The notes under the pieces: model-generated | What the model was told of the DNA's origin: nothing | Database searches by the model: none | The model's input: only the letters and a program-made list of their open reading frames with translations | Shown here: positions 1-44,002 of the stretch, in pieces | How positions within the stretch are numbered: the stretch's first letter is position 1 | How the letters are laid out: every line of letters begins with the position of its first letter | Origin: a virus | DNA: 44,002 bases | Strand: one strand, 5' to 3' | Virus record (IMG/VR): IMGVR_UViG_3300046525_000106 | Span: 1-44,002 of that record | Made by a program: the position numbers and the translations under genes

Positions 1-1362
1 AAAGAAGGTCACATCGATATGTACGTCTGCGGTATGACCGTTTACGACTACTGTCATATCGGGCATGCTCGAGTTATGGTTGCATTTGACTACATTATAC
101 GTTTCTTACGTAGTCAAGGCTGGAGTGTTCGCTACATTCGCAACATTACCGACATTGATGACAAAATCATTAAACGTGCGAATGAAAATGGTGAAACCAT
201 TCAGCAGCTCACCACTCGTTTCATTGATGCAATGAATGAAGATGCAGCCAATTTAGGCTGTGCTGCACCCGATGAAGCACCTAAAGCGACTGAATATATT
301 GACCAGATGCAAAATATGATTGGTAACTTGGTTAATAAAGGCTCTGCTTACCCTGCTTCAAACGGCGATGTTTATTTTGAAGTTACCAAATTTGAAAAAT
401 ATGGTCGCCTCTCTGGTCGTAAGCTTGATGATATGCAAGCTGGCGCAAGTGACCGTGTCGACGTAGAAGTTGAAAAGAAACATCCGTTTGACTTTGTACT
501 TTGGAAACATGCCAAAGAAAATGAACCATCGTGGGCGTCACCTTGGGGCAATGGCCGTCCGGGTTGGCACATTGAATGTTCTGCAATGTCGACTTGCTGC
601 CTAGGCAATCACTTTGATATTCATGGTGGCGGTTCAGATTTAATGTTCCCACACCATGAAAATGAAATTGCGCAAAGCGAAGCGTCAACTGGTGAACAAT
701 ATGTAAACTACTGGATGCATGTTGGCTTCATTAACGTTGATGGAGAAAAGATGTCTAAGTCTTTAGGCAACTTCTTTACGATTCGTGATGTAATGAAGAA
801 ATTCCACCCTGAAGTGATCCGCTATTTTATTGTGTCTTCACACTATCGTAGTCCTGTGAACTTCTCTGATGTGGCACTCAAAGAAGCAAAAACTTCTTTA
901 ACTCGTTTCTATCATTCATTTAAAGCTTACCAACAAGTGTATGGTCAAACGACAACTGAAACGCTTGATCAAAGTTTTATTGAACGCTTTAACGATGCAA
1001 TGTGTGATGACTTCAACACTGCCGAAGCTATGGCTGTATTGTTTGAACTTAACAAAGAATTGAACCGTGCTGTAAAAGAAGAGCAAGCTGACCAAGCTGC
1101 TGTGCTTTATTCAACGTTACGTCACCTCACCAACATTTTAGGTTTGGTACAACACGATGTAGATGCTTTCTTAAAATCAGATATTGGACAAGAAGCTCTT
1201 GCTTTGTCTGATGCTGAAATTGAAGATTTCATTCAACAACGTGTTGATGCGAAAAAAGCAAAAGATTTTGCTAAAGCAGACGGCATTCGCCAGTCGTTGC
1301 TCGACCAAGGTGTTGTATTAGAAGATACGCGTCAAGGGACAGTTTGGCGTCGTGCTGATTAA
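1..1362 (+). CDS. cysS: Cysteinyl-tRNA synthetase, 5' end cut by window
   Basis: Class I cytosolic enzyme that charges tRNA-Cys with cysteine. The reading frame is open from base 1, so the true start lies upstream; six codons precede the first in-window ATG at 19, and by comparison with E. coli CysRS about 20 more residues are missing. Seen: the HIGH signature ([10 protein letters not shown], just after the first in-window Met), the zinc-site region (WHIECSAM and [15 protein letters not shown]) and the KMSKS loop ([12 protein letters not shown]), then the C-terminal DALR-type region ending in TVWRRAD. This is a conserved housekeeping gene and marks the chromosome flank of the prophage. Its codon use and GC look higher than in the accessory island downstream. 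Confidence 0.97.
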
Positions 1363-1386
1363 ATGTTCAATTAAATCACAAGAGTG

Positions 1387-1414
1387 TTGACACTTTAGTG
1401 AAACACTCTATAAT
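1387..1414 (+). promoter_or_regulatory. sigma70 promoter of tRNA-Gly
   Basis: A consensus TTGACA (1387-1392) and TATAAT (1409-1414) are separated by 16 bp and end 11 bp before the mature tRNA 5' end. This is close to an ideal housekeeping promoter and drives the tRNA. Confidence 0.9.
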
Positions 1415-1425
1415 GTGCTCACATT

Positions 1426-1501
<76 letters not shown>

Positions 1502-1524
1502 AGATTTTATGTATTAAAATCAAT

Positions 1525-1566
1525 AGGCTGCATAACTTTTACGAGTTATGTGGCCTGTTTTTTATT
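1525..1566 (+). terminator. Terminator after tRNA-Gly
   Basis: Interrupted stem AGGC-tg-CATAAC / GTTATG-tg-GCCT (1525-1556) followed by GTTTTTTATT. It is a typical intrinsic terminator for the tRNA transcript and separates it from the integrase. Confidence 0.85.
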
Positions 1567-1636
1567 GTCGATCGGTCAGCTTTGATTACTCAAAATAGTC
1601 AAAATTCGCATTAAAAAACGCTTTATATTTCCGTTT

Positions 1637-1700
1637 CGACACCAAAAAAAGTGGATGTCATTTAGACATTCGCGGATTTTGGTGCCGTGGCGACACCACG
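1637..1700 (+). promoter_or_regulatory. Nested inverted and direct repeats in the integrase leader
   Basis: CACCAAAA (1640-1647) pairs with TTTTGGTG (1677-1684) and encloses ATGTC/GACAT (1655-1659, 1665-1669). A second hairpin CGTGG/CCACG (1686-1700) follows. CGACACCA occurs as a direct repeat (1637-1644 and 1691-1698). The block ends just before the integrase ribosome binding site. It could be integrase or excisionase arm sites, an operator, or an mRNA fold controlling integrase translation; the sequence alone does not decide. Confidence 0.55.
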
Positions 1701-1717
1701 AAATTTGGAGTGTTATT

Positions 1718-2731
1718 ATGCAAAAGCCGGTTAAGCGCGGGAACGCGTGGCGCATCACTGTTCGTTATTTAGGCAAACGTTATACAGCTACTCGAGATAC
1801 TGCGAGTGAGTGTGAACAATGGGCCGCTAAAAAATTATTAGAATTACAATCTGTACAGGCTAACCCTGAGCCTGAAAAAATTCATATCTCCTTCTATGCC
1901 CTTTTTGAACAGTACTATCAAGAAGAAGGCAGGAAAATGAAGAGTGCGCGCTTAATTGTTCAAATGCTTAAATGCCTTAAGAAGAACTGGGGAAAACTGG
2001 CAGATGAATCAATTCATGATTTAACGCCTGCATTAGTTAAACAATGGCGTGATAAACGGTTAAAGCAAGTTAAAGGTGCAACAGTCATTCGAGAAATGGC
2101 CATGTATAGTTCAGTTTTTGACTTTGCACGGAAAGAGCTATTTCTAACGAAAGAAAATCCATTCAAAGAAATATCAAAACCTACTGCTCCACCTCCACGT
2201 AATCAGCGGATTTATCAGAACTATATAGATACTGTTTTAGCTGGACTCGATTACGAGTGGGGAAAAGTTCCAGTTCAACCAAGGCACCGAGTTGCCTGGT
2301 CATTTCTATTTGCACTTGAAACAGCAATGCGTAAAGGTGAAATACTTAGCGTAGAGAAGCGATTAATATTTTCCGATTTTATTCGTCTATTAGATACTAA
2401 GAATGGCACTACTCGTGATGTTCCTCTAACTGCCAAGGCAAAAGAATTACTTTCTTGGTTACCTGACGATCCTGACGATAACCGCATGGTTCCACTTACA
2501 TCAAATGCCTTTCGATTAATATGGCAACGTAACTTACGCAGAGTTGGCTTAGATGGTGTTATTACTTTCCATGACACTAGACATGAAGCTATCACGCGTT
2601 TTGTTCATGACTACCGCTTACCAGTAGAGATCCTAGCGAAGATTACTGGCCATAAAACAATTAGTGTTTTGGTAAATACTTATTACAATCCAACTGCATC
2701 TGAAATTGCAAGGATGTTGACTGCTGCCTAA
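1718..2731 (+). CDS. int: Phage tyrosine integrase
   Basis: Site-specific recombinase that inserts and excises the prophage at tRNA-Gly. The start is set at ATG 1718 (337 aa) because GGAG lies 9-12 bp upstream; an in-frame ATG at 1655 lies inside a hairpin and has no ribosome binding site. Residues 1-60 form the small N-terminal arm-binding-like part, about 60-150 the SAM-like core-binding domain, and 180-337 the catalytic domain. Visible active-site residues are R205 (AMRKGEIL), the beta-hairpin K near 228, H285xxR288 (FHDTRHE), H312 (GHKT) and Tyr322/323 (NTYYNP). It is convergent with nothing and has its own terminator. Its length fits P4/lambda-like prophage integrases. Confidence 0.95.
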   Translation: MQKPVKRGNAWRITVRYLGKRYTATRDTASECEQWAAKKLLELQSVQANPEPEKIHISFYALFEQYYQEEGRKMKSARLIVQMLKCLKKNWGKLADESIHDLTPALVKQWRDKRLKQVKGATVIREMAMYSSVFDFARKELFLTKENPFKEISKPTAPPPRNQRIYQNYIDTVLAGLDYEWGKVPVQPRHRVAWSFLFALETAMRKGEILSVEKRLIFSDFIRLLDTKNGTTRDVPLTAKAKELLSWLPDDPDDNRMVPLTSNAFRLIWQRNLRRVGLDGVITFHDTRHEAITRFVHDYRLPVEILAKITGHKTISVLVNTYYNPTASEIARMLTAA

Positions 2732-2736
2732 AACTA

Positions 2737-2763
2737 AAGCCCCTAATTAAAAGGGGGCTTTTT
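2737..2763 (+). terminator. Integrase terminator
   Basis: AAGCCCC (2737-2743) pairs with GGGGCTT (2754-2760) and continues into a T-run. It starts 6 bp after the integrase stop. Confidence 0.88.
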
Positions 2764-2861
2764 AAAAATATACATTAATTAAATTACTATTCACTATATA
2801 ATTTGAGAGTAAATAGAATTTAGATTAAATTAAAAATTTTATATAAAATCATATTTTAAAT

Positions 2862-3065
2862 CTAATTAAGCGAATGGCTTTTTAGCGTATTAACTAAGTG
2901 ATTATAATCTGACTTTTTAGCTTCTATTAAAACCTTATGAATCTCATTAGTATTCCAATTTTGTTTATACGCTGAAAAAATAAAAACTGATAACAAAACA
3001 AATTCATGCTCACCAAAACGAAAATAAACTTTTCTAAGCTTTTTAGCAGGTTTAAACAAATTCAT
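2862..3065 (-). CDS. Small hypothetical protein, 67 aa
   Basis: Not recognised. The protein is basic at the N-terminus (KPAKKLRK), has a hydrophobic middle (HEFVLLSVFIFSAY) and a polar C-terminus. There is no clear Shine-Dalgarno sequence before the ATG; only TTGAG about 14 bp upstream. The coding signal is weak but the amino-acid composition looks protein-like. It lies in the AT-rich start of the accessory island, transcribed against the integrase. It could be spurious. Confidence 0.4.
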   Translation of the reverse strand: MNLFKPAKKLRKVYFRFGEHEFVLLSVFIFSAYKQNWNTNEIHKVLIEAKKSDYNHLVNTLKSHSLN

Positions 3066-3094
3066 CTACAAAACTCAAATTGAAGTAAACAAAT

Positions 3095-3194
3095 AAAAAA
3101 ACCTAAGGATATTTCATAATACCCTTAGGTGTGGCTCAACCAATAGTACGTTTCTCATGAACCAAATGCCTGAAAGTACTTGGGGATACTTTCG
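3095..3194 (-). ncRNA. Candidate ~100-nt small RNA
   Basis: A compact transcription unit on the minus strand without an ORF. A 5' hairpin GAAAGTA/TACTTTC (3172-3178, 3187-3193) begins at the predicted transcription start. The 3' end is a terminator, ACCTAAGG/CCTTAGGT (3101-3108, 3123-3130), followed by seven U. A promoter sits immediately upstream (3201-3229). A block AAATGCCTGAAAG (plus strand 3164-3176) recurs at 4953-4965. It may belong to a C4-like phage sRNA family that I recall being described in A. baumannii; this is unverified. Confidence 0.6.
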
Positions 3195-3200
3195 AGTTTA

Positions 3201-3229
3201 AAATTATCAGTCAATTTAATAAAAATCAA
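3201..3229 (-). promoter_or_regulatory. Promoter of the candidate small RNA
   Basis: On the minus strand, TTGATT (3229-3224) and TAATTT (3206-3201) are 17 bp apart, placing the start near 3194, exactly at the base of the first hairpin. Confidence 0.55.
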
Positions 3230-3517
3230 AAAATAAATTATGTTATTTTTCACATAAAATTTATTTATAAATATCAAAAAAATAAGTTATAAATTATAGA
3301 TAAATATTAATTTTTAAATATTTTTATTTTTTTTTATTAAATTCGCTTTGTATTTTAAATTTTTCAAATATAAAATACAAATACATATAATAAAAAACCA
3401 TAAACTCACCAAAACAAAATAATAAACATATTATTTATTGACCAAATTAGACACAAAAATGTCCCAAGTAAACATTAAATGAAAAGAAACAAATACATAA
3501 TTTTATGTAAGATATAA

Positions 3518-4558
3518 ATGTTGTTATTTTTTGATTTGGTAGTATTTAGTTTAATTATGGTTACACGAACTAAACATGCATGTATTATTTGTGAATATCT
3601 ATTACGAAACAATTTTATTAATGATCACAATTATGAAAAAATATGTGGTTCTATTTGCCATGAATTAAATTTTGACTTAGATTTTAATAATAATTTATCA
3701 AAATATTTAATTAATTTTTGCATTAACATTAAGTCAAACAATCTTGCATTAAATATGGGAGAAATTAATTTATCCCGATTATGGATACTAGAATTAGGAG
3801 CATTAATACAACCTAATTATCTTTTAGCATTACAGTTTATTATAGACCATCAATTGCATACATTTCCATTTGCAAAAATCGAGATGTTCTTTGATCGACA
3901 TTTTTATTTTACCATTGAGCCTTTACTATTCCAGCCCCCTAATAATGAGGGTTATATTTTTTCTGTAGAATATCACCTAAGTCAACTATTCAATATAGTT
4001 AAAACTTTAGTTCCTTTAATTAATTATCCCAAAAAAATATCTGTAACATTCCCCCCTACAAAAAAGCTAAACTTCTACAAAGAATATTTTAATTGTGAAA
4101 TAATTTATAATTCACACGAGAATAGAATTTCTTTTGGTGTATCTCGATCCAAACTTACGGAAAAGTTAACCCCCATAAGTTTTTCTATAATTGAAGAAAA
4201 AATTTTACACTTTTTAGAACTTTCAAAATCAATTCAAAAATCAGACAGCCAACTTAAAAATAAAATTAATTTTATTTTCAATCGATCTGGAAACTTCCTA
4301 CCTGATGAAGAAACATTAGCTAATCAGCTAAATATGCATCCTCGCACACTTAGAAGAAAGCTGAAAGCTGAAGGAGAAACATTTAGAAATTTAGTTACTG
4401 AGTATAAAATGAAAAAAGCAATCAACTTACTAACTATGACAAAACTAAATTACAAACAGATAGCTTATCAACTAGGCTTCAAAAGTAGCACTAGTTTCAG
4501 TAAATCATTTAAAAGTTGGACAGGTTATTCACCCATAAAATATCGCAATAATAATTAA
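3518..4558 (+). CDS. AraC-family transcriptional regulator
   Basis: A 346-aa DNA-binding regulator. The C-terminal ~85 residues (about 258-343) are a double helix-turn-helix AraC domain: LANQLNMHPRTLRRKL forms the first HTH and YKQIAYQLGFKSSTSFSKSF the second, ending with the typical F-x-x-W-TGYSPIKYR signature. The N-terminal two thirds resemble the arabinose-binding-like domain of the AraC subgroup that includes OruR and ToxT-like proteins, with no clear ligand residues. The start is uncertain: ATG 3518 follows an in-frame stop directly; ATG 3557 (MVTRTKH) is an alternative; neither has a strong ribosome binding site. The effector and target are unknown; the phosphoethanolamine transferase and membrane genes of the same island are possible targets. 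Confidence 0.88.
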   Translation: MLLFFDLVVFSLIMVTRTKHACIICEYLLRNNFINDHNYEKICGSICHELNFDLDFNNNLSKYLINFCINIKSNNLALNMGEINLSRLWILELGALIQPNYLLALQFIIDHQLHTFPFAKIEMFFDRHFYFTIEPLLFQPPNNEGYIFSVEYHLSQLFNIVKTLVPLINYPKKISVTFPPTKKLNFYKEYFNCEIIYNSHENRISFGVSRSKLTEKLTPISFSIIEEKILHFLELSKSIQKSDSQLKNKINFIFNRSGNFLPDEETLANQLNMHPRTLRRKLKAEGETFRNLVTEYKMKKAINLLTMTKLNYKQIAYQLGFKSSTSFSKSFKSWTGYSPIKYRNNN

Positions 4559-4560
4559 CA

Positions 4561-4773
4561 TTAAAGAGATTTTTCAAAAAAATAACTATATATAACAAGT
4601 ATAAATGAATATAGTATTAAAGATATGACTGGAGCAAATATTATAATGAGAAGTTTATCAAATAGACTTAAATATGGATTATCTTTTTGACTTAAAAACC
4701 ATATCACTGACAATACAACTGATACTACAAGAATAACAATATAAAAAAACATTGCAAAAGAATAGAAACTCAT
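4561..4773 (-). CDS. Small two-TM membrane protein, 70 aa
   Basis: Not recognised. Two long hydrophobic segments (about residues 5-27 and 41-65) flank a short polar loop (SQKDNPYLSLFDK), so it should be an inner-membrane protein. AGG lies about 6 nt before the ATG, which supports the start. It is convergent with the AraC-type gene, with only 2 bp between the stop codons. Confidence 0.6.
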   Translation of the reverse strand: MSFYSFAMFFYIVILVVSVVLSVIWFLSQKDNPYLSLFDKLLIIIFAPVISLILYSFILVIYSYFFEKSL

Positions 4774-5280
4774 ATTTGACCTATATCTACATTAAACCAC
4801 CGCCTTAAATTCTATAAAAAATATAAAATTCAGCAACTTAAGAAATTATATTCAACCTTCTTAATTCAGAGTGGACAAATATAGGTTTAAATAGGACACA
4901 TATTAAGATTAATTCTATAGTTTAATTATCTTAATAAAAAAACACCTAAGATAAATGCCTGAAAGCTCTGAGGTACTGCTCTTAACTATAGAACTAACCA
5001 AAGTGAGGATCTTGGGATGTCCTCAATAAAGAGAGTATCAAAGCAATTAACTTTCGTACATATCACTTATTAAGTGAAAATTCTCACAAATAAAAAGTTA
5101 TCTTCCCAAAATTTAATAATGCTTCCTTATTTTAATTACCTTTAAATATAGGCTCATTTTCATTATTCATAATAATTTGTCCTTTTAAATTTAAAGCTTG
5201 TCCTAAATAAATATAAAGAATTAATATGGTTATTTAAATTCAAAAAGATATTATATTATTTATTATTATAAATAATTGTA
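4774..5280. other. Intergenic stretch with a degenerate small-RNA-like element
   Basis: About 500 bp with no credible protein gene. At 4936-4990 it holds a minus-strand element resembling the 3095-3194 small RNA (see separate entry). The remainder is AT-rich with no clear promoter or terminator. Confidence 0.55.
4936..4990 (-). ncRNA. Second, degenerate small-RNA-like element
   Basis: It shares AAATGCCTGAAAG (4953-4965) and the adjoining ACCTAAG plus A-run with the element at 3095-3194. On the minus strand ACCTCAGA/TCTTAGGT (4974-4967, 4951-4944) forms a stem with one mismatch, followed by a U-rich tail (4942-4936). A TATAGT (4990-4985) could be a -10 box, but no -35 is visible. It may be a relic. 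Confidence 0.35.
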
Positions 5281-5490
5281 TTATTCCTTAACCCTAAACT
5301 CATCTAACCAATACTCATCAATATTTTTAAATTTATCCATCCTTTTACCCAAAAACTCTTCTTCCTTAGTAGCTTTACGTATTAGTCCAAGCAACTCATA
5401 AGAAGAAGTAAAAACAAAACATGCGTTATTTTCAATGGGATACTTAAATACAACTTTTTGCTTATTAAATATTTTATTCAAGAGCATCAT
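5281..5490 (-). CDS. Small hypothetical protein, 69 aa
   Basis: Not recognised. It starts with two adjacent ATG codons, is lysine-rich and has no membrane segment or known motif. A ribosome binding site is not obvious. The composition (ENNACFVFTSSYELLGLIRKATKEEE) looks like a folded small protein, and it lies about 250 bp upstream, in transcription terms downstream, of the phosphoethanolamine transferase on the same strand. Confidence 0.5.
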   Translation of the reverse strand: MMLLNKIFNKQKVVFKYPIENNACFVFTSSYELLGLIRKATKEEEFLGKRMDKFKNIDEYWLDEFRVKE

Positions 5491-5691
5491 ATCTATCTAA
5501 ACTTTACAATATTATGATTATATTTTCTTCTTATTATTTATTCGGACAATTACAATATATAATAGGACAACTTAGCTTTAGTCACTCTTGTAATCTTGCT
5601 AATTTTTTAATACTTAATAACCTTCAATTTTAAGAAAAATAATTAGGTAATCCATTATGTTCACTAACTACGAACCAATAAGTAAAGACAA

Positions 5692-5724
5692 GCTGGTATA
5701 GGCAACTTTCTAGGTGCCTATATC
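5692..5724. terminator. Hairpin downstream of eptA
   Basis: A long stem, GGTATAGGCA/TGCCTATATCC around an 8-10 nt loop, lies just beyond the eptA stop codon. The U-tract on the eptA side is poor, so it may stabilise the mRNA 3' end instead of terminating strongly. Confidence 0.5.
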
Positions 5725-5738
5725 CCTTCTTTTAGCGA

Positions 5739-7394
5739 TTATCTACAATCGCTTAGCATATCATTTTGAGAAGCTATTACTTGAGTTCTAATATCCAACA
5801 AACTCAATAAGCTAGGGAAAAGATTATCTTGACTCAATTTATGATTAGACTGTGCACTTAAGCATGCGATCTGCTGCTTATTGTTACTTTTCCATTCATC
5901 TGAGAACCACATAAGCATAGGTATATGTGTCTGCTGCACTGGAGCCATCGAATACGGTGCACCATGCAAGTACAAACCATGCTCACCTGTTGATTCTCCA
6001 TGATCAGATAAGTACCAAAAGCCCGTTTGATATTCAGAATGTTGCTTTAATAGATCTATCACCTGACTTAAGACATGATCAGTATAAACAATAGAATTAT
6101 CATAACTATTATGTAATTCAGCCAGATCGCATCCTTGAATAGCATTCGTATTACACATTGGTTGAAATGGCTGATAAGGAGATCTAGAGCGTTTGTAATA
6201 AGCAGGTCCATGACTCCCTACTTGATGTAAAACAATTAAATGGGATGAGGTATCGTCTTTTTTAATATTTTTTAAATAGTCTTGTAGACTATCAACCAAG
6301 ATTTCATCAAGACACTCACCACTTTCATCACACCATTTTTGTTTTAATGGTTGTGGGATCTGGTACTGCTCAACACGATCACATGCTCCTTTACAACCAG
6401 AATTATTATCAATCCATGTGACTTTGTAGCCTGCTCGTTTTGCAATATCTAGTAATCCTTCACGATGACTAGCTAATTGTTCATCATAATCTTTACGTGT
6501 CATTCCTGAAAACATACAAGGAACTGAGACAGCTGTTGCTGTACCACAAGAGCTAACCTGATTAAAATTAATAATATTTAATTTAGATAATTCGGGATTA
6601 GTATTTTTTTGGTATCCATTTAATGAAAAACTTTCAGCACGTGCAGTTTCACCTATAACTAAAACCATTAATTTTGGATGCTGAGATGATCCTGTTTTTT
6701 GTGCGATATGAGCGTCTTCGCCATAATGAATAAGTGGCAATTTTTCTTTAGGACTTTTACTACGAAAATAAGATAGCGTAGAAGCAATAGTATTTTGTGG
6801 CGAAAGCATGCCTTTAAGATCTCGGTGTTCCCGAAATATAGCAGCATAATCAATATAAAAACAAAATAATAAAGCTGCGACTACAATTAAAGAACCTGCA
6901 ATACTTAAACTTTTCTTTAGCATTCTTTCCCCAAATGTTTCTTTCTCAATTTTTAAAATTTTCAAAACTATCAAGGGAATTATAATAAAGAATATTGCCC
7001 ATATAATTAGATGCAAGGACCATAAGTCTTTCACTTCTCTAACATCAGTTTGCAACATATTTTGTATCTGATCTGGAGTAATCACTACTCCTAAACTATT
7101 AACGAAATAAGAACTTAGTCCACCAACAATAATAAAAACAGCAGCAAATACTTTAGCAGTCCATTTCCAGTTTATTAATTGAAGTAAGAAATTATATGCA
7201 GCAACTACAACAATTAAGGTTGCTCCTAAAAACAATATCGACTTCACACCCTGATAAGGGGTAAGCTGATTTATTCTTTTAAAAAAACCAAAATTAAGTA
7301 TTAAACCCAACCAAATAGCTAGTATTAAATTAAATTTTATTAGAGTAATAGCTTTATTGTTTTGCCTTAGTTTTAAAAAATTAAAAAACATCAT
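5739..7394 (-). CDS. eptA: Lipid A phosphoethanolamine transferase (EptA/PmrC type)
   Basis: Inner-membrane enzyme with a periplasmic domain that moves phosphoethanolamine from phosphatidylethanolamine onto lipid A phosphates, lowering negative charge and polymyxin binding. The 551 aa fit the family. Five N-terminal membrane helices (about 18-180) precede a sulfatase-fold domain. Visible catalytic and zinc residues: E249 (VIGETARAES), nucleophile T285 (SSCGTATAVSVPC), H395 (GSHGPAYY), D464-H465 (YLSDHGES) and H478 (LHGAPYS), in nearly the same positions as in MCR-1. Paired cysteines fit the periplasmic disulfides. The start is one of two adjacent ATGs. It is divergent from the COG4705-like gene, and a PmrA-box-like site lies upstream. 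Its place beside an integrase matches the phage-linked eptA homologues known in A. baumannii, distinct from chromosomal pmrC. Confidence 0.95.
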   Translation of the reverse strand: MMFFNFLKLRQNNKAITLIKFNLILAIWLGLILNFGFFKRINQLTPYQGVKSILFLGATLIVVVAAYNFLLQLINWKWTAKVFAAVFIIVGGLSSYFVNSLGVVITPDQIQNMLQTDVREVKDLWSLHLIIWAIFFIIIPLIVLKILKIEKETFGERMLKKSLSIAGSLIVVAALLFCFYIDYAAIFREHRDLKGMLSPQNTIASTLSYFRSKSPKEKLPLIHYGEDAHIAQKTGSSQHPKLMVLVIGETARAESFSLNGYQKNTNPELSKLNIINFNQVSSCGTATAVSVPCMFSGMTRKDYDEQLASHREGLLDIAKRAGYKVTWIDNNSGCKGACDRVEQYQIPQPLKQKWCDESGECLDEILVDSLQDYLKNIKKDDTSSHLIVLHQVGSHGPAYYKRSRSPYQPFQPMCNTNAIQGCDLAELHNSYDNSIVYTDHVLSQVIDLLKQHSEYQTGFWYLSDHGESTGEHGLYLHGAPYSMAPVQQTHIPMLMWFSDEWKSNNKQQIACLSAQSNHKLSQDNLFPSLLSLLDIRTQVIASQNDMLSDCR

Positions 7395-7407
7395 TAATCC
7401 ATCTAAA

Positions 7408-7455
7408 ATTATAAAAATATTTATTGTAGATAGTAAAGCTTAAATGAAAATTAAA
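7408..7455 (-). promoter_or_regulatory. Putative eptA promoter with PmrA-box-like repeat
   Basis: On the minus strand: TTTAAT-N5-TTTAAG (7455-7439), then TTTACT (7437-7432), 18 bp, and TATAAT (7413-7408), then the gene at 7394. The repeat fits the HTTAAD-N5-HTTAAD pattern I recall for Acinetobacter PmrA and abuts the -35 box, the usual place for an activator. The region is very AT-rich, so chance is possible. Confidence 0.45.
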
Positions 7456-7539
7456 AGCAAATTAAAAATATAAAAATTATAATAAATTCAAAATGTTAAG
7501 AATAACTTACAATAAAACTATTTATTAATCCATAGACCA

Positions 7540-7568
7540 TTGATTATTTTAGTTTTTATAAATATAAA
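7540..7568 (+). promoter_or_regulatory. Promoter of the COG4705-like gene
   Basis: TTGATT (7540-7545) and TATAAA (7563-7568) are 17 bp apart, 64 bp before the start codon at 7632. Confidence 0.6.
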
Positions 7569-7631
7569 TTTTTAAGAAGATTTTAATTAATAATTCTTAG
7601 AATGCAATAACTCTTTATTCGAGCTGAGTTT

Positions 7632-8411
7632 ATGGATAAACAATCACAAGATACTATCTTTCACCTATCTAAAGTTCCTCAAATAACTTTTCTTTTTTGG
7701 GTGACCAAAATTTTTGCTACAACATTTGGTGAGACAGGTGGAGATACCTTATCGATGTCTCTAAAATTAGGTTATCTAACAAGTACTTTTATCTTTTCTG
7801 CGCTTTTTATTATTCTATTAATATTTCAAATTAAGGCAAAATCCTATAAGCCTTATTTATATTGGTTCACTATTATTGCCAGCACTACGGTAGGTACGAC
7901 CTTAGCTGATTTTGTTGATAGATCCTTAGGTATAGGATATATCGGTGGTAGTAGCTTATTACTTGGTTTAGTTGGAATATCTTTATTTGGTTGGTACAAG
8001 ATTGAAGGTAGTGTTTCACCTCATACTGTCAACTATCCTAAAGCGGAAGTTTTTTACTGGTTAACGATTACTTTTACTCAAACTCTTGGTACTGCTTTAG
8101 GTGACTGGACGGCTGATACTATGGGCCTTGGGTATAGTGGTGGAATTGCACTTTTTTCAAGCCTTATCCTCATTCTTCTAATTCTTTACAAGTTTACGAA
8201 CGTTTCAAGAACTTTATTGTTCTGGACCACTTTTATTTTGACTCGCCCTTTAGGTGCGGTAGTTGGTGACTTTCTGGATAAGCCCTTATCAGCGGGCGGA
8301 CTAGATTTAAGTCGTTTTGCCGCATCTATTGTTATCTTAATTGCTATACTTTTGTGTATTCATTTTAGTAATAAACAACCTTTAAAAATAGCAATTAATA
8401 AAAACACTTGA
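7632..8411 (+). CDS. COG4705-like membrane protein with four internal repeats
   Basis: A 259-aa inner-membrane protein of unknown function, resembling the COG4705 'membrane-anchored protein' family. Four repeat units are visible, each with a G-x4-(G/A)-(D/E)-type loop between helices: TFGETGGDTLS (about residue 30), TVGTTLADFVDRSLG (about 87), TLGTALGDWTADTMG (about 156) and PLGAVVGDFLDKPLS (about 215). Each is preceded by an aromatic-W/F-x-T start of a helix. The buried acidic residues suggest cation handling, but this is inference. It has its own promoter and is divergent from eptA; GAG lies about 9 nt before the ATG. Related genes are chromosomal in many proteobacteria; here it is apparent phage cargo. 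Confidence 0.8.
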   Translation: MDKQSQDTIFHLSKVPQITFLFWVTKIFATTFGETGGDTLSMSLKLGYLTSTFIFSALFIILLIFQIKAKSYKPYLYWFTIIASTTVGTTLADFVDRSLGIGYIGGSSLLLGLVGISLFGWYKIEGSVSPHTVNYPKAEVFYWLTITFTQTLGTALGDWTADTMGLGYSGGIALFSSLILILLILYKFTNVSRTLLFWTTFILTRPLGAVVGDFLDKPLSAGGLDLSRFAASIVILIAILLCIHFSNKQPLKIAINKNT

Positions 8412-8454
8412 TAACGGGCACATAAAATTAGGAAAGAAAAAATTAGGTGTCGGA

Positions 8455-8494
8455 CCCTGCTTTATACCCAGTCGCAACTGGTCGATGAGCAGGG
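8455..8494. repeat. Structured GC-richer hairpin block
   Basis: CCCTGCT (8455-8461) pairs with AGCAGGG (8488-8494). Inside it ACC(C)AGT pairs with ACTGGT with one bulge (8466-8472, 8477-8482). The block and its flanks (about 8445-8530) are richer in GC than neighbouring DNA, and the minus strand is open without stops. It looks like a remnant of another gene or a mobile repeat. Identity unknown. Confidence 0.45.
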
Positions 8495-8547
8495 ATAAAT
8501 TGAGTAGAAATCCGTTTAGGTGGGATGAGCTGCCTTTGATAACAAAA

Positions 8548-8607
8548 TGAGCAATTTTTTGCTCACATTTATTTAATTTTATTAGTTTTGAGCATCTTTT
8601 TGCTCAA
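8548..8607. repeat. Two related TGAGCA hairpins
   Basis: TGAGCAA/TTGCTCA with a T4 loop (8548-8565) and TTGAGCA/TGCTCAA with a 6-nt T-rich loop (8588-8607) share the same 6-bp core. They lie directly upstream of the small gene at 8633 and may be terminators of the upstream transcript or a tandem operator. Confidence 0.5.
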
Positions 8608-8632
8608 TCAGACCATTAATAAGGAACATAGT

Positions 8633-8794
8633 ATGAAATTTGCACGACTAACTAATGAACAATTAACACAAACGCTTATTCCTAAGGGTTTTGTGCCACC
8701 CACCCCACCAGAATGTGAAGGCAAAAACATGGTCTATGTTTTTGATAGTGAAGATTCTTTTTATTTAACTTATGATATATTGTTGAGATTATAA
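8633..8794 (+). CDS. Small hypothetical protein, 53 aa
   Basis: Not recognised. The start is ATG 8633, because AAGGA lies 7 nt upstream; a longer frame from TTG 8588 begins inside a hairpin. The protein has a proline patch (GFVPPTPPECEG) and a hydrophobic C-terminus (YVFDSEDSFYLTYDILL). It stands alone between the COG4705-like gene and the two-TM gene. Confidence 0.6.
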   Translation: MKFARLTNEQLTQTLIPKGFVPPTPPECEGKNMVYVFDSEDSFYLTYDILLRL

Positions 8795-8833
8795 GTTAGG
8801 CTCGAATGCAGCACCCAATTTGATCTCTGTTTT

Positions 8834-9526
8834 ATGGTCAATTGGAGATTAGTTTTGAAAATAAGTAAACTTTCATCTACTGTTTTTTTAATTACAGTTT
8901 GCATATCTATTTATCTTTTTGGTCTTATATTTTTTATATATTCAAATGCAGACTCTAAAACATTAACTATATTAAAAGACGCTTTATCAACGACTTCTGG
9001 TTTCTTTGGGGGGATAACTACATTAGTTGCTGCATATATTGCTTCTAGATTATTTAATGATTGGAAAGAACAACATAATTTACAAATAATTGCTCAAGAA
9101 GCAAAAGAAGCAAAAGAAGCAAAAGAAGCATTTCAATTATTCCATGTTCAAAGGAATTCTATTCATTTATTTATATATCAATTGGAGGATATTGCAAATA
9201 ATAACGTTAAAACTAATATTAGTGATAAAAATATTGCAGATAACTTCCAAAATACAATAGTTAATGCATACAATTTGGATAAGGATATTATGAGTTCATT
9301 CTGTTTTTTAACAATGGAACAAGATATCTATAACCTCACAATGGAATACTACGAAACTATTCAGAGCATGGATAATTGTCTATCAGCAAGGGGAAATCTA
9401 AGCTTTAGTGATACTAGTTTTTTAAACAAAAAAAAATCTGAAGAATATTTGATACTCTTCAATATATTAGAAGAAAAAAATAGAAATATTTTGAATGAAT
9501 TAAAAAAATTTATCTTTGTAAAATAG
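8834..9526 (+). CDS. Two-TM protein with cytoplasmic coiled coil
   Basis: A 230-aa hypothetical membrane protein. Two membrane helices (about residues 14-36 and 53-70) are followed by a conserved-looking DW-x2-QH motif (NDWKEQHNLQI) and a long helical cytoplasmic part with a 9-bp-repeat-encoded EAKEAKEAKEA stretch. The helix-LKD(A/S)L-helix-LF-x-DW-x-EQ/EH layout is shared with the protein at 29992-30651, so the two look like distant paralogues. The start could also be the TTG 33 nt later. The function is unknown; proteins of this layout are common prophage cargo and could act in superinfection exclusion, which is speculation. Confidence 0.7.
   Translation: MVNWRLVLKISKLSSTVFLITVCISIYLFGLIFFIYSNADSKTLTILKDALSTTSGFFGGITTLVAAYIASRLFNDWKEQHNLQIIAQEAKEAKEAKEAFQLFHVQRNSIHLFIYQLEDIANNNVKTNISDKNIADNFQNTIVNAYNLDKDIMSSFCFLTMEQDIYNLTMEYYETIQSMDNCLSARGNLSFSDTSFLNKKKSEEYLILFNILEEKNRNILNELKKFIFVK
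9101..9130. repeat. 9-bp tandem repeat inside a coding region
   Basis: GCAAAAGAA is repeated 3.3 times and preceded by a diverged copy (GCTCAAGAA, 9092-9100). It encodes AKE repeats of the coiled coil. Because the unit is a multiple of three, slippage would change the helix length without breaking the frame. Confidence 0.8.
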
Positions 9527-9550
9527 ATAATTTTATATCATTTAATGAAT

Positions 9551-9571
9551 AGTCCTCATCAGGGGACTTTC
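9551..9571 (+). terminator. Weak terminator after the two-TM gene
   Basis: AGTCCTC (9551-9557) pairs with GGGGACT (9562-9568) allowing one G-U pair, followed by a short T-run. It is 24 bp after the stop codon at 9526. Confidence 0.5.
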
Positions 9572-9640
9572 ATAAAATACCTTTCTTTACGTCACTTTTG
9601 ATCATATGAGCTATGTATCTATTTCTATGTTACTTATTAA

Positions 9641-10327
9641 CTAAGTATTATTAAGTTTTGTATAAATTTCATTCGTGCAGTTTTCAATATTGGTAATACA
9701 CTTTCGTAGAAATGGAATAAGATCAATCGCATTATCACCAACTATTATTTTTCTATCTTTAGTAATGTGAATATTTGGTGAGAGCTCACCTCTTTTGTGA
9801 ATTTCCACATTACCATTAGTAATAGTAAAATCATCAATTGTCTTATCACCAATTTTACAACCAGTCATTTTAAATGTTCCATTTCCTGCACCATGGAATA
9901 AGGGAAAATTACCAATAACAACTTTAGCTGAATGTACGGTTACTTCATTTTTTTTAACATCTAAAGCACCATTATGTTTTACGTGATTAGTTAAAGAGCA
10001 TAAATCAACTAACCAGTTATCATTAATTTTGTAACCCTGTATATTTTCGATAATGGTATAAATGTGAGGAAACTCTACTGGAAGCAATTTAAGATTTTTT
10101 TTAACAGATTCATCAAAAGAAACTTTATCTTTCCCGTATGGAAAATAAACTCTATCCTTAGGTTTACTTAAAGAATTGTTAATGTCTTGAGTAGCATATT
10201 CCAATGCACTTCTTAGGTTTTCTAATATATTCTTAACTCTCGGCTTGGAAATATTCTGATGTTTTTCAACAGTATTTGTCTCTTCTTTAGCATATTCTAT
10301 TAAATCCTTGATTTCATGACGGTTCAA
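9641..10327 (-). CDS. Hypothetical protein, 228 aa, TTG start
   Basis: Not recognised. The frame starts at TTG 10327 with a strong AGGGGA 7-8 nt upstream; no in-frame ATG gives a better start, and the overlapping ATG in the ribosome binding site leads to a six-codon frame. The N-terminal half is helical (residues 1-125) with an LTNHVKHNG motif; the C-terminal half is beta-rich (VTVHSAKVVIGNF onwards) and ends in a helix. The helical part with a conserved N-x2-KH faintly recalls HEPN/Abi-type proteins, so a defence role is possible but not shown. It is the last minus-strand gene after the endolysin, separated by a perfect palindrome. Confidence 0.7.
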   Translation of the reverse strand: MNRHEIKDLIEYAKEETNTVEKHQNISKPRVKNILENLRSALEYATQDINNSLSKPKDRVYFPYGKDKVSFDESVKKNLKLLPVEFPHIYTIIENIQGYKINDNWLVDLCSLTNHVKHNGALDVKKNEVTVHSAKVVIGNFPLFHGAGNGTFKMTGCKIGDKTIDDFTITNGNVEIHKRGELSPNIHITKDRKIIVGDNAIDLIPFLRKCITNIENCTNEIYTKLNNT

Positions 10328-10415
10328 TTTTCATCCCCTAAATTATTATTTAAACAAATTATATAAATACTATCGTTTTTAATCCAAAATACCAATTTAA
10401 ATATATTGTCATAGC

Positions 10416-10448
10416 TGCTGTATATTCATTTTCCAAAAATATACAGCA
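10416..10448. repeat. Perfect 11-bp palindrome downstream of the endolysin
   Basis: TGCTGTATATT (10416-10426) and AATATACAGCA (10438-10448) form an exact inverted repeat around an 11-nt spacer. No U-tract follows on either side, so it may be an operator or an mRNA-stabilising stem more than a terminator. It lies 13 bp beyond the endolysin stop. Confidence 0.7.
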
Positions 10449-10460
10449 AATTATAGATTA

Positions 10461-11006
10461 TTATATTGATACTCGATTGGCAATCCAGCCATAGAAAAAC
10501 TGCTCTTGGCTTGGATTACGTTCACAGATTTCTATGTAACGTTGACCTTGCATGATATTCAGTACTCGAACTAATACCTTCTCTCCTTCTTTACCACGCT
10601 TAGCCAGATAGATTTTTAGAGCACCTAAAGTATTAGAGCCATAAACCCCATCAACCTTCAAATCTGCATATCCAGCTTTACCTTGGTTGTTGAGCAAATT
10701 CAAAGCACGTTGTAGCAAAGGTTTTGCAAAGTCAGTGCCACAGTTCACACCAGTATCTAAAAGCTCTTCAGCAACTAACGAGCTTATTACATTCACCTGA
10801 TCAAAACGAGGCGAGATCCAGTATTGTTTCCGATAAATAGACTTGGCGATATCAAGCGGTAAGTCTTTCATGTTGCCCTTAAAACCATTTGTACGTGCTA
10901 CTGCTTCAGTAATGCCGTACTTTGTTGCCCCTCCTCGATCTGCTGGATTATTTACATACCCGCCTTCACGTTTGATGAGTTCTTCAAGATATTTTTCGAT
11001 ATTCAT
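10461..11006 (-). CDS. Endolysin, GH108 N-acetylmuramidase
   Basis: Peptidoglycan hydrolase for host lysis, 181 aa. The N-terminal GH108 domain begins with the catalytic motif KREGGYVNNPADRGG (E14), followed by ATKYGIT. The C-terminal part (about 95-175), with VDGVYGSNTLGAL and an ERNPSQEQFFYGW stretch, fits the PG_binding_3 domain usual in this family. There is no signal peptide, so export relies on the holin. The start is supported by GGAAAC before the ATG. It is preceded by a hairpin terminator (11031-11048), and holin and secreted-protein genes lie upstream in the same direction. Confidence 0.93.
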   Translation of the reverse strand: MNIEKYLEELIKREGGYVNNPADRGGATKYGITEAVARTNGFKGNMKDLPLDIAKSIYRKQYWISPRFDQVNVISSLVAEELLDTGVNCGTDFAKPLLQRALNLLNNQGKAGYADLKVDGVYGSNTLGALKIYLAKRGKEGEKVLVRVLNIMQGQRYIEICERNPSQEQFFYGWIANRVSI

Positions 11007-11030
11007 TTTAGTTTCCTATAGATGTAAAAA

Positions 11031-11048
11031 AGCCACCCGAAGGTGGCT
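11031..11048 (-). terminator. Intergenic hairpin before the endolysin gene
   Basis: AGCCACC-cgaa-GGTGGCT with a U-run on the minus strand. It lies between the secreted-protein gene and the endolysin start, and is one of the late-operon hairpins. Confidence 0.8.
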
Positions 11049-11079
11049 GTTGATAAAAATTCGTTAATTCAATTGGCTT

Positions 11080-11952
11080 TTACAAAGCTACACCGCAAAT
11101 GTCCTTAGCCCCAGTAGGATAAGTAAACTGCAATTTTGACTTATCCGTAACCAATTGCAGACCCACTGTTTTCCCTGTTAAAGCTGAGTTGGCGAAGTGG
11201 TCTTGATTGATTACTCCCGTATAGCTCATATATTTTAATTTATTTTCCATAATGAGGTTCGTATAACCATAGTTCATTCCATTAATAATATAACCAACTT
11301 GTTTAGTATTCTGGTTTACATAAAGGCCCACTCTTACTTTTCCATCTGCAGGAATTTGTATTGGGTTCGAGTTTCGAGCAGCACTTAAAAAGGTTAAATA
11401 ACCAGTACCATCAGATTTATAAGTTGTACCAAATGAAGTAATTGAATCACCATTTACAATTCCCGAGTAGTTATTACTCTTCGTAAACATCAAATTTATG
11501 GTCAACTCTACTTTATTCTCAGATGAACCTGTAATTAAGAAACCGTATTCATAAAATTGAGAACTAGTGCCAAGATTAATTTTTATATTATTAACATCAA
11601 AAATGAATTCCTGAACAAAGATATCTGAGGTGGCAATAGGCTTATCTACCAAGACAACATTATCTGGAGTATCAAAAACATACTGGGTTTTAAACTGGGC
11701 ATATTTTTTTGAAGCTAAATATAAATCAACATCCTTATTAGAATAGTAGCTTATTAAGTCGGAACCTGATTGATTAGTACCATTTATATTAGCCACTTTC
11801 TCTATATAACGATGATTTGTTGCATTTGCGGCTTTCGCGGCTTCTAAAGCTTTTAAGTCTTGTAGGGTTGCATCAAAGCTATATGTACATTCTGCAAAAA
11901 CACTAGTTACACTACTGAAACCCATTATTGTTGCTAAAATTATCTTTTTCAC
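11080..11952 (-). CDS. Secreted hypothetical protein, 290 aa
   Basis: Not recognised. It has a clear Sec signal peptide (MKKIILATIMGFSSVTSVFA, cleavage after A20), then a helical AEAAKAAN-type stretch and a beta-rich body with several Gly/Ser turns, ending in a short Cys-containing tail (DICGVAL) that may pair with the Cys just after cleavage (ECTYSF). It lies between holin and endolysin, so it is either lysis-linked or a lysogenic-conversion gene. A secreted beta-sandwich (LamG-like) fold is one possibility. TAAT-rich DNA precedes the ATG and no strong Shine-Dalgarno sequence is seen except CAGGATAATGCC. Confidence 0.75.
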   Translation of the reverse strand: MKKIILATIMGFSSVTSVFAECTYSFDATLQDLKALEAAKAANATNHRYIEKVANINGTNQSGSDLISYYSNKDVDLYLASKKYAQFKTQYVFDTPDNVVLVDKPIATSDIFVQEFIFDVNNIKINLGTSSQFYEYGFLITGSSENKVELTINLMFTKSNNYSGIVNGDSITSFGTTYKSDGTGYLTFLSAARNSNPIQIPADGKVRVGLYVNQNTKQVGYIINGMNYGYTNLIMENKLKYMSYTGVINQDHFANSALTGKTVGLQLVTDKSKLQFTYPTGAKDICGVAL

Positions 11953-12055
11953 GGCATTATCCTGTTTTTATTTTGAACATTTAGTATAAACAAGTATCTA
12001 AATAATTTGATTAATTCCGACAGATGACAGAAATATAAGTGAGCTATTTAATAAT

Positions 12056-12071
12056 ACCGCCCGAAGGCGGT
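12056..12071 (-). terminator. Hairpin after the holin gene
   Basis: ACCGCC-cgaa-GGCGGT overlaps the holin stop codon region; the minus-strand tail is ATTATTA, a weak U-tract. Confidence 0.65.
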
Positions 12072-12460
12072 TAACTATTTTGGATATCATCTTTGGCTTT
12101 CTTAACTTCTTTGATTACTTCAATAATCGTCTTACCTTCCTGTTTGTTGATAAAATTAAAGGTCCACCGGACTAAAGCCCAACCAGGAATACCGCAAACG
12201 AAGAAGAAACCACCGAGCGCCATCATCCCCCAAACATCTGTAATCCATTCATGAAGGCCCCACTTCACAATGATGAATGAACCACCAGCTAAACTTGATA
12301 CGACGGTACAAATAAGACCGACTGCCCACTCTTGTGGTGAGCGTGGCATACGTGTCATTAATACAACTGCTGCAACTAAGGCGACTGCTAAAGTCACCAT
12401 AATCGCTGCCCCATAAAATTTTAATAAAGCTGTTAAACCGCTTGTGGAAACTGGTTCCAT
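12071..12460 (-). CDS. Phage holin (LydA-like)
   Basis: A 129-aa membrane protein expected to make the hole that releases the endolysin. Three hydrophobic segments are visible: about 13-35 (FYGAAIMVTLAVALVAAVVL), 46-65 and 76-97, followed by a charged C-terminal tail (IEVIKEVKKAKDD). Its size and layout resemble the LydA-type holins next to GH108 endolysins. GGAG lies 8 nt before the ATG. It is preceded by two hairpins and lies directly downstream of the tail tip gene. Confidence 0.82.
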   Translation of the reverse strand: MEPVSTSGLTALLKFYGAAIMVTLAVALVAAVVLMTRMPRSPQEWAVGLICTVVSSLAGGSFIIVKWGLHEWITDVWGMMALGGFFFVCGIPGWALVRWTFNFINKQEGKTIIEVIKEVKKAKDDIQNS

Positions 12461-12482
12461 TTATATCTCCAGAAATAAAAAA

Positions 12483-12498
12483 ACCGCTAGAAAGCGGT
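12483..12498 (-). terminator. Intergenic hairpin before the holin gene
   Basis: ACCGCT-agaa-AGCGGT followed by seven U on the minus strand; the holin ribosome binding site comes directly after it. Confidence 0.85.
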
Positions 12499-12538
12499 AG
12501 TTGTTCGTTGTCCAATCCATCATAGGTGCGACAGAAAA

Positions 12539-12557
12539 AGCACCCGAAGTGGGTGCT
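12539..12557 (-). terminator. Terminator after the tail tip gene
   Basis: AGCACCC/GGGTGCT around a 5-nt loop, with TTTTT on the minus strand, 19 bp past the tip protein stop codon. Confidence 0.85.
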
Positions 12558-12575
12558 CTAAGTTCTTTCAAAGTA

Positions 12576-15500
12576 TTAAAGGGTTTGTAGGATTCTACCT
12601 CCATTTATCAATTTAGTTGTCAGTGGCGCTACTCCGACAATTGCAGTGCCGCCTGCTCCTGGCTGGCCTTCAGTTGTGCCATGATAATTCCAGTTCGAGG
12701 TACCACTATTTGTAGACTTGGTTCCACGTTGTCCCCAGCCACCGCCATCACCAGATAAAGGTGATACATAACGGTCGCTATTTGGAGTTCGATAACCTTT
12801 CCCTGGTGTTACTGCATCAGCATCGGTAACTTTTACAACTAATAAATAGCCACCGTTCAAATACCAGCGCCAATCCTGAGTATCATTGTAAATTGGTTGC
12901 CCTGTCATAACCCGTCCAAATGGTGCGCCAGCTCCTCCAGGAACACCCTGTACTCCATAGCCAAGTTCAGTGTAGATACCACTCGGTGTAGCCCCGCCTC
13001 CAGAACCACCTCTAGCTAAAGTGCCTCCGTCAATAATTAGATTCAATTTGCTGTGCCGGTTCATTAAACCGGGTGCGCCTTGAAAACCATCACGACGTGT
13101 TTTTGCAAAGTTATAATCGGGATCACTAGACCACGCACCGAATGCAAGATGAGGTAAACCTCCATCACCCCCGCGCCCAACCACTGAACCTTTAATCGTA
13201 AGATTTACAGTAAGACCAGGAGGAAACTCTCCTGTATCAATCGCTGGCAGTTCTTGGGCGGCAGGTACAATAAACTCCTGTTTTGCTGGACTAGAATTGT
13301 GGTCGAACTTATACACCATTCGTGTTTCTGGTCGAAGTGAACTAGAGCTCGAAACCAAAGCACCGGCTTCAACGATAAAGCTAATTTCTCCAGAGGTTGG
13401 CAAGTCACCTCTTTGCATCTGATATAACCGCGCCAGATTAATATCTAACTGGTCGTATCGAATGTAAATCGGAGAATCATCGACTGGTACATCAATAAAA
13501 TCTTTATCGTTGAGGTAATACCGAACATCATAATTCACCGCAGTAATCGTATTTGAGAACTTATCCACTGGGTCTTTCTTAGCGACAACGTAAGGTAAGG
13601 AGTCCTTTGTATCGTCATTAACAACCGTATAGATAGTATTAATAAAATCATCTGGACTTAGTTTTAAAGCCCCGTTGGGCAACCGTCCTAAAACTACTTT
13701 GTTCTTAGCAGATCCGGCAGTAATAGGAAGTAGATCAACGGTACCATCTCCCATTTGCAAATAAATCACGTAGCTCTTACCAGCGATGAAATCTACATCA
13801 TGGCTTAGAGTTAGAATTAAGCCCTCTTGTTTCACCACATCACCACTTTGATGAACGCCATTGCGGTAATCCGCTACAGCAATACGGTCACGTAAAACCA
13901 GTAATTCCGATTCTGGCGCTGCATCAAAAGTGATTGATTTGCGCTGAAAGCGGAGCTTGTTCCAAAGCCGGTACGCATTAAAACGAGCTTGCCATTTGTT
14001 ACGCACACCAACAGATTTAACTTCTTTGGGATTCTTGGATCCCTTATCCGGCAAATAAATATTGATACGACTATCATCGGTCGGATCCGTATATTCATAG
14101 ATCACCCCATCATAGTCGTCCATCATGCCTAGCGTTAGATCATGCTTATAACTATCCGGAATGATATTCCTGAAGTTAAACAGTAATACCGAGTTATCTG
14201 TTGGTCGTTCAAAGTAGATCTTTAGCTTGTTGTTCTGTCGATATGCCGTACAAAAAACAGCATCACAAAGGTTGGTGACCAGCTCTTCAAATGAAAGATT
14301 AGTGTCATCAATGGTTGTACAGAACTCAGCAGCTAAAGGCGTACCGAAGTAATCGACAATATCGTTATAAGTACGATAGATGTTTTCAATATCAATCTCA
14401 TCGATCGTACGGCGGCCAATCTTGTCATCGAGCGCCATTGAAACCAAAGCATCTGCAAAGCTTGAAGTTGGGAACAACTCTGCTGTCATCGCTCCATTTT
14501 TGTATGTTGGCAACATCCGCTGAAGATCGAAATTGATCTTGCGCGACTTAACAGATAAGGCTCCAGTCGTTGCATATGTACGTGCACGGAAAACCGTTTC
14601 ATGTTCATACATCGTGCTTTGTAATGGATAAGCACCGTAGAGTGCTTGCCACTTCACTTCATCAACTACAGTTGTCACTGCTGGAGTTGGTGTTAATCGG
14701 CGAGCACGTACGCTACAGCGCCCTTGAAATGTGACCATATCCAGCGTTGCACCGACAGTTTGCCGTGACTTAGCTGAACCCTTGAGAATGATCTGTTTTA
14801 GCATTGGGTTGCCAATAGCTGCACCAGACTCATTCACTGGAGTTACTTCAACTTCAATTGTGACATTTACAGCCGCCTGATTACCTCCTGAAGAGACGGT
14901 ATAAAGCCCATTGTTCGCCACAAAGTTAAAGATGACACGACTACGTTCAATGTTGTCCAGAATGAATGGACCAATCCACTTCTCGCCAATAGATGAAAGC
15001 TTTGGAGATAAAGCACCAGTTTGCTGATTAGTGAGCTCTTTTAGCTTTAGCCAATTCGGATTTACTGCTGCCGGATTTGATAAGGCCATTCGGTCATCAG
15101 CAACGGATAAGACGCTGTACGTACCATTTAAATCGTATGTTTGCCCATTATAAGTAAAAGAAGCATTAGTAATTTCAACTCGGTCATTGCTGACAAACTT
15201 AGTCGTTAAATCAGTATTGTTTGCGGCTGCTCGCAGGATCTCGTTTGGATATGCAAATTGAAGATAATTTGTGCCCTCTAGACTTTGAGTATCGGCTGGC
15301 CGCAATATCTGACCATTCACTGAGTTTTGATGCTGAACAGTTAAAGGCGGTGTAGTAATTTCGCTACCGAGCGAAAAATAAGGCTGTCCGGATACTATAT
15401 CGACACCTGGTCGAAAGACCTCGACCGATGCACCTGCAATATCAACAATATTGGTTTCACCATCGTAAGCGCCTTTAATATGATAGTGACCACGCCCAAT

Positions 15501-16019
15501 ACAACCAACAAGATGTTCAACTTCAACATTGTTTTCATAGACTTTGTAAGGAACTGCAATTAAGTCAGGCGTATCCCAAGCAGCCCCGTAAATATCAGCA
15601 ATACGGCCATTCACCCGCATTTTGTTTTCGCGATTTGAAAGTTCGTTATTTGCAGATGAGGATTGATTGTTATTCTGAGTAGTTTGGGCAATTGACGGCG
15701 CGGGCATTAGAAATGCGATCGCCACACTTAAAACAATAGAGACGATAGCAGCAATAAGCGCAGGCATACCTTTCGGATTTTCAATCACAATGAAAGTGCC
15801 TGGTAAGAAATCAAGCTGCTTTAGGTCGTGAGCATTCTTAGGTGTAACTTCATTGGCAAAAGAGATCTCCGCATGATCCATATTGCTTGAAGTATGAAAA
15901 ATACGAACATGCTCAGGTAAGTATTCATATTTTGAAGTAAGCCATTGCCCGATAGTTTCAGCTTGTTCAATTGTCTTCTCTTCAGACAAAGGATCCTGTT
16001 TATAAATAATCTTAATCAT
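12576..16019 (-). CDS. Tail tip / host specificity protein J
   Basis: A large 1147-aa protein at the distal end of the tail that contacts the host surface. The N-terminal ~80 residues are a ubiquitin-like domain, followed by a hydrophobic stretch (86-106, ALIAAIVSIVLSVAIAFLM) and then the TipJ/lambda J-type body (GRIADIYGAAWDTPDL; GCIGRGHYHI at about 175). The C-terminal ~200 residues (from about 940) carry several glycine-rich loops (GRGGDGG, GGSGGGATPSG, GDGGGWGQRG, GQPGAGGTA) likely to be the receptor-binding part. It follows the NlpC/P60 gene with an 8-bp overlap, as in lambda K-I-J. The start ATG overlaps the preceding gene's stop region. Confidence 0.92.
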   Translation of the reverse strand: MIKIIYKQDPLSEEKTIEQAETIGQWLTSKYEYLPEHVRIFHTSSNMDHAEISFANEVTPKNAHDLKQLDFLPGTFIVIENPKGMPALIAAIVSIVLSVAIAFLMPAPSIAQTTQNNNQSSSANNELSNRENKMRVNGRIADIYGAAWDTPDLIAVPYKVYENNVEVEHLVGCIGRGHYHIKGAYDGETNIVDIAGASVEVFRPGVDIVSGQPYFSLGSEITTPPLTVQHQNSVNGQILRPADTQSLEGTNYLQFAYPNEILRAAANNTDLTTKFVSNDRVEITNASFTYNGQTYDLNGTYSVLSVADDRMALSNPAAVNPNWLKLKELTNQQTGALSPKLSSIGEKWIGPFILDNIERSRVIFNFVANNGLYTVSSGGNQAAVNVTIEVEVTPVNESGAAIGNPMLKQIILKGSAKSRQTVGATLDMVTFQGRCSVRARRLTPTPAVTTVVDEVKWQALYGAYPLQSTMYEHETVFRARTYATTGALSVKSRKINFDLQRMLPTYKNGAMTAELFPTSSFADALVSMALDDKIGRRTIDEIDIENIYRTYNDIVDYFGTPLAAEFCTTIDDTNLSFEELVTNLCDAVFCTAYRQNNKLKIYFERPTDNSVLLFNFRNIIPDSYKHDLTLGMMDDYDGVIYEYTDPTDDSRINIYLPDKGSKNPKEVKSVGVRNKWQARFNAYRLWNKLRFQRKSITFDAAPESELLVLRDRIAVADYRNGVHQSGDVVKQEGLILTLSHDVDFIAGKSYVIYLQMGDGTVDLLPITAGSAKNKVVLGRLPNGALKLSPDDFINTIYTVVNDDTKDSLPYVVAKKDPVDKFSNTITAVNYDVRYYLNDKDFIDVPVDDSPIYIRYDQLDINLARLYQMQRGDLPTSGEISFIVEAGALVSSSSSLRPETRMVYKFDHNSSPAKQEFIVPAAQELPAIDTGEFPPGLTVNLTIKGSVVGRGGDGGLPHLAFGAWSSDPDYNFAKTRRDGFQGAPGLMNRHSKLNLIIDGGTLARGGSGGGATPSGIYTELGYGVQGVPGGAGAPFGRVMTGQPIYNDTQDWRWYLNGGYLLVVKVTDADAVTPGKGYRTPNSDRYVSPLSGDGGGWGQRGTKSTNSGTSNWNYHGTTEGQPGAGGTAIVGVAPLTTKLINGGRILQTL

Positions 16020-16374
16020 AGTAACCGACCCGACTAAACCCCATTGCTTTAATTACGTCTTCAGCTAAATAAGTGACTCCGCTCTCCATTAGGTGTAAAA
16101 CCTTCTGCCCACGAAAAAGCCCCACATGTGGGGGCTTATTTCGTTGTCTTGGATGGAAGGCGACTATGCAGCCTTCCTTGGGCATGGGCAGCGGATTTAA
16201 GAGTTTTAATCGTGAGACTTTAAACTCGATATGGCCTTTAGGTTTCATGAACAAATCTAAAGCTTCACTCCGGTCTACGCCATATAGATCTAAAGCAGCT
16301 TCATGTGCAAAGTGAACACAGTTGTAGTGTTCTTCGTCGTATTGCTTATCAAGTAAATGATCATGACTTTTCAT
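16012..16374 (-). CDS. NlpC/P60-type tail assembly protein
   Basis: A 120-aa minor tail protein that resembles the C40 peptidase half of lambda K. The catalytic pair is visible as C19 in EHYNCVHFAHEA and H83 in KPPHVGLF. A Cys-His hydrolase acting on peptidoglycan peptides during DNA entry is the family role. It overlaps the DUF1833-like gene before it by 4 bp and the tip gene after it by 8 bp, so translational coupling is likely. Confidence 0.83.
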   Translation of the reverse strand: MKSHDHLLDKQYDEEHYNCVHFAHEAALDLYGVDRSEALDLFMKPKGHIEFKVSRLKLLNPLPMPKEGCIVAFHPRQRNKPPHVGLFRGQKVLHLMESGVTYLAEDVIKAMGFSRVGYYD

Positions 16375-16877
16375 ACAGCCCCCTTCAGCCCACTAAATCT
16401 ATCTAGCGAGAAAATGTCACCAGTTTTGGAAGTATTTAAACGAGGTGATTCAGCTTTAAATGTCACAGCTTTATGGTTCATTGAAACACCTGCAAGTTGA
16501 AGGCCTAGCAAATAATGAATTGGTGTATTCAAGTTATCTGAACTATAAAGACGGTAATTAACAGTAGGTTTCACATCCGCAAATTGGCCTTCCAGCACTC
16601 GCTCAAACTCATCCGGCAATATATCGCCAAGACCTGAAACTGAGACGGTTAAAGTCTGGTCCAGATCACCTAACATTCCGGATCTTTGAATCGTTAATGG
16701 TAAATATTCATAGTAGAACTGGCCTGATCCTTCTTTATGTTGTACATAGACCCCTCGATCATCATTACGAACAACCCGATAAGTATTTAGAAAAGATGGA
16801 TGTGATAACTCAATACACTCCAGTTGATAAATATCAACTTTACGATTGAGAAAGAACTTGGCGTATTCGTTATCCAT
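16371..16877 (-). CDS. Minor tail protein, DUF1833 family
   Basis: A 168-aa protein like the DUF1833 tail proteins (position of lambda L). The start is ATG 16877 because TAATG couples it with the stop of the preceding gene; a TTG 12 nt upstream is unlikely. Motifs LSHPSFLNTYRVVRN and LPDEFERVL match the family's start and middle as I recall them. There are no cysteine ligands for an iron-sulfur cluster of the lambda L type. Confidence 0.78.
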   Translation of the reverse strand: MDNEYAKFFLNRKVDIYQLECIELSHPSFLNTYRVVRNDDRGVYVQHKEGSGQFYYEYLPLTIQRSGMLGDLDQTLTVSVSGLGDILPDEFERVLEGQFADVKPTVNYRLYSSDNLNTPIHYLLGLQLAGVSMNHKAVTFKAESPRLNTSKTGDIFSLDRFSGLKGAV

Positions 16878-17275
16878 TACACCACCCAATCACTAATAAG
16901 TGCCTGATCAGCAGTAGCGTTTGGTTGGTTTTGGATAACCTCTAATTGAGCAGTTACCCGGTAAAGGTTTCCATTCACTTCATTAGTTTTGAATGAGTTG
17001 GGAATGAAGTTACATTGGTATTGCTGGCGCGTTCCCTGGTCAATCACCAGATCCGCATAAAATGATGCTGGCTTGCTTTGGTAAACACGCCAGAAAGCCA
17101 TCATTTTATTGAAATCGGTTTTACTTAAATTCCAGTTCACATCAACAATGTGGCTATTACGCTTCACATCGATGTAATAGCGTCCACGCCCTCCATCCAT
17201 TTGCTGACGCTTTACATCATCACCTGGTGTTACGCCATAGCCATTTGTTTGAGGATTTAGCTTTAACTTGTACAT
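16877..17275 (-). CDS. Minor tail protein, 132 aa
   Basis: It sits where lambda M-type tail tip proteins lie, between tape measure and DUF1833 gene. Beta-rich with GRGRYYIDVKR, a WNLSKTDFNKMMAFWRVY helix, and a second sheet ending in LYRVTAQLEVIQ. This layout (fold residue VxWxL, then FxxPxxx) resembles the phage minor tail proteins that fold like tail tubes. No enzymatic motif. AGGAAAGTT lies before the ATG. Confidence 0.75.
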   Translation of the reverse strand: MYKLKLNPQTNGYGVTPGDDVKRQQMDGGRGRYYIDVKRNSHIVDVNWNLSKTDFNKMMAFWRVYQSKPASFYADLVIDQGTRQQYQCNFIPNSFKTNEVNGNLYRVTAQLEVIQNQPNATADQALISDWVV

Positions 17276-17298
17276 AACTTTCCTTCAGGCAATAAAAA

Positions 17299-17315
17299 AC
17301 CGCCCCAGGGGCGGT
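17299..17315 (-). terminator. Intergenic hairpin
   Basis: ACCGCCCC/GGGGCGGT with a U-tract on the minus strand, between the 53-aa TM gene and the minor tail gene. Confidence 0.85.
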
Positions 17316-17334
17316 ACCAAAAGATAAAAACTAT

Positions 17335-17496
17335 CTATCTACAGAATAGCCATGCTAAACCGCCTATTGCACTTATCAAAATTGATATAGCTACAATAAG
17401 CACAGCATAGCTTTGTATTTTTCCTGCATAATCAGCACCAGATTCGCTCATTTTTCCATCTACCTTTAATTGTGATTTTGATGTATGATTTGTCAT
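17335..17496 (-). CDS. Small single-TM protein, 53 aa
   Basis: The start is ATG 17496 with AAGGAG about 10 nt upstream; a longer frame running to 17640 begins inside a terminator and crosses another hairpin, so it is rejected. It is polar and lysine-rich for about 25 residues, then one membrane helix (SYAVLIVAISILISAIGGLAWLF split by no break) ends in CR. Probably an inner-membrane prophage protein of unknown role. Confidence 0.68.
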   Translation of the reverse strand: MTNHTSKSQLKVDGKMSESGADYAGKIQSYAVLIVAISILISAIGGLAWLFCR

Positions 17497-17536
17497 ATAG
17501 AGATTTCTCCTTAACTTTCGCTGGTTGAGTTGAATT

Positions 17537-17567
17537 GAAAACCTCAGTGCGCCAACACTGGGGTTTT
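17537..17567. terminator. Bidirectional hairpin
   Basis: AAAACC-T-CAGTG (from 17537) pairs with CACTG-G-GGTTTT around 6 nt. T-runs are present on both sides. It separates the tape measure region from the small TM gene. Confidence 0.8.
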
Positions 17568-17629
17568 TGCTTTTCTGATCATAGAAAATATAGTTCGGAA
17601 TTTCCTCCGGCCCGGTTTCCATGAAATTA

Positions 17630-17657
17630 AAAAGAGCCACCCTTGGGCAGCTCTTTT
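17630..17657. terminator. Hairpin downstream of tape measure
   Basis: AAAAGAGC (17630-17637) pairs with GCTCTTTT (17650-17657), with a weaker inner CCC/GGG pairing. It would stop transcription on either strand. Confidence 0.75.
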
Positions 17658-17797
17658 ATTGTATGTAGCTTCTAAGATTGAAAAAAGATAAGTAGGTACT
17701 GTGGTGTCAACAGCTCTCCTGTCCTTATACCTTTAACTTTAAAAGGTTTTAGTTACACATCATTAACATTATCCTCTCTTATACGTGTGCTTCTAAA

Positions 17798-20700
17798 TTA
17801 ACGGTTCCGTCTTGTAGTCGTATTCTCAGTCAGAGAGCGGCTAATTAAAGAGTTTGGATTTTTAATATCCTCGCTTACTAATCTTGGTACCGCTTTTGGA
17901 AGTTGTTTATCCAGCTCTTCTTTCACGATAATCCGCACAGTTTTTTCATCCAGTTGTTCTGCTTCAACTGTTGCACCATTTACCTGATTCACAACTTCAA
18001 TTTTAAAGTTGATAGTCGATGAAGCCGGTTCAAACGAAGTCATAACATCAGATTGAGGACGACCAGCCTGACCTAAGGTAAAGTCCTGGACATCATCAAT
18101 ATTTGAACGATCCTGAACTAAACCATTTGATGAGAAGTAAACTTTTCCATCATGGAATAGATCTGAGTTTGCAGAGGTAGTTGGATTAGTAGCACTTGCA
18201 TTGCCTCTATAGATAATCTGATCATCTTGATAAGGCTGATTAAAGATGTTCGAGATATCTCTACTTTGGTTAAATGCTTGTGAACTCTGATTAGCTCGGT
18301 TCATGATGTTTTCAAAAGTAGAATTGCTTTGAGAATTGTTAGTTATGTTCTGAACATCTCCTAATTTTGACACTGTACTATTGCTTGGCTTGAGGGCTTT
18401 AATAATAGTCTGATCATCTCGAGTAGATTGATTAAAAATATTCGAGATACTTTGACTATCATTAAAAGCTTTTGAGCTTAAGAAAGAACGATTAAAGACA
18501 TTCTCTGTAGAAGTGTTGTTTTGAGCATGGTTATTGATAAATGCTTCTGGGCCTGAGCTCTTACGCATACTCTCGACTAAACCGACACCACCCCAACGGC
18601 GGATGTCATCCTGTGACCAGACCACCTCGCCTTTATGCACAGCACCGGCAACTTGGTATTTTCCACCTGCTCCTGTGTAACCACCATCCGCAAAGCCTTG
18701 ATCCTTAATTGCCCGGATATTTGCAATAATGCTAGCACCCTGCGCAACCGCCCCAGCAATCAGAGGTAAGTTGTAAGGAAAACCAACCTTTGCAGCTGCT
18801 GCAATATTTTGCTGAATGGCAATACCTGCGGCTGCAATTGCATAAGCCTTATCCGCAGCAAACATAAGCTTGTACGCTTTGGATTGCTCACCAAACATAG
18901 AACCGAACATAGATGTGACTGAACCCATCATTTGCCCACCAAGAGCTATTTGGGTGTTCAGTCGGTCCTGTTGATATTTGTCTTCAATATCTTTAGCGTT
19001 TTGAGCATATTCAGTACCAATCTGAGTGCGTTGATCTTGAGCAGCTTGAATGATTGCAGTCTTCTGGTTTTCGAAATCTTGCTGACTAATAAGCTGCTGC
19101 TCAAACTGAGCATTGAGTGTTTCTAATGAGTTTTGTTCATTTAAGTTCACCACTCCTTTTTGACTATCAAAAAAATTTGTCGCGGAGCTCATACGACTAG
19201 ATCGCTCCTGATCCTGTCTATAAAACTCACTAGTGCCATTCATATCAGCTTGAACGCCACCCCATGTTTGTCCAGCTTTTGTCGCCCGATCAAGTGTTTC
19301 AAGCTGCTCTTGTGATTTAGATAAAGCAATTCGCTTTCTTCTTTCTTCCTCATCCTTTACAGTTTTTTGGATTTCAAGGCGCTCTAATCTGTAACGTTCT
19401 TGCATTGCTTCTGTTTCAGATAACAGAAAAATACGAGCCTGAAATAAACGCTGTTCTTGAGCTAATTTTACTAATGCAATCTCTTGTTTTAATTGTTGAG
19501 CTAAAAGATTAACTGCTTCCTTCCGCTGTTCTTTCGTCAACTCAAGATCATGCTCAGCTTCAAATTGACGCTTCGCAAAACTATCACTTAAAAGCTTTTC
19601 TTCAGTCTTATTGAAGTCCCTGAATGAATCAAGCTTAGTTTTTGTTGCTTGCTCAGCAATTGCAATATCATTATCTGCACGTGCTTGCAGCTCTGCTTTA
19701 ATTTCAGTTTTACGCTCAGGGCTAAAATTAGCCTTATCAACGTCCTCTAACTTTGTAGCTAGATCACTCCTAATTTTGGTAACTTGATTAGCAACATCAT
19801 TTTCTAATTTAAGCCGAAGATTAGCTTGCTCTTCAGCCATTTTGGCTGAATCATCAAGACGTTTATCGAAGTCCTTTGAAAAGATATCACCAGTTTTATA
19901 ACCATTCTTTCCTGCAGCATATGACTTTACATTCGCAAGATAATTAGTAGTTTCCTTGAAACCGTATGCTTTCCCATTTTTTACATTATCAGGACCTGCG
20001 TTGTAAGCCATAATGGCCTTATCAACGTCACCACCAAACTGCTTGAGAAGATCTGAAACAAACTTAATCATTCCATTAATGCTTGATTCTTCACTTTTAA
20101 CATCCACGCCATATTGTTTAGCAGTTCCTGGCATAAACTGTGCTAAACCTTGTGCGCCAACGGGTGATGTCAGCAACTTTCCTTTTCTATAAGTATCTCC
20201 CCTACTTTCCTGCATAATCATGCCCTCAATCAGACCTTGAGGGATACCTGCTGCTGCTGCCTTTCCAGAAATATTATATTTACTAGATAAAGCCTGAACT
20301 TTAGCATTTACTGATAGTACTTTTTGCTGTTTAGATAGCTCACTCGTAGTTTCCTTTAATGCTTTATTCTTAGCATCGATTACTTTTTTATTTTCCTCAT
20401 CAATAGCTAAAGCTTTTAAGCCTCTCTGATACAACTCATTCGTGATATCAACCCCTTCTTTTCGCGCCCAATTTGCAGTTTCTACCATTTGTTTTACTTG
20501 GTCAGGGGAATACCCTTTAGCAAGTAATCCTTTAGTAAGATATGCATCAAACTCACGATCAAAAAGAGAATCAGCATACTTCTTTTGTGCATTTTTAGCA
20601 GCTAAAGCAGCCCTCTCATTCTCATTCAAGGACTTAGTGTTTTTATCAACGCCAACAATAGCATTCTCAGCCTTATTTCCTGCAAGTGTTACCTCAATAC

Positions 20701-22528
20701 CAAACAGGCTATATGTTTGTTTTGTCTTAGCTGCTGTTTCAGCTGCTTCATCATAAGCATTCACTTGCTTAAGCAATGCATCCCGCAAATCGGACGGAAT
20801 TTTTTGATTCTTTAATTGCTCAATCGCTTCAGTATAAGAAATGGTGCCAAGCCGTGCTTTATTTGAAATTTCAGCAACTTTAGCATTGCCCACCGCATAG
20901 TTCTGGATATTGATCAATGCTGACCCGACCGCCAATTCTTGCCGCTCTAACGCCTTGTTTTGATCTTCAATTGTCGCTGCTAAATCACCTAATTTTTCCT
21001 TACGTTGTTCATCATTAAGGGCTTTAATTTCTTCCTTAGTCAACTTTGCAGCTTCAGCTTGCTCTTTTAACTTGGCTGTAGCTTCTGCAGACTTACTAGA
21101 GAAATACATATAAGTAGCGGCCAATGCAGTCACCCCTAAAGTGATTGCTCCGATTGGACCACCAATCAATCCCCATGCACCGCTCACTAATCCTGCCATT
21201 GAAGCACTTTTATCTTGGGCTAAAGTAACGGCCTTCGTTGCGTTCTCAACATTTTTGGCTGCAAGTACATATCTGGCACTCGCTGCACTTGCTCCAAATT
21301 TGGCTTGAGTTTCGGCATTTGTTGCTCGTACATTAACTAAATGCGCTTCCGCTTCAGCCAGTGCTGCTTTTGCACTTTCTATCGACTTTTGCTTTTGCAA
21401 TTGTGATGCAGCATTGTCAGCTACCAATGAACCTACTTTGGTATTTAAAGCCGATACTTGTGTTGCGATTGCTTTGGTAAGTAGTGCCGTACCACCCAAA
21501 ATAGCGACATAAGAAATTGATTCTAAATTTTCAGCTAAAACCTTAATTGAACCAGATAAAACATTAGCTGCACCACTTCCTTGACTAGCCTCACCAACAA
21601 ATTTAGTAATCTCATTACTTAGAAGAGTTAATGATTGGCTGATAGTAATATCTGTTTTACCAAATAATGCATCTACATCAGACTCTACATTTCTAAGTGC
21701 TTTTACAATTTCTTGTGATGTAATTTTTCCTTCAGCTGCAACTGAACGCAACTCTCCTACTGTAATTCCCATACCCTGAGCAATAGCTTTTGCTAAAGCG
21801 GGAGTTTGTTCCATTACAGAGTTCAGTTCCTCACCACGTAAGGTACCACTCGCTAAGGCTTGCCCGAACTGCATCAATGAAGCATCAGCTGCTTCAGCAG
21901 TTGCCCCACTAATCGCCACTGCTTTAGAAACTGTTTCTGTTAAACGGGCAGTATCGTCCATTGTTAAATTTAAAGTTTTGGAATTATCACTAAAGCGCTG
22001 GTACACCTGTAAAACTGAATCCCAAGTTGAATAAGTTTTTTGAGCAATCTGGAAAGTATCTTCAGTCGCTTTATTCAGTTCAGCCTGACTGTTAGTTACT
22101 AACTTCAGTCTGTTTTGTAACCCTGTATAGGCATCAATTTTAGTAATGGCAGCATTAATCGTAACTAAGCCTGCCATATATCCAGCCAGAGCTTTAATTG
22201 AGGTGCCGAATAAATTAGCCGCTTTTTCCTGTTTATCCAGCTCATTGGTTGTAGCTTTAATTTCTTGAGCAAATTTATGATTTTGTTGAGTTGCTTGTTT
22301 AGTCACTTCAACCGTTTTTTGAACTGAAGTATTGGCATTGTTAACTGTGGTATTAAAGTTTTGAACAATGTTATTGGTAACAGAAAGCTGTTTCCCCATA
22401 TCTTGTGATGTTTTAGATGCAGTATCACCTCGATCGGTAAATTTTGACAATTCTTCTGCCAAGGCTTTGACATTACGTTCAGCATTTTGCGAATCAATAA
22501 CAATGACTAGACGGGATTCTTGAGCCAT
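17798..22528 (-). CDS. Tail tape measure protein with lytic transglycosylase domain
   Basis: A 1576-aa protein that sets tail length and enters the host with DNA. The N-terminus (about 75-330) is the tape-measure domain with LVTNSQAELNKATEDTF and EELNSVMEQTPALAKA. Alanine-rich helices and hydrophobic segments follow (around 450-480). A soluble lytic transglycosylase domain lies at about 755-870: catalytic Glu774 in MQESRGD, then GLAQFMPGTAKQYG and MAYNAGP. Long charged coiled coils (900-1170) and a membrane-like Ala/Gly region (about 1230-1290) precede an Asn/Ser-rich C-terminus with a duplicated segment. GGAG lies about 10 nt before the ATG. Order and strand fit lambda H. Confidence 0.93.
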   Translation of the reverse strand: MAQESRLVIVIDSQNAERNVKALAEELSKFTDRGDTASKTSQDMGKQLSVTNNIVQNFNTTVNNANTSVQKTVEVTKQATQQNHKFAQEIKATTNELDKQEKAANLFGTSIKALAGYMAGLVTINAAITKIDAYTGLQNRLKLVTNSQAELNKATEDTFQIAQKTYSTWDSVLQVYQRFSDNSKTLNLTMDDTARLTETVSKAVAISGATAEAADASLMQFGQALASGTLRGEELNSVMEQTPALAKAIAQGMGITVGELRSVAAEGKITSQEIVKALRNVESDVDALFGKTDITISQSLTLLSNEITKFVGEASQGSGAANVLSGSIKVLAENLESISYVAILGGTALLTKAIATQVSALNTKVGSLVADNAASQLQKQKSIESAKAALAEAEAHLVNVRATNAETQAKFGASAASARYVLAAKNVENATKAVTLAQDKSASMAGLVSGAWGLIGGPIGAITLGVTALAATYMYFSSKSAEATAKLKEQAEAAKLTKEEIKALNDEQRKEKLGDLAATIEDQNKALERQELAVGSALINIQNYAVGNAKVAEISNKARLGTISYTEAIEQLKNQKIPSDLRDALLKQVNAYDEAAETAAKTKQTYSLFGIEVTLAGNKAENAIVGVDKNTKSLNENERAALAAKNAQKKYADSLFDREFDAYLTKGLLAKGYSPDQVKQMVETANWARKEGVDITNELYQRGLKALAIDEENKKVIDAKNKALKETTSELSKQQKVLSVNAKVQALSSKYNISGKAAAAGIPQGLIEGMIMQESRGDTYRKGKLLTSPVGAQGLAQFMPGTAKQYGVDVKSEESSINGMIKFVSDLLKQFGGDVDKAIMAYNAGPDNVKNGKAYGFKETTNYLANVKSYAAGKNGYKTGDIFSKDFDKRLDDSAKMAEEQANLRLKLENDVANQVTKIRSDLATKLEDVDKANFSPERKTEIKAELQARADNDIAIAEQATKTKLDSFRDFNKTEEKLLSDSFAKRQFEAEHDLELTKEQRKEAVNLLAQQLKQEIALVKLAQEQRLFQARIFLLSETEAMQERYRLERLEIQKTVKDEEERRKRIALSKSQEQLETLDRATKAGQTWGGVQADMNGTSEFYRQDQERSSRMSSATNFFDSQKGVVNLNEQNSLETLNAQFEQQLISQQDFENQKTAIIQAAQDQRTQIGTEYAQNAKDIEDKYQQDRLNTQIALGGQMMGSVTSMFGSMFGEQSKAYKLMFAADKAYAIAAAGIAIQQNIAAAAKVGFPYNLPLIAGAVAQGASIIANIRAIKDQGFADGGYTGAGGKYQVAGAVHKGEVVWSQDDIRRWGGVGLVESMRKSSGPEAFINNHAQNNTSTENVFNRSFLSSKAFNDSQSISNIFNQSTRDDQTIIKALKPSNSTVSKLGDVQNITNNSQSNSTFENIMNRANQSSQAFNQSRDISNIFNQPYQDDQIIYRGNASATNPTTSANSDLFHDGKVYFSSNGLVQDRSNIDDVQDFTLGQAGRPQSDVMTSFEPASSTINFKIEVVNQVNGATVEAEQLDEKTVRIIVKEELDKQLPKAVPRLVSEDIKNPNSLISRSLTENTTTRRNR
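18205..18525. repeat. Diverged internal duplication in the tape measure gene
   Basis: Two copies of roughly 115-135 bp (about 18205-18345 and 18400-18525) encode segments with FN-x-SxxISNIFNQ and a following DDQ-x-I. The intervening ~55 bp differ. Similarity is seen at both DNA and protein level. Confidence 0.6.
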
Positions 22529-22552
22529 TTTTACTTTTCTCCAGGCAATAAA

Positions 22553-22572
22553 AAACCCGCTTTCGCGGGTTT
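22553..22572 (-). terminator. Intergenic hairpin before tape measure
   Basis: AAACCCGC-tttc-GCGGGTTT followed by a U-run on the minus strand, then the tape measure ribosome binding site. Confidence 0.88.
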
Positions 22573-22598
22573 CTTTAAATTAGGGGGTAAGCTAGATT

Positions 22599-23108
22599 TT
22601 ACTTAGCAGTTTTCACTTGATCTTTAAATCGCTTTAATGCGTGATAAGCCTTGCTATCCTTTGTACCATCAATAATCGGGTTTTCAATTAAGCCCTTACT
22701 TGTATTCACACGAATCCAAGCTCTTTTTGAACTAATAATTTTATCCACTACGGATAAATCAGTAACGAACACTTTGCTAGATTCTAATAAAGTGCCAGTT
22801 GAAAAATCCGTTAAAGTATTTTCTCTTAATTTAATTATTTCACCATCTATATTCAAATCGACTGAATTTATAGAAACAATTGTATTTATAACTGAAATCT
22901 TTAAGCCAACAAGATTAGGGTTATTACTTGACCAAATTGCACCAATTAATGGGCAGGCCATTTGATCACAAGCAACACTATGCCCATCAATAAAAACTCT
23001 TTTTGAACCATCAAATCCACTTGAAGAAACTTTTGGGGCAGATCCTGTCGTAGTAGCACACCCGACTAATCCAAGACTTAATAAGCTTGCAGCCAATATT
23101 TTCTTCAT
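22599..23108 (-). CDS. Lipoprotein, 169 aa
   Basis: A predicted lipoprotein: signal MKKILAASLLSLGLVGC with the lipobox LVGC, so the mature protein would be acylated at that Cys. The start is ATG 23108; GGTG lies 7 nt upstream, while an ATG 12 nt earlier has none. The mature part holds a second Cys pair (ACDQMAC) and beta-rich sequence; no family was recognised. It lies in an accessory cassette between tape measure and tail chaperones; surface lipoproteins in such a place can block receptors or DNA entry, but that is inference. Confidence 0.75.
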   Translation of the reverse strand: MKKILAASLLSLGLVGCATTTGSAPKVSSSGFDGSKRVFIDGHSVACDQMACPLIGAIWSSNNPNLVGLKISVINTIVSINSVDLNIDGEIIKLRENTLTDFSTGTLLESSKVFVTDLSVVDKIISSKRAWIRVNTSKGLIENPIIDGTKDSKAYHALKRFKDQVKTAK

Positions 23109-23176
23109 GTATTTCACCATTTGTTATAAAGTGTACTAACTCTAACAAACTGGTTACTAAATGTCACATTGAGAAA

Positions 23177-23194
23177 AACCACCCGAAGGCGGTT
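23177..23194 (-). terminator. Intergenic hairpin
   Basis: On the minus strand AACCGCC-ttcg-GGTGGTT pairs fully with one G-U, followed by TTTCTC. It lies just after the 39-aa gene. Confidence 0.75.
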
Positions 23195-23197
23195 CAT

Positions 23198-23317
23198 TTA
23201 TTTGAATAAATTTATCAACATATCGGCCATATCAAATGTATTCATACCTTTGACGAAATATAAAAATAAAATTATTAGAAATATTGCACCTAGTGACAAT
23301 GTTGCCTTTTTACTCAT
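23198..23317 (-). CDS. Short TM protein, 39 aa
   Basis: A short frame: MSKKATLSLGAIFLIILF at the N-terminus with one membrane helix (about 8-22), then an amphipathic tail MNTFDMADMLINLF. AAGGA lies 7 nt before the ATG, which is strong support for so short a gene. It lies in the same direction between two lipoprotein genes. Its role is unknown. Confidence 0.62.
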   Translation of the reverse strand: MSKKATLSLGAIFLIILFLYFVKGMNTFDMADMLINLFK

Positions 23318-23381
23318 TAGAATCCTTTAATAAAATTTTCAAGTTTAGAAAACAAATTATTAAAGTCTTAAGTGACAAAAA

Positions 23382-23726
23382 TCAACCACAATTAACGACA
23401 AAAGTTTTTTTATAGAAGTTAATTACAGCCTCAAAATCTCTTAATAGAGTTTCCTCTGTGTAGAGATTCGGTGAAAGCTTGAGTAGAGCTGGCATGTACT
23501 GTTTTTTGTAGACATCAGGATAGGTGTTACACAATATCTTCCGCTTCTGTTGAAGTGGAACATTTTGATTATTTAGATCGTCGAGCATCTTTCCTATTTG
23601 TTGATCTGCGCTCATGAATTGCGCTTCAACTGAAGGAGGCAGTGTCTTAGTTTCCACTTGTTTAGTGCAGCTCACTAAAGTTAAAGAGATCACCAAACAA
23701 GAAGATAAAATAGTTGAATTTCTCAT
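23382..23726 (-). CDS. Lipoprotein, 114 aa
   Basis: A predicted lipoprotein with signal MRNSTILSSCLVISLTLVSC and lipobox LVSC. The mature part is helical (SADQQIGKMLDDLNN, LQQKRKILCNTYPDVYKKQY) and ends in VVNCG; two cysteines may form a disulfide. It overlaps the stop of the preceding membrane gene by ATGA, so the two are translationally coupled, as spanin or exclusion gene pairs often are. No homology was recognised; a spanin-like i/o pair is one thought, though the partner has two membrane helices. Confidence 0.68.
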   Translation of the reverse strand: MRNSTILSSCLVISLTLVSCTKQVETKTLPPSVEAQFMSADQQIGKMLDDLNNQNVPLQQKRKILCNTYPDVYKKQYMPALLKLSPNLYTEETLLRDFEAVINFYKKTFVVNCG

Positions 23727-24031
23727 CTTCCGTACTTTCTCTTTTTTAGACGATCATACAGCGCAATTACTTCAATAAAACCATGAACAGCAATAAGCAA
23801 TGGTAAAACAACTACTCCCCAACGGAGTGTTTCAAAGTTTCTTAATATAAGTTCATATAAAGGATAAGTATTCAGGATTTGAAGGTTTGCAAGCCACTTT
23901 AAAAATGGAAAGAAAAGAAAGACCACTGCAACCATCAATACGAGATAAACCATCATTAAATAGAATACTCTTGGAAATTCTTCAAAGAGGTCATTTATCG
24001 CCCACAACTTATCTATAAGTTTTTCAAACAT
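23723..24031 (-). CDS. Inner-membrane protein, 102 aa
   Basis: The start is ATG 24031 with GGGG 6-9 nt upstream (the longer TTG start at 24046 lacks one). Two hydrophobic segments (about 20-45, FYLMMVYLVLMVAVVFLFF, and 70-90, WGVVVLPLLIAVHGFIEVI) flank an amphipathic loop; the C-terminus is basic (RLKKRKYGR). It is coupled by ATGA to the downstream lipoprotein. Unknown function. Confidence 0.7.
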   Translation of the reverse strand: MFEKLIDKLWAINDLFEEFPRVFYLMMVYLVLMVAVVFLFFPFLKWLANLQILNTYPLYELILRNFETLRWGVVVLPLLIAVHGFIEVIALYDRLKKRKYGR

Positions 24032-24122
24032 ACTTTCCCCAATCAAATATAAAGTTATTAAAATTAATTATTTATAAATTCAATTTTACACAAAATGAAC
24101 GGATAGGAAAATAGAAAGCAAA

Positions 24123-24644
24123 TTACATCCATTTTTTTTCAGGAATCGTATATAACAAGGTTTGAAAATTTAAAGCATCTAAACCAATTTTTTCAACATA
24201 GCCACTAAATGCAAAATCATCGGATAGAAGTACAACTTTATTCTGTAAAAGTTTAAGTAAACCTATATCCGTCAAACCATACTTAATGAATTTTTCATGA
24301 GTAACAATGGTATTTGATGGACAATGTAACTCATGAAATGAATCTAACTCAATTACTTGTTTTAAAGCAACAAAAGCATTCACTTCCACTTCACCAGTCA
24401 ATCCTTTTGTCATTAATCCATTTGTTTCAGCAAGCACATGCGAGCTCACATAAATATTTTTGCAAGAATTAATTATATAAAAAAGTAACTTATAACTTTT
24501 TTCATTGTATAAAGATTTAAGCTTTTTATGAGTAGCTATTCTTCTGGGATCAACTAACCCAATAATTAAAAGTACAAGCAAATTTGCATCCAAAAGAACG
24601 CCATTTACTTGCATCTGTTTTATTAATTTATCAATTTGGCACAT
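24123..24644 (-). CDS. PIN-domain-like protein, putative toxin
   Basis: About 173 aa. It carries features of PIN-domain RNases: an N-terminal LLDANLLVLLIIG strand with the first acidic residue, a mid-protein SSHVLAETNGL with the Glu, and a C-terminal LTDIGLLKLL followed by VVLLSDDFAF. These would supply the usual Asp/Glu metal site. The start is uncertain: ATG 24644 overlaps the preceding gene by 14 nt; ATG 24668 is possible. The preceding 92-aa gene is coupled, as in toxin-antitoxin operons. The function as an mRNA- or tRNA-cutting toxin is inferred. Confidence 0.62.
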   Translation of the reverse strand: MCQIDKLIKQMQVNGVLLDANLLVLLIIGLVDPRRIATHKKLKSLYNEKSYKLLFYIINSCKNIYVSSHVLAETNGLMTKGLTGEVEVNAFVALKQVIELDSFHELHCPSNTIVTHEKFIKYGLTDIGLLKLLQNKVVLLSDDFAFSGYVEKIGLDALNFQTLLYTIPEKKWM

Positions 24645-24909
24645 TTTTAATTGATAAAACCTCACCATTAGATTTTCTAATTTTAACTGTTTTATATGTT
24701 CGACTGTTGGCGTTCATTGCTGCTGCAATGGCCAAAAGACCATTGGAGTTATCTGTTTCTGTATTACCTCTTTGAGTAAAACTCATGGTAATTTTAAATA
24801 TAGAGGAATCCTCCATGTCTACCTCTTCTAATCGAATTAATGAAACATCTTTATTAAAAAGGCTTGCCAATGTAGATTGTGCAAGAGTAATAGCGTCATG
24901 AACGTCCAT
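24631..24909 (-). CDS. Hypothetical protein, 92 aa, partner of PIN gene
   Basis: Not recognised. An N-terminal helix (DAITLAQSTLASLF) precedes alternating strands (IRLEEVDMEDSSIFKITMSFTQ) and TYKTVKIRKSNGEVLSI. There is no helix-turn-helix or ribbon-helix-helix as in common antitoxins. It overlaps the PIN-like gene, so they form one unit; it may be the antitoxin, or both may belong to another two-gene system. AGGT lies 9 nt before the ATG. Confidence 0.6.
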   Translation of the reverse strand: MDVHDAITLAQSTLASLFNKDVSLIRLEEVDMEDSSIFKITMSFTQRGNTETDNSNGLLAIAAAMNANSRTYKTVKIRKSNGEVLSIKNVPN

Positions 24910-25031
24910 GGAATCTACCTATTAATGAATTACACTTATTAAAACTTAAAACGTTAAGATTTTGAAGTTAATAAATGATTCTCTAAGAAATATCTTTTTA
25001 AAATCATTTTATCTTAAATCTCAAAAGAAAA

Positions 25032-25049
25032 AGCCCTATAAGACAGGCT
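25032..25049 (-). terminator. Weak terminator at the end of the GT frame
   Basis: A 5-bp AGCCT/GGGCT stem (one G-U) with a U-rich tail overlaps the T-frame stop codon. Confidence 0.45.
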
Positions 25050-25811
25050 ATTTCTTTGATTTTTGGATCACTGACTTATGAGCCTCTTCAATAAATAGGT
25101 TATCCAGGGCAAAAATACAGTCACTGAAGATATGAGCATCAACTGGCATATCATTATGCTCAGCATAGACATTGATTGCCTGCTGATCTAAAGATAATGG
25201 AATGCCCTGCTCATATCGTCTAGATCTGATAATCGTGTAAAAGGCTGCAAGAATTGAGTCAGCTGCATAAGAATATTCTGGAGGATCTGGGATATGCCCA
25301 CCTAAGAACTTTATTTGTTCGATTTCGTGCGGCGTTTTTGACGCATAGGTCTTTTTGTACTTGTAGAGTTCGATGACTTTCCCAAAATCGTCGCCTTATC
25401 TTTGTCAGCCTCTTCCTGGATCTTCTGGGCTTGCTCTTTAACGAACGACCAGATCAATAAACCAATATCACCAAGGTTAAGCAGCTTAGATGCATTTTCA
25501 GGCGTGTAAGGTTGATCAATTTCAACTGTTACACCATCTACCACTTCTGCAAAAACAACATCCTTCCAGTCTTCAATTAAATGCGCTCCAGCAGCATCCA
25601 ACAAAAGCTCATGGTAAAGCTTTCCGTTCTCATCTTTTACCATCACATCATAGCCTTTAGATGAGATCTGATTGCCTGCCTTTTCTAACGCAACTTGAAA
25701 CGGCTTATAACCAATCCCACGAATTTTAAACTCAGCCTGTCCATCTACGGTTTCAAATACGCACCACTTAGATACTTCTGAGCTTCGAACAATTCCGACT
25801 TTTAAAGCCAT
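25048..25811 (-). CDS. Tail assembly chaperone GT (-1 frameshift fusion)
   Basis: The G frame continues in the -1 frame into an ORF without its own start. After slippage on GGGAAAG (25383-25377), 145 residues of G are joined to 109 residues of T, giving 254 aa that end at TAG 25050-25048. The T part starts V-I-E-L-Y-K and contains SYAADSILAAFYTII and IFALDNLFIEEAHK. In lambda the G and GT proteins coat the tape measure during tail assembly. The T frame upstream of the slip site has stops within 30 nt, which fits the proposed site closely. Confidence 0.85.
25311..25811 (-). CDS. Tail assembly chaperone G
   Basis: A 166-aa protein made when ribosomes do not shift frame. It has beta-rich residues 1-95 (KWCVFETVDGQAEFKIRG) and a helical C-terminus (ENASKLLNLGDIGLLIWSFVKEQAQK), ending in a basic tail (KRPMRQKRRTKSNK). 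Position between tube protein and tape measure is that of lambda G. GAGGTAGGT precedes the ATG. The frameshift product is a separate entry. Confidence 0.85.
   Translation of the reverse strand: MALKVGIVRSSEVSKWCVFETVDGQAEFKIRGIGYKPFQVALEKAGNQISSKGYDVMVKDENGKLYHELLLDAAGAHLIEDWKDVVFAEVVDGVTVEIDQPYTPENASKLLNLGDIGLLIWSFVKEQAQKIQEEADKDKATILGKSSNSTSTKRPMRQKRRTKSNK
25377..25383 (-). promoter_or_regulatory. Slippery heptamer GGGAAAG
   Basis: In the zero frame it reads G GGA AAG, an exact X XXY YYZ heptamer, the same as in lambda G-GT. An overlapping T TTG GGA two codons upstream also fits the pattern. The following -1 frame is open for 110 codons. Confidence 0.9.
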
Positions 25812-25838
25812 ACCTACCTCTGAAATTTAGGAAATAAA

Positions 25839-25864
25839 AAAGCCCATGGGATTCCATAGGCTTT
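25839..25864 (-). terminator. Intergenic hairpin before chaperone G
   Basis: On the minus strand AAAGCCTATGG pairs with CCATGGGCTTT (one G-U), with U-run, between tube and G genes. Confidence 0.82.
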
Positions 25865-25882
25865 AAGGTTTATTAATTTGAA

Positions 25883-26800
25883 TTACACAAGCGCTCGTAC
25901 AATCGTCGGAGCTGTACGGACTTGAGCAAAGTTGATATCTAAAGTGATGATGTCATCACCACCACCGTCTGGGTGGTTGGCTTCCATGACTTCAAGCTGC
26001 GGGAAGTTGAACGAGTACTTACTTCCTTTGCTGTCTTTAATATCGAAAGTCAGCGTAAACACATCACGGGTTTTGATTGCATCAATCCAACCTGCAGCTG
26101 TGGCCGAGAACATGAATGAAGCATTCGCTTCAATATCCATCATCTTCTCTAAATAGAACTCTGGTGTGTATTTACCAGAACCGATACAGCGGATTGCTTC
26201 CAGATTATTGTTAAGTGAAAGCGTGAGTGACTGCATACACGCCTTACCTTGAATCGATTGACCATTCACAAGCAAGTTTTCAACGTTTGGCATGCTGACA
26301 AGTGGGCGGCTTGATGCAGCTACTGGATTGGTAACTGGGTTTACTTGCTGACGAGTAAATGAATTACCAACCAAGCCAAAGTTACCAGTAATCTTTCCTG
26401 TGGTCTGAATGGTGATTTCACCCGTATTTACCTGAACACCACGGTAAATAAAGACCTGACCAACATCTTCAAAGACTTTAACCAGGGTAAAAGATTTACG
26501 AACTGTGCCTCCAAAGCTTAAAGCGTTGGCTGCCCAGTTGTTAAATGCAAGAGCACTTAAAAATAGATCGAATGTTCCTACAGATAATTCAAACTCTAAC
26601 TGACCAGCTACTTCAGCTTCAGTGACTACACCACCTTGTCGGAATCGTGAATCTACAACTTCACTACTTTCTTCTGTAGAGACGTTTTCTGATAATCCGT
26701 CACTCACACGGCGAACGACGTACCAGATTGGATTAGCTGGGGTTGTTCCCAGTACTGCTTCTTCACAAGCATATAATCGAATTTTTGCGCCTGAACTCAT
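25883..26800 (-). CDS. Major tail tube protein
   Basis: A 305-aa structural protein that forms the tail tube. The N-terminus (SGAKIRLYACEEAVLGTTPA) and the region LEFELSVGTFDLFLSAL are typical of Phage_tube_2-like proteins, with a beta-barrel body and ISNIF-free, beta-rich C-terminal half (LTFDIKDSKGSKYSFNFPQ) ending LDINFAQVRTAPTIVRALV. It is expected to be one of the most abundant virion proteins. GGAGG lies 8 nt before the ATG. It is followed on the transcript by the chaperone genes, as in lambda V-G-T-H. Confidence 0.85.
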   Translation of the reverse strand: MSSGAKIRLYACEEAVLGTTPANPIWYVVRRVSDGLSENVSTEESSEVVDSRFRQGGVVTEAEVAGQLEFELSVGTFDLFLSALAFNNWAANALSFGGTVRKSFTLVKVFEDVGQVFIYRGVQVNTGEITIQTTGKITGNFGLVGNSFTRQQVNPVTNPVAASSRPLVSMPNVENLLVNGQSIQGKACMQSLTLSLNNNLEAIRCIGSGKYTPEFYLEKMMDIEANASFMFSATAAGWIDAIKTRDVFTLTFDIKDSKGSKYSFNFPQLEVMEANHPDGGGDDIITLDINFAQVRTAPTIVRALV

Positions 26801-26831
26801 TTATAGTCCTCCAAAATTTAGGCATAAAAAA

Positions 26832-26850
26832 ACCCGCTTCATCAGCGGGT
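26832..26850 (-). terminator. Intergenic hairpin before tube gene (first)
   Basis: ACCCGC/GCGGGT around 7 nt with seven T on the minus strand. It forms a tandem with 26875-26891. Confidence 0.85.
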
Positions 26851-26874
26851 CGTTTAAAAAATGGGTGTAAAAAA

Positions 26875-26891
26875 ACCGCTAATTAAGCGGT
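26875..26891 (-). terminator. Intergenic hairpin before tube gene (second)
   Basis: ACCGCT-aatta-AGCGGT followed by a U-run on the minus strand, just after the 365-aa gene stop. Confidence 0.85.
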
Positions 26892-26894
26892 CCT

Positions 26895-27992
26895 TTAAAG
26901 AGTTTCATCAGGGTTTGAGGATTCAGGCGGTTCTATACCATTTAGTGCCGCAGAAACTGCTTCAGATAAGTTGGTAGGCTGAAACTCGACGGGTGTTTCA
27001 CTTGGTGGCTCTTCAGGTTCTGGCTCAGGTTCTTCATGCAAGCGAATATCAATCCAGCGACTCTCAGGAATATCTACTGGATTATCAAAATCAGGAACAA
27101 TTGAAGCAGTTTCAATATCGAACTTTTTCTTGTAGGTTTTTACTGAAATGTCGCCATCTTCAAGCTGCTCATAAGACACTGCTACAACTACATTGCCGTT
27201 AGCATCCTTAGGCATTTCGATATACCAGCCTTCTTTGGCAAAGCCTAGGGAGTCTTTAATCAGATAGTCACCAACATCTATCTTTTCAAAACTAATCGGC
27301 TGTTTTGAAGCATCTTCATTCAGTTCAAGTGAATCAGAAAACAGTCTGGCAATCGGTGATGCTGCTTTATAAACCCCGTTTGAATCGACAGTAAAGCCTT
27401 TGGAACTAAGTTCTCCAGTAGTATCTACAGTTACCAACTTACCGCTCATTGCGCTATTAGCTGTGGTAAAAACAATTGGATTTTTGCTGGTATAAACGAT
27501 TTGTTCTGTTTTACTTAGAGTGCTTGTTGCAGGGTTAAAACTCCATGCAATTACGGCCATGTTATTGGCACGGGTTGAGGTGTAATACGGTAAGAATAAC
27601 TCCGTTCCAGTAAGTCCTCCTCGTGTGATCACCATCGAGGGTGCATAACCAGCAATGTAAGGATTGGTATAAATACTTCCTGGTGCATTCTTAAAACGAG
27701 TCCTTTGGCCTCCTGCTTTATAACCGATATCAATATCATTTTCAGTTTCTGATCTTGGAGTACCTCCGTACCCAAAGTCAGATAAACCATATGGGCTATA
27801 AACTGCAACACTACCGTTTTCTGCTCCAATATCTTTTGTTGCCGCTGTACCTAAGCCTGTAACCTGACTAAAGTCTGGTGTTAGGTTTGGAATACCAGCG
27901 GCAAAAGGCAACATAAACTGCCGCTTCCCTTGAGCAGAATTATATTGGAATGGCCGATGATCCCATGAGTATTTAAAAACTAGATTTGCCAT
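26895..27992 (-). CDS. Fibre-like virion protein, 365 aa
   Basis: The N-terminus has the motif TGLGTAATKDIGAE, commonly found at phage tail fibre heads, followed by VYSPYGLSDFGYGG and a strand-rich body. The region DIPESRWIDIRLHEEP is typical of the tail of Acinetobacter phage fibre-like proteins. The C-terminus is Pro/Glu-rich (EEPEPEPEEPP) and probably unstructured. It overlaps the preceding 116-aa gene by its start codon. No chaperone domain seen. Its place between tube and tail terminator genes is unusual for a fibre, so the call is tentative. Confidence 0.6.
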   Translation of the reverse strand: MANLVFKYSWDHRPFQYNSAQGKRQFMLPFAAGIPNLTPDFSQVTGLGTAATKDIGAENGSVAVYSPYGLSDFGYGGTPRSETENDIDIGYKAGGQRTRFKNAPGSIYTNPYIAGYAPSMVITRGGLTGTELFLPYYTSTRANNMAVIAWSFNPATSTLSKTEQIVYTSKNPIVFTTANSAMSGKLVTVDTTGELSSKGFTVDSNGVYKAASPIARLFSDSLELNEDASKQPISFEKIDVGDYLIKDSLGFAKEGWYIEMPKDANGNVVVAVSYEQLEDGDISVKTYKKKFDIETASIVPDFDNPVDIPESRWIDIRLHEEPEPEPEEPPSETPVEFQPTNLSEAVSAALNGIEPPESSNPDETL

Positions 27993-28342
27993 TATGCAGT
28001 TACTCCATCAATGACTTGGAATATCAAAGTTTCAGTATGTTGGATTACTCCACCTACAACTGCTTTGATATCCATCTGACATAAACCTAAAGGCCAAGCT
28101 GTAGTAGTTGCACTCGACTTCACGTTCAACCAGCCTTTCTGGGTCGCTTGGCTCAGAGCAGCGCAAGTTAATGTTGCAACGGCGGTACCATCCAAAGTTT
28201 TGACCTGAGATGTAAATGTATAACCCGTTAAATCAATTGCTCGCCGTACATCATTAGCTGGGTATTGCAGCGCATCATCGACATCGACCAACTGCAAGTT
28301 TAAGTTAAATGTGTCACCACGCTTAAAAACATGATTGCTCAT
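27992..28342 (-). CDS. BppU-like small virion protein, 116 aa
   Basis: A beta-sandwich-like protein (FKRGDTFNLNLQLVDVDD; IDLTGYTFTSQVKTLDGT; ETLIFQVIDGVTA) resembling the N-terminal domains of baseplate upper proteins. It is coupled with the fibre-like gene downstream, so the two may form a complex. AGGA lies 10 nt before the ATG. Function not demonstrated. Confidence 0.6.
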   Translation of the reverse strand: MSNHVFKRGDTFNLNLQLVDVDDALQYPANDVRRAIDLTGYTFTSQVKTLDGTAVATLTCAALSQATQKGWLNVKSSATTTAWPLGLCQMDIKAVVGGVIQHTETLIFQVIDGVTA

Positions 28343-28367
28343 AAGTGATTCCTATAGACATAAAAAA

Positions 28368-28384
28368 ACCACCGATGAGGTGGT
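28368..28384 (-). terminator. Intergenic hairpin
   Basis: ACCACC-gatga-GGTGGT with seven U on the minus strand, directly before the 116-aa gene. Confidence 0.85.
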
Positions 28385-28402
28385 AGTGAGTAAAATGCAA
28401 AA

Positions 28403-28418
28403 ACCGCCCTAAGGCGGT
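28403..28418 (-). terminator. Intergenic hairpin
   Basis: ACCGCC-ctaa-GGCGGT; tail TTTTGC on the minus strand. It lies after the zinc-finger gene, in tandem with 28368-28384. Confidence 0.8.
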
Positions 28419-28435
28419 ATGATCTTGTTGTTTAA

Positions 28436-28624
28436 TTAGATCTGATTCTTTCTGCACTCTTCTTTGCGTGCTTCAATTTCTTTATTGGTGAATTTTTTTC
28501 CACAAGTAGAACATTTCCATAGATGATCACCTTTAAAACTATGGCAAACAGTTTCTACTTGGTCATGGTGGCAATTCACATCCTCTTCTTCGTCATACAA
28601 AGCAAAAGGCTCAAAACCTGTCAT
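28436..28624 (-). CDS. Small zinc-ribbon protein, 62 aa
   Basis: Not recognised by name. Likely metal ligands: CHHDQVETVCHSF, then KCSTCGKKFTN and a last Cys in EECRKN. The CxxC plus the upstream Cys/His group would bind one or two zinc ions. The N-terminus is acidic (DEEEDVNCH). Such small zinc proteins occur between tail and connector genes in Acinetobacter phages. Confidence 0.65.
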   Translation of the reverse strand: MTGFEPFALYDEEEDVNCHHDQVETVCHSFKGDHLWKCSTCGKKFTNKEIEARKEECRKNQI

Positions 28625-28625
28625 A

Positions 28626-29024
28626 TCAATTCACCGTAAATCCTATGGTTACATTGTATTGCACAAAATCAGCATCTTTTCCAGCTTTAATCGATTGCCC
28701 ACTCAAACACTCCAAATCATCAAAAGAATAATGTTCAAAATGTGCCAATAAAGTATCACCGAGAATAGTTAAAGCCTTTTCTCCAGTATGAAGTCGATCA
28801 AAACACTGGACCATGATGTTACCAGTACGACGGGTACAAGGTTTGCCTGCTATGCCAGAAGTAAAACTCTGACCTCCAGCAATCGTAAGATTACACCACA
28901 AGCCTTCCTTTGGAACCGTAAAGCCTGGCGCATTAGGATATTGGATTCGGTTCTGAGCAATACCAGTAAAACTTTGCATGCGATCGATAATTGCTTGCCT
29001 TGTCTGCTCTAATGTCATTGCCAT
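28626..29024 (-). CDS. Tail terminator protein (DUF4128-like)
   Basis: A 132-aa protein predicted to cap the tail after tube assembly, like lambda U. The start is ATG 29024 or 29018 (MAMTLEQTRQAIIDRM), right after the previous stop; a longer frame to 29102 overlaps that gene and is rejected. Motifs: an N-terminal helix, YPNAPGFTVPKEGLWCNLTI, RRTGNIMVQCFDR and a final strand VQYNVTIGFTVN. Confidence 0.75.
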   Translation of the reverse strand: MAMTLEQTRQAIIDRMQSFTGIAQNRIQYPNAPGFTVPKEGLWCNLTIAGGQSFTSGIAGKPCTRRTGNIMVQCFDRLHTGEKALTILGDTLLAHFEHYSFDDLECLSGQSIKAGKDADFVQYNVTIGFTVN

Positions 29025-29025
29025 A

Positions 29026-29394
29026 TTAGCTACCGTACTTTTGAGAAATATAGGTAAATGTAGTGTTGTAAATACCTTGTGGCGCTTGATCAGACCAACC
29101 ATTTTCTAAGCGTTCAGCATATGGTTTATTGTTTTGTATGTAGACCAAATTACCCAACTTAAACTTAATTGCTTGAATAGCTGCATCCTGCACTGCATTT
29201 GTTTCAGGTCCACGCACACCATAGTCAACAGATCCAATTGAAACAATATGAGAAGAACGATAAGCACCAGTATCAACTGGACTTGAAACAACTAATGATT
29301 GAACTGTATCCATTGTGATTTTCTTTACCTGGTCTTCTGCTGTTTTAGCCACCTCAAAACTAAAATCAGTTGGCTTTTTCCCCTTCCACCCCAT
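29026..29394 (-). CDS. HK97 gp10-like tail completion protein
   Basis: A 122-aa protein of the head-tail joining step. The pattern SSPVDTGAYRSS in the middle and PYAERLENGWSDQAPQG near the end is typical of HK97 gp10/Z-like proteins. It lies between a metallopeptidase-like gene and the tail terminator, and overlaps the former by 29 bp. Confidence 0.82.
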   Translation of the reverse strand: MGWKGKKPTDFSFEVAKTAEDQVKKITMDTVQSLVVSSPVDTGAYRSSHIVSIGSVDYGVRGPETNAVQDAAIQAIKFKLGNLVYIQNNKPYAERLENGWSDQAPQGIYNTTFTYISQKYGS

Positions 29395-29770
29395 GCTCTA
29401 CCTCACTTGCTTCGTACATTTCAAATAGGTCTTGTGCGATTGACTGAATTGAATACGCTTCAAATTTAACACTTGGCTCGCGTTCACCCATTCTTCGTTT
29501 TACTATTTGCCAGACATGAACAGCCTCGTGTAAAAGCAGTCCATAAACTTGTAATTTGTCCTTATCCCCCTTATCACCAATTTGGACGATTGCATAAGCT
29601 CCATCAGAAAAGGAACTAACTTGAGCATCTGCACCCATATCTAAAAATTGATCAGCTTTATCCATGTCCTCGAATAACAGATTCATGTGTAGCTGATTTC
29701 TGGCGAGAGTATATTTGACATGTTGAAACGGTGAGGTGTACCACTCAGGCACATAGTCTGTATTAACCAT
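29366..29770 (-). CDS. Zincin-like protein with HExxH
   Basis: A 134-aa protein with LLHEAVHVWQ, an HExxH zinc motif, and a downstream glutamate candidate in KFEAYSIQS. It would thus be a metallopeptidase-like protein, though the role is unknown; related small proteins occur among connector genes. It starts with ATG 29770 and overlaps the gp10-like gene by 29 bp. A second HExxH protein lies at 38858-39499 with no overall similarity. Confidence 0.65.
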   Translation of the reverse strand: MVNTDYVPEWYTSPFQHVKYTLARNQLHMNLLFEDMDKADQFLDMGADAQVSSFSDGAYAIVQIGDKGDKDKLQVYGLLLHEAVHVWQIVKRRMGEREPSVKFEAYSIQSIAQDLFEMYEASEVEHGVEGEKAN

Positions 29771-29782
29771 GATCCATCCTTT

Positions 29783-29953
29783 TCAGCTTAGCAAAGGCGT
29801 TTCAGTAGCCTCTCTGCCGTCAAATGAATTATGAACAAAAATGCCATCCACATATTTGGGATGGCATTCGCAGTGAAAAAATGAATGAGGTTTTAAATCA
29901 CCATCAGGTACAACCTGAACGCTGTCATAGACCTCATGTGCAGTCCACGTCAT
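29783..29953 (-). CDS. Small hypothetical protein, 56 aa
   Basis: A short frame: MTWTAHEVYDSVQ at the N-terminus, then HCECHPKYVDGIFVHNSFDGRE near the middle split by no stop. The His/Cys group could bind a metal. GGAG lies 6 nt before the ATG. It lies in line with the late genes, between a terminator hairpin and the HExxH gene. Confidence 0.7.
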   Translation of the reverse strand: MTWTAHEVYDSVQVVPDGDLKPHSFFHCECHPKYVDGIFVHNSFDGREATETPLLS

Positions 29954-29970
29954 ATTCACTCCATTAAAAA

Positions 29971-29986
29971 ACCCACCGAAGTGGGA
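29971..29986 (-). terminator. Intergenic hairpin
   Basis: CCCAC-cgaa-GTGGG with a U-run on the minus strand; it separates the two-TM gene from the 56-aa gene. Confidence 0.8.
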
Positions 29987-29991
29987 TATTT

Positions 29992-30651
29992 TTAAACTTT
30001 GAATTTTTTGGCTAATATTTTGGATGATTCCAGATGTTGCTTAACTAAATCTAATTTCATATGAACCTGATCATAATATCGGCCAAACTCAATACTGAAA
30101 TCGCCATAGCAATTAATTTGCCGTTTTTCAAAACTCATTAATGCAGTGTAGAAATCAGAGCTAACTTCTTCCATAATTTTCAATATTTGTTCTATCGATT
30201 TGATAAATTCATCATCTAAGTCTAGATTGTAAAAATCTTTTAATGAAATTTTTATCTCACTAGCCTTTTCGTTTAACTCAGCAACCAAAGAAATATAGCT
30301 CTCTAAATTTTGTTTATTTAAAAAATTAATATTTAATAATTTCCAAAAAACATTGAAAGTTTCTGAAATTAAATACTGAGTCTCTTTAATTACTGCTTTA
30401 CTTAAATCTTCATTAATTTTTAACCTATGTTCAACTCTCCAATCACTAAAAAGAATAAATGCTGCAATTGGCGCAAGAAATGATGCTGTTATTGTTAATG
30501 AGTCCTTTAGAACTTCATAAAAAATCGAAGAATCTATTGGCTTTGTTAAATCTGATTTTAAAATGAATCCAAAAATCAAATAAGTTAAACAAAATAAACC
30601 TAGCCAAAAGATTGTAAGCTCGATCTTATCCTTCAACTCTTTCTTAGCCAT
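29992..30651 (-). CDS. Two-TM protein, paralogue-like to 8834-9526
   Basis: A 219-aa membrane protein: helices at about 12-31 and 49-68, then LFSDWRVEHRLKI and a long helical cytoplasmic domain. The helix-LKDSL-helix-LF-x-DW-x-EH arrangement resembles the protein at 8834-9526. It interrupts the connector genes and is flanked by hairpins, so it looks like a late-inserted cargo gene (moron). GGGGG (26-30 nt region ATAGGGGGATATATGGC) lies before the ATG. Unknown function. Confidence 0.7.
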   Translation of the reverse strand: MAKKELKDKIELTIFWLGLFCLTYLIFGFILKSDLTKPIDSSIFYEVLKDSLTITASFLAPIAAFILFSDWRVEHRLKINEDLSKAVIKETQYLISETFNVFWKLLNINFLNKQNLESYISLVAELNEKASEIKISLKDFYNLDLDDEFIKSIEQILKIMEEVSSDFYTALMSFEKRQINCYGDFSIEFGRYYDQVHMKLDLVKQHLESSKILAKKFKV

Positions 30652-30688
30652 ATATCCCCCTATTTTAGAAGGATATTAGACCAACTAT

Positions 30689-31057
30689 TTAAACCTTCCT
30701 CAACTGACATTTCCAAATAGTAGAGGCAGGATCCTGCTGAATATGAACAACTCGAAATGAACCTAAGGTTGTTAGCCATTCATCATCTATTTTAGGGGTC
30801 ATATTCACTTCATTTTGCAGCACAGTAGCTTTCTTATCTGTGGCTAATACTCCAAGCGTTTGTATTTCATATTGACTGTATGAGCCAAATAGTACGCCTC
30901 GGCCTGAGTAATTTTCTTTAAACTCAACATAGGTTTCTGTCTTAGGATCCCAATTTGATTTAGTGACTCGTTCACACGTAAATGTATGAACGGCGTCTGC
31001 TAAATCTTCATTAAATGCTTCAGCAATTTCTGCCTGAATTTCGTCACGTAAGCCCAT
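30689..31057 (-). CDS. Head-tail connector protein, 122 aa
   Basis: The start is ATG 31057, coupled with the stop of the preceding gene (TAATG); the longer frame to 31096 is rejected. The protein begins with an acidic helix (LRDEIQAEIAEAFNEDL) and continues with strands (YSGRGVLFGSYSQYEI, FRVVHIQQDPAST). By position it is a head closure or stopper protein between adaptor and tail completion genes; family not certain. Confidence 0.65.
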   Translation of the reverse strand: MGLRDEIQAEIAEAFNEDLADAVHTFTCERVTKSNWDPKTETYVEFKENYSGRGVLFGSYSQYEIQTLGVLATDKKATVLQNEVNMTPKIDDEWLTTLGSFRVVHIQQDPASTIWKCQLRKV

Positions 31058-31437
31058 TAGATTTTCCTGACAAAAAATACTCGTTTGCTTTTGCAATATG
31101 GTTTGATCAAATCAAGAATAAACTGCTCAGTTGCCGTTAGTTTTGCCGATCCGTCTTGATATTCTTTTTCCGTCTCAACCGTATCGGCCTTTACTTTCTT
31201 GCGCTTTAATGCCTGTTCCTGACCTTGGTATAACTCCCCTTTCATAATGCCTTTTATAATTTGATAAGAGGCAGTTTTGAGGGGTTGAGGTACTGTAGCG
31301 ACATCTTCATAAGGCTTAACATTACGTGCTAATAGATAAGCCTCAGACATCTGAAGATAGTCAGCCTTATCACTGTCAGATAAAGCATCAAAGCCTAGTA
31401 CATGTTCTATTGCTTCTTGTTCAGTGATAAAGCTCAT
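31057..31437 (-). CDS. Head-tail adaptor (DnaT-like/gp6-like), 126 aa
   Basis: A helical protein (EQEAIEHVLGFDALSDSDKADYLQMSEAYLLAR) ending in FILDLIKPYCKSKRVFFVRKI. The layout fits phage adaptor proteins often annotated as DnaT_2-like. It would bind the portal and is next to the capsid-end genes. Coupled by TAATG to the next gene. Confidence 0.68.
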   Translation of the reverse strand: MSFITEQEAIEHVLGFDALSDSDKADYLQMSEAYLLARNVKPYEDVATVPQPLKTASYQIIKGIMKGELYQGQEQALKRKKVKADTVETEKEYQDGSAKLTATEQFILDLIKPYCKSKRVFFVRKI

Positions 31438-31440
31438 GGG

Positions 31441-31815
31441 TTATTCCTTTGGAAGTAGTGCTAACAACTCATCTTTTTTAGCACCAGATTCAAATGCAAT
31501 ACCCTTTTCAGTTAACACAGCTTTGAGCTCATCAACTTTAAGTCCAGCATAATTAATTGGTTGTACCTGATCATCACCAGCGTTTTGATTACCTTCAGGG
31601 TTTTGGTTGTTTTGAGCTTGCTGATTGTCACCATCTGGTGTTTGTTTTCTTTCACCCAATTCAAGCTCGGCAATACGTGCTTTCATGGCTTCAGGGTTAT
31701 TCTGGAAAGCAATAAATTCACCTTTTAAAGTTGCCAGTTGCTCTTCAAGCTCATTAATTCTGTCTTGTGTCATTTGTTGTCTTTCCCGTGCACGGTTAAA
31801 TGATGAAAGGCCCAT
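31441..31815 (-). CDS. HeH/LEM-domain capsid-linked protein, 124 aa
   Basis: An N-terminal coiled coil (DRINELEEQLATLKGEF) and a Gln/Asn-rich linker lead to a C-terminal helix-extended-loop-helix domain (LKVDELKAVLTEKGIAF, then KKDELLALLPKE). HeH domains at the C-terminus of phage head proteins are well known. It directly follows the major capsid gene in transcription order. Confidence 0.75.
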   Translation of the reverse strand: MGLSSFNRARERQQMTQDRINELEEQLATLKGEFIAFQNNPEAMKARIAELELGERKQTPDGDNQQAQNNQNPEGNQNAGDDQVQPINYAGLKVDELKAVLTEKGIAFESGAKKDELLALLPKE

Positions 31816-31835
31816 CTGAGCATCTCCAAAAAATA

Positions 31836-31854
31836 AGGCGGTGTTACCCGCCTT
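31836..31854 (-). terminator. Hairpin after the major capsid gene
   Basis: AAGGCGG/CCGCCTT around 6 nt, then ATTTTTT on the minus strand, 5 bp past the capsid stop. Confidence 0.85.
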
Positions 31855-31858
31855 TTAG

Positions 31859-32809
31859 TTATTTGATCTTGTGCTTGAATGCCACAATACGAATTTGTTT
31901 AGGATCGTATACACGTTCCCAGTTAGTTCCAGTTGCAAGCCCAGAGTTTTTAGGTGCAATACCAGTTACTCCCGCCCATTTGATACCACGTGGATGAAGC
32001 ACAAAGTGACGGCGGTTAATTAGAATGTCTGTACCAGCAAGGCTGTCGCGGTCCGTTTCTACGCCAACCGGTGCACCAATATCTTGGAAACCAACTGCAC
32101 CTTGCCCGAAGAGGAATGAAGTGAATACATCACCATCCACTGGCATGCCATCATCAACAATTACACGGCGATCCATAAAGGTTTTGTAAAGTAAAACGCC
32201 ATCAGCATCACGCACGGTTTCAATCAAACCCTGCTTAGATAAAGCTGACATAGTGAATGAATGCATTGAAATCGCCGTTAATTTATCGACCGCATCGCCA
32301 AGCTTATATGACGCATCGACAAAAGAATGACCATCAATAACCGCTGCGGCCCCTACGCCAGCTGAAATATCATGTACGTTACTTGCCATACTTGCAGCAC
32401 CAAAAACACCTTTAAGGGTATTTACGGTAAAGCCCTGAAACTCACGCGCCCAATAATCTGCTACCAGATCACCAACCGCGCCGAGTGGATCGTCACCAGA
32501 TAAGGCCTTTGCTAGATCATTAGCACCCCATGCCTTACCACGGGCATGGAGAATTGCAATATCTTGACCTGATGTAATGTTATTTACAGTTAAAGGGGTT
32601 TGATCAGAGAGAACTTCAGATTCACCACTTAAATCGTTCCAAAAAGGAATATTTACTGTCGTACCACCCTTAGTTCCGAAAGCTACATCTTCTTCAAGAT
32701 CCCCCACAATGCCAGACTGCCATAAGGCAGATTTCTCAGCGGTTTTATTTAAAACATATGGAGTGAATAATTCAGGTACGATTACATCAGCAATTTTGGT
32801 ATCAGCCAT
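31859..32809 (-). CDS. Major capsid protein
   Basis: A 316-aa shell protein of the HK97 fold, similar to the gp13-like major capsid group: starts MADTKIADVIVPELFTPYVL, then GTTVNIPFWNDLSG, a GRGK-like ARGKAWGANDLAKAL segment, and MDRRVIVDDGMPV. Scaffold upstream and connector genes downstream support it. AGTAAAGCC precedes the ATG with GGAG about 8 nt upstream (AAGGAGTAAAG). Confidence 0.9.
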   Translation of the reverse strand: MADTKIADVIVPELFTPYVLNKTAEKSALWQSGIVGDLEEDVAFGTKGGTTVNIPFWNDLSGESEVLSDQTPLTVNNITSGQDIAILHARGKAWGANDLAKALSGDDPLGAVGDLVADYWAREFQGFTVNTLKGVFGAASMASNVHDISAGVGAAAVIDGHSFVDASYKLGDAVDKLTAISMHSFTMSALSKQGLIETVRDADGVLLYKTFMDRRVIVDDGMPVDGDVFTSFLFGQGAVGFQDIGAPVGVETDRDSLAGTDILINRRHFVLHPRGIKWAGVTGIAPKNSGLATGTNWERVYDPKQIRIVAFKHKIK

Positions 32810-32822
32810 TTGGCTTTACTCC

Positions 32823-33614
32823 TTAAAGTTTAATATTGTGTTTTGCTGCTAGCTCTTTAGCTAACTGCGGATTTTCATTTCGTAATTGCGCCAATTTGGT
32901 TAAATTCACTGAACCATCTGGTTTGAGAATGTCGACCTGACCTTTTGTATTGGCACTACCTGGTGCCCCCATACCATTTGGTTTAGGCCAGTAGTACGGT
33001 TTTTGATCCCGCAGAGATTCAACCCACTCTTTTGGCGACAATGCTGTTTGGCCATCTTTACCTATGATCACTTCGCCGTTTTCATCTACTGCAACCGCTT
33101 TTCCGTTTTCATCTAATGCAAATTTTGTTTTAGCTAAAAACGCAATGTCACCTGTTGCTTCAGGTAATGCTTCAAGCTCTACAGCTGCTTGAACAATTTG
33201 CCCCTGAATTACCGATTCCTTAAACTTATTTGCATAAGCTTCGGCTTTGTCAGCACGGTCTTTTTCAGCTTTAAGTACCTTTTCATGTTCTTCACGCATC
33301 TTCTCGGTACGCTTCTGAATCACTTCGGTAATCTTGCCTTCAGCGATTAACTTTGCTTCTTCATCTTGATCAAGTTGAGCAAAGACTCTTTTGACGATTT
33401 CAGGGTCAATTCCTTCGAACTGATTTTGAAGTTCCTGTAGTTTTCGTTTTGCATCCTTAGCGGCATCACGCTCACTTTGAAGTGCAGATTTCAACCCCTT
33501 AGGATCTTCATAGCCGTCTAAGTCAAGGCGAAACTTCCCGTTTTCCTCAACATATAAAGCGCGGTGTTCTTCTTTGATTGAATCAAGTGAATCAACAATA
33601 AATGGCAATGACAT
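32823..33614 (-). CDS. Capsid scaffolding protein
   Basis: A 263-aa, strongly charged helical protein: a long coiled coil from about 45 to 140 (SERDAAKDAKRKLQELQ; KTEKMREEHEKVLKAEK-like stretch), then a GKAVAVDENGEVIIG hairpin and a C-terminal capsid-binding helix (NPQLAKELAAKHNIKL). The start is ATG 33614 with AGG 7 nt upstream, not the TTG at 33620. Located just upstream of the major capsid gene. Confidence 0.85.
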   Translation of the reverse strand: MSLPFIVDSLDSIKEEHRALYVEENGKFRLDLDGYEDPKGLKSALQSERDAAKDAKRKLQELQNQFEGIDPEIVKRVFAQLDQDEEAKLIAEGKITEVIQKRTEKMREEHEKVLKAEKDRADKAEAYANKFKESVIQGQIVQAAVELEALPEATGDIAFLAKTKFALDENGKAVAVDENGEVIIGKDGQTALSPKEWVESLRDQKPYYWPKPNGMGAPGSANTKGQVDILKPDGSVNLTKLAQLRNENPQLAKELAAKHNIKL

Positions 33615-33665
33615 GTTCAAACCTCTCGTTTGAGTTGGATAAGGCCTTATCTCAAGGCATTAAAA

Positions 33666-33687
33666 AACCACCTCGAATGAGGTGGTT
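33666..33687 (-). terminator. Intergenic hairpin before scaffold
   Basis: AACCACCTC-gaat-GAGGTGGTT, 9 bp, followed by a U-run on the minus strand. Confidence 0.88.
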
Positions 33688-33725
33688 CATATGAATTTTG
33701 GATCTAAATTGAACAGAACTATTTA

Positions 33726-34364
33726 TTACTCTCTATTTTCAGTTTCCTTATTACTTTTCTTCTCTTCTTTACTATATTTCTGCTTAATTTGTTTTTTAAA
33801 ACTATTCCATAATGACCAATCGTAAAAAAGTTTAATAATTGTGATAAAGCAAAGAAAACATAGAAATCCGTAAATAGTATTTAGAATTTCTATAGGTATG
33901 CCTAATTGCTGATGATAGGCCTTATAAAGTTCATCTTTTTTCCAGTAAAGTGTTGCGGGGACACAAAGAAACATTATAAAAATAAATATATTCAACCCTA
34001 TCATTTTGTAATTTTCTAAAGAATTAATCTTTATACTAACTATTTGGTTAATTTCATTTTTTATAACTTCAAATGTTGTTCTAAAACGTGCAAAGGCCCA
34101 ATAATCATTTTCAAAACGACTAGGATCGAAAGTCTCCACAAAGTAATCAAACTCTTCGTTATTCGTCATTCGTGTACCAGTCAAAGCCTCTACGGCAGAA
34201 TTCAATTGGATTTCTTTCACGCGTTTTGACCAATTAGAAGCATTAATTCTTTCTTTCTCATCAAAAAATTTTTTTAATCTCTCATGCCGTTCGGATAATA
34301 TTTTTCTCATATATGCGGGTGTAATAATTTCAATAATTCTTATAAGCAAATCCCAAAATTTCAT
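33726..34364 (-). CDS. Membrane protein of unknown function, 212 aa
   Basis: The start is ATG 34364 with AGGAG 7 nt upstream. An amphipathic N-terminus and a soluble helical part (about 30-115) precede two membrane helices (about 124-143 and 160-180) and a lysine-rich tail (KQKYSKEEKKSNKE). It is AT-rich and interrupts the head genes, so it is probably a cargo gene. Despite a FYDWSLW motif it does not clearly match the two-TM pair elsewhere in the window. Confidence 0.65.
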   Translation of the reverse strand: MKFWDLLIRIIEIITPAYMRKILSERHERLKKFFDEKERINASNWSKRVKEIQLNSAVEALTGTRMTNNEEFDYFVETFDPSRFENDYWAFARFRTTFEVIKNEINQIVSIKINSLENYKMIGLNIFIFIMFLCVPATLYWKKDELYKAYHQQLGIPIEILNTIYGFLCFLCFITIIKLFYDWSLWNSFKKQIKQKYSKEEKKSNKETENRE

Positions 34365-34432
34365 CAATTTCTCCTAATTTTAATTTTGGGTGAATAGAAT
34401 TACCTTAATTACAACACTTTTCACATAAAACT

Positions 34433-35539
34433 TTAGTCAAAACTATTTAAAAAATATTGTTCATCAAGTTTTTTGAGTTGATCAAGTGTGTATAGTTTTC
34501 CCTCAGGATCAAAGAACTTATCAAAATCAAATTTACCTTCTTTGTAAAGCTTATAGCGCTTTGGCCCTAGCCATTCTTTCTGGAAGAAATCATCTGTCTT
34601 CTTGAAGAATTCTTTAAATGTGGTGTTGGCATCCAATTGCCCGATTAACTGGCTACGCTCATCTTTTGGAATGTCCTTGACCTTACGCTCATCCATCACA
34701 AACGGACGTTCTCCGACAAGGCGACCATCTTTCTCAACTGGAACGAGTGCACTTCGGCAGTTAGGATGCAACGGCGGTATACGTTTTGCTGGATCATCTA
34801 TTTTCCAGACTAAACCATCGAGTGAAGCGCAAACTTTTGAAGTCCTTCCATCAAGCACACTAATAAATCTGACATATTTAAAGTCGAATTGTTTAAAACT
34901 ATTTAGATATGCCTGATTAGATACATGACTTCGAATCGTCCTTACCGTCCGGTCAATATCGATTTTAGTGCTGTTTAAAAGACCATCTTCATATTTAAGA
35001 CGTTTGGTACCGCGGATTCGTTTAATGATCTGTTGATTGGTCATGCCGGTATTAATACCATCCCGAATTGCATATTCCACTCTTTGGCGTGCAGTTTCTG
35101 CAATTTTAGATAGGAGCTCATCAACTAATGCTCCACCAGCTAAAGGGATTTTTTTGGCGGCTGTATAAAGCTCTTCTGCTTTTTGACTCTTATCAACCTT
35201 GCTAAACAGTTTTGCCATATAATTAGCCTCATAAACTGCGAGTGCTATAGCAGATACTGTAAAAGCCTCAGGTACAGCCACATTAATTGTGTTAAACCAC
35301 TGGGCAATCAGTTCTCGAACTTCCCTTAAATTGGGAGTCGTATATTGCCCACCAGCAAGAGCTATCTTTTCAGAATCATTTAGCTCATCCAAGAAAATAT
35401 TTAATGAACCAAGCATAACCATTGTTTCATCATTAAATATCTTGAGCAACTCATTCACCGAGCGTGAAGATGCACGATATAAATATGCCTGATGTTGAGT
35501 CAGGACATTAAAAAGTATTTTTTCATCATTCGCAGCCAT
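34433..35539 (-). CDS. Minor head protein, SPP1 gp7/Mu gpF type
   Basis: A 368-aa protein of the virion interior. The C-terminal conserved block has LDGRTSKVCASLDGLVW and PPLHPNCRSALVP, the phage Mu F-like signature with Cys and His. The N-terminal half is helical. The gene follows the portal gene in transcription order, as in SPP1-like and related phages. It lacks a recognisable ADP-ribosyltransferase domain. Confidence 0.88.
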   Translation of the reverse strand: MAANDEKILFNVLTQHQAYLYRASSRSVNELLKIFNDETMVMLGSLNIFLDELNDSEKIALAGGQYTTPNLREVRELIAQWFNTINVAVPEAFTVSAIALAVYEANYMAKLFSKVDKSQKAEELYTAAKKIPLAGGALVDELLSKIAETARQRVEYAIRDGINTGMTNQQIIKRIRGTKRLKYEDGLLNSTKIDIDRTVRTIRSHVSNQAYLNSFKQFDFKYVRFISVLDGRTSKVCASLDGLVWKIDDPAKRIPPLHPNCRSALVPVEKDGRLVGERPFVMDERKVKDIPKDERSQLIGQLDANTTFKEFFKKTDDFFQKEWLGPKRYKLYKEGKFDFDKFFDPEGKLYTLDQLKKLDEQYFLNSFD

Positions 35540-35551
35540 AAATCGATACCT

Positions 35552-36901
35552 CTATAGTGGCGCGCTATCACGTTCTTTTTCTATACGCTCTAATTCATCT
35601 TTATATTCATGTTCTGGTAATTTTCCTGTTGCCAGGTATTCCCAGTATGTCTGGAATGAATTCTTGCCTGCTAGTGCACCTTCGTAAAGTTGTTTAGCAA
35701 GATTGATATCGTATTGCTGAATAACAAATTCAGGATCTACTGTAAATACATATTTGGAAGAATCTAGCTTTAACCATTGAGCTGCATATTTAATTGCCTG
35801 TTCGATCGCCTGAGCTGCACACATTACAATGCTATGTAAGCTTGCATGTTGATCATCCTGACGTGCACGGCGTGCTTCACCTGATTCTTGTGTATTCGTA
35901 TCAACAACCTTTGCACCGGCTTCTAATGCTGCGTTCTTTTGTGCATCCATTTCACTCTTAGTAAGTTCGATACCATTACCTGAAATTTCTAAGTAACCGC
36001 ATTGTGAGTCCTTAGGAAGACTCCAGACTGCCATCACACCAGTAACACTAATATCGTCATCGTCTTCATCCCCGTCTAAACCATTAATCCAAGGCTGAGG
36101 ATGTGCTGTATGGTGAAGTGACTGAAAGTAATCTGCACTAAGCTGGTAACTCTTAAGAGCTGCTTTCGCCATAGTTAATAACGGAATAGTTCCAACATTA
36201 GGGGAATTATCCGTTGCCCCACAGAATACAAATGGTGTGAATGAAAGCTGATTACCACCAAGATCCGGAGTTTTATCTTCTTGAGTAGAGCCATCAAATA
36301 AACGGACTGTTAAAGCACCTTCCTGCATAGCTAAAACGCGGTGGACGGTCTTTGTATTATGGCCAAACTCATCTTCACTATTATCAAACTGCTCCTCGAG
36401 CACCAATAGCTTCAGATCCTTACGACCACCAATACTGTTTTCCTTCCAGTTGATGATAGATAACGCATCGTATAGAGCAAAATATGGAACGCCTTTAGAA
36501 TCGACATCGACCAGTAAACCACAGCGGCCATATTCCAAGAGCTCTAAGCAAATTCGAATAAAGAGTTGTTTAAGGCCAAAACCATCATTAGTTGCGTTTT
36601 CAATCAAGCCCTTTAAAAGAGAACTTTCAATTACGATGTTTGGCTCAAGCTTAGAGACCAGACCAATCATCGTGCGAAGAGAGTCTTGAACCCAAAGGGG
36701 ATATTGAGCGCGGCTTAAATAGGCTTTATAAATCTCTCCAGTCTTATCCCCCTGCTTTTCTGCCTCAATCATGCCAGCAGATTTAGCAAGATACTTGGTT
36801 TGTTCCTGTTTGATCTGCTCTTCGCCAGCAACGGCGTCACGCATAATCTGCCAGCTTTTTTGTGCAGCAATATACTGCGGATGTTTATCAGTAACTGCCA
36901 T
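35552..36901 (-). CDS. Portal protein (DUF4055 type)
   Basis: A 449-aa protein that forms the dodecameric DNA portal. Characteristic stretches include YLSRAQYPLWVQDSLRTMIG near residue 65, LLEYGRCGLLVDV, TPFVFCGATDN and QESGEARRARQDDQHASLH. The position after the large terminase and before the gpF-like gene confirms the assignment. The ATG follows a terminator hairpin (36920-36935) with GGTG as a weak ribosome binding site. Confidence 0.87.
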   Translation of the reverse strand: MAVTDKHPQYIAAQKSWQIMRDAVAGEEQIKQEQTKYLAKSAGMIEAEKQGDKTGEIYKAYLSRAQYPLWVQDSLRTMIGLVSKLEPNIVIESSLLKGLIENATNDGFGLKQLFIRICLELLEYGRCGLLVDVDSKGVPYFALYDALSIINWKENSIGGRKDLKLLVLEEQFDNSEDEFGHNTKTVHRVLAMQEGALTVRLFDGSTQEDKTPDLGGNQLSFTPFVFCGATDNSPNVGTIPLLTMAKAALKSYQLSADYFQSLHHTAHPQPWINGLDGDEDDDDISVTGVMAVWSLPKDSQCGYLEISGNGIELTKSEMDAQKNAALEAGAKVVDTNTQESGEARRARQDDQHASLHSIVMCAAQAIEQAIKYAAQWLKLDSSKYVFTVDPEFVIQQYDINLAKQLYEGALAGKNSFQTYWEYLATGKLPEHEYKDELERIEKERDSAPL

Positions 36902-36919
36902 AAAAACACCAATAAAAAA

Positions 36920-36935
36920 GCACCTGAAAAGGTGC
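36920..36935 (-). terminator. Intergenic hairpin before portal
   Basis: GCACCT-gaaa-AGGTGC followed by six U on the minus strand, after the terminase stop. Confidence 0.88.
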
Positions 36936-36940
36936 GTTGT

Positions 36941-38257
36941 TTAAGACATCCCTCGTATCCTTCGCATTCCCATTGATTTTTTATCAATCGGAAATAGATA
37001 AGCGATTGGATAGGTTCCTGCATCATTCATGTGGTCAAACCCTGACTTTTTATCAGGCTGCCCATAATCGTCATAAATTTGACGCTCTAAGCATTTAGCG
37101 AAGTGCGGACATTTTGTTACGTTCACAAAGAGTCTGCGCTCAGATAAGGTATTACAGAGCCTGCTGTTCATTGAGTTGATACGGTCTTTAACCGCAGGGT
37201 TTCTACTGTTCACAAGGACTTTAAATCCTGCTTTTCTGAGTAAAGCTAGATCCGTTTCACTTGCATTACTTGACTTTCGATTCTCACCTGAAGCATCGGG
37301 ATAAATAGCAATTTCATGATCAGGATATCGTTCCTGAATGGCCTCAATCATTGCTGGTGTATCAAAAAGATTTACGAACTCATCAACAGCATGCATTTGT
37401 TCCCCACGGCGAACATATACAACAGCAGCCATTTTGGTAACGTTAAAGTCCATCCCGATATGAAGTACATCATTTACTTGAACTGTTTCAGTAGATGCAC
37501 TTAGTAAGCGATTAAAGCAATAGAAGATAACCCCCTGGTAACTCTCAAAGCTTGCCTCATATTCCTGGCTAAAAGTCTTAGGATCCATCTTGCGCTTAGC
37601 AACAATGATCTCAGACTCAGGAATATTTCCGCCTTGTAAGGAGGTATAAGAAAAGCTTTTACAATCCGGTTCATGCCCCGGCTGACCATCCATGAACGTG
37701 TCATAACAATGGTTGAAACCTTTGGGTGTTCCAATTCTTAAAACATGGCCACCGACTCGCTGTACGCCGTTGACTATGTATTTACAAGTTGAAAGCATTG
37801 GGCGAAGTACTTCTTCCCATGCCGCCCATTTACAGTCTGCCCATTCATCAATAATTAAGAAAAATAAGCCAGATCCACGAAGGTCATCGTAATTGTCTAG
37901 ACCTACGACACGGATTACATGGCCACTTCTTAAAGTGATTGAACATTCAGTCTCATTCGGCTTGCCAGCACGCCATGATGCTGGAATTGCCTGCTTTAAT
38001 CTCTTCCAGAAAACTCGTTTAGCTTGCTTAAAGGTAGGTGCTGCATACCAGATTTCATCCTCGACAGAAACATTCCATTTAGCAGCTAATCTTGCGGCTC
38101 TGCGCATTTCCGCTTTAGCCAAGAAAGTTTTACCAAAACGTCGACCACAAACAGCATCACGAAAACGAGCTTCTACCTGCCAGCCCCACAAATATATATT
38201 TGCCTGCTTTGGCGTTAATTGAACTGAACCTTCAGGAGAATTAAAGAATTGGCTCAT
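36941..38257 (-). CDS. terL: Terminase large subunit
   Basis: The DNA-packaging motor and nuclease, 438 aa. The start is ATG 38257 with GAGGAG 8-13 nt upstream; the 15-nt longer frame is rejected. The N-terminal ATPase has Walker A CGRRFGKT (37-44) and Walker B LFFLIIDEW (131-139, D137-E138). The C-terminal RNase H-like nuclease has IGMDFN, YPDASGENRK and a late Asp in HMNDAGTYP. It overlaps the small subunit gene by 17 bp. Confidence 0.95.
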   Translation of the reverse strand: MSQFFNSPEGSVQLTPKQANIYLWGWQVEARFRDAVCGRRFGKTFLAKAEMRRAARLAAKWNVSVEDEIWYAAPTFKQAKRVFWKRLKQAIPASWRAGKPNETECSITLRSGHVIRVVGLDNYDDLRGSGLFFLIIDEWADCKWAAWEEVLRPMLSTCKYIVNGVQRVGGHVLRIGTPKGFNHCYDTFMDGQPGHEPDCKSFSYTSLQGGNIPESEIIVAKRKMDPKTFSQEYEASFESYQGVIFYCFNRLLSASTETVQVNDVLHIGMDFNVTKMAAVVYVRRGEQMHAVDEFVNLFDTPAMIEAIQERYPDHEIAIYPDASGENRKSSNASETDLALLRKAGFKVLVNSRNPAVKDRINSMNSRLCNTLSERRLFVNVTKCPHFAKCLERQIYDDYGQPDKKSGFDHMNDAGTYPIAYLFPIDKKSMGMRRIRGMS

Positions 38258-38798
38258 TTGGTATCTCCTCATCAGGATTCAGCACAAGCTTGTAATCCTC
38301 TCCAGGTGGACGATACTCTGGTGGATTCACTTCACGTTGTAACTTCTGAAGTTCAAGCTTTTTAATCTCAAGCTCAACTTCAGCTTTTGTTTGAGCTTCT
38401 TCAGGATTTTTACCTTTATTTCCCTGCTCAGTTTTCTTGTCATAAAAACCTTTTGTGATCTTTTGCATTTGATCCACAATTTGGATTGTCATCCTCACAT
38501 TATTCTTTTTAGACCACAGCAGATCATTCAGGATTTTCAACTGGACAATGTCATTCACCCCACTGATTTTATTAAGTGGTTGACTTAGATAATCATCACG
38601 AGTTTTTTCAAATACATCTTTAAATTCCTTACTTAAATCTCTACCAGCAACTTTAGTTGGATCATAAGATTCAACTTGTTGACGAGAGACATTGATATCA
38701 AATTCTTCCTTGACGAGTATCACTGTTTCTTGAGGTGTGTTAAAAACAGCAAGTGACTGCACAATAAAGAGTTTTTGCTTTTTATTTAAAGTCGCCAT
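38241..38798 (-). CDS. Terminase small subunit (DUF2280-like)
   Basis: A 185-aa protein with an N-terminal DNA-binding-like helical part (NKKQKLFIVQSLAVF; INVSRQQVESYDP) and a C-terminal coiled coil (EVELEIKKLELQKLQREV) ending with a proline-rich tail. The family resembles DUF2280 proteins found before TerL. It would recognise the packaging start on phage DNA. Confidence 0.85.
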   Translation of the reverse strand: MATLNKKQKLFIVQSLAVFNTPQETVILVKEEFDINVSRQQVESYDPTKVAGRDLSKEFKDVFEKTRDDYLSQPLNKISGVNDIVQLKILNDLLWSKKNNVRMTIQIVDQMQKITKGFYDKKTEQGNKGKNPEEAQTKAEVELEIKKLELQKLQREVNPPEYRPPGEDYKLVLNPDEEIPNEPIL

Positions 38799-38844
38799 TT
38801 CTCTCTATCCGTCAAGGTACGTCAAGGAAACATGGCAAAAAAAA

Positions 38845-38860
38845 TGAGCCAAAAGGCTCA
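38845..38860 (-). terminator. Intergenic hairpin before small terminase
   Basis: TGAGCC-aaaa-GGCTCA followed by eight U on the minus strand, just after the metallopeptidase gene's stop region. Confidence 0.85.
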
Positions 38861-39499
38861 ACTTATTAAACATGTCCCGCAGCACTTGGAAATATTTACA
38901 TCTGATACAAACGGCGCTTGCTTCGCCACTTCTAGTAGGCGCTTTACGCTTTCATCCGCTCCCCATCGTTTTACCACGCCTATGAACTCTTCAACGTCGT
39001 GACCTGCCAAATAATGTTTTGGTAAGCCAGTCATATCACTGTAAAGAGGCTCGCCATCTTGATCGCGCTCAACGCCAATGTGGTAAAGCTCGTGCTCTAT
39101 CAATGCACAAAAATCACGATCATTAGCTTGGTCGCAATAACTTGCATCAATAGTAATAAGATAAGTTGGCACATAGCCAAACCAATCACGCATCTGCTGC
39201 TCTTGACGAGCTTTCTTCCACCCGCCTTGGTTGAACATTACCTTTTCGCATTGGCCTAAAACCATACGCTTTTTAGCCGCACATGCCGATGAAGCCCAAG
39301 CACAGGCTAGAAACTCTTCATTATCATGAATAAGTTCAGCAATATGATCATGGTCAGGATTATGTAGTGGTCCACCAATAGTTAAAAAGTTTGTGATCAC
39401 CCAATTCATTAAGTCAGGTGCGGGAGCCAATCTAATTGCCTCATCCTCTTCGGCTTTATCAATCAACTCCTGAGGCGGAAATGGTCTGATTTGCTCCAT
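38858..39499 (-). CDS. Phage metallopeptidase-like protein
   Basis: A 213-aa protein with IEHELYHIGVERD (HExxH) followed by HYLAGHDVEEF and VVKRWGA, the layout of the putative phage metallopeptidase family. The N-terminus begins with PFPPQELIDKA; the C-terminus has three cysteines (SKCCGTCLIS). Its role is unproven; such genes are common next to terminase genes. It overlaps the upstream nuclease-like gene by 41 bp. Confidence 0.8.
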   Translation of the reverse strand: MEQIRPFPPQELIDKAEEDEAIRLAPAPDLMNWVITNFLTIGGPLHNPDHDHIAELIHDNEEFLACAWASSACAAKKRMVLGQCEKVMFNQGGWKKARQEQQMRDWFGYVPTYLITIDASYCDQANDRDFCALIEHELYHIGVERDQDGEPLYSDMTGLPKHYLAGHDVEEFIGVVKRWGADESVKRLLEVAKQAPFVSDVNISKCCGTCLIS

Positions 39500-39896
39500 T
39501 ATCGATTCTCGCTAATTCGCTCATAATCCAGTTAATTGCATAACCTGATTCAATTTGATGAGGTTCAAGACGCTCAAATTTAAAACCCTTATCTAAAGCA
39601 AGATCATATTTGCCCAAGGCATTTGCTATCTTTCGTCCACCTCGACCAACCGACCACGGGCTTCCAGCGATTTCTATAAGAAGACCTAACTTCACAATAT
39701 AAAAATCAAATCGCCAATTTTTAGTTGATTCAAATTGAAATTTTCGACGATAGCCAACTCGATGTTCTTCTAGCTCTTGAAATAGGGTTTCTTCTGCCTC
39801 TAAGTAATTTTGTTTAGCCTTAGGCAATGGTCGGCTTTTAAGTTTTGCTTTAGGTTCTTTTTTTCTTGTGAGCCAAAAATAGTCTTTAATGTCCAT
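39459..39896 (-). CDS. PD-(D/E)XK-like nuclease, 145 aa
   Basis: Contains E in EETLFQELEEH, WRFDFYIVKL and LIEIAGSPWSVGRGGR, the layout E-x(n)-D-x(n)-E-x-(G/K) of Vsr/DUF559-type endonucleases. The start is ATG 39896; AGG 10 nt upstream. It resembles the product of 42257-42640 in the core (WR-x-DF-x-I, then (I/V)E-x-x-G-x-x-W-S-x-GR). It might cut or process DNA during recombination or packaging. Confidence 0.7.
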   Translation of the reverse strand: MDIKDYFWLTRKKEPKAKLKSRPLPKAKQNYLEAEETLFQELEEHRVGYRRKFQFESTKNWRFDFYIVKLGLLIEIAGSPWSVGRGGRKIANALGKYDLALDKGFKFERLEPHQIESGYAINWIMSELARIDNGANQTISASGVD

Positions 39897-39907
39897 ACCC
39901 AAGCCTT

Positions 39908-40099
39908 TTAAAGAAATCCATGAGGCCGATTGTTGAGCCGAGCAATTAATTTATTTTGCTTTGCAATAGTCAAAAAAAATCGCTCATCTAGTTGAGCGAT
40001 CTGTTCCTGAGTTAGGTCACGCGTGGTGCAACTACCTATGTGATTTAGCTCTGTTTGAAGCTGTCTAATCTCATGCGTGATTTCTTGAAATTCAGTCAT
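39908..40099 (-). CDS. Small helical protein, 63 aa
   Basis: Not recognised. Mostly helical with coiled-coil character (EFQEITHEIRQLQTELNHI; AKQNKLIARLNNR). GGAG lies about 6 nt before the ATG. Transcribed with the neighbouring late genes, and closed by a hairpin upstream (40118-40139). Confidence 0.65.
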   Translation of the reverse strand: MTEFQEITHEIRQLQTELNHIGSCTTRDLTQEQIAQLDERFFLTIAKQNKLIARLNNRPHGFL

Positions 40100-40117
40100 A
40101 CATACTCCAAAAAGAAA

Positions 40118-40139
40118 AAGCCCACCAAATGGCGGGCTT
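40118..40139 (-). terminator. Intergenic hairpin
   Basis: On the minus strand AAGCCCGCC pairs with GGTGGGCTT (one G-U) and is followed by a U-rich tail. Confidence 0.82.
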
Positions 40140-40228
40140 CTGTTCTTAAGTGGTGGTGGTTAGCAAAAATCATGCATCGAGTTTAAAAGTGTGGATCTAT
40201 CTCTTTCACTTGCACACATTCAAATCTT

Positions 40229-40681
40229 TTATTTTTTTTCTAAAATTTTCTTAAAATCATTTGAACCAAAATAGTTCGTGATCATTTTTCCGAGATCTAC
40301 TTTATGGGCTTTAGGTTCTTCATTGCCAATGTCCTTAGAGACTGTATACTGCGTCTGCACATTTAAAGGTGGGAATTTTCGCTGACCACCTGTTGTTATT
40401 CTTTCGATAAAGCTCGCTAGCCACATAATATACTCACACTTATTCTTATATGAAGGCATTAAGCTGACATCAAGTTTAACCATGCCTTCTTGATAAGGCT
40501 TGTTTAAGCACTCTTCAAAGTCAATAAAATTGTACTTGAGTTTGTATGGTGTTCCTTTTATCTCTTGTCGGATAATACTTATTAAATTATTCAATTGCTC
40601 AATAAGATCGTCAGAGAACAAATTTTTATTCTCTTCATACTTTTTATAAACCTTCTCAGCAATAATTAAAAATTGGGGCAT
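40229..40681 (-). CDS. Hypothetical protein, 150 aa
   Basis: Not recognised. A helical protein (AEKVYKKYEENKNLF; DLIEQLNNLISIIRQEI) with a C-terminal basic tail. GGAGAG lies 8 nt before the ATG. It has no membrane segment, and a place early in the late transcript. AT content is higher than in the structural genes. Confidence 0.68.
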   Translation of the reverse strand: MPQFLIIAEKVYKKYEENKNLFSDDLIEQLNNLISIIRQEIKGTPYKLKYNFIDFEECLNKPYQEGMVKLDVSLMPSYKNKCEYIMWLASFIERITTGGQRKFPPLNVQTQYTVSKDIGNEEPKAHKVDLGKMITNYFGSNDFKKILEKK

Positions 40682-41056
40682 TGTTATCTCTCCTTTTTAT
40701 TCTTATTTTGTCCGTTAGTCATGTTTTTAAGAAAGTATGATGAATATAATATTGCTATATGTAAGAGTAATTGGATAAAAGGTAACCTATGTAACAAGCA
40801 TGAAAACTTACTGCCAAAACAAACCACAAAAATAACAATAAAAGAGACCTTATTCTCATTATTAAAACTGTCATTTTTATAATTTGAAATAATTTAAAAA
40901 ATAAACAGCCCCGCTAATTATCTATTATTGGCGGGGCTTTTTCTGCTATTGCAATCTAATCAGTATGTTTAAATGCATTGTATAAATATGAGTAACGGTT
41001 AAAATTCAGCACTTTTTTATTGATCAAGTATCAACATAATTGATAAAAATTTTATA
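40682..41056. other. Intergenic stretch
   Basis: About 375 bp without a supported gene. It holds a strong hairpin (40907-40943). A plus-strand frame at 40673-40882 has no ribosome binding site and is rejected. No other signal is clear. Confidence 0.6.
40907..40943. terminator. Strong bidirectional terminator
   Basis: AGCCCCGC (40907-40914) pairs with GCGGGGCT (40931-40938) around 16 nt and is followed by T-runs on both strands. Confidence 0.85.
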
Positions 41057-41239
41057 TCAACTCTTTATTGCAGATTCTATCTGAATTTTAAAGTTAATAT
41101 TTTTCTCCTCATCAATATAGAATAGCAGTCGCTCATCCCTTCTTTTCCTTAATTTTTCAATTTTCGAATCAATCTTTGCTGTAAGCAAAGATTCTTCTTC
41201 TTGGTCCTCATTAGGAATGTAGTCAATTCTTGATTTCAT
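41057..41239 (-). CDS. Small charged protein, 60 aa
   Basis: Not recognised. It has a highly charged central coiled coil (KIDSKIEKLRKRRDERLLF). AGGGGTG lies 8 nt before the ATG. It may be a small regulatory or host-takeover protein; no motif supports more. Confidence 0.6.
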   Translation of the reverse strand: MKSRIDYIPNEDQEEESLLTAKIDSKIEKLRKRRDERLLFYIDEEKNINFKIQIESAIKS

Positions 41240-41344
41240 ACTTTAACACCCCTGTTTTTTAGCATTGTTAGTTCAACACAACTAAATAAACAAGTGAGTT
41301 TGAGTATTTATTCTAAAAAATAGCCCTAAAATCCATAACAACAA

Positions 41345-41370
41345 AAAAGCCCATCTTCCGATGAGCTTTT
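41345..41370 (-). terminator. Intergenic hairpin
   Basis: On the minus strand AAAAGCTCATC pairs with GATGGGCTTTT (one G-U) around GGAA, with U-run. Confidence 0.85.
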
Positions 41371-41396
41371 TATTTAATTAAGATCATTAATATTCC

Positions 41397-41537
41397 TTAG
41401 GCTGTAAATTCTGCTAATACAAATTTTTTTACTATTTCATCAAAATTTGGTTTTCGAAGAGTTGGCTTGCTATTCTTTATAGTTTGATACCAATAACTCG
41501 CTGCAACTCCCATACTAATCAAAGCTAAAAATTTCAT
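41397..41537 (-). CDS. Short membrane-type protein, 46 aa
   Basis: A short frame: MKFLALISMGVAASYWYQTI, then a polar tail ending in VLAEFTA. GAGGTGAG lies 6-12 nt before the ATG, giving strong translational support. The N-terminus is a signal anchor or short membrane helix. First gene after the predicted late promoter. Confidence 0.65.
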   Translation of the reverse strand: MKFLALISMGVAASYWYQTIKNSKPTLRKPNFDEIVKKFVLAEFTA

Positions 41538-41649
41538 TGCTCACCTCACTTATTAGGAAGAGTGGAATTTAAATTATCATCCACCTTTGTAGCGTTCCAA
41601 CTCGTTTTAGAGAGGTTTCTGTATATATCTAAAGCAATATGTAATAAAA

Positions 41650-41673
41650 AAAGCCCACCATTTGATGAGCTTT
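41650..41673 (-). terminator. tR'-like terminator close to the late promoter
   Basis: On the minus strand AAAGCTCAT pairs with GTGGGCTTT (one G-U) followed by seven U. It begins about 35 nt after the predicted late transcript start. Confidence 0.78.
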
Positions 41674-41713
41674 AATACCAGTGAATTACTTACACTTCGA
41701 ACACTGTAATACG

Positions 41714-41742
41714 AATATGCCATAACCTGTATTTACAGTCAA
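41714..41742 (-). promoter_or_regulatory. Putative late promoter (PR'-like)
   Basis: On the minus strand TTGACT (41742-41737) and CATATT (41719-41714) are 17 bp apart. It overlaps the end of the Q-like gene and points into the late operon. The -10 box is weak (4/6), as might suit an antiterminator-dependent promoter. Confidence 0.5.
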
Positions 41743-42260
41743 GAAAGTTGATTTTCCTCAACTACGATCTTTATAAATTTTTCAATTTTAAAATGCGGAT
41801 AACGTGATTTGATAAAGGCTAAGCCGCATTTAATGTCCTGTTGGATTTGCGAACCATATGTATCATTACTCTTTGCAATATCTCGAATAGACTCACCCAT
41901 CACGTAATGCCACCAGATTGCTCCGATCCATTCCTGAACAACCTCATCATCTATACTTTGAAGATCAAGAACCATTCTATGAATTGCCCGTGCTTCATTA
42001 TCGTTTAATTGACAGCAAGTACCCTTACGACGCGTACATAAACGATCTTTTAAAGTTTCATCGCTCATGTACATAGCCATAAATTTTTCACGTTGTTTTT
42101 GAGTAATGCGTTTAGTTGGCATAGTCTTAACAATTTTAACCATTGTTTCAGTATCACCGTTTAGCCATGCTCCTAGCTGTCGGCACCATTCTTCAAAACT
42201 ATATTTAGACCAATCGACCGCTTGTAAAATGTGTTGTTGTACTGGCATATTCATTTTCAT
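41739..42260 (-). CDS. Q-like late antitermination protein
   Basis: A 173-aa protein, about the size of phage Q-type antiterminators. The C-terminal part has an HTH-like region (YVMGESIRDIAKSNDTYGSQIQQDI) after a WIGAIWWHY segment, a pattern I associate with the Phage_antitermQ-type family. Paired cysteines (LCTRRKGTCC) could bind zinc, as in some Q proteins. It overlaps the preceding nuclease gene by ATGA. Its 3' end carries the predicted late promoter, the classical position relative to lambda Q. The assignment rests on position as much as sequence. Confidence 0.72.
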   Translation of the reverse strand: MKMNMPVQQHILQAVDWSKYSFEEWCRQLGAWLNGDTETMVKIVKTMPTKRITQKQREKFMAMYMSDETLKDRLCTRRKGTCCQLNDNEARAIHRMVLDLQSIDDEVVQEWIGAIWWHYVMGESIRDIAKSNDTYGSQIQQDIKCGLAFIKSRYPHFKIEKFIKIVVEENQLS

Positions 42261-42640
42261 CCCACCAATTGCTCTATTTGTTTAATCGCCACGCCTGCTT
42301 TCACTTGCTCTGTACTGAACCGTAAAACTGTAAAACCCATCATTGCCGCCGAGTTATATTTCTCCATATCCCCAATGTAACCTTTACCCCTTGTGTGGCG
42401 TCCACCGCTCCAAATCCCGCCTTCTACCTCTACCAAAATCTTTTTTCCCGAAATTAAAAAATCTGCTCTCCATTTGCGTTTTGGATGGAATTTATATTCC
42501 TGCTCAAAATTAATCTTGCAGGCTTTGAGATGTGTTGCTAATAAAACCTCTCCTACACTAGGTTCCCGTGTTTGCTTTGCTGAACGGCGCTTTTTATTTT
42601 TCTGAATAGGAAATAATTCACGATATTCAGCAAGGCTCAT
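42257..42640 (-). CDS. PD-(D/E)XK-like nuclease, 127 aa
   Basis: The start is ATG 42640 with GGAG 8 nt upstream; a longer frame to 42736 overlaps another gene and is rejected. Core: E in PSVGEVLLATHL, KRKWRADFLI, ILVEVEGGIWSGGRHTRG. This matches Vsr/DUF559-like or VRR-type nucleases and the product of 39459-39896. A phage Holliday-junction or repair nuclease role is plausible. Confidence 0.72.
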   Translation of the reverse strand: MSLAEYRELFPIQKNKKRRSAKQTREPSVGEVLLATHLKACKINFEQEYKFHPKRKWRADFLISGKKILVEVEGGIWSGGRHTRGKGYIGDMEKYNSAAMMGFTVLRFSTEQVKAGVAIKQIEQLVG

Positions 42641-42645
42641 GGAAC

Positions 42646-42759
42646 TCACTCCTGAATTGCCTCCTTTCGCGTATGCCACCAAAGCACTACAACGCCACAG
42701 ATGACTCCAGTTACGATTGATATGAGCATTGCCCAAGCTAAAATTTCAAATTTGTTCAT
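42646..42759 (-). CDS. Short TM protein, 37 aa
   Basis: A short frame: MNKFEILAWAMLISIVTGVI with a membrane helix (about 8-28) and a charged end (HTRKEAIQE). GGAG lies 8 nt before the ATG; the next gene's ribosome binding site is inside its last codons, so the two are closely packed. Confidence 0.65.
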   Translation of the reverse strand: MNKFEILAWAMLISIVTGVICGVVVLWWHTRKEAIQE

Positions 42760-42769
42760 TTTATTGCTC

Positions 42770-43669
42770 CTATTCACATAAACCGTAAGCAGATGAACAT
42801 GCTTCAATACCTTTCATTTGCTCAACTAAATCGTATTGTTTGCCACCTCTAACAGTTTTGGACCATTCCACCAGCTGGTGAATTCCATGCCCTCTATAAT
42901 CAGAAGTGAAGAAAGTTGCTGATTGGTGCTTTGAAACTAAACCTACAATTCGCTCCCATTCAGCTACACGTTCAATTTCTTCAGGAAAACGTTTTGCTAT
43001 TTCCTTAAGTTCATCTTTATTGCAGTTAATACATGGCATGCATCCAACACGCCCCATGCCTTGTTTATATAAAGGGTTCGGTTCTATACCCATATCTGCA
43101 TGAGCTTGAAATACATCTTTTGCTGACCACTTCAGAATTGGTCTGTAGTTGTAAAGACCATCAACAACTTCATTACATTCAGACAAAAATTTACGATCCA
43201 ACGACTCATCTGCTCGAACTCCTTGCCATGACAAAATCATGTGTCCATCTTCTAAAATCGGATAAAACAATTGTTGGATCGGTTTAACTTTCAATTCAGA
43301 AGTACAGAAGCGTCTACGGGTTGACGGAAATCTACTTTTCCAAAGGCACAAATCTAAAAAGGAATTACCAGTTGGTTTAAGAACAGCTAAAGCATTTTCT
43401 ATGAGAGATTCAGAAACACCCTCTTCACGCCATACAGTGCTCACATACTCACGTTTACGGGCAATTTCAAAACTAAAATCAGCCTTAACTCTTTGAATTT
43501 GGATTTCTAAAATTCGTTCCAAATAATCTACATATTCATAAGTTGCTGGGTGTTCATGTCCAGTATCAGCAAACACCGCCTGTAGGTTTTCAACACCCCA
43601 CGCCATTGCTAACAGCAAGGTTGCAGTTGAATCTTTACCACCAGAAACAGAAACAATGTTGTAAATCAT
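42770..43669 (-). CDS. PAPS reductase-like (DndC-like) ATP-PP enzyme
   Basis: A 299-aa protein of the adenine nucleotide alpha-hydrolase group, with PP-loop SGGKDST (9-15), the following FADTGHEHPATYEY, and four likely iron-sulfur ligands: C122 in RRRFCTSELK and C210/C213/C216 in GCMPCINC. This pattern matches phosphoadenosine phosphosulfate reductase and DndC-type proteins. In phages such genes could act in sulfur chemistry on DNA or tRNA, but no Dnd partner genes are visible here. Its start overlaps the stop of the preceding gene by ATGA. Confidence 0.85.
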   Translation of the reverse strand: MIYNIVSVSGGKDSTATLLLAMAWGVENLQAVFADTGHEHPATYEYVDYLERILEIQIQRVKADFSFEIARKREYVSTVWREEGVSESLIENALAVLKPTGNSFLDLCLWKSRFPSTRRRFCTSELKVKPIQQLFYPILEDGHMILSWQGVRADESLDRKFLSECNEVVDGLYNYRPILKWSAKDVFQAHADMGIEPNPLYKQGMGRVGCMPCINCNKDELKEIAKRFPEEIERVAEWERIVGLVSKHQSATFFTSDYRGHGIHQLVEWSKTVRGGKQYDLVEQMKGIEACSSAYGLCE

Positions 43670-43986
43670 GCTGCTGCTCCTTTTTGTTGAAATCCAACCT
43701 GAATGAGGTAAGGCATCAATTTTTGCTGTTGCTCAGGATCTGCAAGTTTTACGGCGATACGTGCAGCAAGTTGTTCATAGCTCTCGTTTCCTTCCGCATA
43801 CTTGCTAGCGAATTCAGGAAGGACAGAAAGTTTTTGAGCGAATGAGTAAATTTGTTTTGAACTAAGAGTGTTTGATTCTCCCTGCGGGACTCGAACCTTC
43901 GATCCATTATTTGAAGATTTAGCTTGTTCACGAGATTTGTATTTTCCACATGCGTTGATTAACCAATCTGCAAAGTGATAATTCAT
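43666..43986 (-). CDS. Hypothetical protein, 106 aa
   Basis: Not recognised. An N-terminal helix (NYHFADWLINACGKYKSREQAK) leads through a polar linker to a helical C-terminus (LAARIAVKLADPEQQQKLMPYLIQVGFQQKG). It is coupled to the PAPS-reductase-like gene by ATGA, which suggests a shared transcript. Its 5' neighbourhood continues beyond the window. Confidence 0.68.
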   Translation of the reverse strand: MNYHFADWLINACGKYKSREQAKSSNNGSKVRVPQGESNTLSSKQIYSFAQKLSVLPEFASKYAEGNESYEQLAARIAVKLADPEQQQKLMPYLIQVGFQQKGAAA

Positions 43987-44002
43987 GAGTTCATCACAAA
44001 GA

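Follow-up and report, generated by a model that had tools for sequence, protein, structure and literature searches.

Organisation of the switch region

The window, a 44,002-nucleotide stretch of viral DNA whose only similar sequences in the phage collection come from Acinetobacter phages, carries a Q-like gene followed by about 32 kb of late genes, all transcribed in one direction (Table 1). These leftward genes, which extend from 40.7 kb to 9.6 kb, encode packaging, capsid and lysis functions (DUF2280, large terminase, portal, head, tail and endolysin), in agreement with the unidirectional late region recognised in a preliminary description of this DNA. In this Acinetobacter phage the locus acts as the master switch that governs virion and lysis genes. 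Upstream of the Q gene are the end of a replication initiator gene and two further genes, one of the DUF559 type and one PAPS-reductase-like. The switch is flanked by a PHROG503 gene pair, one member being late (39459-39902, minus strand) and the other early (42257-42736, minus strand, with a DUF559 match). A tRNA-Gly gene (1426-1501, plus strand) lies beside an integrase gene (1655-2731, plus strand) and is a likely attachment site. An Rfam scan matched a tRNA and nothing else.

Table 1. Coordinates of the late switch and of the elements assigned to it
Feature	Position	Strand	Remarks
Q-like antiterminator gene	41739-42260	-	173 aa; TGA stop codon 41741-41739
Late region, read from the Q-adjacent promoter	9641-41707	-	Gene calls
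-35 hexamer TTGACT	41737-41742	-	Overlaps the Q stop codon; TTGA conserved in relatives
Extended -10, TGG CATATT	41714-41722	-	Hexamer 41719-41714; spacer 17 bp
Palindrome CTGTAAATACAG (arms CTGTA and TACAG around AA), putative Q-binding element (QBE)	41727-41738	-	Fixed dyad; covaries with Q residue 140
Predicted transcription start	A 41707 or C 41706	-	From the -10 position and the leader hairpin beginning at 41706
-10-like TACAGT, putative sigma-dependent pause element	41703-41708	-	-1 to +5; first base 11 nt past the promoter -10
TGTA, possible pause site	41691-41694	-	+14 to +17; common to both leader forms; from sequence comparison
5' leader hairpin	41679-41706	-	Arms CAGTG 41706-41702 and CACTG 41683-41679; also in predicted fold
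Leader terminator (tR'-like), AAAGCTCATC-AAAT-GGTGGGCTTT and T tail	41643-41673	-	Stem 41673-41650, 10 pairs; 7-T run

The Q protein is of the phage 21 type

The preliminary description had labelled the antiterminator a lambda-type Q, a label that has to be replaced. The protein matches PHROG79 (E 8.6e-35) and PF06530 (26.4 bits, barely over the cut-off of 26), no other Q family being among its Pfam and PHROG matches, and PF06530 is matched by 42/60 Q relatives. An NCBIfam search found nothing, and PDB sequence searches with Q alone or with a Q profile did not reach the phage 21 protein, 21Q. An indirect chain of homology to 21Q is provided by E. coli QuuD, a member of PF06530/PHROG79 that matches 21Q at 7.6e-7; PF03589 is matched by E. 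coli YdfT and not by the Q of the window. We built an AF2 model of Q on an alignment of 60 relatives (pLDDT 74, moderate), and in a Foldseek comparison with the PDB its five best matches were phage 21 Q entries, with sigma region 4 and KorA ranked after them; the E-values were only 0.15-0.71, and the argument uses rank rather than E-value. The family matches, the fold ranking and the QuuD chain together place Q in the 21 type and not the lambda type. The modelled protein has a sigma-region-4-like helix-turn-helix (HTH), with a recognition helix at about residues 136-153 that includes the specificity residue Gln140 (I-Q140-Q-D), chosen by mutual information.

Conservation of the late promoter

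As described previously, the Q gene ends on a leftward promoter, its stop codon lying inside the -35 hexamer. A consensus scan of 4 kb returned 12 promoter-like sites against 14.0 expected from shuffled sequence, so that the promoter is not above chance by this measure; the scan by itself is not supportive, and relatives were needed to decide. Among Q relatives gathered from viral contigs, phage records and genomes, the arrangement TTGA..-N17-.A...T occurs at or just after the end of most Q genes (134 distinct regions, 336 loci), and the TG of the extended -10 is present in 33/39 nonredundant promoters. The promoter is thus conserved in hundreds of loci from Acinetobacter phages, which shows that it is real, and the TTGACT-N17-CATATT assignment of the preliminary description, at chance level on consensus alone, is confirmed.

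No usable start-site map was found in the literature searched. Covariation of the leader hairpin arms, described below, argues for a start no later than 41706, provided that the dyad does not act as DNA. The TACAGT element was considered as the -10 of an alternative promoter and rejected: it has no correctly spaced -35, and the covarying leader hairpin would be untranscribed.

The promoter is not always adjacent to its Q gene. In L086, L285, L299, L301, L292 and their relatives, Q and the matching late promoter are kept apart by 0.3-1.4 kb of additional DNA that contains gene starts. Some PHROG79 proteins of Acinetobacter, mostly of the NDARSDVKCG class, are without such a promoter in the flanks examined (L338, L345, L350, L355, L356, L358, L360, L362, L365, L368 and L369), and a comparable palindromic promoter was not found after Q in nine enterobacterial phage loci of the QuuD type.

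A palindrome at a fixed position in the promoter spacer

The sequence CTGTAAATACAG between the -35 and -10 hexamers is a palindrome. The preliminary description does not mention it, nor does it locate a pause element or note the hairpin at the 5' end of the leader. Numbering from the first T of the -35 as base 1, its centre falls between bases 10 and 11. In promoters picked regardless of symmetry, half-site matches numbered 117/150 in 25 distinct cores, compared with 42 +/- 5.6 after shuffling (maximum 63 in 20,000). Addition of genome loci raised the collection to 47 distinct cores, a count that omits one false pick (L281), and the position of the dyad relative to the promoter is constant in nearly all of them; in promoters with an 18-bp spacer the dyad shifts together with the -10. 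Besides that of the window, examples of cores are GTGTGCGCAC, CCTTGTACAAGG, CCTTGATCAAGG, CGTGACGTCAC, CTTGGCGCCAA, CTGGCATGCCAG and CCTTCCGGAAAG. The inner four dyad pairs covary far above shuffles, bases 9 and 12 being complementary in 48/53 cases versus at most 29 when shuffled. A tandem site of the kind used by phages 21 and L, with a period of about 8 bp, was rejected: the spacers contain no direct repeat (identity 0.19-0.25 at periods 5-10), and an inverted repeat is seen instead. Exceptions are a few related Q systems in which the spacer is not palindromic (AAGTCAGGGTGT; L340, L399 and L401) or carries an odd-centred inverted repeat of the CATGGC-A-GCCATG type (L374, L391, L392 and L394).

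Residue 140 of Q varies with base 9 of the palindrome

In one pair of relatives (L087 and L088) the N-terminal halves of Q are nearly identical, and the C-terminal HTH and the palindrome change together. A scan of all Q columns identified residue 140 as the best for base 9, with an excess mutual information of 1.03 bits (next column, 0.68). Across 53 nonredundant pairs, base 9 is A with Gln140 (9/9), G with Arg140 (23/24), C with Glu140 (3/3) or Asp140 (3/3) and T with Asn140 or His140 (3/3); Lys140 is off-code (A 7, G 2, T 1, C 1). Base 9 was predicted correctly in 47/52 cases when each core was left out in turn. Reading of A by Gln, of G by Arg and of C by Asp or Glu is the usual alphabet of major-groove contacts.

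The residue-base table was spotted by eye and tested later; the column scan and an outside check are independent of that choice. On a tree built from the N-terminal columns of Q only, the Arg/G link was concordant in about 7/9 independent pairs (p ~0.016), the test being confined to this link because the others had too few pairs. For the outside check, the flanks of L086-like Q genes lacking an adjacent promoter were searched by architecture, with base 9 left unspecified, and a promoter was found 0.3-1.4 kb downstream. In these families, which were not used for the table, all 11 with a previously seen residue agreed with it (Arg-G 10/10, Asn-T 1/1); five Ala140 families all have C at base 9, a residue new to this check, so that Ala-C does not count as a prediction. 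Comparison of the relatives thus points to a pairing between particular amino acids of Q and the DNA bases that they would read. Since the palindrome tracks residue 140 even where the promoter is at a distance from the gene, it is very probably the element to which Q binds.

Pause element, leader hairpin and leader terminator

Sigma-dependent pausing requires a -10-like element (PMC6606751). The pause element implied by the preliminary description has a candidate in TACAGT: a TA...T motif at positions 35-40 (T35, A36 and T40) is present in 35/39 nonredundant promoters that had been selected without using the element. TG at positions 32-33 occurs in 36/39 promoters, and the window carries TA there. 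The TGTA motif coincides with the backtracked state of 21Q at +14 (PMC6606751) and, by this analogy, is a possible pause site.

The arms of the 5' leader hairpin covary, scoring 14.5 when matched and 11.7 when swapped (sd 0.42, maximum 13.1 in 2,000; 32 arm families), and two classes of leader exist whose hairpin sequences are unrelated. Downstream, the hairpin with a seven-T tail that had been placed about 35 nt past the predicted start was found as a 10-pair stem beginning at +35 if +1 is A41707. A terminator scan found 6 terminators versus 2.1 expected, and folding z-scores were -3.4 for the leader and -5.5 for the terminator. Among 137 distinct leaders, 78 have a terminator starting at +30 to +46, compared with 0.24% of base-shuffled leaders, and several of those missed by the scan carry a terminator with a shorter T run. 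The predicted terminated leader is about 60-62 nt long.

Terminator load in the late region

Between 41707 and 9641 there are 21 strong intrinsic terminators in the sense direction, including the leader terminator, versus 4 in the antisense direction, with 0-1 in dinucleotide shuffles. With 21 sense-strand terminators in the late operon, something would have to override them, and it is unlikely that a single polymerase reaches the lysis genes without antitermination, although internal promoters could also serve. Two terminators resembling the leader terminator, 41368-41347 (AAGCTCATC..GATGGGCTT) and 40141-40116 (AGAAGCCCGCC..GGTGGGCTTTT), both on the minus strand, flank short ORFs near the start of the late operon, within its first 1.6 kb. 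The strongest antisense terminator of the late region (40908-40937, plus strand) is nearly symmetric and may work both ways.

A model for Q-dependent late gene expression

We consider it highly probable that the whole locus is a Q-dependent antitermination switch of the phage 21 kind, a reading backed by comparison and computation through its architecture, the palindrome, the helix coupling, the -10-like element, the hairpin covariation and the terminator load. The start site, pausing, the two protomers, the exit-channel mechanism and readthrough are the proposed parts of the model. Without Q, host RNA polymerase would start at about 41707, pause near +14 as sigma rebinds the -10-like TACAGT, and terminate at about +60 (41646). 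Once early transcription supplies Q, its sigma-region-4-like HTH would bind CTGTAAATACAG between the -35 and -10, where two protomers would probably sit inverted relative to each other. Q would then load on the paused polymerase and remain in the RNA exit channel, and the modified polymerase would pass the leader terminator and about 20 more before reaching the lysis genes, which lie at about 9.6 kb. We offer more tentatively, as a possible but doubtful extension, that the Qs of Acinetobacter phages load as a pair of protomers on their inverted repeat, with one protomer turned opposite to the 21Q orientation, that specificity evolves via single changes at residue 140, that Q and its site move between phages as a matched pair, and that the 5' hairpin may be a stopper holding the Q ring on the RNA.

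Other readings of the locus were weighed against this one. Dimeric repressors usually use palindromic sites, and the palindrome could be the operator of another regulator, either a phage repressor or an activator, with Q working elsewhere; however, the palindrome tracks the recognition helix of Q, the protein for which coupling was examined, even when the promoter is 0.3-1.4 kb from Q, and it occupies the same position as QBE, ABE and ZBE, which leaves this reading very improbable. It is also improbable that Q acts as an activator or sigma-like factor that switches the promoter on, with the terminator incidental. The sigma-region-4-like HTH, the overlap of the palindrome with the -35 and the annotation of one Q relative as an RNA polymerase sigma factor would fit such a role, but the terminator at +30 to +46 is retained in most distinct leaders, as is the -10-like element, some 20 further terminators lie downstream and the solved Q homologues are antiterminators.

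A function of the leader RNA in addition to Q control, whether as a cis-acting 5' hairpin or as a small RNA of about 62 nt, is unlikely but deserves some weight, given that the hairpin arms covary and that the loop sequence is partly common to both leader forms. Some other phages are known to have terminated late leaders that serve as small RNAs, and the HK022 put RNA offers a precedent for antitermination by RNA in cis. Against this, loop conservation may largely be at the DNA level, reflecting the pause site, and the same Q type occurs with two unrelated hairpin sequence classes. That promoter and terminator are chance matches in AT-rich DNA would agree with a promoter consensus score no higher than the shuffled expectation, but is contradicted by conservation and covariation over hundreds of loci, and the likelihood of this is negligible.

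Relationship to known antitermination systems

The overall circuit logic is that of lambda Q and PR'-tR'. The lambda switch geometry put forward in the preliminary description therefore stands as regards the circuit, which comparative evidence strongly supports, but the switch is of the phage 21 kind and has a leader shorter than that of lambda. The lambda late leader is about 194 nt, and lambda Q, unlike the system in the window, needs a -35-like element. Lambda Q is also from a separate family of proteins and is not obviously homologous to 21Q (PMC6606751).

Phage 21 Q and PR'21 share with the window a PF06530-related protein with a sigma-region-4-like HTH, a site between the -35 and -10, a -10-like element in the initially transcribed region and a terminator downstream; the pause and backtracking of 21Q at +14 are here predicted. 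The site of 21Q is a direct repeat in which TGAGCA occurs twice, with C at -21 and -13 (PMC6606751; PDB 6JNX, 6P18), whereas in the window the repeat is inverted about a fixed dyad, and no direct-repeat periodicity is seen. Phage L gp23 is 80% identical to 21Q and its predicted site is another tandem direct repeat (PMC8022706). As in phage L, the C-terminal part of Q and the QBE change together among relatives, but here about 50 versions narrow the coupling to a single residue and a single base.

A near-perfect palindrome between the -10 and -35, tested by mutation, is used by GafZ at the Caulobacter GTA promoter (PMC11150451), so that there is a precedent for an antiterminator site that is palindromic. 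GafZ resembles the system in the window in combining a spacer palindrome, here assigned from sequence, with an antiterminator that has a sigma-like HTH; it differs in being reported without sequence or structural similarity to known antiterminators, in acting together with GafY and IHF, and in having one natural site. AlpA, which is without sequence homology to 21Q, binds as one protomer to a single 6-bp site, GGGACG (PMC9371919); loading of the antiterminator from a spacer site at a sigma-dependent pause, as at the alpB promoter, is what we propose here. We found no description of a palindromic Q site in Acinetobacter phages in the open-access literature, and the palindromic site within the PF06530 Q family, the diversity of sites and the residue-to-base code appear to be new.

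Q proteins govern late expression and lysis in many temperate phages, and their choice of site is known from few examples. The roughly 50 natural versions of the site, each paired with its own Q, form a set for deciphering Q specificity that is also useful for predicting cross-activation of late genes between prophages, and they raise the question of how an exit-channel antiterminator is loaded when its site is an inverted repeat and not a direct one. The same features provide a sequence-based route to late promoters in Acinetobacter prophages.
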